Assembly: GCF_034424625.1 (NCBI RefSeq)
Contig: NZ_CP139976.1
Coordinates: 806,001 to 870,000, forward strand
Source of the DNA: Janthinobacterium lividum
Lineage (GTDB): Bacteria; Pseudomonadota; Gammaproteobacteria; Burkholderiales; Burkholderiaceae_D
DNA: 64,000 bases
Direction of reading: 5' to 3'
Under the pieces are notes generated by a model that saw only the letters and a list, made by a program, of their open reading frames with translations, had not been told where the DNA came from and ran no database searches. Shown here one piece after another: positions 1 to 64,000 of the stretch. The translations under genes were made by a program, and so were the position numbers. Every line of letters starts with the position of its first letter. Positions within the stretch are counted from its first letter, which is position 1.

Positions 1-1599
1 CAATTCCGGCACCACTTCGGCCGCGCCCGCCTTCTTCAGCTGGTCGAGGTCGGTATCGTCGTGGCTGCGCACGATGACGGGTAGGGTTGGCGCCATTTCG
101 TTGAGCAAATGCAATAACTTCAGTGCCGAAGGCGTATTCGCATACGTGATCACCACGGCGCTGGCCCGGTAGATGCCGGCCGCCACCAGGCTTTCGCGCC
201 GGCCTGCGTCGCCATACGAGACATGGGCGCCGGCCAGCTGCGCTTCCTGCACCCGTTCCGGGTCCAGGTCCAGCGCGTGGTATTCGATCTTTTCTTCCGC
301 TAGCAGGGTGGCCAGGCTTTGTCCGCTGCGCCCGAAGCCGGCGATCAGCACGTGTTTCTGCGACGCCATGGTGCGCGTGGCGATCTTGGTCAGCGCCAAC
401 GATTGCATCATCCAGTCGTTGGCCGCCAGTTTCATGACGATGGCGTCGGACTTGGCGATGAGGAAGGGCGCCACCAGCATCGACAGCACCATCGACGCCA
501 GCACCACCTGCACGACGAACGGGTCCATCAGCTTGATGCCGCCAGCCAGGTTCAGCAGCACGAAGCCGAACTCGCCCGCCTGCGCCAGTCCCAGCCCCGT
601 GCGCAGGGCCACGCCGTTGCTGGAGCCGAACAGCCGGGCCAGCCCCGCGATCAGGGCGAATTTGAGCAGCACGGGGCCGCACAGCAGCAGCAGGACGAGC
701 CACCAGTTCTCAAACACCACACGGATATTGAGCAGCATGCCGACGGTGATGAAGAACAGGCCCAGCAGCACGTCGCGGAAGGGCTTGATATCCTCTTCCA
801 CCTGGTGCTTGAATTCCGTCTCGGAAATGAGCATGCCAGCAACAAACGCTCCCAGGGCCAGCGACAGTCCTGCCCGTTCCGTGATCCAGGCCGCGCCCAG
901 GGTAATCAGGAGCAGGTTGAGCATGAATAACTCTTGCGAGCGGCGTTTGGCGACGATGGTCAGCCAGCCGCGCACCAGCTTCTGGCCGATGAAAAGCAGC
1001 AAGATCAGCACCACCAGGGCCTTGCCGCCGGCCCAGGCCAGGGTTTCGGCCAGGTTGTCCGAATCGCGCGTGAGGGCGGGAATGAGGATCAGCAGGGGCA
1101 CGACGGCCAAGTCCTGGAACAGCAAAATACCGATGATCTTGCGGCCGTGTTCGCTTTCGAGTTCCAGCCGTTCCGTGAGCATTTTCGAGACGATGGCCGT
1201 CGACGACATGGCCAGCGCGCCGCCCAGGGCGAAGGCGGCTTGCCAGCTCAGGTGGATGTAGGCGGACAGGTAATGTCCGACGAACCAGCCGAAGAAGACG
1301 GTGGCGATGATGGTGGTGACCACCTGCGCCATGCCAAGGCCGAAGACGATGCGCCGCATGGCGAGGAACTTGGGCAGGGAAAACTCGAGCCCGATGGAAA
1401 ACATCAGGAAGACGACGCCGAATTCGGCCAGGGTGTGGCTGGCCTCGTTTTCCGCCGCCAGGCCCAGCGCGTGGGGGCCGATGACGATGCCGACGGCCAG
1501 GTAGCCCAGCATGGGCGGCAAATGCAACATTCTGAAAGCGACCACGCCCAGCACGGCGCTGCCGAGTAACATCAGGGTCAGTTCAAGCGAGGAAAACAT
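1..1599 (-). CDS. Kef-type K+/H+ antiporter (CPA2 family), 3' end cut by window
   Basis: The minus-strand reading frame starts with ATG at 1599 and runs off the left edge. The visible part is about 530 residues. It has a series of hydrophobic segments typical of the CPA2 sodium/hydrogen exchanger domain in the first 380 or so residues. A cytoplasmic RCK/TrkA-N domain follows, with the nucleotide-binding glycine motif GFGRSGQSLA and an acidic residue about 20 residues later. This is the architecture of KefB/KefC, which exchange K+ for H+ and are gated by ligand binding to the RCK domain. KefB and KefC cannot be told apart here, and no ancillary KefF/KefG is visible. It is divergent from kdsD, with an 84-bp gap holding both promoters. 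Confidence 0.85.
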   Translation of the reverse strand, partial: MFSSLELTLMLLGSAVLGVVAFRMLHLPPMLGYLAVGIVIGPHALGLAAENEASHTLAEFGVVFLMFSIGLEFSLPKFLAMRRIVFGLGMAQVVTTIIATVFFGWFVGHYLSAYIHLSWQAAFALGGALAMSSTAIVSKMLTERLELESEHGRKIIGILLFQDLAVVPLLILIPALTRDSDNLAETLAWAGGKALVVLILLLFIGQKLVRGWLTIVAKRRSQELFMLNLLLITLGAAWITERAGLSLALGAFVAGMLISETEFKHQVEEDIKPFRDVLLGLFFITVGMLLNIRVVFENWWLVLLLLCGPVLLKFALIAGLARLFGSSNGVALRTGLGLAQAGEFGFVLLNLAGGIKLMDPFVVQVVLASMVLSMLVAPFLIAKSDAIVMKLAANDWMMQSLALTKIATRTMASQKHVLIAGFGRSGQSLATLLAEEKIEYHALDLDPERVQEAQLAGAHVSYGDAGRRESLVAAGIYRASAVVITYANTPSALKLLHLLNEMAPTLPVIVRSHDDTDLDQLKKAGAAEVVPEL

Positions 1600-1671
1600 G
1601 GGTTGCCCGGTGCGGTCAATGGAAATCGTTGTTTGTTGTGACTGGCAAGTTTTTTGCTTTCCTAATTCGTT

Positions 1672-1677
1672 TATACT
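1672..1677 (+). promoter_or_regulatory. -10-like element TATACT, six bases before the kdsD start
   Basis: TATACT stands exactly six bases before the ATG at 1684, and no purine-rich ribosome binding site lies between them. No good -35 is seen 16-18 bp upstream. If this is the promoter, transcription would begin at or next to the start codon and the kdsD mRNA would be leaderless, unless a later ATG (1708 or 1732) is used. Confidence 0.4.
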
Positions 1678-1683
1678 TTGGGC

Positions 1684-2718
1684 ATGAGTGTAACCCATGA
1701 AAAAACAATGCTGAAAGCTTTTGATCGAATTGACATGCAAGCGACGACCGAGCGCGCCGTCGCGCTGGCCCGCACCACCTTGCAGATCGAGTCCGACGCC
1801 ATCGTTGCGCTGCACGCGCGCCTGGCCACGGACGACAGCGTGGGCCGCGCCGTGGCGATGTTGTTGCAATGCAAAGGAAGAGTCGTCGTCTCCGGCATTG
1901 GCAAATCCGGCCATATCGCGCGCAAGATTGCCGCCACCCTCGCTTCCACCGGCACGCCGGCCCTGTTCGTGCATCCGGCCGAAGCGGCCCATGGCGACCT
2001 GGGCATGGTCACTTCGGAAGATGCTTTTATTGCCATATCGTACTCCGGCGAATCGTCGGAACTGATGGCCATCATGCCCGTCGTCAAGCGCATGGGTGGC
2101 GTGCTGATTTCCATGACGGGCAAGCCGAATTCGAGTCTGGCGCAATTGGCCGACGTGCACCTGGATATTTCTGTTGAGAAAGAAGCCTGTCCGCTGAATC
2201 TGGCGCCGACGGCCAGCACCACCGTCACTCTGGCCCTGGGCGACGCGCTGGCCGTGGCCTTGCTCGACTTGCGCGGCTTCAAGGAAGAAGATTTCGCCCG
2301 CTCGCACCCGGGCGGCGCCCTGGGCCGTCGCCTGCTCACGCACGTGCATGATGTCATGCGCAGCGGCGAACGCGTGCCGAAAGTACCCGTGCAGGCTTCC
2401 TTGCTGCAGGCGCTGGAAGAAATGACGAAAAAAGGCATGGGCATGACGGCCGTCGTCGACGCGGACAACCGTCCCGTGGGCGTGTTTACGGATGGCGACT
2501 TGCGCCGCATGTTCGAGCGCGTGCAGGATTTCACGCAAGTGGCGATCCGCGACGTCATGCATGCGCAGCCGCGCAGCATCGCGCCCGAACGCCTGGCCGT
2601 GGACGCCGTGGCCGTGATGGAGCAGTTCCGCATCAACCAGATGCTGGTCGTCGATGCCGACGGCAAACTGGTGGGCGCGCTGCATATCCATGATCTGACG
2701 CAAGCGAAGGTGATCTGA
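1684..2718 (+). CDS. kdsD: D-arabinose 5-phosphate isomerase
   Basis: The 344-residue product converts ribulose 5-phosphate to arabinose 5-phosphate, the first step of Kdo synthesis for lipopolysaccharide. An N-terminal SIS domain carries GIGKSGHIARK and the segment around FVHPAEAAHGDLGM, then SHPGGALGR. Two CBS domains follow, each with a G-V-F-T-D-G-D-L or D-G-K-L type motif. This is the KpsF/GutQ/KdsD layout, and E. coli KdsD has 328 residues. The start is uncertain: 1684, 1708 and 1732 are in-frame ATGs, none has a clear ribosome binding site, and the last gives exactly 328 residues. It overlaps kdsC by one base (TGATG). Confidence 0.93.
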   Translation: MSVTHEKTMLKAFDRIDMQATTERAVALARTTLQIESDAIVALHARLATDDSVGRAVAMLLQCKGRVVVSGIGKSGHIARKIAATLASTGTPALFVHPAEAAHGDLGMVTSEDAFIAISYSGESSELMAIMPVVKRMGGVLISMTGKPNSSLAQLADVHLDISVEKEACPLNLAPTASTTVTLALGDALAVALLDLRGFKEEDFARSHPGGALGRRLLTHVHDVMRSGERVPKVPVQASLLQALEEMTKKGMGMTAVVDADNRPVGVFTDGDLRRMFERVQDFTQVAIRDVMHAQPRSIAPERLAVDAVAVMEQFRINQMLVVDADGKLVGALHIHDLTQAKVI

Positions 2719-3251
2719 TGGATAGCGTCGCGGACAACCTGGCCCGCGCGGCCAAGGTCAAACTGATGATCTTTGACGTCGATGGCGTGCTCACCGACGG
2801 CAGCCTGCATTTCGGCCCGGACGGCGAGATGATGAAAACGTTTAATGTGTATGATGGCCTGGGCATCAAGCTGCTGCAGGAATCGGGCGTGCAGACGGCC
2901 ATCATCAGCGCGCGCCGCTCGCCCATCACGGCGCGCCGCGCGCAAGACCTGGGCATTACCCACGTGCACCAGGGCGGCCACGACAAGCTGACGCCGTTTC
3001 GCGAACTGCTGACGCTGACGGGCTTGACGGAAGAGCAATGCGGCTATATCGGCGACGACGTCATCGATGCGCCCATCCTGAAACGCGTCGGCTTTGCCGT
3101 CAGCGTGCCGGGCGGACGCCCGGAAGTGCAGGGCCTGGCCCACCATGTGACGCAGGCCGGCGGCGGCCGCGGCGCGGTGCGCGAGATCTGCGAATTCCTG
3201 CTGCGTGCCCAGGACAATTATGCGCGCGTCATGGCGCCGTTCCTGGAGTGA
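2718..3251 (+). CDS. kdsC: 3-deoxy-D-manno-octulosonate 8-phosphate phosphatase
   Basis: This 177-residue HAD-superfamily phosphatase removes phosphate from Kdo 8-phosphate. Motif I is FDVDGVLTDG (about residues 18-27), with the nucleophile Asp and the acid/base Asp. Motif II is ISARRS, and the late motif GDDVIDAPIL holds the Mg-binding Asp pair. The short length with no cap domain fits tetrameric KdsC. Its ATG overlaps the kdsD stop codon, so the two are translationally coupled. It sits upstream of lptC, as in E. coli and most beta/gammaproteobacteria. Confidence 0.95.
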   Translation: MDSVADNLARAAKVKLMIFDVDGVLTDGSLHFGPDGEMMKTFNVYDGLGIKLLQESGVQTAIISARRSPITARRAQDLGITHVHQGGHDKLTPFRELLTLTGLTEEQCGYIGDDVIDAPILKRVGFAVSVPGGRPEVQGLAHHVTQAGGGRGAVREICEFLLRAQDNYARVMAPFLE

Positions 3252-3293
3252 GGCGCGCCGCCTCGCCAGTGACATTTGAAAGAGTGAAGCCCT

Positions 3294-3905
3294 ATGCGTA
3301 AGCCAGGAGGCGCCCATCGCTGGCGCATGATTTTTACCGTGCTGGGCGCGGTTGTTGTCGCGCTGGGCAGCTTTTGGCTGCTCGAGGTGATGAACAAGAA
3401 TAGCCAGGACATCACGGCCAGCAAGCATCTGGATGAGCCCGACTATTTCATTACCAATTTCAGCCTGGTGCGCATGGACTTGACGGGAAAACCCAGCTAT
3501 ATCGTGTCGGGCACCAAGCTCACGCATTATCCGCTCGACGATTCGTCCGATATCGACCGGCCCTTCGTGCGCAAGCTCACGCCAGGCATGCCACCGATGA
3601 ACATGAATGCGGAACTGGCGCATATCGACCAGGACAATACCCGGCTGCAACTGCACCGCAATGTCGTGATCGACCGCGTGGCCAGTCCGAAGGCGCAAAA
3701 CCTGACAGTCAAGACGGAAGCGCTGACGGTGTTCCCGGATGAGGAAAGAATGGAAACGGACGTGCCTGTCGATATCCTGACGGGCACCTCGCGCCTCAAT
3801 GGCATCGGCATGAAAGCCAATAACGCCACCGGCGTGGTGGAAGTGCAGAATGCGCTGCGCATGGTCCTCCCGCCGAAACCGCGCCCGGCCGCGGCGGCAA
3901 AATGA
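3294..3905 (+). CDS. lptC: LPS export protein LptC
   Basis: The 203-residue protein has one N-terminal membrane anchor (about residues 12-33) followed by a periplasmic beta-jellyroll region, as in LptC. LptC receives lipopolysaccharide from LptB2FG in the inner membrane and passes it to LptA. Sequence conservation is modest, as usual for the family. The call rests on length, the single anchor, the segment DYFITNFSLVRMDLTGKPSY typical of the family, and position between kdsC and lptA. The start ATG follows GAAAGAGTGAAG, a usable ribosome binding site. Confidence 0.88.
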   Translation: MRKPGGAHRWRMIFTVLGAVVVALGSFWLLEVMNKNSQDITASKHLDEPDYFITNFSLVRMDLTGKPSYIVSGTKLTHYPLDDSSDIDRPFVRKLTPGMPPMNMNAELAHIDQDNTRLQLHRNVVIDRVASPKAQNLTVKTEALTVFPDEERMETDVPVDILTGTSRLNGIGMKANNATGVVEVQNALRMVLPPKPRPAAAAK

Positions 3906-3930
3906 CAGAATGAAACAAGGAAACCATACT

Positions 3931-4512
3931 ATGAAGAACATCTTGCTGTTGACCGTATTTTCCCTGGCCATCATGGGCGTGGCGCATGCCGAGAAGGCCG
4001 ATTCCGAGAAGGAAGCCGTCATCACGGCACGCAGTGGCCACGTCGATGACATCAAGCAGGTGCGCACCCTGACGGGCGACGTCGTGCTGGTCAAGGGGAC
4101 CCTGACCATGAAGGCGGGTCGCGCCGTGATCACGGAAGATCCGCAAGGCTACCAGTTCATTACCTTCTGGGCCGATCCCGGCAAGCTCGCCACCTTCCGC
4201 CAGAAGCGCGATGGCGCGGGCGACCTGTGGGTGGAAGGCGAAGCGGAGCGCGTGGAATACGACAACAAGACGGAAGTGGTGAAACTGTTTTCCAGGGCCA
4301 AGCTGACGCGCCTGGAAGGCACGAAAGTGACCGACGTGGCCAATGGCGCCTTCATCTCGTATGACAGCCGCAAGGAAGTGTTTGCGATGGAAAATTCCAA
4401 CAGCGGCACCAGCACCCCGGATGGCGGCAGCGTGCGCATGGTGATCCAGCCGAAAACCAAGGCACCGGCGGCGGAGAAAGCGCCGGCCACGCCCGCGCCA
4501 GGAAAGAAATAA
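3931..4512 (+). CDS. lptA: LPS transport periplasmic protein LptA
   Basis: The 193-residue protein begins with a signal peptide ([20 protein letters not shown], cleaved before EKAD). An OstA/LptA beta-jellyroll domain spans roughly residues 28-160, and the C-terminal tail is low in complexity and rich in Pro, Ala and Lys. LptA polymerises across the periplasm as the bridge carrying lipopolysaccharide to LptD. An earlier in-frame start at 3850 exists, but the ATG at 3931 follows ACAAGGAAACC and gives an intact signal peptide, so it is preferred. The stop overlaps the lptB start (TAATG). Confidence 0.92.
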
Positions 4513-5267
4513 TGGACAATACTCGTTGCGGCAGCACCCTGATCGTTCGCGGGCTGCAAAAAACCTATGGTAAGCGGCAAGTCGTGCATGATGTCTCGCT
4601 GCAAGTCGAATGCGGCGAAGTGGTGGGTTTGCTGGGCCCGAACGGCGCCGGCAAGACCACCTCGTTCTACATGATCGTCGGCCTGGTGCCGTCCGATGGC
4701 GGCAGCATCGATATCAGCGGCGTGGACATCTCCAGCCTGCCGATCCACCGCCGCGCGCAGATGGGCCTGTCCTACCTGCCGCAGGAAGCGTCCGTCTTCC
4801 GCAAGCTGACGGTGGAAGACAATATCCGCGCCGTGCTGGAAATTCAGACCGTCGAAGGCCGTCCGCTGACGAAGGCCGAGATCGAGGTGCGCCTGGATAA
4901 ATTGCTGGCTGACTTGCAGATTGAAAAGCTGCGCGAGAATCAGGCCCTGTCCCTGTCCGGTGGCGAGCGCCGCCGCGTGGAAATCGCCCGCGCGCTGGCC
5001 ACCGATCCCCGTTTCGTGCTGCTCGACGAACCGTTTGCCGGCGTCGATCCGATCGCCGTGATCGAGATCCAGCGCATCGTGCGTTTCTTGAAGGAGCGCA
5101 ATATCGGCGTGCTGATCACCGATCATAATGTGCGCGAGACGCTGGGTATCTGCGATCGTGCCTACATCATCAACCAGGGCTCGGTACTGGCGTCGGGACG
5201 CCCCGACGACATCATCGCGAACGAGTCGGTACGCCGGGTCTATCTGGGCGAACACTTCCGCATGTAA
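4512..5267 (+). CDS. lptB: LPS export ABC transporter ATP-binding protein LptB
   Basis: This 251-residue ABC ATPase powers lipopolysaccharide extraction from the inner membrane together with LptF and LptG, which are not in this window. Walker A is GPNGAGKT (residues 42-49). The Q-loop region reads [15 protein letters not shown], the signature is [10 protein letters not shown], Walker B is [12 protein letters not shown], and the switch His lies in [10 protein letters not shown]. The [15 protein letters not shown] segment is typical of LptB rather than amino-acid transporter ATPases. It overlaps lptA by one base and is followed after four bases by rpoN. Confidence 0.97.
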
Positions 5268-5271
5268 GCCA

Positions 5272-6750
5272 ATGAAACAATCATTGCAGCTGCGCACTTC
5301 GCAGCACCTGGCACTGACGCCGCAGTTGCAGCAATCGATACGCCTGTTGCAATTGTCTACCCTGGAATTGCATCAGGAACTAGAGCAATTGCTGACGGAC
5401 AATCCCTTGCTCGAGCGCCTCGATGATCCGCTCGACCGCTCGCTGCGCCTGCTGTCCGATGGCGCCTTGAGTTCCACGGCAGCGCCGGCCGAAGCGCCGC
5501 CCCAGCCGCCAGGCCAGGAAGCGCCCACAGCGCCGGCCGAAGCGGAAACCTTTGACGGCGATGCCGGCGAGGGTCCTGCCGCCGCGGATGGCGGCGACAG
5601 CGACTGGAGCGAGGCGAGCCGCGGCAAGGCGCCCGACGACGAGGATTCGCGCCCGCAACTGGAGGCCCATCACTGTACCCTGCGCGAACACCTGATGGAG
5701 CAGATGCGCGTGACGGTACTCGAATTGCGCGACCGCGCGCTGGTCGAGCTGATCATCGATGCGCTCGACGACAATGGCTACCTGGAAGAGTCGCTCGACG
5801 ACATCCTGGCGCGCCTGCCGGAAGAGCTGGAAATCGACGCTGACGAGATGCGCACGGCCTTGTCTCTCTTGCAAAGTTTCGATCCGCCCGGCGTGGGCGC
5901 GCGCAATGCCTCCGAATGCCTGGCGCTGCAAATCAAGCGTTTGCCGCACATCGCCATGGTGACGCGCCGCATGGCCCTCGTCATCGTGGAAAAGCACCTG
6001 GCCTGGTTTGCCCAGCGCGATTTCAACAAGCTGAAAAAAGCCCTCGATTGCGACGATGAAGACTTGCGCGAAGCGCAGACGGTGATTCGCCAGTGCAATC
6101 CGCATCCGGGCGCCGTGTTCGCCTCGGACGTGTCCGATTACGTGGTGCCCGACGTCGTCGTCAAGCGCGCGCGCAATGGCTGGCAAGTCACGCTGAACAA
6201 CGATGTCATGCCGCGCCTGCGCGTCAATGCCATGTACGCCAACTTGCTCAAGCAGGGCAAGGGCGAGGGCGCCATGGGCGCACAGTTGCAGGAAGCCAAG
6301 TGGCTGATCAAGAATATGCGCCAGCGCTTCGACACGATCCTGCGCGTGGCGCAGGCGATAGTAGAAAGACAAAAGAACTTTTTCTCGCATGGGGCCGTTG
6401 CCATGCGTCCCCTTGTGCTCCGTGAAATAGCTGATACACTGGGTTTACACGAGAGTACTATCTCGCGGGTAACAACTCAAAAGTACATGCTGACCCCGCA
6501 CGGCATGTTCGAGTTGAAATATTTCTTTGGTAGCCACGTCGCCACCGAAGCGGGGGGCGAAGCGTCATCGACGGCGATACGGGCATTGATCGTGCAACTG
6601 ACAGGAGCAGAAGACCCTAAAAATCCTTTATCCGACAGTAAGATTGCGGACATGCTGGGGGAACAAGGCATGGTGATTGCGCGACGTACTGTTGCCAAAT
6701 ACCGGGAAGCGTTGAAAATTCCGCCAGTGAGCCTGCGTAAGTGTTTGTAA
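5272..6750 (+). CDS. rpoN: RNA polymerase sigma-54 factor
   Basis: The 492-residue protein starts with the Gln/Leu-rich activator-interacting region ([17 protein letters not shown]). An acidic, Pro/Ala-rich linker follows (about residues 60-130), then the core-binding domain, a helix-turn-helix around [16 protein letters not shown], and the RpoN box [10 protein letters not shown] near residues 468-477. Sigma-54 needs AAA+ enhancer-binding proteins; none are encoded in the window. An upstream in-frame start exists, but the ATG at 5272 matches the universal MKQ-L-L start of the family. Position after lptB is the common proteobacterial arrangement. Confidence 0.97.
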
Positions 6751-6819
6751 GTTTTTTTCGGTTCCTCTGCGGGCCGGATAGGATGGACCGCACGAACCCG
6801 ATCATCTTTAGGAGTGTGT

Positions 6820-7182
6820 ATGAATCTCACCATCAGCGGACATCATCTCGAAGTGACACCAGCCATCCGTGAATACGTACAAACGAAGCTGGAGCGCGTG
6901 AAACGTCATTTCGATCAAGTCATCGATATCGCCGTGATTCTGACCGTGGATAACCTCAAAGAGAAAGAAAAACGTCAAAAGGCTGAAGTCAACCTGCGTT
7001 TGAGCGGCAAGACTGTCTATGTGGAAAGCTTGGCGCACGACCTGTACGCCGCGATCGATACCCTGATCGACAAGCTCGATAGGCAAGTGATGAAATACAA
7101 AACCAAAGTGCAAGGGCACGGTAAAGAGGCGATCAAGCATCTGCCAGACAACTCCGAGGAAGAAGCCGTCGTCGCCGTCTAA
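6820..7182 (+). CDS. hpf: ribosome hibernation-promoting factor, short form
   Basis: The 120-residue protein is an HPF/YfiA-type factor: [20 protein letters not shown] at the N terminus, a basic central region, and [22 protein letters not shown]. It binds the 30S decoding region in stationary phase and stops translation. It lacks the extra C-terminal dimerisation domain of long HPF, so it is the short form. The start ATG at 6820 follows an AGGAG site five bases upstream. It lies downstream of rpoN as in other proteobacteria, but here ptsN does not follow on the same strand. Confidence 0.93.
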
Positions 7183-7215
7183 GGCCACCCGCTTCCAGCA
7201 GTTGTGATCAACTAA

Positions 7216-7240
7216 GGGCGCACATCTTGCGCCCTTTTTT
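7216..7240 (+). terminator. intrinsic terminator after hpf
   Basis: A 7-bp GC-rich stem, GGGCGCA (7216-7222) pairing with TGCGCCC (7228-7234), has a 5-base loop and is followed by six T. It ends the kdsD-to-hpf transcription unit 34 bases after the hpf stop. Confidence 0.85.
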
Positions 7241-7317
7241 GCGCCTGGACCTTTTGAGCGCAATGTTCGCCGCGCAGGGGCTAAAATGTTTGCACTTTCA
7301 CTTCTTTCCTGCCTGCC

Positions 7318-8403
7318 ATGAGCGACTTCGTCCAGACTTCCATCCGCAACCGCACGGGCCATATCGTGCTCGACCGTCCGAAAGCCTTGAATTCCCTGTC
7401 GCTGGAGATGGTGCGCGCCCTGAGCGCGGCCCTGCTGGCCTGGCGCGACGATCCGCAGGTGGACGCCGTGGTGATCCGCTCCAGCAGTGAAAAAGCCCTG
7501 TGCGCCGGCGGCGACATCCGTTTCTTTTACGATGCGGGCCTGGCCACGCCGCAAGGCGGCAGCGCCTTGCTGGAGGATTTCTTTACGGAAGAATACGCTT
7601 TAAACCATGTTATTCATTTCTATCCGAAACCGTATATTGCCGTGATGGATGGCGTGGTGATGGGCGGCGGCATGGGCGTGGCGCAAGCCGGGCCCGGCAA
7701 CCGCCTGCGCATCGTGACGGGCCGCACGCGCATGGCCATGCCGGAAGTCAATATCGGCTTGTTTCCCGACGTGGGCGGCAGTTATTTTCTATCCCGCCTG
7801 GCCGGCCAGCTGGGCCTGTACCTGGGCTTGACGGGCTTGACGATCAACGCGGCCGATGCCCTGTACACGGGGCTGGCCGATGTCTACGTGCCTGAGGCGC
7901 AGATGGGGGCGCTGCTGGACCTGTTCGAATCGACGCGGGGAGATGCCTTGCCGGTGGCTATCAAGGCGCTGGCGGCGCCTTTCCAGGCCGAGGCGGGGGT
8001 GTCTCCCCTGGCCACGGCGCGCGCGGCGCTGGACCGCCATTTCGGCGCCCCTTCCGTGGCCGCCATCATGGCCTCGCTGGCGCAGGATGACAGCGCGTTC
8101 GCGGCCAAGGCGCTGGCGGCCATGCGCCTGCGTTCGCCCTTGATGATGTCGGTGACCCTGGAATTGCTGCAGCGGGGCGCCCACCTGGGCGTGGCCGATT
8201 GCCTGCGCCTGGAGCGCACGGTGGTGCGCCACAATTTCGAACATGGCGAAGTGCTTGAGGGCGTGCGCGCGCTGGTGGTCGACAAGGACAATGCACCGCG
8301 CTGGAACCCTGCCAGCCTGGACGACGTCGATGCGGCCATGGTGGCGCGCTTCTTTGCCACCGTCTGGCCAGCCGCGGCGCATCCGCTGCGCCACCTCGAC
8401 TAA
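7318..8403 (+). CDS. 3-hydroxyisobutyryl-CoA hydrolase-like (enoyl-CoA hydratase/isomerase family)
   Basis: The 361-residue protein belongs to the crotonase superfamily. It has an oxyanion-hole segment CAGGDIRFFYDAG (about residue 62), a second one at MDGVVMGGGMGVAQ, and the catalytic-region segment MPEVNIGLFPDVGGSYFLSRL. The length (about 360 rather than 260) and the GDIRFFYD and PDVGGSYFL motifs favour the 3-hydroxyisobutyryl-CoA hydrolase subgroup of valine degradation over a plain enoyl-CoA hydratase. It stands alone between the hpf terminator and the convergent rapZ gene. A TAAAAT hexamer at 7282-7287, 30 bases upstream, may be its -10 element. Confidence 0.82.
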   Translation: MSDFVQTSIRNRTGHIVLDRPKALNSLSLEMVRALSAALLAWRDDPQVDAVVIRSSSEKALCAGGDIRFFYDAGLATPQGGSALLEDFFTEEYALNHVIHFYPKPYIAVMDGVVMGGGMGVAQAGPGNRLRIVTGRTRMAMPEVNIGLFPDVGGSYFLSRLAGQLGLYLGLTGLTINAADALYTGLADVYVPEAQMGALLDLFESTRGDALPVAIKALAAPFQAEAGVSPLATARAALDRHFGAPSVAAIMASLAQDDSAFAAKALAAMRLRSPLMMSVTLELLQRGAHLGVADCLRLERTVVRHNFEHGEVLEGVRALVVDKDNAPRWNPASLDDVDAAMVARFFATVWPAAAHPLRHLD

Positions 8404-9267
8404 TTAGCTGCGTTCGCGGTGGCGCAGGACGACGCGTTCATTCGGGCCGAAATACTGCGCCAGCCGCTCCGCCATGTACACGGAGCGGTGCTGGCCGCCC
8501 GTGCAGCCCAGGGCCACCGTCAGGTAGCTGCGGTTGTCGGACTTGAATGACGGCAACCATTTCTCGATGAAGGCGCGGATGTCGGCCAGCAGTTCCAGCG
8601 CGCTCGGCTGCGCGTCGAGGAAGGCGATCACGGGCGCATCGCGGCCGTCGAGCGGGCGCAGCGCCAGGTCGTAATAGGGATTCGGCAAGGCCCGCACGTC
8701 GAAGACGAAATCGGCGTCCAGCGGCACGCCCAGCTTGAAGGCGAACGATTCGAAGAACAGGGTCAGCGGTGCGCGTTCGGAGGCGACGATATCCTTGATC
8801 CAGGCGCGCAGCTTGTTGGCGCTCAGTTCCGACGTGTCGATCACATGGCCCAGCTGTTCGATGGCTGACAGGCGTTCGCGTTCTTCCGAGATGCACTCGA
8901 TCAGCGTGCGGCGGCTGGCCGGATTCTGGTTCGGACGCAATTCGTGCGACAGCGGATGGCTGCGCCGCGTTTCCGAGAAGCGCGCCACCAGCGAATGCGT
9001 GGTGGCCGTCAAGAACATGACCTTGACGTCATGCCCCTGGTCGCGCAGCAGGGCCACATTGTGCGGCAGGCTGGTCAGCGACTCGGCGCTGCGCGCATCG
9101 ACGGCGACGGCCAGTTGCGGTGTACCTTCGTCGAGCAGGGTCTGCACCAGGCTGGGCAGCAAGGCCGGCGGCAGGTTGTCGACACAATAGTAGCCGGTAT
9201 CTTCCAGCACATTGAGCGCGACGGATTTACCGGAGCCGGATATTCCGGTGATAAGGACGATATGCAT
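8404..9267 (-). CDS. rapZ: RNase adapter protein RapZ
   Basis: The 287-residue P-loop protein has Walker A GISGSGKS at residues 8-15 and ends with the conserved C-terminal segment around [17 protein letters not shown]. In enterobacteria RapZ binds the small RNA GlmZ and directs RNase E to it; the function in betaproteobacteria is less certain. The start chosen is the ATG at 9267, which gives MHIVLITG just before Walker A; upstream residues look non-coding. The stop abuts that of the convergent 7318-8403 gene with no gap. Confidence 0.93.
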
Positions 9268-9273
9268 ACGCCG

Positions 9274-9279
9274 ATCATA
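9274..9279 (-). promoter_or_regulatory. -10-like TATGAT six bases before the rapZ start
   Basis: On the minus strand TATGAT is followed after six bases by the rapZ ATG, with no ribosome binding site between. It is one of several such arrangements in the window and suggests a leaderless rapZ transcript. Confidence 0.4.
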
Positions 9280-9381
9280 CAATAAAGATCGGCGCTCTGC
9301 TTCCAAGGCAATTATCTTTACAAATTATTGCAATTTGGAATGTGATATTGCCGGGATTGGCAGGGCGCTCTCGTCACGACC

Positions 9382-9479
9382 GTAGGTCGGCTTAGCGCGT
9401 CGCGCGTAAGCCGACACCGCGGCATGGGCCAACAATGTCGTCGGATTACGCACGGCGTTGCCGCGCTAATCCGACCTAC
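9382..9479. repeat. REP-like element: outer inverted repeat with two inner hairpins
   Basis: Outer arms GTAGGTCGG (9382-9390) and CCGACCTAC (9471-9479) are exact inverted repeats. Inside, GTCGGCTTA (9386-9394) pairs with TAAGCCGAC (9407-9415), and GTCGGATTA (9440-9448) pairs with TAATCCGAC (9467-9475). Two related hairpins in one unit resemble repetitive extragenic palindromes of the BIME type. Other copies in the genome cannot be checked from here. Confidence 0.65.
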
Positions 9480-9483
9480 TTGC

Positions 9484-9509
9484 TAATCGCCACTCATGGC
9501 GAGTCGTTG
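9484..9509. repeat. 26-bp direct repeat of the hprK 3' end, copy 1
   Basis: These 26 bases are identical to 9590-9615, which encode the last eight residues of HprK (QRLAMSGD) and all but one base of its stop codon. The copy lies 106 bp away, beyond the hprK stop in the direction of transcription. Confidence 0.85.
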
Positions 9510-9588
9510 GTGCAGCAGGGAATTCACGCAGCACAGCTGCGTGCCTGCGTAACGGTTCGCCCTTGCAAGGGCGAACTCCTTGGCAATA

Positions 9589-10524
9589 TTAATCGCCACT
9601 CATGGCGAGTCGTTGCCGCTCCATGAACTCCTGCAAGGTATCGATGCCGCGCAGTTGCAAAATCGTGTTGCGCACGGCCGCTTCCAGCAGTACGGCGATG
9701 TTGCGGCCGGCGGCGACGGGGATGACGACCTTGCGCACGGGCAAACCCAGCACGTCTTCCGTGGGGAACAGGAACGGCAGGCGCTCGACTTCCTCTTCCA
9801 GCGCGTTGCGGCGCACCAGATGCACGATCAGTTTCAGGCGCATCTTGCGGCGCACGGCCGTTTCGCCAAAGATGGCTTTGATATCGAGCAAGCCCAGGCC
9901 CCGCACTTCCAGCAGGTTTTGCAGCAAAGGCGGGCAGCGGCCTTCGATCATGTTGGGTGCGATGCGCGAGAATTCGACGGCGTCGTCGGCCACCAGGCCG
10001 TGGCTGCGTGAAATCAGTTCCAGCCCCAGTTCGCTCTTGCCCAGGCCCGAATCGCCCGTGATCAGCACGCCCACGCCCAGCACGTCCATGAACACGCCAT
10101 GCATGATGATGCGTTGCGCCAGCTTTTTAGACAGGTAGACGCGCAGGAAGTCGATCACTTGCGCGGCCGGCAGCGGGGTGGAGAACAGGGGAATGTTTTG
10201 CTCGTCGCAGATGGCGAGGATGTCGGGCGGCGTTTCCAGCCCTTGCGCGATGATCAGCGCGGGCGGACCGCCGGCGATCAGCTCGCCAATCACGTGGGTG
10301 CGCGTGTTAACCTTCAGGCGCTGGTAGTAATTGATTTCCTGGTGGCCGAAGACCTGGATGCGGCCCGGATGGATCAGGTTCAAGTGGCCTACCTGGTCGG
10401 CGGCCGACGAGACATCGCCCGAGATCAGGCGCTCGCCGCCGGGGAAGCCGGCGAACCAGCCCAGTTGCAGACTTTCACGATTGTCGTCGTACAGGCGTTG
10501 TATCGTCAGTGGCGTTTGCAACAT
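9589..10524 (-). CDS. hprK: HPr kinase/phosphorylase
   Basis: This 311-residue protein phosphorylates HPr on Ser46 and reverses that reaction. It has an N-terminal HprK domain (residues 1-130), the His of MHG at about 142, Walker A GDSGLGKS at 157-164, and the family signature [16 protein letters not shown]. In betaproteobacteria HprK coexists with EIIA-Ntr rather than a full sugar PTS. It lies 39 bp downstream of ptsN on the same strand. A 7-bp inverted repeat, CTTCAGG/CCTGAAG (10537-10562), fills most of that gap. Confidence 0.96.
9590..9615. repeat. 26-bp direct repeat, copy 2 (within hprK 3' end)
   Basis: This is the in-gene partner of 9484-9509. It covers the final eight sense codons of hprK and part of the stop codon on the minus strand. 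Confidence 0.85.
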
Positions 10525-10563
10525 GGCAGTCTTCTTCTTCAGGAGTGGAGGAATACCTGAAGT

Positions 10564-11046
10564 TTAACCCGCCGCTTGCAGACTAGGTTGCCAATTGACG
10601 ATGCGCGAATGTACGGATTTCGGTTCCGGATCCGTGGCCAGTGCCGTGCGGAAGGCGTCATCGGAAAACATTTCAGCGATTTCCGACAGGATTTCCAGAT
10701 GTTGCTGGGTGACATGATCGGGAATCAGCAGGAAAAACAGCAGATTGACAGGCTTGCCATCGGGCGACTCGAACGGAATCGGCTCGGCCAGGCGGACGAA
10801 GGCGCCCAGCGGCGATTTCAAGGTTTTGCTGCCCTTGACCCTGCCATGCGGCACGGCCACGCCATGGCCCAGACCAGTCGAGCCCAGGCGTTCGCGGGCA
10901 AACAGATTGTCCGAGACGGTAGAGCGGGCGATGCCGTAATTGTTTTCGAAGATCAGGCCGGCTTGCTCGAAGGCACGTTTTTTACTGGAGACTTCCAGGT
11001 CCAGCAGGACGTTTTCGAGGGATAGTATTTTGCTAAGATTAGTCAT
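10564..11046 (-). CDS. ptsN: nitrogen-regulatory PTS component EIIA-Ntr
   Basis: The 160-residue EIIA domain carries the phospho-accepting His67 in the segment TGLGHGVAVPHGR. PtsN takes phosphate from NPr and regulates potassium and nitrogen metabolism. The ATG at 11046 (MTNLSKIL) is preferred over an in-frame TTG at 11055. It begins a ptsN-hprK-rapZ series on the minus strand, opposite to rpoN-hpf, whereas in many proteobacteria all five are co-directional. A plausible sigma-70 promoter lies 46 bases upstream. Confidence 0.95.
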   Translation of the reverse strand: MTNLSKILSLENVLLDLEVSSKKRAFEQAGLIFENNYGIARSTVSDNLFARERLGSTGLGHGVAVPHGRVKGSKTLKSPLGAFVRLAEPIPFESPDGKPVNLLFFLLIPDHVTQQHLEILSEIAEMFSDDAFRTALATDPEPKSVHSRIVNWQPSLQAAG

Positions 11047-11091
11047 GACACTCAATGAAATGGTGCAATGCGCAGAGGGCTTGCGAGCCGA

Positions 11092-11119
11092 ATTATAGGC
11101 CTGTTTCGGCGGCCTGTAA
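11092..11119 (-). promoter_or_regulatory. ptsN promoter, TTACAG-16 bp-TATAAT
   Basis: On the minus strand the -35 TTACAG (11119-11114) and perfect -10 TATAAT (11097-11092) are 16 bp apart. The -10 element ends 45 bases before the ptsN ATG at 11046. Confidence 0.6.
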
Positions 11120-11389
11120 CGCCAATTCTCAACAGTATACGCCCGCTGCGGGCGCAGTGGGCGCTACAGCCCATGTCACCATCATTTTAGCAAAAAAATA
11201 ACATCGGTGTGTATCGGCTATTTCTTGATTAAAAACACGCGGCGCGCCGGTTTTTCCGCCGCCGAATGCCGATTTTCCGATTTTTCAGCGTCTTTGACAT
11301 GCTCTGCGGCACTACTGCAACGTTGTTTTAAAACACAGCCAACATTCCTGTTGGCATGGTTTCATGGTGCTGCGCGGTGTTGCCTAATG
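11120..11389. other. ptsN-queF gap: hairpins, no gene
   Basis: The full gap between ptsN and the queF stop is 343 bp, including the ptsN promoter. This part contains a 15-bp palindrome CGCCCGCTGCGGGCG (11140-11154) and the probable queF terminator. No reading frame with family resemblance or a good ribosome binding site was seen. Confidence 0.6.
11332..11355 (-). terminator. probable intrinsic terminator of queF
   Basis: Reading the minus strand after the queF stop, GCCAACA (11355-11349) pairs with TGTTGGC (11344-11338) around a GGAA tetraloop, followed by TGTGTTTT. The U-tract is imperfect, so strength is uncertain. Confidence 0.6.
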
Positions 11390-12232
11390 TTACTGACGGG
11401 CGTTGCGCAGATTGCCCGGCATCGCTCCCGTGCTGAAGTTGCTGCGCCAAGGATTGATATCGAGGCCGCCGCGGCGCGTATAGCGCGCATACACGGACAG
11501 TTTTTGCGGCTTGCACTGACGCAAGATATCGACAAAGATGCGTTCCACGCATTGTTCGTGGAATTCATTGTGCTCGCGGAAACCGATCAGGTAACGCAAC
11601 AGGCTTTCCTGGTCGATCTGCGGTCCTGCATACTCGATCTGCACGCTGCCCCAGTCGGGCTGGCCCGTCACCAGGCAATTCGATTTGAGCAAGTGCGAGA
11701 CGAGTTTTTCTTCCACGGGCGCTTCGTCCAGCGCTGCCTTCAGCAGCAGCGGCGAGGGCGTGTATTGCGTGATTTCCAGGTCCAGGCGGTCCAGCAGCAC
11801 GCCATCGAACTCGCCCATTTTCAGCTTGCCGAAATCTTCCTGCAAAGTCAGTTCCACTTGCACGGGCGCGCCGAAGCCGTTCGATAAATCCTGCTTGAGC
11901 AATGCCACCAGCGCATCCGGGCTGTCCAGCTTGGTCTGGTTGAAGGAGTTCAGGTACAGCTTGAACGATTTCGACTCGATGATGTTCGGCGAATCGGCCG
12001 GCGCGCTGACCTTGGCGATGGCCACCTGCGGCTTGCCACGCTGGTTCAGCCACGACAGTTCATACGCATTCCAGATATCGAGGCCGAAAAACGGCAAGGT
12101 GCCGTGCAATTCCAGCTCGTCGCGCTTGCCCTGGCGCGGAATGGGAAACAGCAATTCCGGCGCGTAATCGGTGCGGTAGGCGGAGCTTTTGCCCAGCGGG
12201 GACAGTTCGGCGAGGTCGTTGGTGGTGGTCAT
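11390..12232 (-). CDS. queF: NADPH-dependent 7-cyano-7-deazaguanine reductase, long (type II) form
   Basis: The 280-residue enzyme reduces preQ0 to preQ1 in queuosine synthesis. The NADPH-binding motif is [14 protein letters not shown] (about residues 86-99). The catalytic Cys186 is in [12 protein letters not shown], with Asp193 following. The length matches the two-domain E. coli-type QueF (282) rather than the short Bacillus type. No other queuosine genes are near, and no preQ1 riboswitch was recognised upstream. It is read in the same direction as ilvA, separated by a gap that holds a large nested inverted repeat. Confidence 0.95.
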
Positions 12233-12328
12233 GGTGATGGCGTGAATTCAGTCAAGCACGCATGGTAGCCTATTTACTAGGACGGTAAGCACTGGCGCAA
12301 AGGAATCAGTCTGGTTCGAGCAATTTCA

Positions 12329-12446
12329 ACACCTAACAAAACCGTAGCGAGCGGAAGGGAGAGGTGGCCGAGAAGCGCAACCGTACTTTAGTACGGTGAG
12401 CATCGCAAGCCACCTATACCGACGCGCAGTAGGTTTGGTTAGGTGT
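12329..12446. repeat. nested three-level inverted repeat between ilvA and queF
   Basis: The outer arms (12329-12343 and 12432-12446) pair over 15 bp with one mismatch (ACACCTAAC... / ...GTTAGGTGT). Middle arms are AGGTGGC (12362-12368) with GCCACCT (12409-12415). Inner arms are ACCGTAC (12380-12386) with GTACGGT (12391-12397) around TTTA. The whole 118-bp unit could fold as one long branched hairpin on either strand. It may be a MITE or REP relative, or a structured RNA. No coding frame is apparent. Confidence 0.7.
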
Positions 12447-12453
12447 ACTCCAT

Positions 12454-13989
12454 TTAACCCAGGAACAGCTTATACACAGGATTGCTGCTCTCATCCCAGT
12501 AACGGTACCCCAAGGTATCGAGGAAGCGGGCGAACTCTCCCATTTCATCGGGCGGCACTTGCAAGCCGATCAGGATGCGGCCCACGTCGCCGCCCTGGCT
12601 GCGGTAATGGCAAAGTGAAATATTCCAGTTCGGCGCCATGCTGTCGAGGAAGCGCATCAGCGCGCCCGGGCGCTCGGGGAACTCGAAGCGGTACAGCAGC
12701 TCGTCTTGCGCCAGCCGGCTCTTGCCGCCCACCAGGTGGCGGATGTGCGACTTGGCCAGCTCGTCGTGGGTCAGGTCCAGCGTCTTGAATTCGTGTTCCT
12801 CGAAGGTCTTGGCCAGCACGCTCGATTCATGCCGGTCAGCAATCTGGATGCCGACGAACACGTGCGCGGCTTTTTCATCGCTGATGCGGTAATTAAATTC
12901 CGTCACGTTGCGCGCGCCGATGAGCGAGCAGAAACGTTTAAAACTGCCCCGCTGTTCGCGCATGGTGACGGCAAACACGGCTTCGCGGAATTCGCCCAGT
13001 TCGGCCCGTTCCGCGACGAAGCGCAAACGGTCGAAATTCATGTTCGCGCCGCTGGCGATGGTGACCAGCGTTTCATTGTTGACGGGATGCTTGGTCAGGC
13101 TGGCCCGTTCCACATAGGCCTTGGCACCGGCGATGGCCAGCGCGCCGGACGGTTCCAGAATGCTGCGCGTATCCGTAAACACATCCTTGATGGCGGCGCA
13201 GATGGCGTCCGTGTCGACGGTGATGATTTCATCGACATACGCCTGCACCAGGCGGAAAGTTTCCTCGCCGGCCAGGCGCACGGCCGTGCCGTCGGCAAAC
13301 AGGCCCACGTCGTTCAGGGTCACGCGCTCGCCCGCTTTCAGCGAGCGGGCCATGGCGTTCGAATCGACGCTTTGCACGCCGATGATCTTGATATCGGGAC
13401 GGATCTGTTTCACGTAGGCGGCAATGCCGGCGATCAAGCCGCCGCCGCCGATGGGTGCGAAGATGGCGTGGATGGGGCCGGCGTGCTGGCGCAGGATTTC
13501 CATGCCGATCGTGCCCTGGCCGGCGATCACGTCCGGATCGTCGAACGGGTGCACGAAGGTCAGCTTCTGTTCCTTTTCCAGGGTCAGCGCGTGGTTGTAG
13601 GCATCCGTGTACGACTCGCCGTGCAGCACCACTTCCACGTTCACGCCGCCGCGGCCCTTGACCGCCTCGACCTTGACCAGCGGCGTGGTGGTCGGCATGA
13701 CGATGACGGCGCGGCAACCCATGCGGGCGGCCGACAGGGCCACGCCCTGGGCATGGTTGCCGGCCGAGGCGCAAATCACGCCGCGCTTGCGTTCCGCTTC
13801 GCTCAGCTTGGACATCTTGTTGTAGGCGCCACGAATCTTGAAGCTGAACACGCTTTGCATGTCTTCGCGCTTGAAGTAAATCTGGTTGTTCAGGCGCTGC
13901 GACAGGGCAGGGGCCAGTTCCAGTGGCGTTTCGGTAGCGACGTCATAGACGCGGGCGGTCAGGATTTTCTTGAGGTAGTCGATGTTCAT
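12454..13989 (-). CDS. ilvA: threonine ammonia-lyase, biosynthetic
   Basis: The 511-residue enzyme converts threonine to 2-oxobutanoate, the first step of isoleucine synthesis. PLP-binding Lys51 is in SFKIRGAYNKM. Residues ASAGNHAQGVA and the phosphate-binding glycine loop GGGGL are present in the catalytic domain. Two C-terminal ACT-like regulatory domains (about residues 330-511) bind isoleucine and valine, which marks the biosynthetic rather than the catabolic (TdcB) form. The start is the ATG at 13989 (MNIDYLKKIL); the frame stays open further upstream but shows no family similarity. Confidence 0.95.
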   Translation of the reverse strand: MNIDYLKKILTARVYDVATETPLELAPALSQRLNNQIYFKREDMQSVFSFKIRGAYNKMSKLSEAERKRGVICASAGNHAQGVALSAARMGCRAVIVMPTTTPLVKVEAVKGRGGVNVEVVLHGESYTDAYNHALTLEKEQKLTFVHPFDDPDVIAGQGTIGMEILRQHAGPIHAIFAPIGGGGLIAGIAAYVKQIRPDIKIIGVQSVDSNAMARSLKAGERVTLNDVGLFADGTAVRLAGEETFRLVQAYVDEIITVDTDAICAAIKDVFTDTRSILEPSGALAIAGAKAYVERASLTKHPVNNETLVTIASGANMNFDRLRFVAERAELGEFREAVFAVTMREQRGSFKRFCSLIGARNVTEFNYRISDEKAAHVFVGIQIADRHESSVLAKTFEEHEFKTLDLTHDELAKSHIRHLVGGKSRLAQDELLYRFEFPERPGALMRFLDSMAPNWNISLCHYRSQGGDVGRILIGLQVPPDEMGEFARFLDTLGYRYWDESSNPVYKLFLG

Positions 13990-14154
13990 AGTCTGCAAGC
14001 AAGTGATTCTGGGCCAGAAAGGGTCTGGAACGTGTCGGGCGATAGCGGCGGCGCGGCGGCGGATAGCCTGGCGACAATAATGCTCTATGGAACTGCGGGC
14101 GGGTAGGCCTTTGCCGGCCGGCGCGGATTGTGCGGCGCGCAAGCTGCTCTTCAT

Positions 14155-14160
14155 TATAAT
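14155..14160 (+). promoter_or_regulatory. -10 element TATAAT upstream of yqaA-like gene
   Basis: A perfect TATAAT stands 30 bases before the ATG at 14191. No convincing -35 is seen at 16-18 bp spacing. Confidence 0.45.
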
Positions 14161-14190
14161 GGAGAGCCTTACTGCATCGCGAAGTGTTCC

Positions 14191-14682
14191 ATGATCGAAT
14201 CCGCAATCGCCTGGCTGCTGCAACTGATCGCAGCGCCGGAAGTCGGGCTGACATCGGTCTTTCTGATCAGCTTTATTTCCGCCACCTTGTTGCCGCTCGG
14301 CTCGGAACCGGCCGTCTTTGCCGTCATCAAGGCCAATCCCGCGCTGTTCTGGGCCGCCATCGGCGTCGCCACCCTGGGTAATACCCTGGGCGGTATCGTC
14401 GACTACTGGATGGGCTACCGGGCCAAGCAGGCGTTTGCCAAGGAGCGCGACACGCGCTGGTTCCGCTGGCTGGCCCGCTATGGGGCCAAGACCATGCTGC
14501 TGGCCTGGCTGCCGCTCGTGGGCGACCCCCTGTGCACGCTGGCCGGCTGGCTCAAGCTGCCGTTCTGGCCCAGCGTGGCCTACATGGCCGTCGGCAAGTG
14601 CGCGCGCTACCTGACCATGACGGGCTTGCTGCTGTACGTGCCCGATGGCGTATGGCACAGGATTGGACAAATGCTGGCGTAA
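14191..14682 (+). CDS. YqaA-family small membrane protein (DedA/VTT relative)
   Basis: The 163-residue protein is hydrophobic, with about four membrane segments, and the sequence SFISATLLPLGSEPAVF plus the Gly-rich stretch GNTLGGIVDYWMGYRA typical of YqaA proteins. This is a short relative of the SNARE-associated/DedA family thought to act in lipid scrambling or membrane homeostasis. No precise function is known. The ATG at 14191 is chosen because the upstream in-frame residues lack similarity and a TATAAT lies 30 bases before it. It is divergent from ilvA. Confidence 0.75.
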   Translation: MIESAIAWLLQLIAAPEVGLTSVFLISFISATLLPLGSEPAVFAVIKANPALFWAAIGVATLGNTLGGIVDYWMGYRAKQAFAKERDTRWFRWLARYGAKTMLLAWLPLVGDPLCTLAGWLKLPFWPSVAYMAVGKCARYLTMTGLLLYVPDGVWHRIGQMLA

Positions 14683-14860
14683 ACGGCAGGCAAACGGGCG
14701 TAATGCAACGCCAGTTTGCCCCATTTTTGGGCAGTTCGATAGTTTGCAGCAGAGTCCGATTCTTGGCATTTTTGCGTCAAAAAATCACCAAGACTGATTT
14801 TTTATTCATGCAAAAGAAGGCTTTTCCGTATTTGCTATGGTGGCGGATGGGGTGTTTAAA

Positions 14861-14877
14861 CCTTAGGCGGCCTAAGG
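14861..14877. promoter_or_regulatory. perfect 17-bp palindrome, candidate operator
   Basis: CCTTAGGCGGCCTAAGG reads the same on both strands apart from its centre base. It lies 73 bp before the large dehydrogenase gene and just upstream of a TAAAAT hexamer (14907-14912). The position fits an operator for a dimeric regulator; which one is unknown. Confidence 0.4.
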
Positions 14878-14950
14878 CTGTTCCGGCATGGTGCGGCGCA
14901 ATAAGATAAAATGGGCCTTTAGGGTCCAGTCCACATCGTCACCACACTCC

Positions 14951-17900
14951 ATGAACGCTCCCGCACATATCCAAGCTTTACTGGCAGAAACGCCGAATGG
15001 TCCCGCAGCAAGCCGCCTGCGCGAAATCCCGTATAACTACACGTCGTTTTCCGATCGCGAGATCGTCATACGCCTGTTGGGGGAGGACTCCTGGCGCCTG
15101 CTCGACGAGCTGCGCGGCGCCCGTCAGACAGGCCGTTCGGCCCGCATGCTGTACGAGGTGCTGGGCGATATCTGGGTCGTGCGCCGCAATCCGTATCTGC
15201 AAGATGACTTGCTCGACAACCCGAAGCGCCGCCAGGGCTTGATCGATGCCTTGCATCACCGCCTGGCCGAAGTCGACAAGCGCCGCCTGTCCATCGATGC
15301 GGCCGGCGGCGACGTGGCCGCCAGTGGCGAATCGCCTGAAGTTGCCAAGGCGCGTAGCGCCAATGTGGAGTTGCTGCTGAAAGCGGCCAGCAAGGCCGTG
15401 GCCGACTTTGGCGACGAATTCCGCAAGACCTACGACTTGCGCAAGCGCACGGTCAAGGTGCTGGGCCGCTACACGGAAAAACACAATGTGCGCTTCGACG
15501 GCATGACGCGCGTGTCGCACGTGACGGACGCCACCGACTGGCGTGTGGAATACCCGTTCGTCGTCCTGACGCCCGACACGGAAGAGGAAATGGCCGGCCT
15601 GGTGAAGGGCTGTATCGAGCTGGGACTGACCATCATCCCGCGCGGCGGCGGCACCGGCTACACGGGCGGCGCGATTCCATTGACGCCGATGTCGGCCGTC
15701 ATCAACACGGAAAAACTCATTACCCTGGGCGCCGTGGAAATGACGGTCTTGCCGGGTCTCACGCACGAATACGCGACGATCAATTCGGGCGCGGGCGTGA
15801 TCACGAATAAAGTGTCGGAAGCGGCCGAGAAGGCCGGTTTCGTGTTTGCCGTCGACCCGACCTCGGCGCACGCCTCTTGCATCGGCGGCAACGTCGCCAT
15901 GAATGCGGGCGGCAAGAAGGCCGTGCTGTGGGGTACGGCGCTGGACAACCTGGCTTCGTGGCGCATGGTCGACCCCAACGGCGACTGGCTCGACGTCACG
16001 CGCCTCGACCATAACCTGGGCAAGATCCACGATATCGCCCTGGCACGTTTCCAGCTGGAATGGCGTCACCCGAACACGCGCGACGCGACAAAGCCGAACG
16101 CACCGTTCAAGACGGAAATCCTGGAAATTCCTGGCCGCAAGTTCCGTAAAGAGGGCCTGGGCAAGGACGTGACGGACAAATTCCTCGCCGGCTTGCCGGG
16201 CATCCAGAAAGAAGGCTGCGACGGCCTGATCACGTCGGCGCGCTGGATTCTGCACAAGATGCCGAAATTCGCCCGTACCGTCTGCCTGGAGTTCTTTGGC
16301 CAGGCGCGCGATGCGATCCCGTCGATCGTGGAAATCAAGGATTACCTCGATGGCTTGCCGGCCAAGGGCGAGCAATATACGACCATCCGCCTGGCGGGCC
16401 TGGAGCACCTGGACGAGCGCTACCTGCGCGCCGTCGGCTACGCCACCAAGTCGAAGCGGGGCGTGCTGCCGAAGATGGCCCTGTTTGGCGACATCGTCGG
16501 CGACGATGAAAACGCCGTCGCGCAAGCGGCGTCGGAAGTGGTGCGCATCGCCAACACCCGTGTGGGCGAAGGTTTTGTTGCCGTCAGCCCGGAAGCGCGC
16601 AAGAAATTCTGGCTCGACCGGGCCCGCACGGCGGCGATCGCCAAGCACACGAATGCGTTCAAGATCAATGAAGACGTGGTGATTCCGCTCAATCGCATGG
16701 GCGAATACACGGATGGCATCGAGCGCATCAATATCGAGCTGTCGATCAAGAACAAGCTGCAACTGGCGGATGCCCTGAGCGAATTCTTTGGCAAGGGCAA
16801 CTTGCCTGTTGGCAAGAGCGACGATGCATCGGACGACCGGGTCGACGATGCGGAAATGCTGGGCGACCGCGCCGAGCAGGCACAGCAGTTGCTGGCGCAA
16901 GTCACGGCACGCTGGACTTATCTGCTGGCCCAGCTGGACCGTCCGCTGGCGGACGTGAAGGACGAGCTGGCCGAACTGGGCATGGAACGCTTGCTGCCCG
17001 TGTTTGATGCGCGCCTGGAAACGCAGCCTGACGCCACCCTGTTCGACGTGGTGCAGGACCGCACCGTGCGCATCACCTGGAAGCAGGAAATCCGCGCCCA
17101 GTTGCGCCAGATCTTCAACGGCGCCGCATTCAAGCTGATCCTCGACGAGGCCACCGCCATCCACGCGCGCATCCTGCGTTCGCGCGTCTTTGTCGCGCTG
17201 CACATGCACGCAGGCGACGGCAACGTGCACACGAACTTGCCCGTCAACTCGGACAATTACGAAATGCTGCAGGACGCCCATGAAGCCGTGGGCCGCATCA
17301 TGATTTTGGCCCGCTCGCTGAATGGCGTCATTTCCGGCGAACACGGTATCGGCATCACCAAGCTGGAATTCTTGACGGAAGAAGAGATCGGCGAGTTCCG
17401 CAGCTACAAGCAGCGCATCGATCCGGAAGGCCGTTTCAACAAGGGAAAATTGTTGAACCTGCCAGGCATGGGCGCCGACTTGCGCAATGCCTACACGCCA
17501 TCGTTCGGCCTGATGGGCCACGAATCCTTGATCATGCAGCAAAGCGATATCGGCGCCATCGCCGACAGCGTCAAGGATTGCTTGCGTTGCGGCAAGTGCA
17601 AGCCCGTGTGCTCGACCCACGTGCCGCGCGCCAATTTGCTGTACTCGCCGCGCGACAAGATCTTGGCGACCTCGTCCCTGATCGAAGCGTTCCTGTATGA
17701 AGAGCAGACGCGCCGCGGTATTTCCATCAAGCATTGGGAAGAGTTCGAAGACGTGGCCGACCATTGCACGGTCTGCCATAAATGCGTCACGCCTTGCCCC
17801 GTCAATATCGACTTCGGCGACGTGTCGATGAACATGCGCAACTTGCTGCGCAAGATGGACAAGAAGAGCTTTAATCCGGGCACCAAGGCGACGATGATGT

Positions 17901-18991
17901 TCCTCAACGCCACCGATCCCGTGACCATCAACGCCACGCGCAAGGTCATGATCGGCTGGGGTTACAAGGCGCAGCGCCTGGGCCATGACTTGCTGAAGAA
18001 GTTTGCCAAGAAGCAAACCAAGGCGCCGCCGCCATCGACGGGCAAGCCGCCCGTCAAGGCGCAGGTGATCCATTTCATCAACAAAAAGATGCCGGGCAAC
18101 CTGCCGAAGAAATCGGCGCGCGCGCTGCTCGACATCGAAGACGACAAGGTCATCCCGATCATCCGCAATCCGAAGACGACGACGGCCGATACGGAAGCCG
18201 TGTTCTACTTCCCTGGTTGCGGTTCGGAACGTTTGTTCTCGCAAGTGGGCCTGGCCACGCAAGCGATGCTGTGGGAAGTGGGCGTGCAGACGGTCTTGCC
18301 GCCGGGCTACCTGTGCTGCGGTTATCCGCAGCGGGGCGCGGGCGAGTTCGACAAGGCCGAGAAGATGATGACGGATAACCGCGTCCTGTTCCACCGCATG
18401 GCCAACACGCTCAATTACCTGGACATCAAGACGGTGCTCGTCTCGTGCGGCACCTGTTACGACCAGCTGGCCACCTACCAGTTTGAAAAGATTTTCCCTG
18501 GCTGCCGCATCATGGATATCCATGAGTATTTGCTGGAGAAAAACGTCAAGCTGGAAGGCGTCAACGGCACCCGTTATATGTACCACGAGCCATGCCACAA
18601 TCCGATGAAGCTGCAGGAATCGGGCAAGACCATCAATTCCCTGATCAGCACGGTAGACAACGTGAAGATCGAGAAGAATGACCGTTGCTGCGGCGAATCG
18701 GGTTCCTTGGCCGTCACGCGCCCCGACATTTCCACGCAAGTGCGTTTCCGCAAGGAAGAAGAGATGGTCAAGGGCGCCGACAAGCTGCGCGGCGACGGTT
18801 TTACTGGCGACGTGAAAATCCTCACCAGCTGCCCGTCGTGCCTGCAAGGCTTGTCGCGCTACAATGACGATTCGGGCACGACGGCCGACTACATCGTCGT
18901 CGAGATCGCCAAACACTTGCTGGGAGAGAACTGGATGCCGGATTACGTGAAACGCGCCAATGACGGCGGCATCGAACGGGTGCTCGTGTGA
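14951..18991 (+). CDS. DUF3683 / FAD-linked oxidase / Fe-S dehydrogenase, D-lactate dehydrogenase-like
   Basis: The 1346-residue protein fuses three functional parts. Residues 1-190 or so form a DUF3683-type N-terminal region. A VAO/PCMH FAD-binding domain follows with [13 protein letters not shown] near residue 230 and the FAD-oxidase C-terminal domain containing [12 protein letters not shown] and [10 protein letters not shown]-terminal Fe-S part has two CxxCxxCxxxCP motifs ([11 protein letters not shown] near 876 and [12 protein letters not shown] near 938) and two CCG half-domains ([15 protein letters not shown]). This resembles D-2-hydroxyacid (D-lactate/glycolate) dehydrogenases that feed electrons to quinone. 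The substrate is inferred. The HIT gene starts inside its stop codon. Confidence 0.85.
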
Positions 18992-19431
18992 CCTGTGATC
19001 TGTGCACACTGCTCGATGGCTTTGCCAACAAGCAGGGCTGTGAAGCCTTGCTGTGGCGCAGCGAGCGCCTGTCCGTGGTGGCCGTCAACGACCCTGCATA
19101 TCCCGGCTTTTGCCGCGTGATCTGGAACAAACACGTGAAGGAAATGACGGATTTGACGCCCGGTGAGCGCAACTATGTGATGGAAGTCGTGTGGCAAGTC
19201 GAACTGGCCGTGCGTGAAGTGATGCAGCCGGAAAAGGTCAATGTGGCCAGTTTCGGCAATATGACGCCGCACGTGCATTGGCACGTGATTCCCCGCTACC
19301 GCGACGATGCGCATTTTCCGAATCCCAGCTGGGCGGTGATCCAGCGCGAGACGGCACCCGAGGTGCTGGCCGCGCGCCGCGCCCTGTTGCCGGCCTTGCG
19401 CGACGCCATCATTCAACGTTTATCCGCATAA
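18988..19431 (+). CDS. HIT family nucleotide hydrolase/transferase
   Basis: The 147-residue protein has the histidine triad HVHWHVIPR at residues 95-103 and an N-terminal CDLC pair that may bind zinc. HIT proteins hydrolyse nucleotide phosphoramidates or dinucleoside polyphosphates. Translation begins with GTG at 18988 overlapping the TGA of the dehydrogenase gene (GTGA), which indicates translational coupling. The betaproteobacterial order HIT-DUF971-ubiE is partly kept; here two extra genes separate DUF971 from ubiE. Confidence 0.88.
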
Positions 19432-19440
19432 AGTATTGTC

Positions 19441-19893
19441 ATGACTGAAAAAGTAGCAACGCCCAAACCCACCGGCTTGACCGTGCATAACCAGTCGCGC
19501 GTGCTCGACGTGGCTTTCGATGATGGCAGCGAATTTGCGCTGCCGTTCGAATACCTGCGCGTGTACTCGCCGTCGGCCGAAGTGCAAGGCCATGGCAAGG
19601 GCCAGGAAACCTTGCAATTAGGAAAACGCCTGGTCGGCATCACGGGCCTGGAACCGGTCGGTAACTACGCCGTGCAGCCCACCTTCAGCGATGGCCACAA
19701 TTCCGGCCTGTACACCTGGGCTTATCTGTACAAGCTGGGCGCGGAGCAAGCGACCCTGTGGCAGGATTACCTGGACCGCCTGACGGCAGCCGGCTATCCG
19801 GGCGACAGCGGCCGCGACGCCAAGGCCGACATGACGGTCAAGCAATCGTCCGGCGGCCACGTCCACGGTCCGAGCTGCGGGCATAAACATTAA
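19441..19893 (+). CDS. DUF971 protein (gamma-butyrobetaine hydroxylase-like N-terminal domain)
   Basis: The 150-residue protein has the DUF971 fold: VLDVAFDDGSEFALPFEYLRVYSPSA and a later GLYTWAYLYKLG. In carnitine enzymes this domain forms the N-terminal half; stand-alone versions have been linked to Fe-S protein maturation, but the role here is not established. The C terminus is rich in His and Cys (GGHVHGPSCGHKH), a possible metal-binding tail. It begins nine bases after the HIT gene and is followed by a terminator hairpin. Confidence 0.85.
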   Translation: MTEKVATPKPTGLTVHNQSRVLDVAFDDGSEFALPFEYLRVYSPSAEVQGHGKGQETLQLGKRLVGITGLEPVGNYAVQPTFSDGHNSGLYTWAYLYKLGAEQATLWQDYLDRLTAAGYPGDSGRDAKADMTVKQSSGGHVHGPSCGHKH

Positions 19894-19950
19894 GCTGAAA
19901 AAATAATGCGGTAAGCTTGTCGGATTGCCGCATATCCATTCGTCGTATGA

Positions 19951-19979
19951 ATGCCCGCGCTTGCGGGCATTTTTCTTTT
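19951..19979 (+). terminator. intrinsic terminator fused to the next gene's leader
   Basis: ATGCCCGC (19951-19958) pairs with GCGGGCAT (19963-19970), followed by TTTTCTTTT. The U-tract runs directly into GGAG at 19980, the ribosome binding region of the DGPF gene at 19992. Confidence 0.8.
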
Positions 19980-19991
19980 GGAGAAGAGACT

Positions 19992-20336
19992 ATGGAATAC
20001 ATGATCCTGATCTACGCCGACGAGGCGCGCTATGAAGCCATGGAGGAGGGCCAGATGGCCAGCCTGATGGCCGACTTTGCCAGCTATACGCAAGACCTGG
20101 AGGCCGCTGGCGTGCTGCGCGGGGGCGCGGAACTGGCGCCCGTGCGCAGCGCTACCAGCGTGCGTGTGCAAAACGGCAAGCCTGTCATCACGGATGGGCC
20201 GTTCGCGGAAACCAAGGAGCAGCTGGGCGGCTATTATCTGCTGGATTGCGCCCACCTGGACGAGGCGCTGGCCTGGGCCGGGCGCTGTCCGGCCGCCTCC
20301 CTGGGCACCATCGAAGTACGGCCTGTCACGGCATAA
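19992..20336 (+). CDS. YCII-related DGPF domain protein
   Basis: The 114-residue protein is a dimeric alpha/beta barrel of the YCII family, with MEYMILIYADEARYEAM at the start and the diagnostic DGPF motif at residues 68-71 followed by AETKEQLGGYYL. DGPF proteins are the standard genomic partners of ECF42 sigma factors, and that partner starts three bases downstream. Their biochemical role is unknown. The ribosome binding site GGAGAAGAG lies just before the ATG. Confidence 0.9.
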   Translation: MEYMILIYADEARYEAMEEGQMASLMADFASYTQDLEAAGVLRGGAELAPVRSATSVRVQNGKPVITDGPFAETKEQLGGYYLLDCAHLDEALAWAGRCPAASLGTIEVRPVTA

Positions 20337-20338
20337 AC

Positions 20339-21580
20339 ATGGCCGGCGACGCCCTGTCGGCCGTCGAGCACGTCTTTCGCCAGGAAAAGGGCCGGGTGCT
20401 GGCCGGCCTGATGCGGCGCTTCGGCGACCTGGGTCTGGCGGAAGATGTGTTGCAGGAAGCGTGCCGCAAGGCGCTGGAACTGTGGCCGCGGGCGGGCATC
20501 CCCGATAATCCCGCCGCCTGGCTCAGTGCCGTGGCGCGCAATGCGGGCCTCGATCACGTGCGCCGGGCGGGCAAGAGCGTCAGCGAGGCCGAAGCCGTGC
20601 TGTCCTGCCTGCCGGCGGCCGTGATTGAAGAAGCGCACGCCATCGGGGACGACCGCCTGCGCCTGCTGTTCATCTGCTGCCATCCCGCGCTGGCGCCCGA
20701 GGCGCAGGTGGCGCTGGCCCTGCGCACCCTGTGTGGCTTGTCCACGGCCGAGATCGGGCGCGCCTTCGGCGTGGCGGAAGCGGCCCTGTCGCAGCGCTTA
20801 TTGCGCGCCAGGCGCAAGATCGCCGAAGCGCGCATTCCTTTCGAGTTGCCACCTGAGCAAGAATTGCAGCAACGGCTAGCGCAAGTGCTGCACGTGATTT
20901 ATCTGGTGTTCAGCGAGGGTTATTGCGCCAGCGGCGGCGACACCCTGCTGCGCGCCGACCTGTGCGCCGAGGCGCTGCGCCTGGGGCGGCTGCTTGACAG
21001 CCTGCAGCCCTGCCAGCCGGAAGTGCAGGGGCTGTTGGCACTGATGCTGCTGCAGGCGTCGCGCGGTCCGGCCCGCCTGTCGCCCGAGGGACATTTGCTG
21101 ACCCTGGAAGAGCAGGACCGGCGCCTGTGGGATGACGCCCTGATTGCCGAGGGACTGGTGCTGCTGGAACTGGCTTTGCTTGCGCGCGCGCCAGGGGCAT
21201 ATCAGTTGCAGGCAGCCATTGCCGCTTTGCACGCCAAAGTTCCCACGGCCAGCCAGACGGACTGGCGCCAGATCAGCGCCCTGTACGGCGCCTTGCTGCG
21301 GCACAAGCCGGAGCCATTGATCTTGCTCAATGCCGTGATCGCCTGCGCCATGGCGCACGGTGCCGCACACGGCCTGGCCTGGCTGGCGCGGCTGGAAACC
21401 GTGCCCAGCCTTGCTAATTCGCACTATCTGCACGCGGCCCGGGCCGACTTGCTGCGCCGCCAGGGCGACCGGCCGGGGGCGCTGGCGGCGTATGCCCGGG
21501 CGGCAATGCTGGCTTCGAATGCAGTGGAAAGGCAATACCTTCTCCGGCGTCACGGGGAAATGCGCCTGCCGCTTGTATAA
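20339..21580 (+). CDS. ECF42-type RNA polymerase sigma factor with C-terminal extension
   Basis: The 413-residue protein has a sigma-2 region ([21 protein letters not shown]), a sigma-4 region ([30 protein letters not shown]), and a C-terminal helical extension of about 220 residues resembling TPR repeats. This length and layout define ECF42-like sigma factors, which lack a membrane anti-sigma and use the extension for control. It follows the DGPF gene with a two-base gap. The pair sits between DUF971 and ubiE and looks like an insertion into an otherwise conserved block. Its last codons overlap a TATAAT (21576-21581) that may drive ubiE. Confidence 0.88.
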
Positions 21581-21609
21581 TGCTCCCAAGTTCAAACAGA
21601 CTGCCTACC

Positions 21610-22344
21610 ATGACCAATACGACCCATTTCGGATACAAAACAGTTGCAGAAGACGACAAAGTGCGCGAAGTCGCCAAGGTGTTCCATTCCGTCGCTGCCA
21701 AATACGACGTGATGAACGACTTGATGTCGGGCGGGCTGCACCGTCTGTGGAAGACGTTTACCATTGCCAATGCGGGCGTGCGCCCCGGTTTCAAGGTGCT
21801 CGACATTGCCGGCGGCACGGGCGACCTGTCGAAGGCATTCGCCAAGCAGGCGGGCCCTACCGGCGAAGTCTGGTTGACCGATATCAATGAATCGATGTTG
21901 CGCGTGGGCCGCGACCGCCTCTTGAATCGCGGCTTGCTCACCCCCACCATGTTGTGTGACGCGGAAAAGCTGCCATTCCCCGATAATTATTTCGACCGTG
22001 TCAGCGTGGCCTTTGGCCTGCGCAACATGACGCACAAGGATGTGGCGCTGGCGGAAATGCGCCGCGTGCTGAAACCGGGCGGCAAGCTGCTGGTGCTGGA
22101 GTTTTCCAAGGTGGCAGCACCCCTGCAAAAGCCGTACGACCTGTATTCGTTCTCGGTCTTGCCGTGGTTTGGACAGAAAATCGCCGGCGACGCGGAAAGC
22201 TATCGCTACCTGGCAGAATCGATCCGCATGCATCCGGACCAGGAAACGCTGAAGACCATGATGGAAACGGCGGGCCTGGAGCGCGTGCAGTACTACAATT
22301 TGACGGCAGGCATTGCCGCTTTGCATACCGGCATCAAGATGTAA
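21610..22344 (+). CDS. ubiE: ubiquinone/menaquinone biosynthesis C-methyltransferase
   Basis: The 244-residue SAM-dependent methyltransferase has the UbiE N-terminal signature [23 protein letters not shown] and the SAM motif [14 protein letters not shown] (about 64-76). The second signature, [13 protein letters not shown], comes later. It methylates demethoxyubiquinol (and demethylmenaquinol where present). The ATG at 21610 is used because [10 protein letters not shown] is the family start. It begins a ubiE - Tim44-like - ubiJ - ubiB series. Confidence 0.97.
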
Positions 22345-22386
22345 TTCAAGCTGTAACTCACCAAGCCGGTGATTTTAGGAGATGGA

Positions 22387-23343
22387 ATGAAATTGAAGAA
22401 ATTTATGGTCGGCATGATGCTGGCCGCGACCACGGTATCCATGCTGGGCGAGGCGCTGGCCCGTCCCATGGGCGGTGGCCGTTCGTTTGGCCGCCAGTCG
22501 CAAAACGTGGGCCGCCAGGCGCCCGCACCGGCGCCAACGCCGGCGCCGGCCGCCGCGCCACGCCAGGCGCAACCTGCGCCGGCCCCCGCGCCGGCGCCTG
22601 CCGCCAAGGCGCCGAGCCGCTGGAAGGGTTTGCTGGGCGGCGCCTTGCTGGGCCTGGGCCTGGGCGCGCTGCTGTCGCATTTTGGCCTGGGCGGCGCCCT
22701 GGCCAGCATGATCAGCACCCTGCTGATGGTGGCCTTGCTGGCCGGCGTGGCGTTCTTCATCTACCGCATGGTGCGTGGCAAGCGCGACAACAATGCTGGC
22801 GGCAATGCGCCGTTCGCGGGTTTTGGCGGCAACCAGCCTGCGCCAGCCGGCAACGTGCCTGACATCGGATCGCGCATTCCACCGCTGCCGCCGCTGCAGC
22901 CTGTCTCGTCCGGCGTAGGCCTGGACAAGCCGGTCCCGGTCCCGGCACCGGCCGCCGCGCCATGGGGCGTGCCAGGCGACTTCGACAAGGATGCCTTCCT
23001 GCGTCACGCGAAAAGCAATTTCATTCGCTTGCAAGCGGCCTGGGACAAGGCGGACGTCAACGATATCCGCGAATTCACATCGCCGGAAGTGTATGCGGAA
23101 CTGCGCATGCAAATCCAGGAACGGGGCGCGCAGCCGGACTTTACCGATGTCGTCACCATCGATGCCGAACTGCTGGGCATCGAGACGAGCGTCAACGATT
23201 ACCTGGCCAGCGTGAAATTTACGGGCCTGATCCGTTCGGCGCCTGGCGCGGCAGCGGAACCGTTCGCGGAAGTATGGAATATGTCGAAACCCGTCAGCGG
23301 CAATAGCGGCTGGGTCTTGGCAGGCATCCAGCAATTGAATTAA
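22387..23343 (+). CDS. Tim44-like domain membrane protein
   Basis: The 318-residue protein begins with a signal or anchor sequence, then a Pro/Ala-rich low-complexity linker (about residues 38-78) and two close hydrophobic segments (about residues 82-128). A C-terminal Tim44-like domain follows (about 200-318; DFDKDAFLRHAKSNFIRLQAAWDKAD). Bacterial Tim44-like proteins are membrane-associated and of uncertain function. The gene is regularly found between ubiE and ubiJ in betaproteobacteria, which suggests but does not prove a link to quinone synthesis. It is followed by a strong terminator. Confidence 0.85.
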   Translation: MKLKKFMVGMMLAATTVSMLGEALARPMGGGRSFGRQSQNVGRQAPAPAPTPAPAAAPRQAQPAPAPAPAPAAKAPSRWKGLLGGALLGLGLGALLSHFGLGGALASMISTLLMVALLAGVAFFIYRMVRGKRDNNAGGNAPFAGFGGNQPAPAGNVPDIGSRIPPLPPLQPVSSGVGLDKPVPVPAPAAAPWGVPGDFDKDAFLRHAKSNFIRLQAAWDKADVNDIREFTSPEVYAELRMQIQERGAQPDFTDVVTIDAELLGIETSVNDYLASVKFTGLIRSAPGAAAEPFAEVWNMSKPVSGNSGWVLAGIQQLN

Positions 23344-23428
23344 TTGTAAAAACTTGCTGAATAATGGCTTAAGTCCATGCGGAATGCATGATGCTTAACA
23401 GATATTTCCTGCTGAACTGGTAAGATCG

Positions 23429-23461
23429 AAACCGCCCACGTTGTTTTACGGGCGGTTTTTT
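23429..23461 (+). terminator. intrinsic terminator after the Tim44-like gene
   Basis: AAACCGCCC (23429-23437) pairs with GGGCGGTTT (23450-23458), with a 12-base loop and a T-run continuing to 23461. The next gene starts at 23496. Confidence 0.82.
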
Positions 23462-23495
23462 CTTTTTAGGGGCGCGCCTGGCGCGCTGTATATAG

Positions 23496-24134
23496 ATGGC
23501 ACCACTTCCCGATCTCTCCCTGATGACGCCCGTCATCGCGACAATTAACCATTTGCTGGCGCAAGAACCGTGGGCGCGCCAGCAGCTGGCCGTGCACGCT
23601 GGCAAGCTGGCCTGTATCGACACGGGCGCCGTGGCCTTGCGCCTGCGCGTCGACAGCGCAGGCATGCTGGAGGCGGCGCCGGCCGATATGCCGGCCAACG
23701 TCACCATCCGCGTGAAATTGTCCGATGTGCCGCTGATCCTGCAAAACCGCGAGCGGGCGTTTTCCTACGTCAAGATCGAAGGCGATGCCGAGTTTGCCAA
23801 TGCGATTTCGCAATTGAGCAAGGGCTTGCGCTGGGAAGCGGAGCACGACCTGGAAAAGGTCGTGGGACCCATGCTGGCAACGCGCCTGGTTGCCGGTGCC
23901 AGGGATGCCGCCGCCTTTGTGCGCACGGGCCAGCAAAAACTGGCGGAAAACGTGGCCGAATATTTTCTCGACGAACAGCCCATGCTGATCCGTCCTTCTA
24001 CCTTGCAAGAGTATTCCGCTGGCGTGACGCGCGTGCGCGATGACGTCGAACGCCTGGCCAAGCGCCTTGCCCGGCTGGAAAAGGCGGCCGCCGCCGTCCA
24101 GCCGCAGTCTTCCTCACCGGATTTGTCTACATGA
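23496..24134 (+). CDS. ubiJ: ubiquinone biosynthesis accessory factor UbiJ
   Basis: The 212-residue protein has an N-terminal SCP2-like lipid-binding domain (about residues 10-110, including [29 protein letters not shown]) and a C-terminal helical region that ends in a coiled-coil segment ([14 protein letters not shown]). UbiJ binds ubiquinone intermediates in the soluble Ubi complex. The gene order ubiE-ubiJ-ubiB is the classical one. The start may instead be the ATG at 23523. It overlaps ubiB by four bases (ATGA). Confidence 0.9.
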
Positions 24135-25702
24135 TATTGAAATTCCTGCGCCTGTTTAAAATCATCCGTGTTTCCATCAAGTACGGTCTGGATGAGATAG
24201 CGATTTCTGGTCTGCAAGTTCCCCGCACCGCCAAATTGATCGACACCCTGATTTTCTGGCGCGACCTGTCGTCGCCACGGGGCTTGCGCCTGCGCCTGGC
24301 GCTGGAAGAGCTGGGTCCGATTTTCGTCAAATTCGGCCAGGTGCTGTCGACCCGGCGCGACTTGATGCCGCTCGACATCGCCGAAGAACTGGCGCGCCTG
24401 CAAGACCGGGTGCCGCCGTTTGATTCCGACCTGGCCATCGCGCAGATCACCAAGTCCCTCGGCGCGCACCCGGATCAGCTGTTTGCCAGCTTCGAGCGCG
24501 AACCGGTGGCATCCGCCTCGATTGCCCAGGTGCACTTCGCCACCTTGAAAGATGGCCGCGAAGTGGCCGTGAAGGTTTTGCGTCCAGGCATGAAAAAGCT
24601 GATCGACGAAGACGTGGCCCTGATGCACATCGCCGCCGACTGGACCAGCCGCCTGTGGGCCGACAGCAAGCGCCTGAAACCCAAGGAAGTGGTGGGCGAG
24701 TTCGACAAATACCTGCACGACGAGCTGGACCTGATGCGCGAGGCGGCCAACGCCAGCCAGCTGCGCCGCAATTTCGCCAACTCGGAATTGCTGCTGGTGC
24801 CGGAAATGCACTGGGATTATTGCTCCAGCAGCGTCATCGTCATGGAGCGCATGTATGGGATTCCCGTGTCGCAGACCGAGCGCTTGGTGGCGGCCGGCGT
24901 GGATTTGCGCAAGCTCTCCAGCGATGGCGTGGAAATTTTCTTCACGCAAGTGTTCCGCGACGGCTTTTTCCATGCGGACATGCACCCGGGGAATATTCTT
25001 GTGTCGATCGCGCCCGAATCGTTCGGCCGCTATATCGCGCTCGACTTCGGCATCGTGGGAACGTTGAACGACTACGACAAGGATTATCTGTCGCAAAACT
25101 TCCTCGCTTTCTTCCGCCGCGACTACAAGCGCGTGGCCGAGGCGCATATCGAATCGGGCTGGGCGCCGAAAGACACGCGCGTCGATGAGCTGGAAGCGGC
25201 CGTGCGCGCCTGCTGCGAGCCGATCTTCGACCGTCCGCTGAAGGATATTTCTTTCGGACAAGTTTTGCTGCGACTGTTCCAGACTTCGCGCCGCTTCAAC
25301 GTGGAAGTGCAGCCGCAACTGGTGCTGCTGCAAAAGACCCTTCTCAATATCGAAGGCCTGGGCCGCCAGCTGGACCCGGAACTGGACCTGTGGCAAACGG
25401 CCAAGCCGTATCTGGAAAGATGGATGAGCAACCAGGTGGGGCCGCAAGGCTTCATGGAGCGCCTGCGCGCAGAGGCGCCCCGTTATGCGCACATCTTCCC
25501 GCAATTGCCGCGCTTGCTGCACCAGGCCTTGACGGTGCATGGCGAGCCGCGCGAAAACGAGGTGGAACTGATGAAAACCTTGCTGGCGGAGCAACGCCAG
25601 ACGAATCGATTGCTGAGCTTTATCGTGTACTTCGTGGGCGCCTTCGCCCTCGGCGCGCTGGGCTTGCAAGTGTTCATGCGCTGGCATCAACTACCGTTTT
25701 AA
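24131..25702 (+). CDS. ubiB: atypical kinase/ATPase UbiB for ubiquinone synthesis
   Basis: The 523-residue member of the ABC1/ADCK/UbiB family carries the invariant KxGQ motif ([16 protein letters not shown], about residue 63). The Ala-rich nucleotide loop is ASIAQVHFA, the catalytic-type segment is HADMHPGNI, and the metal motif is LDFGIVG. Two hydrophobic segments at the C terminus ([20 protein letters not shown]) anchor it in the inner membrane. It starts inside the ubiJ stop, so the two are coupled. Confidence 0.96.
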
Positions 25703-25721
25703 CGGCCTGAGGACGCAAGTG

Positions 25722-26324
25722 ATGGCTGACTTCACCACCCGCGATCCGCTGTCGCCCGCCTTCTGGGACGAGCGTTTCGAGAAGCAATTCACGCCGTGGG
25801 ACCAGGGCGGCGTGCCGTCGCGCCTGCGCAGCTTTGTTGCAGGCAGCCCGGCGCCGCTGCGCTGCCTGATTCCTGGCTGCGGCTCGGCCTATGAACTGGT
25901 CTTCATGCTGGATCACGGCTGGGATGCCACGGCCATCGACTTTTCGCCGGCCGCCGTGGCCGCCGCGCGCGCTGTCGTCGGTGCGCGGGCAGGGCAGGTG
26001 GTGGAAGCGGATTTCTTTGCCTGGGAACCCGTTGCGCCGCTGGACCTGATCTATGAACGGGCCTTCCTGTGCGCCATGCCGCGCGCCATGTGGCCGCAGG
26101 TGGCGGCCCGCTGGGCGCAGCTGCTGGCGCCGGGCGCCATGCTGGCCGGTTACTTTTTCTTTGATGACAATGTCAAGGGGCCGCCATTTGGCATATCGCG
26201 TGAGACACTGCAGGAATTGCTGGCGCCGCATTTCGACTGCCTGGCCGACGAAGCCGTGGACGATTCCATTGCCGTCTTCGCCGGCAAGGAGCGCTGGATG
26301 AGCTGGCGCCGCCGGGCGGAGTGA
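25722..26324 (+). CDS. thiopurine S-methyltransferase-like SAM-dependent methyltransferase
   Basis: The 200-residue protein has TPMT-type features: FWDERFEKQFTPWDQGGVPSRL, the SAM-binding segment CLIPGCGSAYE, and a later AFLCAMPRAMW. TPMT relatives methylate thiols, selenium or tellurium species, and the substrate here is open. The ATG at 25722 follows a GTG codon that could be an alternative start. It lies 19 bases after ubiB and may be read through from it. Confidence 0.85.
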   Translation: MADFTTRDPLSPAFWDERFEKQFTPWDQGGVPSRLRSFVAGSPAPLRCLIPGCGSAYELVFMLDHGWDATAIDFSPAAVAAARAVVGARAGQVVEADFFAWEPVAPLDLIYERAFLCAMPRAMWPQVAARWAQLLAPGAMLAGYFFFDDNVKGPPFGISRETLQELLAPHFDCLADEAVDDSIAVFAGKERWMSWRRRAE

Positions 26325-26365
26325 GGCGGGCGGGGCATTTTCCGCTGGGGACAAAGGAAAAGCTT

Positions 26366-26371
26366 TATAAT
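26366..26371 (+). promoter_or_regulatory. -10 element TATAAT upstream of fmdB-like gene
   Basis: A perfect TATAAT stands 32 bases before the ATG at 26404, likely the promoter of the fmdB-DUF502-aspS unit. No clear -35 is seen. Confidence 0.45.
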
Positions 26372-26403
26372 TCAGGGTTTTTGATGATTTTCTCGGAGTA
26401 GAG

Positions 26404-26712
26404 ATGCCGATTTACGCTTACCGTTGTGACGAGTGTGGTTTTGCCAAGGATGTCTTGCAAAAGATCTCCGATCCAGTACTGACGGTGTGCCTGTCGTGCG
26501 GCAAGCCCAGTTTCAAGAAACAATTGACGGCCGCCGGTTTCCAATTGAAGGGCACTGGCTGGTACGCGACCGATTTCCGCGGCGGCACGGCGCCCACCAC
26601 GGCCATTCCAACGGGCCCCGCCGATGGCGCCAAGCCCGCCCCGGCTGCCGAGAGCGCGCCTGTTGCTGCACCTGCGCCTGCCCCGGTTGCCACTGCGCCG
26701 AAAGCGGACTGA
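26404..26712 (+). CDS. FmdB-family zinc ribbon protein
   Basis: The 102-residue protein has an N-terminal zinc ribbon with Cys8, Cys11, Cys29 and Cys32 (MPIYAYRCDECG...CLSCGKPSF). A Pro/Ala-rich disordered tail follows from about residue 60. FmdB-like proteins are putative regulators of uncertain role. The gene precedes DUF502 and aspS, a standard betaproteobacterial order. The ribosome binding site CGGAG lies eight bases before the ATG. Confidence 0.9.
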   Translation: MPIYAYRCDECGFAKDVLQKISDPVLTVCLSCGKPSFKKQLTAAGFQLKGTGWYATDFRGGTAPTTAIPTGPADGAKPAPAAESAPVAAPAPAPVATAPKAD

Positions 26713-26752
26713 AAAGCGCGCCGCGCCGATACGATCCATTACCGAGAAACTG

Positions 26753-27394
26753 ATGCGTAAATACTTTATTACCGGATTGCTGATTTTGGTTCCCCTGGCC
26801 ATTACCGCCTGGGTCCTGAATCTGGTGATCAGCACGATGGACCAGTCGCTGTTGCTGGTGCCCGGCAGTACGCAGCCCAGCGTATGGTTCGGCCACAAGA
26901 TTCCCGCGCTGAGCACCATTCCCGGCCTGGGCACGGTATTGACGGTGCTGATCGTGTTCTTTACGGGTTTGCTGACGAATAACCTGGTCGGCAATTACGT
27001 GGTGAAACTGTGGGAAAAATTGCTGCAACGCATACCCATCGTCAATTCCCTGTATTCGAGCGTCAAGCAAGTGTCGGATACCCTGTTTTCCCCGTCGGGC
27101 AATGCCTTCCGCAAGGCCGTGCTGGTGCCATATCCGCACCAGAACTCCTGGACCATCGCTTTCCTGACCGGCGTGCCGGGCGGCGATGCGGCGAACCACC
27201 TGGTGGGTGACTTTGTCAGCGTGTATGTGCCGACGACGCCGAATCCGACATCGGGCTTTTTCCTGATGATGAAGCGCAGCGATGTCGTCGAACTCGACAT
27301 GAGCGTCGATGCGGCGCTCAAATATATTGTCTCGATGGGCGTGGTGGCGCCTGCGGAAGTTGTTGCTGTACCGGCCCCGGCAGCCAAAGAATAA
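26753..27394 (+). CDS. DUF502 membrane protein
   Basis: The 213-residue protein has two membrane segments (about residues 5-27 and 55-80), then the conserved cytosolic-type segment PIVNSLYSSVKQVSDTLF and VPYPHQNSWTIAFLTG. DUF502 proteins are conserved membrane proteins without an assigned activity. The C terminus is a short Ala/Pro/Val-rich tail. The ATG at 26753 is preferred over upstream in-frame codons that overlap the fmdB-like gene. Confidence 0.88.
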   Translation: MRKYFITGLLILVPLAITAWVLNLVISTMDQSLLLVPGSTQPSVWFGHKIPALSTIPGLGTVLTVLIVFFTGLLTNNLVGNYVVKLWEKLLQRIPIVNSLYSSVKQVSDTLFSPSGNAFRKAVLVPYPHQNSWTIAFLTGVPGGDAANHLVGDFVSVYVPTTPNPTSGFFLMMKRSDVVELDMSVDAALKYIVSMGVVAPAEVVAVPAPAAKE

Positions 27395-27457
27395 AGGCAG
27401 GCGTCCCATGCGGGACGTGGCCGGATTGAACACTCACTAACCTGAACTGAGAATTTT

Positions 27458-29260
27458 ATGTCTATGCGTACTGAATACTGCGGCCTCGTTACCGAAGCCA
27501 TGCTGGGACAAACCGTCAGCCTGTGCGGCTGGGTACATCGCCGCCGCGACCACGGCAGCCTGATTTTCATCGACTTGCGCGACCGTGAAGGCCTGGTGCA
27601 AATCGTCTGCAACCCGGAACAAGCGGAGATGTTTAAGGTCGCCGAAGCCGTGCGCAACGAATTCTGCCTGCGCGTGACGGGCGTCGTGACCAACCGTATC
27701 GAAGGCACCATCAACAACAACCTGAAATCGGGCAAGATCGAAGTGGTCTGCTCGGAACTGGAAGTGTTGAACCCTTCCGTGCCCGTGCCGTTCCAGCTGG
27801 ACGACGACAACCTGTCGGAAACGACGCGTCTGACGCACCGCGTGCTGGATCTGCGCCGCCCGCAAATGCAGAACAACCTGCGCCTGCGCTACAAGGTGAC
27901 GATGGAAGTGCGCAAGTACCTCGATGCGCTGGGCTTCATCGACATCGAAACGCCGATGCTGACCAAGTCGACGCCAGAAGGCGCGCGCGATTACCTGGTG
28001 CCGTCGCGTGTCAACGCGGGCAGCTTCTTCGCCTTGCCGCAATCGCCACAGTTGTTCAAGCAACTGTTGATGGTTGCCAACTTCGATCGTTACTACCAGA
28101 TCACCAAGTGCTTCCGCGACGAAGACTTGCGCGCTGACCGCCAGCCTGAATTCACGCAGATCGACTGCGAAACCTCGTTCCTGACGGAACAGGAAATCCG
28201 CGACCTGTTCGAAGACATGATACGCGTCGTCTTCAAGAACACCCTGGACATCGACCTGCCGAACCCGTTCCCGGTGATGGATTTCGCCGAAGCGATGGGC
28301 CTGTATGGTTCCGACAAGCCGGACATGCGCGTCAAGCTGGCCTTCACGGATTTGACCGAAGTCATGAAGTCGGTCGAATTCAAGGTCTTCAACGGCGCCG
28401 CGAACATGAAAGGCGGCCGCGTGGTTGCCCTGCGCGTACCGCAAGGCGGCAGCATGCCCCGTTCGGAAATCGACGCCTACACCCAGTTCGTCGCCATCTA
28501 CGGCGCCAAGGGCCTCGCTTACATCAAGGTCAACGAGAAAGCCAAGGGTCCTGAAGGCTTGCAGTCGCCGATCGTCAAGTTCCTGCCTGCCGATGTGCTT
28601 GCCACGATCCTCGAGCAGACGGGCGCGCAAGACGGCGACCTGATCTTCTTCGGCGCGGACAAGGCCAAGGTCGTCAACGACGCCATCGGCGCGCTGCGCG
28701 TGAAGATCGGCCACAGCGAGTTCGGCAAGAAAGCCGGCCTGTTCGAAGACGTGTGGAAGCCATTGTGGGTGGTCGACTTCCCGATGTTCGAGCATGACGA
28801 AGAAGCGGATCGCTGGACGGCAACCCACCATCCATTCACGGCGCCGAAAGACGGCCATGAAGACATGCTGGAAAGCGATCCGGGCGCCTGCATCGCCAAG
28901 GCTTACGACATGGTCTTGAACGGCTGGGAACTGGGTGGCGGTTCGATCCGTATCCACCGCGAAGAAGTACAAAGCAAGGTCTTCCGTGCACTGAAGATCG
29001 ATGCCGAAGAAGCACAGCTGAAATTCGGCTTCCTGCTCGATGCCCTGCAATATGGCGCGCCACCGCATGGCGGCCTGGCATTCGGCCTGGACCGTATCGT
29101 GACCATGATGACGGGTTCCGAATCGATCCGCGACGTGATCGCCTTCCCGAAAACCCAACGCGCGCAAGACTTGCTGACCCATGCGCCGTCGGAAGTGGAC
29201 GAGAAGCAATTGCGCGAACTGCACATCCGCTTGCGCAGCACCGAGCCAAAAGTAGCGTAA
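27458..29260 (+). CDS. aspS: aspartyl-tRNA synthetase
   Basis: The 600-residue class II synthetase has an N-terminal OB-fold anticodon-binding domain ([20 protein letters not shown]). The catalytic core carries motif 2 ([18 protein letters not shown]), the bacterial GAD insertion domain (about residues 290-420), and motif 3 ([15 protein letters not shown]). The GAD insert shows that it is of the bacterial type. Whether it also charges tRNA-Asn cannot be read with confidence. A terminator hairpin follows 51 bases after its stop. Confidence 0.98.
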
Positions 29261-29311
29261 TGGCCAAGGCGGCCGTTCATGCGGCCGCTACCATTTTTAC
29301 TTGCTGAGGCA

Positions 29312-29337
29312 AAAAAGGCGCTGCGAGGCGCCTTTTT
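29312..29337 (+). terminator. intrinsic terminator between aspS and nudB
   Basis: AAAAAGGCGC (29312-29321) pairs with GCGCCTTTTT (29328-29337) around a 6-base loop. The nudB ATG is only ten bases further on, leaving no room for a separate promoter. Confidence 0.85.
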
Positions 29338-29347
29338 CATTCTTGAT

Positions 29348-29812
29348 ATGAGCCATAAAATTCCCGTTTCCGTGCTGGTCGTCATCCATACGGCTGACCT
29401 TGATGTCTTGCTGATCGAGCGCGCGGGCCAGCCCGGTTTCTGGCAATCGGTGACGGGTTCCGTCGATGCCGTCGACGAACCGCTGCTGCAGACGGCCGCG
29501 CGCGAATTGTGCGAGGAAACCGGCATCGTTGCCGATGGGCGCGACATCGTGCTGCGCGACTGGAACTTGTCGAATGTGTACGAGATCTATCCGATCTGGC
29601 GCCACCGTTATGCGCCTGGCGTGACGCGCAACACGGAACACGTGTTCAGCGTGCAAGTGCCGCGCGACATCGCCATCACCTTGAGTCCCCGCGAACACTT
29701 GCAGTACGCGTGGCTGCCCTACCTGGCGGCGGCCGACCGCTGTTTCTCGTCGTCCAACGCGGAAGCGATTTTGCAATTGCCGGCCATGACGGGCCTGGCG
29801 CGCCCCACCTGA
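29348..29812 (+). CDS. nudB: dihydroneopterin triphosphate diphosphatase
   Basis: The 154-residue Nudix hydrolase has its Nudix box at about residues 37-60 (GSVDAVDEPLLQ then ARELCEETGI). The glycine-to-first-acid spacing is one residue longer than the textbook pattern, as in betaproteobacterial NudB. The enzyme removes pyrophosphate from dihydroneopterin triphosphate in folate synthesis. The family assignment rests on length and position after aspS. No ribosome binding site precedes the ATG, and the aspS terminator ends ten bases before it. Confidence 0.85.
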   Translation: MSHKIPVSVLVVIHTADLDVLLIERAGQPGFWQSVTGSVDAVDEPLLQTAARELCEETGIVADGRDIVLRDWNLSNVYEIYPIWRHRYAPGVTRNTEHVFSVQVPRDIAITLSPREHLQYAWLPYLAAADRCFSSSNAEAILQLPAMTGLARPT

Positions 29813-29831
29813 TTTTCCTAGAAAGCATTCC

Positions 29832-30125
29832 ATGTTGAACTGGTTACATTTGACGACGCAGCAAAAACTGCTGGGCACCCTGGGCATCGTTTTTTGCCTG
29901 TGCTTTATCTTCCTGCTGTTTGGCTCCACCGTGCCCGGCCGCACGCCGCCGATCGGCATGCCGCTGATGGCGATCGGCTGGCTGCTGCACCCGGGTGCGT
30001 TTGCCAAGGGCAAGCGCACCGTGGCCTGGCGCGGCGCGCCCTTGCTGGTCAAGATTGTATGGGCGGCCGGCATTACCGCGCTGATCGTCAGCGTGACGGC
30101 GGGCGTGGGACGCATGCTGGCCTGA
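29832..30125 (+). CDS. small hypothetical membrane protein
   Basis: This 97-residue protein is not recognised. It has a hydrophobic segment at about residues 13-31, a short second hydrophobic region around GMPLMAIGWLL, and a third at the C terminus (about 75-95). It lies between nudB and a nuclease-like gene on the same strand, 19 bases after nudB, and is probably cotranscribed. The frame is well kept and third positions are GC-rich like its neighbours, so it is likely a real gene. Confidence 0.65.
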   Translation: MLNWLHLTTQQKLLGTLGIVFCLCFIFLLFGSTVPGRTPPIGMPLMAIGWLLHPGAFAKGKRTVAWRGAPLLVKIVWAAGITALIVSVTAGVGRMLA

Positions 30126-30134
30126 TTGTGCGTG

Positions 30135-30156
30135 GTAGGTGCGCACGCGCACCTAC
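30135..30156. repeat. 22-bp palindrome with GTAGGT/ACCTAC ends
   Basis: GTAGGTGCGC (30135-30144) is followed by AC and its exact complement GCGCACCTAC (30147-30156). The terminal GTAGGT/ACCTAC matches the outer arms of the REP-like unit at 9382-9479. There is no T-run, so it is unlikely to be a terminator on its own. Confidence 0.6.
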
Positions 30157-30185
30157 GCCGGCGCCGCGCGGGGCCTGTCAGGGAG

Positions 30186-30191
30186 TAGAAT
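30186..30191 (+). promoter_or_regulatory. -10-like TAGAAT six bases before the 30198 start
   Basis: TAGAAT is followed after six bases by the ATG at 30198, with no ribosome binding site between, which suggests a leaderless transcript. Confidence 0.4.
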
Positions 30192-30197
30192 CAAGGC

Positions 30198-31019
30198 ATG
30201 AAAATCCGCGTAGCAACTTATAATATACACAAGGGCGTCTCCTCCGTGCGGGGCTTGCCCCGCGTGCATGCCTTGAAGCAGGCGATTGCCCTGTTCCATG
30301 CCGATGTCGTCTTTTTGCAGGAAGTGCAAGGCAAGCACGACCGCAATGCGGCCCGCTTTGGCGCCGAGAAAAACGGCCACAAGCATTGGCCGGAAGCGTC
30401 GCAGCATGAGTTCTTTGCCGGCGCCGAGCACCATTCCGCCTACGGCATGAATGCCGTGTATGACCATGGCCACCATGGCAACGCCTTGCTGAGCAAGTTT
30501 CCCATCGCCTCGCAAACCAATCACGACGTGTCCGACCATGCCTACGAACAGCGCGGCATCCTGCATTGCGTGCTCAAGACGCCGCAGGCGGACGTGCACT
30601 GCTACGTCGTCCACTTGGGCCTGTTCGAATCGGGACGGGGCCGCCAGACGCAGGCGCTGATCGATGCCGTCATGGAATCGGCGCCGAATGGCGAACCCGT
30701 CATCATTGCCGGCGATTTCAACGACTGGCGCAACACGCTCAGCGATAAGCTGCGCAATGCGCTCGGCGTGGTGGAAGTATTCGACCAGCGCGCGTCGAAT
30801 TCGGCCCTGGGCGACCTGGTGCGCACCCTGGCGCGGCGCCAGACGAAGACGCCGATCCCCGTGCCGGCGCGCACCTTTCCCGCCGCCTTGCCGTGGTTCC
30901 GCCTGGACCGCATCTATGTGCGCGGTTTCCACGTGGAAGGCGCGCAAGTGATGCATGGCACCCTGTGGGCAAAACTGTCGGACCACGCGCCGATCGTTGC
31001 CGCTTTGAAACTCGCGTAG
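30198..31019 (+). CDS. endonuclease/exonuclease/phosphatase family protein
   Basis: The 273-residue protein has the EEP fold: an N-terminal strand with TYNIHKG, the Mg-binding Glu in FLQEVQG, the catalytic segment VVHLGLFESGRGRQ, GDFNDW, and the final Asp-His in SDHAPI. It resembles the EEP protein usually encoded next to cardiolipin synthase ClsB, as it is here (nine bases upstream), which suggests a phospholipid or phosphodiester substrate rather than DNA. The exact substrate is unknown. Confidence 0.88.
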   Translation: MKIRVATYNIHKGVSSVRGLPRVHALKQAIALFHADVVFLQEVQGKHDRNAARFGAEKNGHKHWPEASQHEFFAGAEHHSAYGMNAVYDHGHHGNALLSKFPIASQTNHDVSDHAYEQRGILHCVLKTPQADVHCYVVHLGLFESGRGRQTQALIDAVMESAPNGEPVIIAGDFNDWRNTLSDKLRNALGVVEVFDQRASNSALGDLVRTLARRQTKTPIPVPARTFPAALPWFRLDRIYVRGFHVEGAQVMHGTLWAKLSDHAPIVAALKLA

Positions 31020-31028
31020 ACTGCCAGC

Positions 31029-32192
31029 ATGCGCACAGTCAATTTCATCGCCCACAATGACATCAAGCTGCTGTATTGCGGCACCGATTATTTCCCCGCG
31101 CTGATTGCCGCCATCGACGGCGCGCGCTCGGAAGTCTATTTCGAAACGTATATCTTTGCCGACGACGCCACGGGCACCCTGGTGCTCGATGCGCTCAAAC
31201 GTGCCGCCGCGCGCGGCGTGCTGGTGTGCATGATCACGGATTGGTTCGGCACGGGCAACCGCCGGGTCAAGGCCATGCATGCGCAGCTGGAAGCGGCTGG
31301 CGTGCACCACCGCATCTTCAATCCGTGGTTCCGGCGCGGCATCACGCGCACGCACCGCAAGATTTGCGTGGCCGATGGCGAGATCGCCCTGGTGGGCGGC
31401 ATCAATATCAACGACGACATGTTTTGCGACTACGACCACAACATCAGCCTGGCAGCGCCGCGCTGGGATTTCGCCGTCCAGGTGAAGGGCCCGCTGGTCG
31501 ACGCCATCCACGAGGAGGTGCAGGCGCAGTGGGCGAGGCTGGGCAAGATGAACCTGGTGCGGCGTATCAAGCTGTACCGCAAGATGCGCGTCGTTAGCAA
31601 GGAGCTGGCGAAGAACCCCGTCGTGGCCGGTTTTGTCGTGCGCGACAACCTGCGCAACCGCCGCACCATCCAGCGCGCCTATTTGCAGGCGCTGGGACAG
31701 GCACGCAAGAGCGTGATGCTGGCCAACCCGTATTTCGCGCCCGGGCACAAGCTGCGCCACGCCCTGGCCCAGGCGGCCCTGCGGGGCGTGGACGTGGTCC
31801 TGTTGATCGGCGTGGGCGAATTCCGCATGCAAGATGCCGTGGCGCACTCGTTTTACCCGAAACTGCTGGCCGCCGGCGTCAAGATCGTCGAATACCGCAA
31901 GACGCAGCTGCACGCCAAGGTGGCCGTCGTCGACGATGACTGGGCGACGGTGGGTTCCAGCAATATTGACGCGCTGAGCCTGTTCCTGAACCAGGAAGCG
32001 AACGTGGTGATCAAGGACGTGGCGTTCGCGCAAAGCCTGCGCCAGCACATCGAGCAGGGCGTGGCCGACGGCATCGTCATTCACCAGGATGATTTCAAGC
32101 ACATCGGGCGTTTCCAGCGCATCGGCTATGAAGCCGCATTTCTCGTGTACCGGCTGGTGATGCGCATTTTTTCAGTAGGCAAGTACGCATGA
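31029..32192 (+). CDS. clsB: cardiolipin synthase B
   Basis: The 387-residue phospholipase D-superfamily enzyme has two HKD motifs. The first is HRKICVADG (His109, Lys111, Asp116) and the second is HAKVAVVDD near residue 295. It makes cardiolipin, in E. coli from phosphatidylglycerol and phosphatidylethanolamine for related ClsC or two phosphatidylglycerols for ClsB. The absence of N-terminal membrane segments points to the ClsB rather than the ClsA type. It overlaps hslR by four bases. Confidence 0.9.
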   Translation: MRTVNFIAHNDIKLLYCGTDYFPALIAAIDGARSEVYFETYIFADDATGTLVLDALKRAAARGVLVCMITDWFGTGNRRVKAMHAQLEAAGVHHRIFNPWFRRGITRTHRKICVADGEIALVGGININDDMFCDYDHNISLAAPRWDFAVQVKGPLVDAIHEEVQAQWARLGKMNLVRRIKLYRKMRVVSKELAKNPVVAGFVVRDNLRNRRTIQRAYLQALGQARKSVMLANPYFAPGHKLRHALAQAALRGVDVVLLIGVGEFRMQDAVAHSFYPKLLAAGVKIVEYRKTQLHAKVAVVDDDWATVGSSNIDALSLFLNQEANVVIKDVAFAQSLRQHIEQGVADGIVIHQDDFKHIGRFQRIGYEAAFLVYRLVMRIFSVGKYA

Positions 32193-32578
32193 ACGAGATG
32201 ACAACGGTAAGGCTGGACAAATGGCTGTGGGCGGCGCGCTTCTTCAAGACGCGCTCGCTGGCCAGCGAAGCCGTCGACACGGGCAAGGTCAAAGTGGGCG
32301 GCGAGCGCGTCAAACCGGCGCGCAGCGTGCGCGTGGGCGACGAGCTGGCCATCGATAATGGCGCGGAGACGTGGGAAGTGGCCGTGCTGGGCCTGTCCGA
32401 CAAGCGCGGCGCGGCCCCCGTGGCACGCTTGCTGTATGGCGAAACGCCGGCCAGCATCGCCCGCCGCGAGCAACTGGCCGAGGAGCGCAAGCTGTTCCGC
32501 GAGCCGGGCACCACCATCAAGGGGCGGCCGACCAAGCGCGACCGTCGTCAACTGAGCAAGGCAGGCGACCTTTCCTGA
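32189..32578 (+). CDS. hslR: heat shock protein 15, S4-domain RNA-binding protein
   Basis: The 129-residue protein has an S4 RNA-binding domain (VRLDKWLWAARFFKTRSLASEAVDTG, about residues 7-65) and a basic C-terminal tail (GRPTKRDRRQLSKAGD). Hsp15 binds stalled 50S subunits carrying peptidyl-tRNA. The ATG lies inside the clsB stop (ATGA), so it is translationally coupled. No heat-shock promoter was seen within clsB. Confidence 0.9.
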   Translation: MNEMTTVRLDKWLWAARFFKTRSLASEAVDTGKVKVGGERVKPARSVRVGDELAIDNGAETWEVAVLGLSDKRGAAPVARLLYGETPASIARREQLAEERKLFREPGTTIKGRPTKRDRRQLSKAGDLS

Positions 32579-32698
32579 GGTTCGTCTGTTGTGGGCAGGC
32601 AAGGGCGCGCGACGCTTTTGCCTGCCTGAAATCAATAGAAACACGCGGCTTTAGAATGCTGCGCTGCACCAATAGAACGCCGGCTCTAAAGTTCCCGT

Positions 32699-32724
32699 TT
32701 GACTTTTACGTGGTAGTGGATAAT
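32699..32724 (+). promoter_or_regulatory. possible promoter of the TetR gene at 32837
   Basis: TTGACT (32699-32704) with GATAAT (32719-32724) gives a short 14-bp spacing. Downstream, two imperfect direct repeats (GAGCGTTCGGATTTTTT and GGAGCGTGCTTTTTTT, 32730-32764) could be regulator sites. The evidence is weak. Confidence 0.3.
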
Positions 32725-32836
32725 AGTACGAGCGTTCGGATTTTTTCGGAGCGTGCTTTTTTTTACTCTCGCTTCAGTCCGCCAAATCGGCAACATCACT
32801 TTTAGAACGGTACTCTTGAATACTTCAGTCAAATTC

Positions 32837-33439
32837 ATGCGCAAGGGCGAACTGACCCGTGCAGCCATCCTCGACGTGGCGCTGGACCTGTCCAGCCGCG
32901 ACGGCCTGGAAGGCCTGACCATCGGGCTGCTTGCGGACAAAATGAACATGAGCAAGTCGGGCGTGTTTGCCCACTTTGGCTCGCGCGAAGACTTGCAGAT
33001 GGAAGTGCTGAAGCTCTATCACTATCGTTTCGAGCAAGAAGTCTTTTTCCCCAGCATGAAAGAACCACGCGGCATCCAGCGCCTGCAATCGATGTTTGCG
33101 CGCTGGGTCAAGCGGGTCAGCGTGGAAATCGCTTCCGGCTGCATCTATATCAGCGGCGCCGTCGAGTATGACGACCGTCCGGGCCCCATCCGCGAAGCCC
33201 TCGTGGCCATGGTGCGGGCCTGGCAGGGTGCGCTGCTGCGCTGTGTCGAGCAATCGATCGCCACGGGCGACCTGAAAGCGGACACGGACGCCCAGCAGCT
33301 GGTGTACGAGATGTATGGCCTGATCCTGGCCCTGCATCACGACGCGCGTTTCCTGCGCGTGCCGGGCAGCATCGAACGGGCGCAAGCGGGCTTTATCCGC
33401 CTGCTGGCGTCGTACCAGAATTCCGTCACAAGCAAATAA
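32837..33439 (+). CDS. TetR family transcriptional regulator next to beta-oxidation genes
   Basis: The 200-residue protein has an N-terminal TetR helix-turn-helix (GLTIGLLADKMNMSKSGVFAHFGSREDLQ, residues about 30-60). Its C-terminal ligand domain is rich in hydrophobic helices. It stands 77 bp upstream of a fatty-acid oxidation operon on the same strand and probably responds to acyl-CoA and controls that operon; this is inferred from position. It could be a counterpart of PsrA or FadP-type regulators, but the operator was not identified. The ATG at 32837 starts MRKGELTR. Confidence 0.85.
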   Translation: MRKGELTRAAILDVALDLSSRDGLEGLTIGLLADKMNMSKSGVFAHFGSREDLQMEVLKLYHYRFEQEVFFPSMKEPRGIQRLQSMFARWVKRVSVEIASGCIYISGAVEYDDRPGPIREALVAMVRAWQGALLRCVEQSIATGDLKADTDAQQLVYEMYGLILALHHDARFLRVPGSIERAQAGFIRLLASYQNSVTSK

Positions 33440-33516
33440 GCCGTCAGGCAGTATCCGCAATAACGCACACGCACTACAAGTACAACACTTTAGCTAATCG
33501 CCTTCAGGAGAAAATT

Positions 33517-35307
33517 ATGGGTCAATACGTCGCGCCAATCCGGGATATGCAATTCGTCCTGCATGAGTTCCTGCAAGTGGAAGAAGAACTGAAGCAAATG
33601 CCATCGTACGCCGACGTCGACGCCGACATCATCAACCAGGTGCTGGAAGAGGGCGGCAAATTCACCTCCGAAGTATTGTTCCCGCTGAACCACTCCGGCG
33701 ACCGCGAGGGCTGCCACCACGACCCCGTCACGAAAAGCGTGACCACGCCGAAAGGTTTCAAGGAAGCCTACAAGCAGTACGTTGAAGGCGGCTGGGCGGC
33801 CTTGGCGTGCGATCCGGAATACGGCGGCCAGGGCTTGCCTGTCGTGCTGAACAATTCGTTCTATGAAATGCTGAACTCGTCGAACCAGGCCTGGTCCATG
33901 TACCCTGGCCTGTCGCACGGCGCCTACGAGTGCCTGAAGGAGCACGGCACCGACCACCAGAAGGAAGTGTATCTGCCGAAGCTGGTGTCGGGCGAGTGGA
34001 CGGGCACCATGTGCCTGACCGAACCGCACTGCGGCACGGACCTGGGCCTGCTGCGCTCGAAAGCGCTGCCTGAGGCGGACGGTTCCTGGACCATCACCGG
34101 CAACAAGATCTTCATCTCGGCCGGCGAGCACGACATGGCGGAAAACATCCTGCACCTGGTGCTGGCCCGCGTACCGGACGCACCGGAAGGCTCGAAAGGC
34201 ATCTCGCTGTTCCTGGTGCCGAAATTCCTGCCGAACGCGGACGGCACGGTCGGTGAGCGCAACCCGATCACCTGCGGCGCCATCGAAGAAAAAATGGGTA
34301 TCCACGGCAATTCGACCTGCCAGATGAACCTGGACGGCGCGAAAGGCTGGATCATCGGCCAGCCGAACAAGGGTCTCAACGCCATGTTCGTCTTCATGAA
34401 CGCGGCCCGCCTGGGCGTGGGCATGCAGTCGCTGGGCCTGACGGAAATCGCTTACCAGAACGCGCTGATCTACGCCAAGGACCGCACGCAAATGCGTTCG
34501 CTGTCCGGCATCAAGAACCCGGAACTGCCGGCCGACCGCATCATCGTGCACCCTGACGTGCGCCGCATGCTGTTGACGGGCAAAGCCTACGCCGAAGGCG
34601 CGCGCGCTTTCACTTCCTACGTGGCGCTGCAGATCGACCGCGAACTGCACCACCCTGACGCCGACGTGCGCAAGGAAGCGGCCGACGAAGTAGCGCTGCT
34701 GACGCCCGTCATCAAGGCCTTCATCACCGATAACGCCTGGATCGCCACTTCGGATGCGATGCAAGTGTTCGGCGGCCACGGCTACATCTCGGAATGGGGC
34801 ATGGAGCAGTATGTGCGCGACGCGCGCATCAACATGATCTACGAAGGCACGAACACGATCCAGTCGCTGGACCTGTTGGGCCGCAAGATCCTTGGTGATA
34901 ACGGCGCCAAGCTGCGCAAGTTCGGCGAAAAGATCAAGGCTTTTGTCGAAGACAACGGCACCGATGAAGCGATGAGCGAATTTGTTACGCCACTGGGCGA
35001 CCTGGGCGACAAAGTCACCAAGCTGACCATGGAAATCGGTATGAAGGCCTTCCAGAATCCGGACGAAGTGGGCGCGGCATGCGTGCCTTACCTGCGTGTC
35101 GTCGGCCACATGATCTACAGCTACCTGTTCGCGCAGATGGCCAAGATCGCCCTCGAAAAAGAATCCAGCGGCGACAAGTTCTACACCGCCAAACTGGCTA
35201 CCGCACGTTTCTACTTCGCCCGCTTGCAGCCTGAAACGGCAACCCTGATCCGTCAGGCGCGTTCCGGTTCGGCCAACCTGATGGCACTCGACGCAGACCT
35301 GTTCTAA
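33517..35307 (+). CDS. acyl-CoA dehydrogenase, C-terminally extended
   Basis: The 596-residue flavoprotein oxidises acyl-CoA to trans-2-enoyl-CoA. The N-terminal domain is followed by the FAD/substrate segment TGTMCLTEPHCGTDLGLLRSKA and the C-terminal helical domain with FGGHGYISEWGMEQYVRDARI and the catalytic-region YEGTNTIQSLDLLGRKIL. The extra C-terminal domain and total length match the 590-600 residue bacterial subgroup that includes DMSP-CoA dehydrogenase-like enzymes. Here the neighbours indicate fatty-acid beta-oxidation. It is the first gene of the operon, with AGGAG seven bases before its ATG. Confidence 0.92.
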   Translation: MGQYVAPIRDMQFVLHEFLQVEEELKQMPSYADVDADIINQVLEEGGKFTSEVLFPLNHSGDREGCHHDPVTKSVTTPKGFKEAYKQYVEGGWAALACDPEYGGQGLPVVLNNSFYEMLNSSNQAWSMYPGLSHGAYECLKEHGTDHQKEVYLPKLVSGEWTGTMCLTEPHCGTDLGLLRSKALPEADGSWTITGNKIFISAGEHDMAENILHLVLARVPDAPEGSKGISLFLVPKFLPNADGTVGERNPITCGAIEEKMGIHGNSTCQMNLDGAKGWIIGQPNKGLNAMFVFMNAARLGVGMQSLGLTEIAYQNALIYAKDRTQMRSLSGIKNPELPADRIIVHPDVRRMLLTGKAYAEGARAFTSYVALQIDRELHHPDADVRKEAADEVALLTPVIKAFITDNAWIATSDAMQVFGGHGYISEWGMEQYVRDARINMIYEGTNTIQSLDLLGRKILGDNGAKLRKFGEKIKAFVEDNGTDEAMSEFVTPLGDLGDKVTKLTMEIGMKAFQNPDEVGAACVPYLRVVGHMIYSYLFAQMAKIALEKESSGDKFYTAKLATARFYFARLQPETATLIRQARSGSANLMALDADLF

Positions 35308-35321
35308 GACTTGAGGAAAAT

Positions 35322-37721
35322 ATGACCAATTTCATCGTTAAAAAAGTAGCCGTCCTCGGCGCCGGCGTGATGGGCGCGCAGATCGCCGCCCACTGCATCA
35401 ACGCGAAAGTGCCGGTCGTGCTGTTCGACCTGCCGGCAAAAGAAGGTCCAAAGAATGGCATCGTGCTGCGCGCCATCGAGAACCTGAAAAAACTGTCGCC
35501 TGCGCCGCTGGGCAACAAGGATGACGCCGCGCTGATCCAGGTGGCCAACTACGAAGACAACCTGGACTTGCTGGCCGGTTGCGACCTGATCATCGAAGCC
35601 ATCGCCGAGCGCATGGACTGGAAACATGACCTGTATCAAAAGGTCGCACCGCACATCGGCCCGAACGCGATCTTCGCCTCGAATACCTCGGGCCTGTCGA
35701 TCACCAAGCTGGCCGAAGGCTTCGACGCCGACCTGAAATCGCGCTACTGCGGCGTGCACTTCTTCAACCCGCCGCGCTATATGCACCTGGTCGAGATCAT
35801 CCCGACCGAGTTCACCAAGCCCGAGATCAGCGATCAGCTGGAAGGCTTCCTGACCACCACCCTGGGCAAGGGCGTGGTCCGCGCCAAGGATACGCCGAAC
35901 TTCATCGCCAACCGCGTTGGCGTGTTCGGCATTCTGGCCATCGTGCACGAAGCCGAAAAATTCGGCCTGTCCGTGGACGTTGTCGATGACTTGACGGGCG
36001 CCAAGCTGGGCCGCGCCAAGTCGGGCACCTTCCGCACGGCGGACGTGGTCGGCCTGGACACCATGGGCCATGTGATCAAGACCATGCAGGACTACCTGCC
36101 GAACGATCCGTTCGCCGCCGTCTACAAGACGCCGGCCGTGCTGGCGCAGCTGGTGGAAAAAGGCGCGCTGGGCCAGAAGAGCGGCGCGGGCTTCTACAAG
36201 AAAGTCGGCAAGGAGATCCAGCGCCTGGACTTCGCTACCGGTGAATATGTGGCTGGCGGCGCCAAGGCGGCCGACATCATCGCCCGCATCCTGAAGGAAA
36301 AGGATCCGGTCAAGAAGATGAAGGCGCTGCGCGAATCGACGAACCCGCAAGGCCAGTTCCTGTGGGCGATCTTCCGCGACGCTTTCCACTACATTGCCAT
36401 CCACCTGGACACCGTGGCCGACAATGCGCGCGACATCGATTTCGCCATGCGCTGGGGTTTCGGCTGGAACGTCGGCCCGTTTGAAACGTGGCAGGCATCG
36501 AACTGGCTGCAGGTGGCCAACTGGGTCAAGGAAGATATCGACGCCGGCCACGCGCTGTGCAATGCACCGCTGCCAGCCTGGGTCTTCGAAGGTCCGGTCG
36601 CTGAAAAAGGCGGCGTGCACACGCCGGAAGGTTCGTACTCCGCCGTGTCGAACAGCTTCGTGCCGCGTTCGACCCTGTCCGTGTATGACCGCCAGCCATT
36701 CCGCGCGCCCGTCCTGGGCAGCGGTGCCATCGACGGCAAGACGGCCGGTACCACCGTCTTCGAAGACGAATCCGTGCGCGTCTGGCATACGGGCGACGAT
36801 GTGCTGATCATCTCGTTCAAGACGAAGATGCATGTGATCGGCGAAGGCGTGATCAACGGTCTGAAACTGGCGCTGGCCGAAGCGGAAAAGAACTTCAAGG
36901 GTCTGGTGATCTGGCACGCAGACGCAGCCGAAGGCGGTGCCTTCTCGGCCGGCGCCGACCTGCAATCGGCCCTGCCGGCATTCATGCAAGGCGGCGTGAA
37001 AGCCGTCGATCCGATCATCGCCGAACTGCAGAACACCTTCATGTCGCTGAAATACGCGAACGTGCCGGTGATCGCCGCGGTCGCCGGCCTGGCACTGGGC
37101 GGCGGTTGTGAGCTGGCGCTGCATGCGTCGAAGCGCGTGGCCTCGATCGAATCGTACATCGGCCTGGTGGAAGTGGGCGTGGGCCTGATTCCAGCCGGCG
37201 GCGGCTTGAAGGAAGCGGCGCAGCGCGCCTACAAGGAAGCCAAGGGCAACGACATCCTGCAATTCCTGAAAACGGGCTTCACCAATGCCGCCACCGCCAA
37301 CGTGTCGAAATCGGCGCTGGAAGCCAAAAAAATGGGCTACCTGAAGGAAGACGACGTGATCGTGTTCAACGCCTACGAGCTGCTGCACGTGGCCAAGGTC
37401 GAAGCGCGCGCCATGTTCGACGCGGGCTTCCGTCCAGCGTTGCCATCGCTGATCCAGGTGACGGGCCGTTACGGTTGGGGCACCATCAAGGCGCAGCTGG
37501 TCAACATGCGCGACGGCGGCTTCATTTCGGCGCACGATTTCAAGCTGGGCGAGATGATCGCCGAGATCGTATCGGGCGGCGACGTGGACCAGGGCAGTTT
37601 CGTCAGCGAACAGTGGCTGCTGGATATGGAACGCAAGGCATTCCTGGAGCTGTTGAACCATCCGAAAACCCAGGAACGGATCATGGGCATGATGCAGACC
37701 GGTAAGCCGGTCCGCAACTAA
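35322..37721 (+). CDS. 3-hydroxyacyl-CoA dehydrogenase / enoyl-CoA hydratase fusion (FadN type)
   Basis: The 799-residue fusion has the dehydrogenase first: NAD-binding GAGVMG at 13-18 and HFFNPPRYMHLVEIIP near 145. The second half is a crotonase domain from about residue 500 (EGGAFSAGADLQ, AGLALGGGCELALHA). This order is the reverse of E. coli FadB and matches FadN of Bacillus and the beta-oxidation proteins of many betaproteobacteria. It performs the hydration and second oxidation steps. It lies 14 bases after the dehydrogenase and 11 bases before the thioesterase gene. Confidence 0.93.
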   Translation: MTNFIVKKVAVLGAGVMGAQIAAHCINAKVPVVLFDLPAKEGPKNGIVLRAIENLKKLSPAPLGNKDDAALIQVANYEDNLDLLAGCDLIIEAIAERMDWKHDLYQKVAPHIGPNAIFASNTSGLSITKLAEGFDADLKSRYCGVHFFNPPRYMHLVEIIPTEFTKPEISDQLEGFLTTTLGKGVVRAKDTPNFIANRVGVFGILAIVHEAEKFGLSVDVVDDLTGAKLGRAKSGTFRTADVVGLDTMGHVIKTMQDYLPNDPFAAVYKTPAVLAQLVEKGALGQKSGAGFYKKVGKEIQRLDFATGEYVAGGAKAADIIARILKEKDPVKKMKALRESTNPQGQFLWAIFRDAFHYIAIHLDTVADNARDIDFAMRWGFGWNVGPFETWQASNWLQVANWVKEDIDAGHALCNAPLPAWVFEGPVAEKGGVHTPEGSYSAVSNSFVPRSTLSVYDRQPFRAPVLGSGAIDGKTAGTTVFEDESVRVWHTGDDVLIISFKTKMHVIGEGVINGLKLALAEAEKNFKGLVIWHADAAEGGAFSAGADLQSALPAFMQGGVKAVDPIIAELQNTFMSLKYANVPVIAAVAGLALGGGCELALHASKRVASIESYIGLVEVGVGLIPAGGGLKEAAQRAYKEAKGNDILQFLKTGFTNAATANVSKSALEAKKMGYLKEDDVIVFNAYELLHVAKVEARAMFDAGFRPALPSLIQVTGRYGWGTIKAQLVNMRDGGFISAHDFKLGEMIAEIVSGGDVDQGSFVSEQWLLDMERKAFLELLNHPKTQERIMGMMQTGKPVRN

Positions 37722-37732
37722 GCACAGCGTCG

Positions 37733-38230
37733 ATGAAGATCCTGCCGTTGGTATTTAAAGTATTACTGCGCGTGAGGCCAAGCATGGTGTATGACCGTAT
37801 CAAACAACAGATGATGGACACCTTGCCCTTCGTGCGGCTGCTGGGGATCAGCATCGACGACATCGGCGCCGGCACCTCCAAGGTGTCGATGCCGGAAGAT
37901 CCAAAACTGAATAATCACCTGGGCACGCAGCATGCGGGTGCCTTGTTCACCCTGGCCGAAACGGCTTCCGGCGCGGCCATGGCTGGCGGCTTCGCCGAGC
38001 TGATACTGGGCTTGCGCCCGGTGGCCAAGGAGTCGCGCATCCAGTACCAGAAGGTGGCCAAAGGCGCGACGCGCGCCGAAGGCCGGGTACCGGGCGACCT
38101 GGCTGCCTTGAAGGCGCAGCTGGCGCAGGATGGCAAGGTGGCGTTTCCCGTGGAAGTCGATATTTTCGACTTTGAGGGCACGCTGGCGGCACAGGTGACG
38201 GTGGACTGGTATTTGTCGCAGAAGCGATAA
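37733..38230 (+). CDS. hotdog-fold thioesterase-like protein (PaaI/DUF4442 type)
   Basis: The 165-residue protein has a hotdog domain with NNHLGTQHAGALFTLAETASGAAM, close to the HGG...G...D/E-type signature of PaaI-like acyl-CoA thioesterases, though the usual HGG reads HAG. It sits in the beta-oxidation operon between the FadN- and FadA-type genes and may release CoA from stalled intermediates. The enzyme activity is inferred from fold and position. Confidence 0.8.
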   Translation: MKILPLVFKVLLRVRPSMVYDRIKQQMMDTLPFVRLLGISIDDIGAGTSKVSMPEDPKLNNHLGTQHAGALFTLAETASGAAMAGGFAELILGLRPVAKESRIQYQKVAKGATRAEGRVPGDLAALKAQLAQDGKVAFPVEVDIFDFEGTLAAQVTVDWYLSQKR

Positions 38231-38290
38231 GCCTCTACCCCGGACATTCGACAGAACACGAACCTCGTTCAACATCTTTGAAAGCATAAA

Positions 38291-39487
38291 ATGAGCAAAC
38301 AACTTCAAGACGCCTACATCGTCTCTGCAACCCGCACCCCGATCGGCAAGGCGCCGCGCGGCATGTTCAAGAACACCCGCCCGGACGACCTGCTGGTGCG
38401 CGTGCTGCAATCGGCCCTGGCGCAAGCGCCTGGCCTCGACCCTGCGCTGATCACCGACGCCATCATCGGCTGCTCGTTCCCGGAAGCGGAGCAGGGCTTC
38501 AATATCGCGCGTAACTCGGTGCTGCTGGCCGGCTTGCCGAAAACCGTGGGCGGCGTCACCGTCAACCGCTACTGCGCTTCGGGCATCACGGCCATTGCCA
38601 TGGCAGCCGACCGCATCCGCGTGGGCGAAGCCGACGTGATGATCGCCGGCGGCATCGAATCGATGTCGATGGTGCCGATGATGGGCCACCACCCATCGAT
38701 GAACCTGGACATGTTCAGCGACGAAAACATCGGCATGGCTTACGGCATGGGCCTGACGGCCGAAAAAGTGGCGCAGCAATGGAAAGTGTCGCGCGAACAG
38801 CAGGACGCGTTCTCCGTTGAATCGCACCGCCGCGCCATCGCCGCGCAGCAAGCCGGTTTCTTCAAGGCGGAAACGACGCCAGTGGAAATCATCACGCGCA
38901 CGCCGAACCTGGCTACCGGCCAGGTCGACGTGAGCCGCCGCACCGTCGACACGGACGAAGGCGCGCGCGCCGATTCGTCGATGGAGTCGCTGGCCAAGCT
39001 GAAGCCCGTCTTCGCCGCCAAGGGCAGCGTTACCGCCGCCAACAGCTCGCAGATGTCCGACGGCGCCGGCGCGCTGCTGATCGTCAGCGAAAAAATCCTG
39101 CGCGAGCATAACTTGACCCCGCTGGCGAAATTCTCCTCGTTCGCCGTGCGCGGCGTGCCGCCAGAAATCATGGGCATCGGTCCGAAATTCGCCATTCCCG
39201 CAGCGTGCGCCGCCGCCGGCATCACGCAAGACCAGCTGGACTGGATCGAGCTGAACGAAGCGTTTGCGGCACAGGCACTGGCCGTCATCGGCGACCTGGG
39301 CCTGGACCCGGCAAAAGTGAACCCGATGGGCGGCGCGATCGCCCTGGGCCACCCGCTGGGCGCCACCGGTGCCATCCGTGCCGCCACCGTGATCCACGCG
39401 CTGCAGCGCACCAAGCAGAAGTACGGCATGGTCACGATGTGCGTGGGCGCCGGCATGGGCGCGGCCGGAATTTTTGAACGCGTATAA
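38291..39487 (+). CDS. fadA: acetyl-CoA C-acyltransferase (3-ketoacyl-CoA thiolase)
   Basis: The 398-residue thiolase cleaves 3-ketoacyl-CoA. The nucleophile Cys95 is in VNRYCASGITAIA, the His of GHPLGATGA lies near residue 355, and the second catalytic Cys is in MVTMCVGAGMGAA near 385. It partners with the FadN-type protein two genes upstream. The gene symbol is by function; it could also be named fadI or atoB-like. A hairpin with a weak T-run follows its stop. Confidence 0.93.
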   Translation: MSKQLQDAYIVSATRTPIGKAPRGMFKNTRPDDLLVRVLQSALAQAPGLDPALITDAIIGCSFPEAEQGFNIARNSVLLAGLPKTVGGVTVNRYCASGITAIAMAADRIRVGEADVMIAGGIESMSMVPMMGHHPSMNLDMFSDENIGMAYGMGLTAEKVAQQWKVSREQQDAFSVESHRRAIAAQQAGFFKAETTPVEIITRTPNLATGQVDVSRRTVDTDEGARADSSMESLAKLKPVFAAKGSVTAANSSQMSDGAGALLIVSEKILREHNLTPLAKFSSFAVRGVPPEIMGIGPKFAIPAACAAAGITQDQLDWIELNEAFAAQALAVIGDLGLDPAKVNPMGGAIALGHPLGATGAIRAATVIHALQRTKQKYGMVTMCVGAGMGAAGIFERV

Positions 39488-39513
39488 GTCTGGCTGAGTA
39501 AAGCAATAAAACA

Positions 39514-39550
39514 GGGCGCTGTGGGATGACTCCGGCGCCCTTTATCTTTT
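39514..39550 (+). terminator. hairpin with interrupted T-tract between fadA and the hydratase gene
   Basis: GGGCGC (39514-39519) pairs with GCGCCC (39535-39540), with a 15-base loop, followed by TTTATCTTTT and then GGAG, the ribosome binding site of the next gene. It is probably a leaky terminator that lowers expression of the distal gene. Confidence 0.6.
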
Positions 39551-39559
39551 GGAGACGAC

Positions 39560-40339
39560 ATGGATATTTTGTGCAGCAAGAGCGAGGGCATCCTGACCCT
39601 GGAATTCAACCGCCTGGAACGCAAGAATGCGATCACGGGCGCCATGTACCAGACCCTGGCTGATGCGCTGGTGGCGGCCGAGACGGATGATGAAGTACGC
39701 GCCATCCTGATCTGCGGCAAGCGCGAGATTTTCACGGCCGGTAACGACCTTGATGACTTCATGAAGACGGCGCGTCCGAAGGATGGTTCGCTCGATCATG
39801 ACCGTCCCGTGTTCCAGTTCATGCGCGCCCTGTACGGCAGCAGCAAGCCCGTGGTGGCAGCCGTGTCCGGCCCGGCCATCGGCATCGGCACCACCTTGCT
39901 GATGCACTGCGACCTGGTCTACGCGGCAGACAATGCCAGCTTCTCGATGCCGTTCACGCAGCTGGGCCTGTGCCCGGAATTCGGCTCCAGCCTGCTGCTC
40001 ACGCAATTGGCCGGCTACCCGCGCGCGGCGGAAAAGCTGATGCTGGGCGAAGCGTTCCCGGCCAGCGAAGCGCTGGAAATGGGCCTGGTGTCGAAGGTCG
40101 TGCCCCTGTATGACTTGATGACCTTCGCGCAAGGCCAGGCCGCCAAGCTGGTGGCCCTGCCGGCCGCCTCGATCCGCGCCACCAAGCGCCTGATGAAGCA
40201 AAGCCGCATGGAACCGATGAAGGCGGCCATCGCCGACGAAAACAAACTGTTCAGCGCCATGCTGGGCGGCGCCGAAGCGAAGGAAGCGTTTACGGCCTTC
40301 TTTGAAAAGAGGAAGCCGGATTTCAAGAAGTTTGCCTAA
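39560..40339 (+). CDS. enoyl-CoA hydratase/isomerase family protein
   Basis: The 259-residue crotonase-family protein has the oxyanion segments FTAGNDLDDFMKT (near residue 56) and AVSGPAIGIGTTLLMHCDLVYA (near 97), then FTQLGLCPEFGSSLLL. It is of single-domain length. The final step-specific activity (hydratase or isomerase for unsaturated acyl-CoA) is open. It is the last gene of the beta-oxidation operon, behind a leaky terminator-like hairpin. Confidence 0.88.
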   Translation: MDILCSKSEGILTLEFNRLERKNAITGAMYQTLADALVAAETDDEVRAILICGKREIFTAGNDLDDFMKTARPKDGSLDHDRPVFQFMRALYGSSKPVVAAVSGPAIGIGTTLLMHCDLVYAADNASFSMPFTQLGLCPEFGSSLLLTQLAGYPRAAEKLMLGEAFPASEALEMGLVSKVVPLYDLMTFAQGQAAKLVALPAASIRATKRLMKQSRMEPMKAAIADENKLFSAMLGGAEAKEAFTAFFEKRKPDFKKFA

Positions 40340-40370
40340 GCTCCAGGACGCAAACCCAAATGCGGCACTG

Positions 40371-40401
40371 CTGGGGTCGGACCCTCAGGGTCCGACCCCA
40401 G
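40371..40401. repeat. 31-bp REP-like palindrome
   Basis: CTGGGGTCGGACCC (40371-40384) is separated by TCA from its exact complement GGGTCCGACCCCAG (40388-40401). The 14-bp perfect arms and GGGGTCGGACCC core resemble extragenic palindromes scattered in proteobacterial genomes. With no T-run it may still act as an end-of-transcript stem for the beta-oxidation operon. Confidence 0.7.
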
Positions 40402-40427
40402 AATTTGCTTCTCGGGTTTACTCGCGC

Positions 40428-40442
40428 TAGACGACTGGTCTA
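40428..40442. promoter_or_regulatory. NemR-like operator upstream of the repressor gene
   Basis: TAGACGACTGGTCTA is an imperfect palindrome (TAGAC-N5-GTCTA) ending seven bases before the -10-like TAGAAT of the TetR gene. A nearly identical site at 41119-41133 precedes the reductase gene, so one regulator probably binds both. Confidence 0.7.
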
Positions 40443-40449
40443 ATTGTGC

Positions 40450-40455
40450 TAGAAT
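40450..40455 (+). promoter_or_regulatory. -10-like TAGAAT seven bases before the nemR-like start
   Basis: TAGAAT is followed after seven bases by ATG at 40463, with no ribosome binding site between. The operator at 40428-40442 overlaps where the -35 would be, so bound repressor would block this promoter. Confidence 0.5.
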
Positions 40456-40462
40456 ACCTCGC

Positions 40463-41062
40463 ATGAAAGCTGAATACACCGACGTGCGCCAGCACATTAT
40501 CGACCAGGGCAAGGCCATCATCACGCGCAAGGGCTTTGCCGGCGTGGGACTGAACGAGATCTTGTCGGCCGCCGACGTGCCCAAGGGCTCGTTCTACCAT
40601 TACTTCAAGTCCAAGGAATTGTTTGGCGAAGCGATGCTGGAAGATTACGTCACCGGCTACCTGGATGAAATGGAGCTCGTGCTGGGCCAGCCCGGCCAGA
40701 ACGCGGCGCAATCGCTGATGGCGTATTGGGCCAGCTGGACGAGCGAAAGCCTCGATGGCAGCGGTTGCGACTGCCGCTGCCTGGTGGTCAAGCTCAGCAG
40801 CGAAGTGGCGGACATGTCGGAACCGATGCGCGTGGCGCTGCTCGATGGCACCCACCGCATCATCGCCAGGCTGGCGCTGGCCATCGCGCGGGGCAGGGTG
40901 GACGACTCGTTGCCATCGGTGGCTGATCCGGCGCAGATGGCTGCCACCTTGTACCAGCTGTGGCTGGGCGCGGCGATGCTGACCAAGCTGCGGCGCGATG
41001 CCAGCGCCCTGCAAACTGCCTGGCGGGCAACCCTGGCGATGTTGCAGCTGCCGCCGGACTAA
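40463..41062 (+). CDS. NemR-like TetR repressor, electrophile-responsive
   Basis: The 199-residue TetR protein resembles E. coli NemR along its length: RGF/KGFAGVGLNEIL near 23, VPKGSFYHYFKSKELFGEAMLE near 39, and the sensor region CRCLVVKLSSEVADMSEPMR. NemR senses reactive electrophiles and chlorine species through Cys106; here Cys106 is conserved at the same number, with Cys102 and Cys104 added just before it. It is followed by a YqhD-like reductase and a DJ-1 protein, which fits aldehyde defence. Autoregulation is indicated by the operator over its promoter. Similarity was judged from memory of the E. coli protein. Confidence 0.78.
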   Translation: MKAEYTDVRQHIIDQGKAIITRKGFAGVGLNEILSAADVPKGSFYHYFKSKELFGEAMLEDYVTGYLDEMELVLGQPGQNAAQSLMAYWASWTSESLDGSGCDCRCLVVKLSSEVADMSEPMRVALLDGTHRIIARLALAIARGRVDDSLPSVADPAQMAATLYQLWLGAAMLTKLRRDASALQTAWRATLAMLQLPPD

Positions 41063-41078
41063 TGGGCGGGCGCCAGGT

Positions 41079-41107
41079 ACGCGGATGACAATCGTCCGCG
41101 TTTTTTT
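41079..41107 (+). terminator. intrinsic terminator after the nemR-like gene
   Basis: ACGCGGATGA (41079-41088) pairs with TCGTCCGCGT (41092-41101, one G-U pair), with a three-base loop and a run of T through 41107. It separates the repressor transcript from the reductase promoter immediately downstream. Confidence 0.85.
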
Positions 41108-41118
41108 GAACTGCATTC

Positions 41119-41133
41119 TAGACGACCAGTCTA
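41119..41133. promoter_or_regulatory. NemR-like operator upstream of the YqhD-like gene
   Basis: TAGACGACCAGTCTA differs from the site at 40428-40442 only at the two central bases (CA for TG). It lies 19 bases before the ATG at 41152 and directly after a strong terminator. Confidence 0.7.
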
Positions 41134-41151
41134 ATAATAAGGGGCGACATC

Positions 41152-42309
41152 ATGAAAAATTTTGAATTCCATAACCCGACCTGTATTGTCTTTGGTCTTG
41201 ATACCGTCGCCAAATTGTCCACGCTGGTGCCGCCCGATGCGCGCGTGCTGATCCTGTACGGCGGCGCCAGCGCGGAAAAGACTGGCACTCTGGCCGAGGT
41301 ACGCGCCGCGCTGGGCCAGCGCAGCGTGCAGGAGTTTGGCGGCATCGAACCCAATCCCAGCTATGAAACCCTGATGCGCGCCGTGGCCCAGGTGCGCAAC
41401 GAAAAGCTGGACTTCCTGCTGGCCGTCGGTGGCGGCTCGGTGATCGATGGCACCAAGTTCGTCGCCGCCGCCGCCCTGTACGACGGCGAGCCGTGGGAAA
41501 TCGCCGAGCGCGGCGGCGCCAATGTGCAGCGCGCCCTGCCGTTTGGCACGGTACTGACCTTGCCGGCCACGGGGTCGGAAATGAACAGCGGCGGCGTGGT
41601 GACGAAAAAAGCCACGCATGACAAGCTGAGTTTTCGCAACCCGCTGCTGTATCCGCAATTTTCCGTACTCGACCCCAGCAAAACGTTTACCTTGCCGGCC
41701 ACGCAGGTGGCCAACGGCCTGGTCGACGCCTTTGTGCACACCACGGAACAGTATCTGACCTACCCGGCCCAGGCGAAGGTGCAGGACCGCTTTGCCGAAG
41801 GCTTGCTGCAGACCCTGGTCGAAATCGCGCCGCAGGCCGTCGCATCGCCCGACGATTACGCCACCCGCGCCAACCTGATGTGGACCGCCACCCTGGCGCT
41901 GAATGGCCTGATCGGCGCCGGCGTGCCGCAGGACTGGGCCACCCACATGATCGGCCACGAACTGACGGCCCTGTACGACATCGACCATGCGCGCACCCTG
42001 GCCCTGGTACTGCCCGCGCTGCTGGACGTGCAGCGCGAGCAGAAACGCGGCAAATTGCTACAGTATGGCGAGCGTGTCTGGAACATCACGCAGGGCAGCG
42101 ACGACGAGCGCATAACCGCGGCCATCGCCCGCACCCGCGCCTTCTTTGAAGGGCTGGGCATCCCGACCCGTTTATCGGCCTATCAGCTGGGCCAGGAAGC
42201 GGTGGAAGCGGTACTGACGCAATTGGAAGCACATGGCATGACCTCCCTCGGCGAACACCGCGATATCGACCTCGCGCGCAGCCGCCGTATCCTCGAAGCA
42301 GCACTGTAA
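41152..42309 (+). CDS. yqhD: iron-containing alcohol dehydrogenase, YqhD-like aldehyde reductase
   Basis: The 385-residue enzyme matches YqhD, an NADPH-dependent reductase for broad short aldehydes: MKNFEFHNPTCIVFG at the start, the nucleotide-binding GGGSVIDGTKF near residue 94, ATGSEMNSGGVVT, and the metal-ligand region with HTTEQYLTYP and MIGHELTALYDIDHA. It has an own operator and promoter region after the repressor terminator. The role is detoxification of reactive aldehydes. Confidence 0.9.
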   Translation: MKNFEFHNPTCIVFGLDTVAKLSTLVPPDARVLILYGGASAEKTGTLAEVRAALGQRSVQEFGGIEPNPSYETLMRAVAQVRNEKLDFLLAVGGGSVIDGTKFVAAAALYDGEPWEIAERGGANVQRALPFGTVLTLPATGSEMNSGGVVTKKATHDKLSFRNPLLYPQFSVLDPSKTFTLPATQVANGLVDAFVHTTEQYLTYPAQAKVQDRFAEGLLQTLVEIAPQAVASPDDYATRANLMWTATLALNGLIGAGVPQDWATHMIGHELTALYDIDHARTLALVLPALLDVQREQKRGKLLQYGERVWNITQGSDDERITAAIARTRAFFEGLGIPTRLSAYQLGQEAVEAVLTQLEAHGMTSLGEHRDIDLARSRRILEAAL

Positions 42310-42331
42310 CTCTGACATAAAAGGAAGCAAT

Positions 42332-43009
42332 ATGAACATCCTGATGGTACTCACCTCGCACGACAAACTCGGTAACACTGGCAAGAAAACCGGTTTCTGG
42401 CTGGAAGAATTCGCCGCGCCCTACTATGCGCTGCAAGAAGCGGGCGCGAAGCTGACGGTCGTTTCGCCGCTGGGCGGCCAGCCGCCGCTGGACCCGAAAA
42501 GCGACGAGCCGGATTCGCAAACGGATGCCACGCGCCGCTTCAAGCAGGACGCCGATGCGCAAGCCGTGCTGGCCAACACGGGCAAGCTGGCCGACGTGAA
42601 GGCAGCGGACTTTGACGCCGTGTTCTATCCGGGCGGCCATGGCCCGCTGTGGGACCTGGCCGAAGATCCGCACTCGATCGCGCTGATCGAACAGATGATC
42701 GCCGCCGGCAAGCCGGTCGCTGCCGTCTGCCACGCGCCCGGCGTGCTGCGTCACGTGAAGGCAACCGACGGTACGCCGCTGGTGCGCGGCAAGCAGGTGA
42801 CGGGCTTTACGAATACCGAGGAAGACGCCGTCGGCTTGAGCGCGATCGTGCCTTTCCTGGTCGAGGACATGCTGAAGGCAAACGGTGGCGTCTACTCGAA
42901 GCTGGGCGACTGGCAGCCGTATGCCGTCACCGATGGCTTGCTGGTCACGGGCCAGAATCCCGCGTCGTCGGAAGCGGCCGCGCAGGCGCTGCTCAAGTTG
43001 CTGGCCTGA
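42332..43009 (+). CDS. DJ-1/PfpI family protein, class I glutamine amidotransferase-like
   Basis: The 225-residue protein has the nucleophile elbow AAVCHAPG with Cys133 followed by His134, and the supporting Glu in FWLEEFAAPY near residue 25. This is the HchA-like subgroup, whose members act on glyoxal/methylglyoxal or act as chaperones. It is 22 bases after the YqhD-like gene and follows AAAAGGAAG, so it is part of the same operon and the same electrophile defence. Confidence 0.88.
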   Translation: MNILMVLTSHDKLGNTGKKTGFWLEEFAAPYYALQEAGAKLTVVSPLGGQPPLDPKSDEPDSQTDATRRFKQDADAQAVLANTGKLADVKAADFDAVFYPGGHGPLWDLAEDPHSIALIEQMIAAGKPVAAVCHAPGVLRHVKATDGTPLVRGKQVTGFTNTEEDAVGLSAIVPFLVEDMLKANGGVYSKLGDWQPYAVTDGLLVTGQNPASSEAAAQALLKLLA

Positions 43010-43016
43010 TGCCAGG

Positions 43017-43604
43017 CTAGTTCCGGGCGGCCATGCCCGCCAGGATCAGGCCGACCGAAGCATGCCAGGCTGTGTCGCTGGCGGGCCTGCCCGCCAGCGC
43101 ATAGCCGTGCAGGAAATCGACAAGCGCATCGCGCCCGCGCTGACGGGTTTTCTTGTCCAGGTCGAGGCTCTCCACAGCCAGCTCGAACAGTGCCGTGAAT
43201 CGCTCGGCCACGTCGGCTTGCGCCACCAGTCCACGCGCCATCAGGCGCACGAAATACGGCGTGGCGCTGACCAGTTCCAGGTATAGCGCGCACAGCGCGA
43301 GCACACGCCGTGGCGCCGCCTGGCGCCGCGTAAACGGTGGCTGGCACGGATCGAGCGCGGCAAAACGCTGCACCATCAACGCTTGCAACAATTCCTCTTT
43401 TCCCGCGTAGTAGTGATACAGGGCCATGGCGTCGACGCCCAGGCTTTGCGCCAGCGCGCGCATGGAAAACGCTTCGCCCTTTTCTTCCAGCAGGGCCAGG
43501 GCCGCTTGCAGGATGCTGGCGTTGTCCAGTGCGGGGAGGGCGCGGTGCGGACGCCCGGCGCGGCGCACGGGAGATCCGATGACTTGAAGTTTTGGGGTTT
43601 TCAT
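43017..43604 (-). CDS. TetR family regulator, divergent from a DHFR-like gene
   Basis: The protein of about 195 residues has a TetR-type helix-turn-helix (FSMRALAQSLGVDAMALYHYYAGKEELLQ, residues about 50-78) and a C-terminal domain like the TetR_C family that ends in WHASVGLILAGMA. The ATG at 43604 is preferred, because the palindromic operator and -10-like TAGAAT end seven bases before it; another ATG at 43610 lies within one base of that hexamer. It faces away from the reductase gene at 43646 and probably represses both genes. Confidence 0.85.
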   Translation of the reverse strand: MKTPKLQVIGSPVRRAGRPHRALPALDNASILQAALALLEEKGEAFSMRALAQSLGVDAMALYHYYAGKEELLQALMVQRFAALDPCQPPFTRRQAAPRRVLALCALYLELVSATPYFVRLMARGLVAQADVAERFTALFELAVESLDLDKKTRQRGRDALVDFLHGYALAGRPASDTAWHASVGLILAGMAARN

Positions 43605-43610
43605 GGGCAT

Positions 43611-43629
43611 AATTCTACACTGTAGAATT
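43611..43629. promoter_or_regulatory. perfect 19-bp operator palindrome covering both divergent -10 elements
   Basis: AATTCTACA-C-TGTAGAATT is a perfect inverted repeat. It contains TAGAAT on the plus strand (43623-43628) and on the minus strand (43617-43612), so a bound TetR dimer would block both the regulator and the 43646 gene. Confidence 0.75.
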
Positions 43630-43645
43630 AAATGAAAGCACACCC

Positions 43646-44173
43646 ATGAAAAAAACTTCTGTCAGCGTTTTTCTCGGCATCAGCATCGACGGCTGCATCG
43701 CCGGAGAAAATGGAGACTTGTCCTGGCTGGCCGAACTGGCCCCCGACTCGCCCGACGCCACCGGCTACACGGCATTGATGGATCAAGTCGATACCCTTCT
43801 GATCGGCCGCACCACGTATGACGCTGTGCTGGGCTTCGAACCGTGGCCATATGCGGGCAAGCGCGTGGTGGTACTCAGCCACCGCGACTTCGCGCCGCGC
43901 CATGGCGAGCAGCGCCGCGAAGGCAGCGTGCGTGCAGTGCTGGAGGGGTTGGCAGAGGAGGGCTGCCGCCACGTGTATCTCGATGGCGGCGCCGTCATCC
44001 GTGCCGGCTTGCGCGAAGACGCCATCGACAGCCTGACCTTGTCCGTGCTGCCCGTGGTGCTGGGCAGGGGTGTGCGCCTGTTCGAGGATGGCTTGCCGCG
44101 CAGCGACTGGCGCCTGGACGGCACGCGCCAGCTGCCCAGCGGCGTGGTGCAGCTGCGCTATCGGAAAAATTAA
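43646..44173 (+). CDS. dihydrofolate reductase-like (RibD C-terminal domain) protein
   Basis: The 175-residue protein has the RibD_C/DHFR fold: SVFLGISIDGCIAG at the N terminus, LLIGRTTYDAVLGFEPWPYAGKRVVVLS, and VYLDGGAVIRAGLREDAIDSLTLSVLPVVLGRG. Such single-domain NADPH-dependent reductases are common accessory genes without a known substrate. It is divergently transcribed from the TetR gene over a shared operator. Its stop overlaps that of the convergent phosphoesterase gene by four bases. Confidence 0.85.
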   Translation: MKKTSVSVFLGISIDGCIAGENGDLSWLAELAPDSPDATGYTALMDQVDTLLIGRTTYDAVLGFEPWPYAGKRVVVLSHRDFAPRHGEQRREGSVRAVLEGLAEEGCRHVYLDGGAVIRAGLREDAIDSLTLSVLPVVLGRGVRLFEDGLPRSDWRLDGTRQLPSGVVQLRYRKN

Positions 44174-44973
44174 ACCGCGCTGGAGAGGTCGATGATGAAG
44201 CCGGAATCGTAGCGTTCATTCTCCGGCGTGCCATCGGGCCGCTTGTAGCCGCAGGGGTTGCAGACCACGCGGCACTGCTGGACGCGGTAGTCGAGCGAAG
44301 CGTGCATGTGGCCATGCACCCATAGGTCCGCCTGCGCCACCAGCGCGTCCAGCTGCGAGGCGAAGGCGGGCGAGCCCAGGTTCGTCGCGTACTGCTCTTC
44401 CACCGACAGCATCGAGGGCGCCATGTGGGTGATGACGACGGTCTTGCCATCGAAGGGTTGCGCCAGTTGCTGTTCCAGCCAGGCGCGGTGCTGCGCGTGC
44501 AGCTGCGCCGTGTCGGCCGCGCACAAGAGACGCGGCGTGTCGCCGCCCGTGCTGATGCGCTTGTAGTCGGGCATGTAGCTTTGCGCCGCGTTCAAGGCTT
44601 CGTCCCGGCGCTCCGCGCCGAACAGCAGAAAATCCGTCCACAGCGTGACGCCGAGGAAGCGCACGCCGTTGAGTACCACGGCATCGCCGTCGAGCAGGCG
44701 GATGCCGGCGCCCTGCGCATTGGCACTGGCGCAGGCGTCGCGCACGGCATCCTGCATGTGTTCCAGCTGATGCCCATAGCCCTCGTGATTGCCGTGCACG
44801 TACAGCACGGGCAGGGAGCCGAAGGTGCGCGCGGCCCAGGCGATGGCATTGCTGCCCGTATCGATGTCGCCGGCCAGGATCACCACGTCGGGTCGGCAGG
44901 CGGCAAGATCGATGGCGGGCGTGTCTTCGCCCCAGACTTCCAGGTGCAGGTCGGACAGGATCAGCAAACGCAT
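44170..44973 (-). CDS. metallophosphoesterase, copy 1
   Basis: The 267-residue calcineurin-like phosphoesterase has the five metal motifs: DLHLE (Asp8, His10), GDIDTGSNA, GNHEGYGH, the His in VITHMAPS, and HGHMHASLDYR. It is paralogous to the gene at 46538-47341, with near-identical motif contexts (DLHLE/DLHHE, GNHEGYGH, CRVV-NPCGYK). Substrates could be nucleotides or phosphoproteins; none can be assigned. The start ATG at 44973 gives MRLLILSDLH, as in the other copy. Confidence 0.88.
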   Translation of the reverse strand: MRLLILSDLHLEVWGEDTPAIDLAACRPDVVILAGDIDTGSNAIAWAARTFGSLPVLYVHGNHEGYGHQLEHMQDAVRDACASANAQGAGIRLLDGDAVVLNGVRFLGVTLWTDFLLFGAERRDEALNAAQSYMPDYKRISTGGDTPRLLCAADTAQLHAQHRAWLEQQLAQPFDGKTVVITHMAPSMLSVEEQYATNLGSPAFASQLDALVAQADLWVHGHMHASLDYRVQQCRVVCNPCGYKRPDGTPENERYDSGFIIDLSSAV

Positions 44974-45112
44974 GGCAGGAGGCGCGGCGAGGCGCACGGC
45001 AGTCAATGGGCCTCTATCGTAGCGCATGTCGCTGCGTCCGTCTGCTTGACCGCGCGAGGGTAGCGACGTTACCCTGTGGCATCGATTACCGCACACTCAT
45101 TACTGGAGCCGC

Positions 45113-46066
45113 ATGCCGCCTTTCTTCTTTCCCAAGACCTTGCTCAGTATCGCGCTGGCCGCCATGGCGCTGCCGTTTGCCGCGCATGCCGCCACGCCCG
45201 CCACCCCCGCCGTCGATCCCTTGACGCAGCCGATCGCCTCGCCGTATGCGGCGCAATGGAACCGTCCGCAGCAACCGGCGCGCATCCATGGCGACACGTA
45301 TTACGTGGGCGTGGGCGGCTTGAGCGTGGTGCTGATCGACACGCGCGAAGGCTTGATCCTGATCGATGGCGCGTTGCCGCAATCGGTGGCCGCCATCAAG
45401 GAACATATCCTCGAGCTGGGCTTTCGCCTGGAAGACATCAAGTTCATCCTGAATACGGAAGCGCATTTCGACCATTCGGGCGGCATCGCCGCCCTGGCCC
45501 GCGACAGCGGCGCGCAAGTGATCGCCAGCCCGCTCGGCGCGCAGGCGCTGCGCGCGGGATCGGTGCTCGCCATGGACCCGCAAGCGGGCGAAATCGATCC
45601 CATGCCGGCCGTGGAGAATGTGCGCGAGATCGCCGATGGCGAAACCCTGCAGCTGGGCGACGTGACCATCACGGCGCGCTACACGCCCGGCCATACGCCG
45701 GGCAGCACCAGCTGGACCTGGGTGTCGTGCGAGGATGCGGAGCGCAAGGAATGCCTGAGCGTGGTCTTCGGCGCGAGCCTCACGCCGGTGGCGGCCGACG
45801 ATTTTCACTACCTGGGCGATGACCGCCATGCGGACCTGACGCCGGCCTTCCGCCGCGTCATGCAGGACTTTGCCCGGCTGCCGTGCGATATCCTGATCTC
45901 GGCCCACCCCGACCACTCCGGCGGCGACCAGAAGCTGACGCAATTGCTGGAAGGCGTCACGCCGAATCCCTTCATCGATGCGCAGGCATGCAGCCACTAC
46001 GCTGCCAAAAATGAAGCGAAGCTCGATGCCCGCATCGCGAAAGAAAAAGCGGCCGCGACAAAATAA
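45113..46066 (+). CDS. subclass B3-like metallo-beta-lactamase with Glu at the first zinc ligand
   Basis: The 317-residue protein has a signal peptide (about residues 1-26) and a metallo-beta-lactamase fold. The zinc motif reads E116-A-H118-F-D120-H121, where classical B3 enzymes have His at 116. The later ligands are present: His194 in TPGHTPGST and His265 in SAHPDHSGG. The C-terminal region and GHTPGS context match B3 rather than B1 or B2. Two Cys (206 and 214) could pair. Glu116 variants of B3 have been described, but whether this one hydrolyses carbapenems is unknown. A ribosome binding site TGGAG precedes the ATG. Confidence 0.82.
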   Translation: MPPFFFPKTLLSIALAAMALPFAAHAATPATPAVDPLTQPIASPYAAQWNRPQQPARIHGDTYYVGVGGLSVVLIDTREGLILIDGALPQSVAAIKEHILELGFRLEDIKFILNTEAHFDHSGGIAALARDSGAQVIASPLGAQALRAGSVLAMDPQAGEIDPMPAVENVREIADGETLQLGDVTITARYTPGHTPGSTSWTWVSCEDAERKECLSVVFGASLTPVAADDFHYLGDDRHADLTPAFRRVMQDFARLPCDILISAHPDHSGGDQKLTQLLEGVTPNPFIDAQACSHYAAKNEAKLDARIAKEKAAATK

Positions 46067-46096
46067 CAACGTTGGCGTCTTCGCCATGAAAAGCGG

Positions 46097-46125
46097 TTGA
46101 CGCACTGCAGCATAAGGTGCAGAAT
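46097..46125 (+). promoter_or_regulatory. sigma-70-like promoter TTGACG-17 bp-CAGAAT
   Basis: TTGACG (46097-46102) and CAGAAT (46120-46125) are spaced by 17 bp. Transcription would start near 46132 and meet the terminator at 46264-46296. Confidence 0.6.
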
Positions 46126-46169
46126 CGTCCTCCGCAGTTCAGATTAACCAGATTAAAGAAAGGAAACCC

Positions 46170-46205
46170 ATGTTCGAGCAGGCTGGCAGCAAGTACGACC
46201 ACTAG
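46170..46205 (+). CDS. 11-residue ORF inside the candidate small RNA
   Basis: ATG at 46170 follows the ribosome binding site AAAGGAAA at a good distance and encodes MFEQAGSKYDH before TAG. Three charged and two aromatic residues give no clue to function. It may be a leader peptide or the coding part of a dual-function RNA. Only comparison with related genomes can show whether it is translated. Confidence 0.35.
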   Translation: MFEQAGSKYDH

Positions 46206-46263
46206 CCCCGTGCATGACGCTCGGGGCCATCGGCACATTGCCGATCCCGAGCCGGTGTCCTTC

Positions 46264-46296
46264 AAACCCCGGTGAGGAAACTCGCCGGGGTTTTTT
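46264..46296 (+). terminator. strong intrinsic terminator with GNRA tetraloop
   Basis: AAACCCCGGTGAG (46264-46276) pairs with CTCGCCGGGGTTT (46281-46293, one G-U pair) around GAAA, and the T-run covers 46291-46296. Confidence 0.9.
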
Positions 46297-46367
46297 GTTT
46301 TGCACGACCCCATATAAGGACAGGAAATACCGTGATGCCCATGCATCAAGGATTGAAAGGAAGCACC

Positions 46368-46541
46368 ATGAAGATCAAAGTAAAAGCCACGCCCAAGCCG
46401 CGCAATCCGCTGGTGGCAGCCGCCAGGCTGCGCGGCGGCGCCGGCGCGCACCAGTCGGTAGCGTCGCCGCGCGCGGCACGCCGGGCCGGCAAGCACCGCC
46501 TGCAGCAATTGCTGGCGGGGCGCCTGAAGGCCGAGGACTAG
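46368..46541 (+). CDS. small basic hypothetical protein
   Basis: This 57-residue protein is not recognised. It is strongly basic, with many Lys and Arg (MKIKVKATPKPRNPL, RAARRAGKHR), and ends in KAED. The ATG at 46368 follows AAAGGAAG at proper spacing; an earlier in-frame ATG at 46335 is possible. It lies between the terminator at 46296 and the convergent phosphoesterase gene, whose stop codon it overlaps by four bases. The charge suggests nucleic-acid binding, but this is a guess. Confidence 0.5.
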   Translation: MKIKVKATPKPRNPLVAAARLRGGAGAHQSVASPRAARRAGKHRLQQLLAGRLKAED

Positions 46542-47341
46542 GGCGTGCCCAGTTCGACGATGAAGTTCGGGTTGAACTGGGGATTTTGCGGCGTGCCGCT
46601 GCGCGTCTTGTAGCCGCAGGGGTTGGATACGACGCGGCACTGGCCGATGCGGTAGTCGCGCGAGGCGTGGATGTGGCCATGTACCCACAGGTCCGCCTGC
46701 GCGGCCAGCTCGTCCAGGCGAGAGGCATAGGCGGGCGAACACCCTTCGTTGCCGTAGGCATCATCGACCGAAAGCAGCGACGGCGCCATGTGGCTGATGA
46801 CGACGGTAGCGCCATGGAATGGCTGCGCCAGTTCGCGCGCCAGCCAGGCTTTTTGCTGCGCGTGGAACATGGCCGTGTCGGCCGCGCGCAGCTTGCGAAA
46901 GCCCATGCTGGCCAGGCGGATGCGCTTGTAGTCGTTCATGACGGCTTCCGCGTCGCGCATGGCCGACTGGCGCGTATCGTCGCCCAGCAGGCGGAAATCC
47001 GTCCACAGGGTGGCGCCCAGGAAGCGCACGGCGTTGCCAGCCTTGTCGGTGATGACGTGGGTATCGGCGTCGAGAAAATGCACATTGTCCGTGGCCGCAC
47101 AGAGCGCGCGCAGCTCCTGGCGCACCTTGTCGAGGTGGTGGCCATAGCCTTCGTGGTTGCCATGCACGTACAGCACGGGCAGGCCCGCGAATGTGCTGGC
47201 GGCCCAGGCGACGGCGCGGGCGCCCGTGTCGATGTCGCCGGCCAGGATCACGACGTCGGGGCAGCTGAGCGCGAGGTCGCCCTGCGGCGCTTCGTCGCGC
47301 CATAACTCGTGGTGCAGGTCCGACAAAATCAATAAACGCAT
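46538..47341 (-). CDS. metallophosphoesterase, copy 2
   Basis: The 267-residue calcineurin-like phosphoesterase has DLHHE (Asp8, His10), GDIDTGARA, GNHEGYGHHL, ISHMAPSLLS and HGHIHASRDYR. Copy 1 (44170-44973) is of exactly equal length, on the same strand, and shares long matching segments, so the pair arose by duplication. The two flank the beta-lactamase, the candidate small RNA and the basic protein. Function is not assignable beyond metal-dependent phosphoesterase. Confidence 0.88.
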   Translation of the reverse strand: MRLLILSDLHHELWRDEAPQGDLALSCPDVVILAGDIDTGARAVAWAASTFAGLPVLYVHGNHEGYGHHLDKVRQELRALCAATDNVHFLDADTHVITDKAGNAVRFLGATLWTDFRLLGDDTRQSAMRDAEAVMNDYKRIRLASMGFRKLRAADTAMFHAQQKAWLARELAQPFHGATVVISHMAPSLLSVDDAYGNEGCSPAYASRLDELAAQADLWVHGHIHASRDYRIGQCRVVSNPCGYKTRSGTPQNPQFNPNFIVELGTP

Positions 47342-47387
47342 GCGGTATCCAGGCGATTGGAGGGTATGCCATCGTACCTGAAAACCC

Positions 47388-48293
47388 TCACTCTTCCTCC
47401 AGCGCGGCGAAGCTGTGCGCCAGGTAGTCGATCAGCGTACGCACGGCCGGCAGCAGGCCGCGCCGCGACGGGAAAACGGCGTGGATGATTTCGCGCTGCG
47501 GCCGCCACTGCTCCATCAGCGGCAGCAGGCGGCCATCGGCCACCTGTTCGGTGATCATCATGGTCGGCAGCTGCACCACGCCCACGCCGGCCACGGCCGC
47601 GTCGCGCAGGGTCAGCATGTCGCCCGTGACGAAGCGCGGCACGTGGCGCAACTGGGCGCGCGCGCCATCGGGGCCGTACAAATCCCACTGGTAGTGCTGT
47701 TGCGGCGTGCCCAGGGCCAGGCTGGGCCAGTCGGCCAGGTCGGCCGGCGCCTTCGGCACGGGCGCGCCGGCGAACAGCAGCGGGCTGCCCACCATGCACT
47801 GGCTGCGTTCGGCCAGCACGCGCAGCACCAGGTCGCTGTCGGGCAGCGGCGGCGGGCGCACGCGGATAGCCACGTCGATGCCTTCGGCTACCAGGTCGAC
47901 GCGGCGGTTGCTCGCTTCCAGCAGCAAGGTCACTTGCGGATGCTCGCGCATGAAGCCGGCCAGCATGGGCGCGACCAGGGAGTGCAGCAGGGCGATGGGA
48001 CAGGACAGGCGCACCGTGCCCCGTGGCGCGACCCGCGTCAGTTCGATCGCTTCCTGCGCCGCCTCCGCTTCCACCAGCATGGCCTTGCAATGCTCGTAAA
48101 ACGTCTGGCCCACGTCGGTGACGGAAAAATGCCGCGTCGTGCGCTGCAGCAGGCGCGCGCCGAGGCGCTCTTCCAGCAGGGCGATGCGCCGGCTCAGTTT
48201 TGATTTCGGCATGCCCAGCGCGCGCCCGGCCGGCGCGAAGCCGCCATGGTCGACCACCTGTACAAAGTAATACAAGTCATTCAAGTCCTGCAT
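47388..48293 (-). CDS. LysR family transcriptional regulator
   Basis: The 301-residue protein has an N-terminal winged helix-turn-helix (LYYFVQVVDHGGFAPAGRALGMPKSKLSRRIALLEERLGARL split over residues 7-48) and a LysR substrate-binding domain. The N-terminal motif with PKSKLSRRI is typical of the group linked to pirin or quinone-responsive genes. It is divergent from the pirin gene and probably controls the pirin/isochorismatase unit. A good ribosome binding site (AAGGAG) precedes the start. Confidence 0.92.
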   Translation of the reverse strand: MQDLNDLYYFVQVVDHGGFAPAGRALGMPKSKLSRRIALLEERLGARLLQRTTRHFSVTDVGQTFYEHCKAMLVEAEAAQEAIELTRVAPRGTVRLSCPIALLHSLVAPMLAGFMREHPQVTLLLEASNRRVDLVAEGIDVAIRVRPPPLPDSDLVLRVLAERSQCMVGSPLLFAGAPVPKAPADLADWPSLALGTPQQHYQWDLYGPDGARAQLRHVPRFVTGDMLTLRDAAVAGVGVVQLPTMMITEQVADGRLLPLMEQWRPQREIIHAVFPSRRGLLPAVRTLIDYLAHSFAALEEE

Positions 48294-48307
48294 GCCATCT
48301 CCTTAAT

Positions 48308-48325
48308 CGTTCTATTTTTGGAACG
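48308..48325. promoter_or_regulatory. candidate LysR operator CGTTC-N8-GAACG
   Basis: CGTTC (48308-48312) and GAACG (48321-48325) form an inverted repeat in the LysR-pirin gap, 15 bases upstream of the lysR start. Position and symmetry fit a LysR-type site; binding is inferred. Confidence 0.45.
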
Positions 48326-48412
48326 CTGATGGCATATTTTACCGTCTGCCGGCTTCATCGTTGCAAGCGTATTCTGTCTTCATCGTAATGCAAACCCCAA
48401 CAGGAGATCGAG

Positions 48413-49279
48413 ATGAACACAGTCACAGGTATCTACAGCGCACCCCGCCAGCACTGGGTCGGCGACGGTTTCCCCGTGCGCTCGATGTTTTCGTATAACG
48501 GCCATGGCAAGCAGCTGAGCCCCTTCCTGCTGCTCGACTATGCCGGCCCTGCCGAATTTGCGCCCGGCACCCGTCCTCCCGGCGTCGGTTCGCACCCGCA
48601 CCGCGGCTTTGAAACGGTGACCATCGTCTACAAGGGCGAAGTGGCGCACCGCGATTCGACGGGTCAGGGCGGCGTGATCGGCCCCGGCGACGTGCAATGG
48701 ATGACGGCTGGCGCCGGCATCCTGCATGAAGAGTTTCACTCGCCTGCCTTCACGCAGTCGGGCGGCACCCTGGAAATGGTGCAGCTGTGGGTGAACCTGC
48801 CGGCCCAAAACAAGATGACGGCGCCCGGCTACCAGGCCATCACCAGCGACACGATTCCCACGGTGGCGCTGCCGGACGATGCCGGTTCGTTGCGCGTGAT
48901 CGCCGGCGACTTCGACGGCCAGCATGGCCCGGCCCGCACGTTTTCGCCGATGCAGGTGTGGGACATGCGCCTGGCTCAGGGCAAGCTGACGGAGCTGCCC
49001 GTGACCAGGGGTTGGAGCACGGCGCTGATCGTCCTGCACGGCACGGTGCTGGTCAATGGCGAGAGCGTGGTGCGCGAAGCGCAGATGGCGCTGTTCGAGC
49101 GCGATGGCGACAGCATCACCATCGAAGCGAACAACGACGCCGTGGTTCTGCTGCTGAGCGGCGAGCCGATCGACGAACCCATCGTCGGCCACGGTCCGTT
49201 CGTCATGAACAGCGAAGCGGAAATCGTGCAGGCATTCGAGGATTTCAACAGCGGCCGCTTCGCCCGTATCGCGCCGTAA
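48413..49279 (+). CDS. pirin family protein (bicupin)
   Basis: The 288-residue protein has the pirin N-terminal cupin with metal-binding residues in GSHPHRGFETVTIV (His61, His63) and the later WMTAGAGILHEE. A pirin C-terminal domain follows (about 180-280). Bacterial pirins include quercetin 2,3-dioxygenases and regulators; the activity here is open. It follows AACAGGAGATCGAG. A hairpin with T-run follows its stop and leads directly into the next gene. Confidence 0.92.
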   Translation: MNTVTGIYSAPRQHWVGDGFPVRSMFSYNGHGKQLSPFLLLDYAGPAEFAPGTRPPGVGSHPHRGFETVTIVYKGEVAHRDSTGQGGVIGPGDVQWMTAGAGILHEEFHSPAFTQSGGTLEMVQLWVNLPAQNKMTAPGYQAITSDTIPTVALPDDAGSLRVIAGDFDGQHGPARTFSPMQVWDMRLAQGKLTELPVTRGWSTALIVLHGTVLVNGESVVREAQMALFERDGDSITIEANNDAVVLLLSGEPIDEPIVGHGPFVMNSEAEIVQAFEDFNSGRFARIAP

Positions 49280-49304
49280 TGTGCGTCATTAATTTGTGCA
49301 GTAC

Positions 49305-49333
49305 CCATGCCGCATCCCGCGGCATGGTTTTTT
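49305..49333 (+). terminator. intrinsic terminator fused to the isochorismatase-gene leader
   Basis: CCATGCCGC (49305-49313) pairs with GCGGCATGG (49319-49327) with a five-base loop, then TTTTTT to 49333. GAGGAG follows immediately and is the ribosome binding site of the gene at 49346. Confidence 0.85.
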
Positions 49334-49345
49334 GAGGAGACCACC

Positions 49346-50047
49346 ATGAGCACCCCCGCCAACTTCCAAGGTTTGCCACCGATGATCGATCCCGACGACG
49401 CCGTCATGCTGCTGATCGACCACCAGAGCGGCTTGTTCCAGCTGGTGCGCGACATCGAGCAGCACGTGCTGCGCGGCCACGTCACGGCGCTGGCCAAGCT
49501 GTCGCGCCTGGCCAACATGCCGACGTTTACCACCGCTTCCGTGCCGGACGGCCCGAACGGTCCCTTGATCCCGGAAATCCACCATTTCAACCCGGACGCC
49601 GTCTACATCCCGCGCACGGGCCAGATCAACGCCTGGGACAATCCGGCCTGGGTCGACGCCATCGAAAAGACGGGCCGCAAGACCCTGCTGATCGCCGGCA
49701 CGCTCACCAGCGTGTGCATGGCTTTTCCCACCATCAGCGCGCTGGCGGCCGGCTACAAGGTGTTTGCCATCATCGACGCCTCGGGCAACTGGTCGAAGAT
49801 GGCCACCGATATCACCATGGCGCGCGTGACGCAGGCGGGCGCCGTGCCGATCGACACGTATGCCGTGCTGGCTGAAGTGATGAGCACCTGGAACCGCTCC
49901 GATGCGATGGAATTCGCCGCCATCATGACCGACCATATCGTGCCGCCGTACCGCGCCCTGATCGAAAGCTACGACAAGGCGCAGGGCGTGCAAAAGAATG
50001 GCCGCGAAACGAAACTGGAAATCCTCGAGGCGGCATCGAAGGGCTGA
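49346..50047 (+). CDS. isochorismatase-family hydrolase
   Basis: The 233-residue cysteine hydrolase has the catalytic Asp in [10 protein letters not shown] (Asp25) and Cys124 in [12 protein letters not shown], after the cis-peptide segment. The long C-terminal part beyond the usual 180 residues is typical of YcaC-like hydrolases. Substrates of YcaC-like proteins are unknown. It is downstream of pirin on the same strand, with a terminator-like hairpin between them, so its expression may depend on readthrough. The ATG at 49346 follows GAGGAGACC. Confidence 0.9.
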
Positions 50048-50053
50048 CCTCCG

Positions 50054-50815
50054 CTACGGTGCTTCGTAGCTGTTGCGTATCGCCGCCAGCACGCCGCGCT
50101 GTTCCAGGTGCGTGATGGCGGCATTCAGGCGCGCCAGGTCGGCGGTGCTGGTCGTGCGCGCATTGAGCATCAGGTGCACGGGGGCGCGCAGGGCCAGGAA
50201 GGGCAGGGTGCTCAAGGCGACGCCCTGCAGGCGCGCTTCGTGGCGCACGGCCAGCACGTCGCCCAGCAGCAGGTCGGCGCGGCCCGCATCGAGCATGCGC
50301 ACGCCTTGCTGGAAGCTGCCGAACGCATTCAGGCGGCCAGCCTTTTCCAGCACCGGCCGGGCCGCCGCGTACTGCGCGCCATACCAGCCCACTTTGGGCG
50401 CCAGCAAGGTCGAGTTGCCGCGCGCGAGCTGCGCGAAGCTGGCGATCTGGCGCTGGCTGCCGGGCGCGCCGGATTTGCTGAAGAGTCCCACGGCTTCGTC
50501 GCGATACGGGATGGAAAAGCGCGCATAGGACTGGCGTTCCGGCGTCTCCGACGCAGCCAGCATCAGGTCCAGTCCCCCTTTCTGGAACAGCAGCTGGCGC
50601 CGCGCCGTGGGCAGTTCCGGCAAGGTGACCAGGGTGCAGCGGGCTTGCTTGAAAATGGCTTTCAGCAAATCCAGGTCCAGGCCCGTATAGCGGTCCTGGG
50701 CATCGCGGTAGACATACGGCGGCCACTGCTCCAGCGCCATCGTCATGCGGCAAGCCACGGCGGGCAGGGCAGATACGCCGAGCACTGCCGCAAACAGGAG
50801 ATGGCGCATGCGCAT
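50054..50815 (-). CDS. periplasmic solute-binding protein (family 3 type)
   Basis: The 253-residue protein has a signal peptide (MRMRHLLFAAVLGVSALPAVA), then a family 3 extracellular binding fold beginning LEQWPPYVYRDAQDRYTGLDLDLLKAIF. No permease or ATPase gene is near, so it may be an orphan binding protein or a sensor partner for another transporter. It converges on the isochorismatase gene. The ATG at 50815 is chosen because it begins the signal peptide; upstream in-frame residues look non-coding. Confidence 0.85.
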   Translation of the reverse strand: MRMRHLLFAAVLGVSALPAVACRMTMALEQWPPYVYRDAQDRYTGLDLDLLKAIFKQARCTLVTLPELPTARRQLLFQKGGLDLMLAASETPERQSYARFSIPYRDEAVGLFSKSGAPGSQRQIASFAQLARGNSTLLAPKVGWYGAQYAAARPVLEKAGRLNAFGSFQQGVRMLDAGRADLLLGDVLAVRHEARLQGVALSTLPFLALRAPVHLMLNARTTSTADLARLNAAITHLEQRGVLAAIRNSYEAP

Positions 50816-51038
50816 ATGGGAGCTTCCCTGGAGTTTCAACTTGATAGTCAATTTGCCAGAATGGCCAGGGAAGTCAAGGGCTGCGGCCGCTGAAGGCCGG
50901 CCTGGTTCGCATTTCCTCGATGTTTGCGCGTTTTTTGCCGCTTTCCCCCATGGGTGCCGCCTCCGGCGCGGCGAACACCGTGCAGTGTAATCGGCTATAG
51001 TGGCGCGGTGCCACCACTGCCCCGCAAAGGAAGACCGC

Positions 51039-51629
51039 TTGACTGCCCCGCTCGAGATCGCCGCCAATGTGCTGATGACTGCCTCCATCATCCTGGCTGG
51101 ACGCAATAATATTCATTCCTGGTGGATCGGCATGGTCGGCTGCGTGCTGTTTGCCGTGCTGTTTTTCCAGGTCAACCTGTACGCCGACGTGATGCTGCAG
51201 CTGTTTTTCATCGTCACCTGCGTCATCGGCTGGCTGCAATGGCGGCGCGGCGCCAACGGCAAGCCCTTGCCGATCACGCGCACGGGCTGGCGCAGCCTGG
51301 CCTGGGTGGTACCGGCCGGCATCGCCTCCGTGGCGATCTACGGCATGCTGCTGCACCGCTTTACGAATGCCTACGCGCCCTTCATCGATTCGGCAGTGTT
51401 GGTATTTAGCATCATCGCGCAATTCCTGCTGATGAGCCGGCGCATCGAAACCTGGGCTTTCTGGCTGCTGGTCAATACCGTGGCCGTGCCGCTCTACTAC
51501 AGCCGCGGCCTGCACCTGACGGCCGTGCTGTATGCGGCCTACTGGATCAATGCCCTGATTTCCTGGTACTGGTGGGGCGTGCAGGCACGCCGCGCGGCGC
51601 AGGCGCCTGCGGTGATTGCCGACGCTTGA
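51039..51629 (+). CDS. pnuC: PnuC-family vitamin transporter
   Basis: The 196-residue membrane protein has about seven hydrophobic segments, the NIHSWWIGMVGCVLFAVLFF stretch, LYADVMLQLFFIV, and the late WINALISWYWW tail. PnuC proteins bring in nicotinamide riboside; relatives carry thiamine or riboflavin, so the substrate is not certain. The start is taken as TTG at 51039 after AAAGGAAG; the next ATG (51072) would shorten the first helix. The TonB receptor gene lies 331 bp downstream on the same strand. Confidence 0.85.
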   Translation: MTAPLEIAANVLMTASIILAGRNNIHSWWIGMVGCVLFAVLFFQVNLYADVMLQLFFIVTCVIGWLQWRRGANGKPLPITRTGWRSLAWVVPAGIASVAIYGMLLHRFTNAYAPFIDSAVLVFSIIAQFLLMSRRIETWAFWLLVNTVAVPLYYSRGLHLTAVLYAAYWINALISWYWWGVQARRAAQAPAVIADA

Positions 51630-51960
51630 TATTGCCATCTACCAAGTCCTTAGATTCAAATCATATATACAATCAATTTTTAATTCGTTCACGCGCTAAA
51701 GACACCGGGATATAGTGGCCTTTCCCCGCTTACCGGTGTTTTTTATGTTGCGTTTTGCCATTTCTGCCTGTTTTTCCGCCGTCCCGCACCAGCTGACCAT
51801 GCAATGCATGGCGCAGTGGATGCCGGTGCGTGCCCGTCCACGCATCCCCTAAGTCATTCCATCCATTTCGTTGTCGTTTGCCCGCTGGCCCACCCGGTCC
51901 GCGTGCCCCTGCTCGGCCTTTTTTATCGGAAAAAGGCTGCAATCCCAATAAGAGGAAACC
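51630..51960 (+). other. pnuC-TonB receptor gap: terminator and leader, no clear gene
   Basis: This 331-bp gap contains an AT-rich stretch (51650-51690), the terminator-like hairpin at 51702-51744, and a 35-codon open frame (51745-51852) without a ribosome binding site. The gap ends with AAGAGGAAACC before the receptor gene. No TPP, FMN or cobalamin riboswitch motif was recognised. Confidence 0.6.
51702..51744 (+). terminator. hairpin with T-run after pnuC
   Basis: ACACCGG (51702-51708) pairs with CCGGTGT (51733-51739), with a 24-base loop, followed by T through 51744. It can end pnuC transcription, or serve as an attenuator for the receptor. Confidence 0.6.
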
Positions 51961-54519
51961 ATGTTCAAACCACTCGCCATCAGTCTTGCCATCGCCGCCG
52001 CCTTTCCTGCCTTCGCCCATGCCGAGGACGACATGCTGCGTGTTAACGTCACCGGATCGAATATCCGCGTCAGCGAAAAGGAGGGCGCCAGCGCCGTGCA
52101 GGTCATCACGGCCAAGGAATTGAAAGCCGGCGGCAAGACCAGCGTGTCGGACGTGCTGCGCGCCATCTCCGCCAATAGCGGCAACAGCTACAACGAACAA
52201 TATACGGGCAGTTTCTCGGCCGGTACCTCGGGCCTGTCGCTGCGCGGCATCGGCCAGCAAAATACCCTGATCCTCGTGAATGGCCGCCGCGTGGCCAGCT
52301 ATGCCACGGCGCAGGATTTGCAGCAGACCTTCGTTGACCTGAACAGCCTGCCGATGGCGGCCGTGCAGCGCATCGAGGTGCTCAAGGATGGCGCCTCGTC
52401 CGTGTATGGCTCCGACGCCGTGGCCGGCGTGGTCAACATCATCCTGTACAAGGAATTCACGGGCACGGATATCACGGCGCAATGGGGTGGCTCGACGCAA
52501 GGCACGGGCCAGCACGAAAAGAGCGCCGCGCTGCAAACGGGTTTCGGCAAGCTCGAGGAAGATGGCTACAGCGTGGTCTTTTCGGTCGATGCCCAGCAGC
52601 GCGACAAGCTGCAGCAAAGCGACGTGGCATGGCTGCGCGATGCCGACTACCGCCAGCAGCAGCGCGGCAGCCTGGGCTGGACCGCCACGAATTACGCCGG
52701 CAACGACCCCACGAAGACCCTCGGCGGCGTGCGTGGCCCGCTGCAGCTGGTGCCGTACAAGGACATCAATCCCACTGGCAGCGGCCAGGTGCTGGCCTAC
52801 AATCCGGCGCCGTATAAAACGCTGATCCCGGGCATCCAGCGCATCCACTCGTCGCTGCGCGGCACCCTCAAGCTGAACGCGGACACGGAAGCCTATGTCG
52901 ACTTGCTGCACAGTTATTCGCGCGCCGACCAGACCTTCAGCGCGCCGCTGACGGTGAACAACGCCACGCGCGTGTGGAACAACAGCACCAAGCTGCTCGA
53001 TACCATTCCCGTGGTGCTGCCCGTGGGCCATCCGAACAATCCGGGCACGACGCCCTTGCCATTTACTGCCACGCTGTTCGACCTGGGACCGCGCCTGAAG
53101 CAGGACCGCGTCACCTTCTACCGCGCGCTGGCTGGCGCCAAGGGCACCTGGGCGGGCTGGGACTGGGATACGGCCGTGGCCCATTCCAGCAGCAAGCTGG
53201 AGGAAACGGTGCAGAACTTCGTCAACCGCTACGAATTCCAGAAAGTGCTGGCCGACGGCAGCTACAATTTCTTTGACCAGTCGCAAAACAGCGAAGCCGT
53301 GCGCAACCGCCTGCGCCTGTCGACCCTGCGCCCGGCCGAATCGACGCTCGACACGCTCGACTTCTCGGCGGCCAAGGATATCTGGGACCTGCCGGCTGGC
53401 CCGCTGGGATTTGCCGCCGGCGCCCAGTGGCGCCGCGAAAAGATGGATTCGCAAACCTCGACGGCCGTGCTGTCCGGCACGGAACTGCGCCCCGCACTCA
53501 ATATCATCAACGGCTCGCGCAATGTGTCGGCCCTGTTTGCCGAATTCAATGTGCCCGTCGTAAAAGACCTGTCCGTCAACGTGGCGGGACGCGCCGACCA
53601 TTACAGCGACTTCGGCAATGCGTTTTCGCCCAAGGCCAGCGCGCGCTACCAGGCGGCGCCATGGTTGTTGCTGCGTGGCACCGTTTCACGTGCCTTCCGC
53701 GCGCCATCGCTGCCGGAAATCACCGACAGCACGGCCGTCAGCTATACCGGCGTGATCGATGCCCGCGATCCCCTGACGCCGACGCAGTCGCGCGGCGTGA
53801 CGGTCATGACCATCGCCAATCCGAACCTGCGCCCCGAGCGGTCGAAAAACCTGAACCTGGGCGTGGTGGTGTCGCCCACCAGCAGTTCGAGCATCGGCCT
53901 CGATTACTACCGTATCAAGCAGGATGGCGTGATCGGCACGGCCAGCGCCACCACCATCCTCGAGAATGAAAGCACGGCGCCGCAACAGATCACGCGCGGT
54001 GCCGATGGACGCATCACGACCCTGTACCGCCAGTTCCGCAACCAGGGCCAGCGCGAAGTGTCGGGCATCGATATCGACCTGCGCCAGCGCTTCGTCGACA
54101 AGGACTGGGGCAAGCTGACCCTGGCCGGCCAGCTGAGCCGCGTGCTGCGCTTTGCCGAACCGCTGTCCGATGGCGCACCGCTGACCGATGGCGCCGGCAC
54201 CAACTACTTCGGCTCCATCCCGAAATGGCGCGGCGTCACGTCGGCCACCTGGGAGCAGGGCAAGTGGTCGTCCACGCTCACATGGAACTACGTGGGCAGC
54301 TATGCGCAGCAGCAGCACCTCGATGAATCGGTGGCTGCCTTCAGCACGTTCGACGTGACCAGCAGCTGGCAAGTCACGCCGGCAGCAAACGTCACCTTCA
54401 TCGTGCAAAACCTGGCCAACAAGCGCGCGCCCTGGGACTATGCTTCCACCGGCTTTGACTTTACCCAGGCCGATCCGCGTGGACGCGTTGCGGCGCTCAA
54501 GCTGAACTACAAGTTCTAA
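51961..54519 (+). CDS. TonB-dependent outer-membrane receptor
   Basis: The 852-residue protein has a signal peptide (about residues 1-21, ending AFAHA), then a plug domain (about 40-160: SAVQVITAKELKAGG, LSLRGIGQQNTLILVNGRRV, RIEVLKDGASSVYGSDAVAGVVNI). A long beta-barrel region follows and ends with Phe (LKLNYKF), the outer-membrane assembly signal. Residues 24-33 may form the TonB box. The ligand is unknown; the upstream PnuC gene may hint at a vitamin. The stop overlaps the convergent response-regulator gene by four bases. Confidence 0.94.
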   Translation: MFKPLAISLAIAAAFPAFAHAEDDMLRVNVTGSNIRVSEKEGASAVQVITAKELKAGGKTSVSDVLRAISANSGNSYNEQYTGSFSAGTSGLSLRGIGQQNTLILVNGRRVASYATAQDLQQTFVDLNSLPMAAVQRIEVLKDGASSVYGSDAVAGVVNIILYKEFTGTDITAQWGGSTQGTGQHEKSAALQTGFGKLEEDGYSVVFSVDAQQRDKLQQSDVAWLRDADYRQQQRGSLGWTATNYAGNDPTKTLGGVRGPLQLVPYKDINPTGSGQVLAYNPAPYKTLIPGIQRIHSSLRGTLKLNADTEAYVDLLHSYSRADQTFSAPLTVNNATRVWNNSTKLLDTIPVVLPVGHPNNPGTTPLPFTATLFDLGPRLKQDRVTFYRALAGAKGTWAGWDWDTAVAHSSSKLEETVQNFVNRYEFQKVLADGSYNFFDQSQNSEAVRNRLRLSTLRPAESTLDTLDFSAAKDIWDLPAGPLGFAAGAQWRREKMDSQTSTAVLSGTELRPALNIINGSRNVSALFAEFNVPVVKDLSVNVAGRADHYSDFGNAFSPKASARYQAAPWLLLRGTVSRAFRAPSLPEITDSTAVSYTGVIDARDPLTPTQSRGVTVMTIANPNLRPERSKNLNLGVVVSPTSSSSIGLDYYRIKQDGVIGTASATTILENESTAPQQITRGADGRITTLYRQFRNQGQREVSGIDIDLRQRFVDKDWGKLTLAGQLSRVLRFAEPLSDGAPLTDGAGTNYFGSIPKWRGVTSATWEQGKWSSTLTWNYVGSYAQQQHLDESVAAFSTFDVTSSWQVTPAANVTFIVQNLANKRAPWDYASTGFDFTQADPRGRVAALKLNYKF

Positions 54520-55319
54520 CCACTCGCCGCCTGCCGCTGCCCCGTCTGCTCCTGCAGGCGCTGGCGGTAGGCGCTGGGGGGAACGCCCATGCGTTCGCGA
54601 AAGGCGGTGGCGAAGTTGCCCGCGTTGTGAAAGCCGATCAGCAGGGCGATATCCTGCACGTCGATGTCCGTCTGCTGCAGCAATTCCACGCCGCGGGCAA
54701 TGCGCGCTTCGCGGATGAAGGCGAAGACCGTCATGCCCGTTTGCTCGCGGAACATCAGCGTCAGCTTTTCGCGGTAGGTGCCCACGCTGCGGGCGATTTC
54801 GGACAGGTTCGGCAGGCTGCCCAGGTTGTCGAGGATCAGCTGTTTGACCGCATTGACGAACACCAGGTCGGGATGCTGCAGCTTGTCGCTGATCGGCGCC
54901 GTTGTTGGCAAGGTACTGTTGCTTTTACGCATCAAACCCAGGTGGATATGGATGCGCGCGGCCAGTTCTTCCGGCGTGAACGGCTTCGAAATGTAGTCGA
55001 CGCCCCCCACCTGCAAGCCCATGATGCGTTCCTTGGCGGCATCGGCGCCGCTGAGAAAGATCACGGGAATCTCTTCCGTTTCGGGATTGGCCTTGAGCAG
55101 ACGGCATGCCGTGTAGCCATCCATCTCGGGCATGCGCACATCGAGCAGGATCAGGTCGGGATGCGTGGCCAATGCCAGCTGGTAGCCCTGGTAGCCATTG
55201 AAGGCAATGCTGAAACGGTAGGGCTGCTCGCTGAGCAGCTCCATCAGCATGCGCTGCTCGAACGCGGAATCATCCACGATCAAGATGTTTTTTTTGATGG
55301 TTTCGCTGGTCAATGGCAT
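54516..55319 (-). CDS. response regulator with AraC-type DNA-binding domain
   Basis: The 267-residue protein combines a REC domain and an AraC helix-turn-helix pair. REC has ILIVDDSAF with the acidic pair, phospho-acceptor Asp in LILLDVRMPEMDGY (about residue 59), and Lys in YISKPF. The AraC part spans about 165-260 (NLSEIARSVGTYREKLTLMFREQTGMTVFAFIREARI...IGFHNAGNFATAFRERMG). No histidine kinase is adjacent, so it is an orphan. It lies head-to-head with the pilus operon across a 349-bp gap and is a candidate regulator of that operon. Confidence 0.9.
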   Translation of the reverse strand: MPLTSETIKKNILIVDDSAFEQRMLMELLSEQPYRFSIAFNGYQGYQLALATHPDLILLDVRMPEMDGYTACRLLKANPETEEIPVIFLSGADAAKERIMGLQVGGVDYISKPFTPEELAARIHIHLGLMRKSNSTLPTTAPISDKLQHPDLVFVNAVKQLILDNLGSLPNLSEIARSVGTYREKLTLMFREQTGMTVFAFIREARIARGVELLQQTDIDVQDIALLIGFHNAGNFATAFRERMGVPPSAYRQRLQEQTGQRQAASG

Positions 55320-55668
55320 GGCATGGATGACTTAACCAAAAAGCAAGTTGTGGCTTATTATGCCTCGCTTTTTCTTTTTTTTCTGCTTTTCTCGTATTTC
55401 AAAAGATGTTTCTCCGCGAGAAGAAGCGCGGATTTCCCAGATCGCCAATAATTCACTCATGCATTGATTTTAAGCAATGTCGATTGCCAAAAAATCTGTT
55501 TTGCCAATGCTGCAAATAATGCCGGAGTCCCTTGATTCCTGACTCCCGGCGCAAGTATTTTGTCGTCCTGGTTTGCGTGCCCAAGAAAACGCCGGCAATA
55601 CCGTGACTATCCTCGACGCCCTCCATATTGGCGGGCTCATTAATGATGTTTCATCATCAGGAGGTATC
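55320..55668 (+). other. gap between REC-AraC regulator and pilus operon
   Basis: This 349-bp gap is unusually AT-rich for the window in its first half. It holds an imperfect hairpin (GCCGGAGTC, 55521-55529, with GACTCCCGGC, 55541-55550) and a small hairpin ATGATG-TTT-CATCAT (55643-55657) directly before the AGGAGG site. The gap probably contains the divergent promoters; none is clear. Confidence 0.5.
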
Positions 55669-56199
55669 ATGTTGCGAGTTATTTTTCCCCGCCTTATCGT
55701 TGCTGCCAGCGTGGCCATTGCCGCCACGGCGCTCCTGCCTCGTGGCGCCGACGCAGCCGTGTATCTGAATGGCAGCGCCAGCACCACCTTTGACGTCACC
55801 CTGAAAATCATCGCCAATTGCACCATCGCGGCGGCCAATCTCGACTTTGGCCAAAGTCAGGGCGTACTGGCTACTGCCGTGAACGTCAATACGACCGTGA
55901 ACGTCACCTGCACCAATACCACGCTGTATAACGTGGGCTTGACGGCCGGCTCCGGTACCGGCTCGACCGGCACCACGCGCTATATGAGCGGCACGGGCGG
56001 CAACCTGGGGACGGTGCAATTCAATCTGTACCAGACGGCAGGCAGCACCTTGTGGGGCGATACCCAGGGCACGAATACCGTCGGCGGCACCGGCAACGGC
56101 TCATCGCAGCCGATCACGGTGTACGGCAATATTCCGCCGCAAGCGACACCGGCCCCCGATACCTACAAGTCGACGATCACGGCTACCGTTTACTTTTAA
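55669..56199 (+). CDS. archaic chaperone-usher (Csu-type) pilin, spore coat U domain
   Basis: The 176-residue protein has a signal peptide (about residues 1-29) and one spore coat protein U domain: FDVTLKIIANCTIAAANLDFGQSQG, later SSQPITVYGNIPPQ, and the C-terminal strand STITATVYF. Such subunits polymerise by donor-strand exchange to form CsuA/B-like thin pili. The ribosome binding site AGGAGG is strong. The next gene (chaperone) starts 13 bases after its stop. Confidence 0.92.
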   Translation: MLRVIFPRLIVAASVAIAATALLPRGADAAVYLNGSASTTFDVTLKIIANCTIAAANLDFGQSQGVLATAVNVNTTVNVTCTNTTLYNVGLTAGSGTGSTGTTRYMSGTGGNLGTVQFNLYQTAGSTLWGDTQGTNTVGGTGNGSSQPITVYGNIPPQATPAPDTYKSTITATVYF

Positions 56200-56211
56200 G
56201 CCAGGCGCTGC

Positions 56212-56940
56212 GTGAAGGCCTGTGCTGCTTCCCTGATGAAAGGCGTGCTGGCATTGCTGGCTTGCTGCGCTGCGGGCGCGCACGGCGCCAGCCTGCAGAT
56301 TTCGCCGGTGACGCTCAATTTGCGCGCCGCACAGAGTGCGGCCGGCATCAGCCTGCAAAACCTCGGCGACCAGCCCATCTACGGGCAGGTGCGCGTGTTC
56401 GTCTGGGATCAGCGCGATGGCGAGGAAACGCTGGCGCCGACGCAGGAACTGGTGGCCAGTCCGCCGATCGTCGAAATCGCCGCCAACAGCCGGCAGACGA
56501 TCCGCCTGGTGCGTGCCCAGGCTGGCCCTGTCGCGCAGGAAAAGACGTATCGCGTGCTCATCGATGAAGTCAGCCGCGAAGATGAGGCGGGCCGCAGCGG
56601 CGTCGATATCCGCCTGCGCTACTCGGTGCCCGTGTTCGTGCTGCCGGCCGGTGCGCCGGGCAAGGAAGTGCTCGACTGGCAAGTGTTCCGCGAACAGGGC
56701 GAGTGGATGTTGCGTGTCAAGAACAGCGGCAATTTCCATGCGCAGATCGGTGCGATGACATTGACGAATCAGGCGGGCAAGGAGTTTGTCATCAGCAAGG
56801 GGCTGTTTGGTTATGTCCTGGCGGCACGCATGCGCGTATGGCGCCTGCCCGTTGCCAGGGAGGCTGAACTGGATGGGCCGTTGAGTATTGCGGTAAATGT
56901 GAATGCCAAGGCACTCATTGCCAAGAATTCGACACCTTGA
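56212..56940 (+). CDS. pilus assembly chaperone, archaic type
   Basis: The 242-residue periplasmic chaperone has a signal peptide (ending GAHGA, about residue 25) and PapD-like immunoglobulin domains. These include SLQISPVTLNLRAAQSAAGISLQNLG, the G1-strand region with PPIVEIAANSRQTIRLVR, and YRVLIDEV. It holds pilin subunits until delivery to the usher. The start is either GTG at 56212 or ATG at 56236; the GTG follows AGG at six-base spacing. Confidence 0.9.
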   Translation: MKACAASLMKGVLALLACCAAGAHGASLQISPVTLNLRAAQSAAGISLQNLGDQPIYGQVRVFVWDQRDGEETLAPTQELVASPPIVEIAANSRQTIRLVRAQAGPVAQEKTYRVLIDEVSREDEAGRSGVDIRLRYSVPVFVLPAGAPGKEVLDWQVFREQGEWMLRVKNSGNFHAQIGAMTLTNQAGKEFVISKGLFGYVLAARMRVWRLPVAREAELDGPLSIAVNVNAKALIAKNSTP

Positions 56941-56997
56941 ACATGGCTGCCATGACGGGCCGGCTTGCTGCGCGCCTAGGGCGCAAGCGGCGAAACC

Positions 56998-59349
56998 ATG
57001 AAATGCGTCCTGGCATCCTTGCTGCTGCTGGCCATGGCGCCGCTGGCCAGGGCCGATGCGGCGGCCGTGACGGGCGCCGATCCGGGTCCCGCCAGCTTGC
57101 CCAGCGATCCGGCGGCGCCGAATGAACTGTATCTGGAGGTCACTGTGAATGCTGAATCAACCGGGCTGATCTTGCGCTTTACCCAGGTGGGCAAAGGCTT
57201 GCGCAGCAGTGTGGCGAACCTGCAGCAGCTGGGGCTGGACCCGGCGCGCCTGGGCGCATCCGGTCAGGCCGAGGTGGCGCTCGATGCGATTCCCGGACTT
57301 CGCTATGACTATGATGCGGCGCGCCAGAGCGTGTCGCTGCAGGTGGCGGACGACTTGCGCTCGCCTTACCGCATCAGCGCGCGCACGGCGGCGCAGACGC
57401 CGCCATCGCGCGTCACGCCCGGTGCCGTGCTCAATTACGAAGCGTATGCGGAGCTGGGCCAGACGCGGCGCGCCGCCATCTTCAACGATTTGCGTTATTT
57501 TAATGACAGCGGCGTCTTCAGCAATACCGGCACGGTGAACCTGGGGTCGGACCAGCGCAAATACATGCGCTTTGACACCTTCTGGAGCCACGCGGACCCC
57601 GAGACCTTGCAAACGTGGCAGGTGGGCGACCTGATTTCCTCGTCGCTCAGCTGGAGCCGCGCCGTGCGCGTCGGCGGCCTGCAGTGGCGCAAGAATTTCC
57701 AGCTGCGCCCTGACCTGCTGACCTTTCCTGTCGCTTCCGTCGATGGCACGGCGCTCGTGCCTTCGTCGCTGAGCCTGTATGTCAACGGCGTGCAGCAATA
57801 TGCTGCCAGCGTACCCAGCGGTCCATTTGTACTGAACCAGGTGGCCGGCATCAATGGCGCCGGGCAAGCCACCATCATCACGCGCGATGCGCTGGGGCGC
57901 AGCGTGACGACCGTGCTGCCCCTGTATGTCGATACGCGCATGCTGGCCGGCGGCTTGAGCGATTACTCGGTCGAGGCGGGCGCCGTGCGGCGCGACTATG
58001 GCCGCCGCCTGTTCGGCTATGAACGGCAACTGGTCGCCAGCGCTTCCGGTCGCCACGGCGTCAGCGATAATTTGACGATTGAAGGCCATGCGGAACTGGC
58101 CGCCGGCCTGTATCAGGCGGGGGCGGGCGCACTGGTGCGGCTGGGCCAGGCGGGCGTGCTCAACGGTTCGCTGTCGGCCAGCGCCGGCCACAGCCGTGGC
58201 GTGCAGCTGGGCGCCGGCTACCAGTACATGGGGCCGCGCTTCAGCGTGGATGCGCAAAGCGTGCGCGCCAGCGCCGGGTTTGGCGACCTGGCCTCGCGCG
58301 ACGGCAGCCCCGTGGTGCGCGCGGCGGACCGCCTTACCGTCAGCCTGCCATTGCCGGCAGGAAGCAGCATCAGCAGCAGCTACATCAGCTACCGCACGCC
58401 TGGCGCGCCGCCATCGAAGCTGGCCACCTTTGGCTATTCGGCCACCCTGTTTCACGGCCTGTTCTTCAACGCCAGCCTGTTCCAGGACTTGCGGCAACGC
58501 GAGAAACGGGGCTTCTACTTTGGCCTGAGCATGGCCTTCGACAACAATCTGGCCATCAGCGTGAACGGCAGCCGGCAGAACGGCGAGAGCGGCCGCAGCA
58601 TCAGCGCACAGCGCGCGGCGGACTTTGGCGGCGGCTTCGGTTGGAACTTGCAGGCCGGTACGGCGGGCAGCAATGCCTACCGCCAGGCGCAGGTGGAATA
58701 CCTGGGCAATGACGGCCGCGTGAGCGCGCGCACGCAAAGCAGCAGCATGGGCAATGCCTCCTCGCTGGGTGCGGCTGGCGCGCTGGTGCTGATGGATGGC
58801 CATATCGAGACGGCGCGCCAGGTGGGCAACGGTTTTGCGCTGGTTTCCACGGGTGGCGTGGGCAATATTCCTGTGCTGCATGAAAACCGCCAGATCGGCG
58901 TGACGGGCAGGAGCGGCTATCTGCTGGTGCCGAATTTGAATCCCTATGGCAATAACCAGATCAGCATCGCCACGGATGAACTCGATGTTGACGCGCGGGT
59001 ACCCGTGAGCAATATCAATGTCGTGCCGCAACATCTGGCGGGCGTGCTGGCGGCCTTTCCCATCGATCGCTACAGCGCGGCCACCGTCATCGTCCAGGAT
59101 GCGCAGGGCAGGCCGCTGGCCACGGGCTTGCCCGTGTTGCACGTCCAAAGCGGCAAGCAGACGGTGGTGGGATTTGACGGCATCGTTTTCGTCGATGATC
59201 TGCTTGAGCAGAATCAGCTGCAAGTTGGCGAGGGCGACAGCGCCTGCACGGTGCGTTTTGCCTATGCGCGTCCGGCGGCGGGCGGCTTGCCCGTGATCGG
59301 GCCGCTGCACTGCGTTAGCGCTGCTGCCGGCGCCGGGGCAGGCCGCTGA
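56998..59349 (+). CDS. outer-membrane usher protein, archaic type
   Basis: The 783-residue usher has a signal peptide (about residues 1-20), an N-terminal chaperone-binding domain (LYLEVTVNAESTGLILRFTQ), and a beta-barrel pore with plug (about 180-650). C-terminal domains follow with FVDDLLEQNQLQVGEG. It secretes and assembles the pilin. The length is within the range of Csu-type ushers. It starts 57 bases after the chaperone and overlaps the adhesin gene by one base (TGATG). Confidence 0.93.
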   Translation: MKCVLASLLLLAMAPLARADAAAVTGADPGPASLPSDPAAPNELYLEVTVNAESTGLILRFTQVGKGLRSSVANLQQLGLDPARLGASGQAEVALDAIPGLRYDYDAARQSVSLQVADDLRSPYRISARTAAQTPPSRVTPGAVLNYEAYAELGQTRRAAIFNDLRYFNDSGVFSNTGTVNLGSDQRKYMRFDTFWSHADPETLQTWQVGDLISSSLSWSRAVRVGGLQWRKNFQLRPDLLTFPVASVDGTALVPSSLSLYVNGVQQYAASVPSGPFVLNQVAGINGAGQATIITRDALGRSVTTVLPLYVDTRMLAGGLSDYSVEAGAVRRDYGRRLFGYERQLVASASGRHGVSDNLTIEGHAELAAGLYQAGAGALVRLGQAGVLNGSLSASAGHSRGVQLGAGYQYMGPRFSVDAQSVRASAGFGDLASRDGSPVVRAADRLTVSLPLPAGSSISSSYISYRTPGAPPSKLATFGYSATLFHGLFFNASLFQDLRQREKRGFYFGLSMAFDNNLAISVNGSRQNGESGRSISAQRAADFGGGFGWNLQAGTAGSNAYRQAQVEYLGNDGRVSARTQSSSMGNASSLGAAGALVLMDGHIETARQVGNGFALVSTGGVGNIPVLHENRQIGVTGRSGYLLVPNLNPYGNNQISIATDELDVDARVPVSNINVVPQHLAGVLAAFPIDRYSAATVIVQDAQGRPLATGLPVLHVQSGKQTVVGFDGIVFVDDLLEQNQLQVGEGDSACTVRFAYARPAAGGLPVIGPLHCVSAAAGAGAGR

Positions 59350-60356
59350 TGCGCCGCCTGCTGTTATCGCTGACTCTGCTGCTGGGCTGCGCCTGGGGCA
59401 GCGTGGCGCAGGCGGCAGACACCTGCACGGTCAGCATGACGAATATCAATTTCGGCGCCGTCAGCCCGATTTCCGGCACCGATTACGTGGCGCAGGCCAC
59501 GGGCACCTTCAGCTGCCTGTTTTCGTCGCTGAACCTGGGGCAGTTGCTCACGCCCAATGCGCAAGTGTGCATCTCGCTGGGGCTGGGCACGAATTCCACG
59601 TCGGCCCTGCCGCGCAAGCTGGGCAACGGCAGCAATCGCATGGAGTACAACGTGTACGTGGACAATTCGTATGCGACGGCGAAGATCTGGGGCGGCGCCG
59701 GCGTGACGGGCGCGCCGTCGACCTTCGGCATGATCCTGTCGGCCGGCTTGCTGGCGCCGCCCGGCACGTATTCCACCACCTTTACCGTGTACGCAAAGAT
59801 CCCCGCCGGCACGGCCCTGGCCGCCGTGCCCACGGTCGCCAATGCCAATACCGCCTATACGTCGAGCTTTGCCGGCGTGGGCACCTATACCTACACCACG
59901 TATGGCCTCATCAACCTGCAGGGGTGCACGGCCAGCAGCGGCAGCTTCGGTTTCACGGTGAATGCCACGGCCATCAACGATTGCACCATCACGGCCACGC
60001 CGATGGCGTTTGCGAACGCTTCCATCCTGACGGGCAACCTGCGCAGCACCAGCACCTTGTCCGTGCGTTGCGTGAACAACAATGCCTACCAGATTGCCCT
60101 CAACGGCGGCAGCGTGGCGCTTAATGTGGCCAACCGGCAAATGAAGAACACCGTCACCACGGACAAGGTCAGTTACCTGCTGTCAGCCACCCTCGACGGT
60201 GCGCCATGGGGCGATGGCACGGCTGGCACCAGCATGGTGACAGGCACGGGTACGGGCGCCAGCGTGCCGCTGACGATCTACGGCCGCGTGCCGGCGCAGG
60301 TGTCGCCGCGTCCCGGCGACTACAAGGATACGGTGACGGCAACGATTTATTTTTAG
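59349..60356 (+). CDS. two-domain spore coat U tip adhesin (CsuE-like)
   Basis: The 335-residue protein has a signal peptide and two spore coat U-type domains: the first with CTVSMTNINFGAVSPISGTDY, the second with NDCTITATPMAFANASILTGN, ending in DTVTATIYF. A two-domain subunit at the operon end matches CsuE, the tip adhesin of archaic pili. The stop overlaps that of the convergent mini-pilin gene by four bases. It is translationally coupled to the usher. Confidence 0.9.
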   Translation: MRRLLLSLTLLLGCAWGSVAQAADTCTVSMTNINFGAVSPISGTDYVAQATGTFSCLFSSLNLGQLLTPNAQVCISLGLGTNSTSALPRKLGNGSNRMEYNVYVDNSYATAKIWGGAGVTGAPSTFGMILSAGLLAPPGTYSTTFTVYAKIPAGTALAAVPTVANANTAYTSSFAGVGTYTYTTYGLINLQGCTASSGSFGFTVNATAINDCTITATPMAFANASILTGNLRSTSTLSVRCVNNNAYQIALNGGSVALNVANRQMKNTVTTDKVSYLLSATLDGAPWGDGTAGTSMVTGTGTGASVPLTIYGRVPAQVSPRPGDYKDTVTATIYF

Positions 60357-60589
60357 AACGTGACGGTGACGAGGTCGGCGCCCGATGGCGTTGCCTGCTG
60401 GAGCAGCAGATAGGGCGTGTTGTGCTGGCAGCGTACCTGGGCGCCGCCGCGCTGCGAGACGATGGTGCACGCATCGTGGACAACGAAGGTGGCCTGGAAC
60501 GATGCGGAAGAGACGGTACCGGCGGTGGTGGTCTGGCAAACGGCAAGGGCAAACAGGGCTGGCAGTACGGCAAGCTTCAAAGGAGTCAT
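60353..60589 (-). CDS. miniature secreted pilin-like protein
   Basis: This 78-residue protein converges on the adhesin gene. It has a signal peptide (MTPLKLAVLPALFALAVCQTT region, cleaved near TAG). It then has FQATFVVHDACTIVS, like the N-terminal strand of spore coat U subunits, and ends in LVTVTF, like their C-terminal strand. The central part of a normal subunit is missing. It may be a termination or capping subunit, or a decayed one. The ATG at 60589 is the most likely start. Confidence 0.55.
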   Translation of the reverse strand: MTPLKLAVLPALFALAVCQTTTAGTVSSASFQATFVVHDACTIVSQRGGAQVRCQHNTPYLLLQQATPSGADLVTVTF

Positions 60590-60843
60590 CTTGGATGCAT
60601 CTGGCGAAAAACGGGCGTGGTCAGCGACGCCGCATGGCAAGGCTGACACCATTTTTCGTACCGGGTTGAGGGGGACAGAACGAGCCATGATTGTACTGGA
60701 ACAAGAAAAGTGTGAGTTTGTGCGTATTTTCAGGCCGCCATCATGGGGTGAGCGTAGCTTTCAAGATGATAGTAACTAAGTTTCCGTATTGCAACTGAAA
60801 TACTTTTTCGATTGTTGTGTTGAATCAACGTGAGGAGATGGCC

Positions 60844-61401
60844 ATGAAACATACCAACTTTAATAATTTGCCTTGCCCGATTGCTCGCAGCCTGGGCAAG
60901 GTGGGTGAATGGTGGAGCATCCTCATCCTGCGCGAAGCGTTTTATGGCAAGACGCGCTTCGACGAATTTGAAAAAAGCCTCAAGATCGCGCCCACCATCC
61001 TGACGCGCCGCCTGGCCGACCTGGTGGAAGGGGGCTTGATGACGCGCCGCCTGTATTGCGCCAAGCCGCCCCGCTACGACTATGTGCTGACCAAGTCCGG
61101 GCGCGCCTTCAAGCCCGTCTTGCTGGCGTTTATTGCCTGGGGTAATGAAAACTTCGCGCCAGAAGGCGCCAGCCTCGTCATCGCCAGCCGCGACACGGGC
61201 CTGGCAGCCGATCCGGTACTGGTCGACGCCACGACGGGCTTGCCCATCAATGACGAGTACTACGCATTCGCGCCAGGACCTGCCGCCAGCGACAGCATGC
61301 GCAGCATCATCCTCGATGCGGAAAAAAGCAGCGGCATCGCACCCAAGCCGAAGGCGCCGGCCGCCAACCGCGGCTGGGTGGCGGAAGGCCACCTGGCCTG
61401 A
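60844..61401 (+). CDS. HxlR family transcriptional regulator
   Basis: The 185-residue protein has the HxlR winged helix: CPIARSLGKVGEWWSILILREAFYGKTRFDEFEKSLKIAPTILTRRLADLVEGG split across residues 11-63. Cys11 is in the position used for redox sensing in some HxlR proteins. A C-terminal extension of about 80 residues is longer than in minimal members. The ATG at 60844 follows GTGAGGAG. No co-directional partner close by shows its target; the CHRD gene lies 166 bp downstream. Confidence 0.9.
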   Translation: MKHTNFNNLPCPIARSLGKVGEWWSILILREAFYGKTRFDEFEKSLKIAPTILTRRLADLVEGGLMTRRLYCAKPPRYDYVLTKSGRAFKPVLLAFIAWGNENFAPEGASLVIASRDTGLAADPVLVDATTGLPINDEYYAFAPGPAASDSMRSIILDAEKSSGIAPKPKAPAANRGWVAEGHLA

Positions 61402-61567
61402 GGATGCGCTGGCAGGCGAGCAGCAAGTTTGGCGTACAGCAAAGCGGACACGGCGGCATGGCGTTACTGTCGCACTATGCAACTCAAGTGCGGCGCAAGC
61501 CCGGCCCGGCTGTGTGGGCGGGGCAGGGCGCTAGCCGTGAGCCGATGTCCGTGAAAGGAGTACTGCG

Positions 61568-62005
61568 ATGAGCACACTGCAACAACACGCTTGCCGCGCC
61601 GCCAGCGTGCTGGCGCTGGCCGTCCTGCTGGGCGCCTGTTCCCATGGCCCGCATGAGCCGGGCGGCCATGACGTCACCTTGACGGGGGCGCAGGAAGTGC
61701 CTGCCAATACCAGCACGGCCAGCGGCAGCAGCAATCTCCGCGTCGCCCGCGATCGCAGCGTCAGCGGCGGCGTGCGCTACACGGGCATGCTGGCGACCGT
61801 CGCGCATATCCATGAAGCGCCCGCCGGCGCCAATGGTCCCGTCATCGTGCCGCTGGTGAAAACCGCCGAAGGCATGTTTGCCGTGCCGGCCGGCGCCGTG
61901 CTCACGCCGCCCCAGTATGCGAGCTACCAGGCCGGCAACCTGTACGTGAACGTGCACAGCGCCGCCTATCCGGCAGGCGAGATCCGCGCCCAGCTCAAGC
62001 CCTAG
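61568..62005 (+). CDS. CHRD-domain lipoprotein
   Basis: The 145-residue protein has a lipoprotein signal with lipobox LLGAC (Cys24). A CHRD domain follows: VTLTGAQEVPANTSTASGSSNLRV, GMLATVAHIHEAPAGANGPVIVPL, and AGEIRAQLKP at the end. CHRD domains occur in chordin and many bacterial surface proteins with no known activity. The ribosome binding site is GGAGTACTGCG before the ATG. Confidence 0.9.
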   Translation: MSTLQQHACRAASVLALAVLLGACSHGPHEPGGHDVTLTGAQEVPANTSTASGSSNLRVARDRSVSGGVRYTGMLATVAHIHEAPAGANGPVIVPLVKTAEGMFAVPAGAVLTPPQYASYQAGNLYVNVHSAAYPAGEIRAQLKP

Positions 62006-62090
62006 CCGGCCAGCGGCGTTATCCCCGAAACCTCCTTGGGCCGCGCGAGCGGCCTTTTTTTGCGCCAGGCGGCCGGTGCACGGTGCGCGC

Positions 62091-62096
62091 TACAAT
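62091..62096 (+). promoter_or_regulatory. -10-like TACAAT eight bases before the AEC transporter start
   Basis: TACAAT is followed after eight bases by ATG at 62105 with no ribosome binding site, another leaderless-type start. Confidence 0.4.
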
Positions 62097-62104
62097 GGCG
62101 CTCC

Positions 62105-63058
62105 ATGCTGACCATCCTCGCCATCACCTTTCCCTTTTTCGCCCTGGTGCTGTGCGGCTACCTGGCCGTGCGGCGCAAGCTGCTGCCGCTGGCCGCCATC
62201 GGCGGCTTGAACAGTTTTGTCCTGTACTTCGCGTTGCCCTGCATGCTGTACCGCTTCGGCGCCGCCACGCCCATCGCGCAGCTGCTCGACGCCAGCGTGT
62301 TCGGCGTCTACCTGCTGTGCGCGCTGATCATGGTGGGCGTCACCATGGCCATGACCCTGAGCCACCGCATCGACTGGAACAACGCCGCCTTCGGTGCGCT
62401 GGTGGCGGCCTTCCCGAATACGGGCTTCATGGGCGTGCCCCTGCTATTGACCTTGCTCGGCCCCCGTTCGTCTGGTCCCGTCATCGTCACCATCGTCGTC
62501 GACATGTTGATTACCAGCTCGCTGTGCATCGCCCTGTCGCGCATCGGCAGCGGCGGCGCGCACGGCAGCCGCGCCGCCGTCGTCAATGCCATGAAAGGCA
62601 TGGCCGGCAATCCGATGCCGTGGGCGATCGTGCTCGGTGCCTTGTCGTCGTGGCTGGAACTGGCCTTGCCCAAGCCGTTGATGCAGACGGTGGGCCTGCT
62701 GGCCGACGCCGCCTCGCCTGTCGCCTTGTTTACCATCGGCGCCGTGCTGGCCCGTTCGCAAATGAGCACGAGCGACCCCGCGCCCCTGGGAGAATATGTG
62801 CCCGTGGCGCTGAAAAAACTGCTGCTGCATCCGCTGCTGGTGTGGGGCATCGGCCACGCGGCCATCGCGCTGGGCGCGCCGCTCGATCCGTTCGCGCTGA
62901 CCTGCATGGTGCTGGTGGCTTGCCTGCCCAGCGCCAGCAACGTCTCGCTGCTGTCGGAACGCTTCGGCGCGAATACTGCGCGCATCGCCCGCATCATTCT
63001 GGTCTCGACGGCGCTGTCGTTCCTGACGTTTTCGGCGGCCGTCAGCTGGCTGGCGTGA
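62105..63058 (+). CDS. AEC family transporter (auxin efflux carrier type)
   Basis: The 317-residue membrane protein has about ten hydrophobic segments in two halves, with the conserved FALPCMLYRFGAA and AAFPNTGFMGVPLLL segments and the late LACLPSASNVSLL-type segment (VLVACLPSASNVSLLSERFG). AEC transporters move small organic acids or amino acids; the substrate is unknown. The gene ends at 63058, and its last 26 codons are repeated three times downstream. Confidence 0.88.
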   Translation: MLTILAITFPFFALVLCGYLAVRRKLLPLAAIGGLNSFVLYFALPCMLYRFGAATPIAQLLDASVFGVYLLCALIMVGVTMAMTLSHRIDWNNAAFGALVAAFPNTGFMGVPLLLTLLGPRSSGPVIVTIVVDMLITSSLCIALSRIGSGGAHGSRAAVVNAMKGMAGNPMPWAIVLGALSSWLELALPKPLMQTVGLLADAASPVALFTIGAVLARSQMSTSDPAPLGEYVPVALKKLLLHPLLVWGIGHAAIALGAPLDPFALTCMVLVACLPSASNVSLLSERFGANTARIARIILVSTALSFLTFSAAVSWLA

Positions 63059-63483
63059 GGGTGGCCGAGTGGCACCGGGCCTCGCCGCGCGCCTTGCGCA
63101 TCATCGTGAGCACAGCGCAGCGCGCATCGCCCGCATCATTTTAGTGTCGACGGCGCTGTCGTTCCTGACGTTTTCGGCGGCCGTCAGCTGGCTGGCGTGA
63201 GGGTGGCCGAGTGGCACCGGGCCTCGCCGCGCGCCTTGCGCATCATCGTGAGCACTGCGCGGCGCGCATCGCCCGCATCATTCTGGTCTCGACGGCGCTG
63301 TCGTTTTTGACGTTTTCGGCAGCCGTCAGCTGGCTGGCGTGAGGGTGACTCGTTGGCCCGGGCCACGCCGCGCGCCTTGCGCATCATCGTGAGCACTGCG
63401 CGGCGCGCATCGCCCGCATCATTCTGGTCTCGACGGCGCTGTCGTTTCTAACGTTTTCAGCGGCCGTCAGCTGGCTGGCGTGA
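62981..63483 (+). repeat. tandem repeat of the AEC gene's 3' end, four copies, period 141-142 bp
   Basis: Copies of the last 26 codons of the transporter gene (with stop) lie at 62981-63058 (in the gene), 63123-63200, 63265-63342 and 63406-63483. Spacers of 64, 64 and 63 bp separate them and are also similar to each other, the third being the most diverged. Relative to copy 1, copies 2, 3 and 4 have three base changes each, and all nine are synonymous (for example CTG GTC to TTA GTG, TTC CTG to TTT TTG, TCG to TCA). The last copy overlaps the stop end of the convergent PaiB-like gene. Confidence 0.92.
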
Positions 63484-64000
63484 CGTTGGCGGCGATCAGC
63501 GCGCCCAGGGCCTGCGCCGCACCGGGCTGGTTGTCCAGCGCCAGGCCATGCGCCATGCTGGCCTGGTCCTGCATGCTGCGGTTCTGTCCCAGCTTCCATT
63601 TTCCCGTGATGCGCGTGAGGGGGATTTCGATGCCGACGATGGCTTTCAAGAGTTTCCCGATATAGCCGGCCGGCGCATCGGCCACCTGCCATGGCGCGGC
63701 TAGCCCCGCTTCATGGCGCGCCGTCAGCCGCTCCACCAATCCCAGCAGCCACGCCGCATCGTCGATGGCGCGCAAGGGGCCGTGGGCATGCACCACGGCG
63801 TAATTGAAGGTAGGGACTTCCTTGCCGCTGCGCTGCTTTTCCGCATACCAGGCGGGCGTGATGTAGGCGTGCGGCCCCTGGAAAATCACCATGCATTCAT
63901 CGTTCCCGCCGGCCCCGCGCCACAGCGGATTGGTGCGCGCCACGTGGGCGCGCAGGATGCCGAACGGGGCCTCGGGCGTGGGCGCGGCGATCTCGAACGG
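63467..64000 (-). CDS. PaiB-like FMN-binding negative transcriptional regulator, 5' end cut by window
   Basis: The frame runs off the right edge; about 177 residues are visible. PaiB-type features are PFGILRAHVARTNPLWR, MVIFQGPHAYITPAWYAEK, and a later GFEIPLTRI-like segment (GIEIPLTRITGKWKLGQNR). PaiB binds FMN and acts as a regulator in Bacillus; its role here is unknown. Its final codons (ANVTPAS) and stop are formed by the fourth copy of the AEC 3'-end repeat, so the two convergent genes share about 17 bp of repeat sequence. Confidence 0.88.
   Translation of the reverse strand, partial: PFEIAAPTPEAPFGILRAHVARTNPLWRGAGGNDECMVIFQGPHAYITPAWYAEKQRSGKEVPTFNYAVVHAHGPLRAIDDAAWLLGLVERLTARHEAGLAAPWQVADAPAGYIGKLLKAIVGIEIPLTRITGKWKLGQNRSMQDQASMAHGLALDNQPGAAQALGALIAANVTPAS

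Follow-up and report, generated by a model that had tools for sequence, protein, structure and literature searches.

Tandem repeats grow and shrink by unequal homologous recombination. Gene ends may also be displaced: at the 3' end of icd in E. coli, the elements e14 and phage 21 bring along an altered gene end, and Rhs and CDI genes have displaced 'orphan' C-terminal ends. At pilS, silent partial gene copies serve antigenic variation.

Here, an array of gene ends was analyzed in Janthinobacterium lividum, within a stretch of 64,000 nucleotides of contig NZ_CP139976.1 that is referred to as a whole as the window. Like tandem repeats generated by unequal recombination, the array shows head-to-tail units, variable copy number and an apparent hybrid unit, but its unit holds a gene end, and the copies keep the protein sequence though one alone ends the gene. 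It shares with icd and e14 or phage 21 the displaced gene ends and the mostly synonymous differences; unlike them, it has no visible element, only a spacer of about 63 bp. As in Rhs and CDI loci, gene ends are queued behind an intact gene, but those of the array encode the same protein sequence, whereas Rhs and CDI ends are alternative domains. The presence of partial copies near an expressed gene recalls pilS; however, the copies show almost no protein variation and thus no antigenic variation, nor do they encode the different protein segments expected of silent cassettes. A literature search that did not reach full texts found no published account of such a gene-end array. By our analysis, the array is real and unusual; it is a variation on recombination arrays and displaced gene ends that are already known and does not form a new class.

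Results

The end of an AEC transporter gene is present four times in the window, with periods of 142, 142 and 141 bp (Table 1). Each 78-bp copy consists of 25 codons plus the stop, and the translation, RIARIILVSTALSFLTFSAAVSWLA, is the same in all four. The original prediction of a gene end occurring four times with a period of 141–142 bp was thus confirmed, with every copy located, although the repeated unit proved to be 25 and not 26 codons plus the stop. The downstream copies had also been described as devoid of a start codon, which holds for copy 4 but not for copies 2 and 3, where an in-frame GTG lies within an open stretch of 57 codons plus the stop. Such GTG codons and open stretches would suit translation of the copies, either as small membrane peptides or as part of a frameshifted, lengthened transporter. 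However, neither start nor frame is kept across species, and a unit of 142 or 143 bp shifts the frame. Since, in addition, copy 4 lacks the GTG, these codons are no evidence of a gene, and translation of the copies is considered extremely improbable.

The stop codon of a convergent gene encoding an FMN_bind_2 protein lies at positions 63467–63469, within copy 4 and 17 bp ahead of where the stop of this copy ends. The transporter gene and the FMN_bind_2 gene overlap by 17 bp in close relatives with a single copy, in which the same sequence was recognized by eye. In genomes with an array, the transporter gene is completed by copy 1 and the FMN_bind_2 gene by the last copy.

Table 1. Features of the gene-end array and its two flanking genes (positions in the window).
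Feature	Position	Strand	Basis
AEC-type transporter gene (Mem_trans, PF03547)	62105..63058	+	Pfam E 5e-28; open frame
Copy 1, real end of the transporter gene, 25 codons + stop	62981..63058	+	
Spacer 1	63059..63122	+	Spacer alignment; genus search
Copy 2, 3 synonymous differences from the gene (CTG-GTC to TTA-GTG)	63123..63200	+	
Spacer 2, left part like spacer 1, right end like spacer 3	63201..63264	+	
Copy 3, 3 synonymous differences from the gene	63265..63342	+	
Spacer 3, left part different	63343..63405	+	
Copy 4, 3 synonymous differences from the gene; also contains the 3' end of the convergent gene	63406..63483	+	
Convergent FMN_bind_2 (PaiB-like) gene, continuing beyond the window end; stop inside copy 4	63467..64000	-	Pfam E 3e-58 on L002:2863-3516; open frame

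The distribution of the array was surveyed by a DNA search of 40 genomes of the genus, including the window's own. The locus was matched in 38 of them, G021 and G022 giving no match, and 28 transporter ends could be read, of which 23 were single-copy and five carried an array. The remaining matches corresponded to G037, with a weaker transporter match, five losses of the transporter body, and four genomes in which only the FMN_bind_2 gene was matched (G002, G026, G003 and G027); for G002 and G026, the fetched stretches contained no transporter match. Arrays comprised four copies in the window, three in G035 and two each in G004, G011 and G001, with a homologous spacer in all five, so that the copy number at the same site varies from 1 to 2, 3 or 4 among these 28 genomes. 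Inspection of up to 1.5 kb downstream of 80 named AEC genes revealed an array at two loci, those of Janthinobacterium sp. LM6 and 344, which correspond to G004 and G035. A pattern made from the right half of the spacer, with up to two mismatches allowed, was found in 5 of 392 genomes sampled from the family, always at this locus.

Array carriers were scattered on trees of 24 loci (one genome per species; the 28 without their four most distant members), requiring 5, 4 and 5 changes on the trees of the transporter body, the upstream flank and the downstream flank, respectively, which is no fewer than in most label shuffles. One homologous spacer in scattered carriers points to a single origin followed by repeated scarless loss, or to transfer, two routes that these trees do not separate because the label 'array' is unclustered.

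Codon-by-codon comparison of the window copies upheld the claim that the downstream copies differ from the gene by nine bases in total, all of them synonymous. Copies 2, 3 and 4 carry three differences each; for an expected synonymous share of 0.29–0.48, the probability of nine out of nine is 1.5e-5 to 1.3e-3 (transition weights 1 to 1000, GC>AT weights 1 to 4). In the other four array species, the five downstream copies are mostly, but not purely, synonymous with respect to their own gene. Three of them (G011, G001 and G004) show one amino-acid difference each: the copies of G011 and G001 carry an Ala>Thr change, and in G004 the usual Ala is kept by the copy, the gene itself having Thr. A majority of copies with non-synonymous differences in related strains had been named beforehand as grounds for refuting the proposal; although three of five copies do show one, we do not take this as a refutation, because such changes make up only 3 of 24 base differences and in one case the gene itself departs. 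The common 25-residue sequence is encoded by six of the eight downstream copies, the other two differing by one residue each, and the protein sequence of the gene end is strongly conserved among the 80 named loci.

Congeners that have lost the transporter gene showed what becomes of unattached ends. In G005, G013, G036, G029 and G030, the transporter body is lost and part of its end is kept beside the FMN_bind_2 gene. These deletions (L032, L033, L034, L035 and L036) have at least four different junctions, those of G013 and G036 looking alike, and open frames, in part followed by eye, showed the FMN_bind_2 stop inside the transporter end to be spared in all five. Tails left where the transporter is deleted decay. 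Those of G013 and G036, which share at least one change, contain 4 synonymous and 6 non-synonymous differences, against 23 and 2 for the eight downstream copies when compared with the nearest of 24 gene ends (Fisher P 0.0028; related copies and species are treated as independent, making P values too small). Compared with their own gene, the downstream copies have 30 synonymous and 3 non-synonymous differences. The tail of G005, with a frame-breaking length change noted by eye, and those of G029 and G030, of which too little is kept, were left out of this count. Partition of the variants into shared and private ones was uninformative as a test, because a non-synonymous change is almost bound to be private.

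The original prediction that neutral decay would not account for the copies agrees with these data. Neutral decay after a recent duplication, with chance and a GC-to-AT transition bias leaving only synonymous changes, would be in keeping with the fact that the codon variants of the copies absent from the 28 gene ends are, all but one, G-to-A. Nevertheless, the window alone gives P at most 1.3e-3, and orphan tails do decay, making this explanation very improbable. A model in which each copy is a snapshot of its own gene at an earlier time, followed by decay, also failed: it predicts 38–53% non-synonymous changes, far more than the copies contain (P 3e-6 to 8.5e-4).

The spacers are specific to the locus. 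In the genus search, a 69-bp spacer query retrieved eight spacers at this locus with E 7.7e-10 or better; among the matches listed, the best one elsewhere reached 8.4e-5 over 35 bp and the others were short and weak. One weak match recurs across the genus and lies, in the window's genome, inside an open frame that looks unrelated. Distances between the spacers of array species (0.05–0.20, best) are similar to fourfold distances in the transporter body (0.09–0.18), indicating that the spacers are about as old as the species. At that age, the copies should have gathered about 16 non-synonymous changes over five lineages, compared with 2 observed, and the non-coding share of the separating path was estimated at 4–7%, with upper limits of 14–26%; here too, related copies are taken as independent. 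By these comparisons, the array appears to be made of old spacers beside young gene ends.

Several roles and sources for the spacer were considered and rejected. Predicted folds of seven spacers were no stabler than those of shuffled sequences (z -0.63 to 1.08), and the single terminator-like site compares with an average of 0.9 in shuffles, giving no indication of a terminator or RNA structure. Descent from a piece of a transporter paralogue, suggested by a readable RIIVSTA, was not sustained either: the peptide pattern was confined to array loci among the loci examined, no clear match to the locus was obtained (best P 0.05), and comparison of the left part with the 60 bp of the transporter gene that precede its end gave P 0.28–0.92. 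The left part is weakly similar to the end of the FMN_bind_2 gene (P 0.02–0.13 for six spacers, uncorrected), a likeness to be expected from tandem duplication across the overlap.

Window spacer 2 combines the left part of spacer 1 with the right end of spacer 3 and, judging from few sites, looks like a hybrid of the two. Codon haplotypes are likewise shared across genomes. The TTA-GTG haplotype of window copy 2 also occurs in the G011 and G035 gene ends, and CTC-GTC, the haplotype of the G004 gene, is found in copies 2 and 3 of G035. Six of the eight copies are closer to the gene end of another species than to their own and two tie, although the choice among 27 others favours such a result, and with only 78 bp per copy donors cannot be named. 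Shared haplotypes and the hybrid-like spacer 2 would fit exchange between arrays of different strains.

Across the window and the other four array species, copies within one genome are no more alike and lie 3–7 bases from their own gene, so that simple within-genome homogenization is not seen. This bears on the idea that selection keeps the downstream copies as spare ends, frequent swapping soon exposing a bad copy as the end of the gene. The almost exclusively synonymous differences and the contrast with orphan tails argue for it. However, frequent swapping should homogenize copies within a genome, two copies carry Ala-to-Thr changes, and 23 congeners manage without an array; selection for spare ends is therefore regarded as unlikely. 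A fuller version, in which the copies would be a maintained reserve of functional ends, the lineage would repeatedly swap the end of its transporter, and the array ends would protect both overlapping convergent genes, appears a little less likely still.

It had also been proposed that an element integrates at the 3' end of the gene, using it as attachment site, and leaves scars after bringing its own codon-altered end. Two-copy genomes, with an end, about 63 unrelated bp and another end, have the appearance of such scars, and altered codons would suit a carried gene end. Against this, no large insert separates the transporter and FMN_bind_2 genes at the 26 loci with both matched (one genome per species), plasmid and phage collections gave no match to the array region, and viral contigs none to the end and spacer patterns. 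Sequence matching in genus genomes found no carrier either. The proposal thus gained no support from these searches, and integration scars are rather doubtful.

Discussion

We consider it reasonably probable, on the strength of the sequence comparisons, that the array arose by tandem duplication across the gene overlap and that homologous recombination, with functional gene ends of the same or related strains as partners, accounts for the gain, loss and swapping of its ends. A short tandem duplication in the genus would have spanned the 17-bp overlap of the two convergent genes and could have survived because each end of the array completes one gene, copy 1 the transporter and the last copy FMN_bind_2. 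Copies would then be added, removed and exchanged as the repeats underwent homologous recombination with one another and with DNA arriving from related strains, and contraction to a single copy would be scarless. Downstream copies would decay while parked, until replaced, and would differ almost only at synonymous sites because their donors are functional gene ends, probably including those of other strains. The original interpretation is supported in part: of its options, the one in which recombination with related intact genes supplied the copies and duplication followed fits best, given the shared haplotypes and the hybrid-like spacer 2.

If this reading is right, the array is a compact read-out of recombination, with old spacers, young gene ends and, in the orphan tails of congeners, a built-in control for decay. 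It would illustrate how an overlap of convergent genes can be opened by duplicating it, with neither gene broken, and, involving no new machine, would preserve on a small scale a natural trace of recombination between the DNA of related bacteria. Were the ends truly to swap in populations, the array would offer a rare example of spare coding ends retained beside a gene.

The two halves of the spacer differ in conservation. The right half is nearly invariant between species, with 0–3 differences in 31–32 positions when gaps are disregarded; the left half varies, with up to 10 differences in 29. This contrast counts against duplication followed by recombination as set out above, because uniform neutral drift would not give it.

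Within the gene ends themselves, codons 14–15 alternate between TTC-CTG and TTT-TTG as a linked pair, with few exceptions, this adjacent CC/TT change being scattered over the genus.
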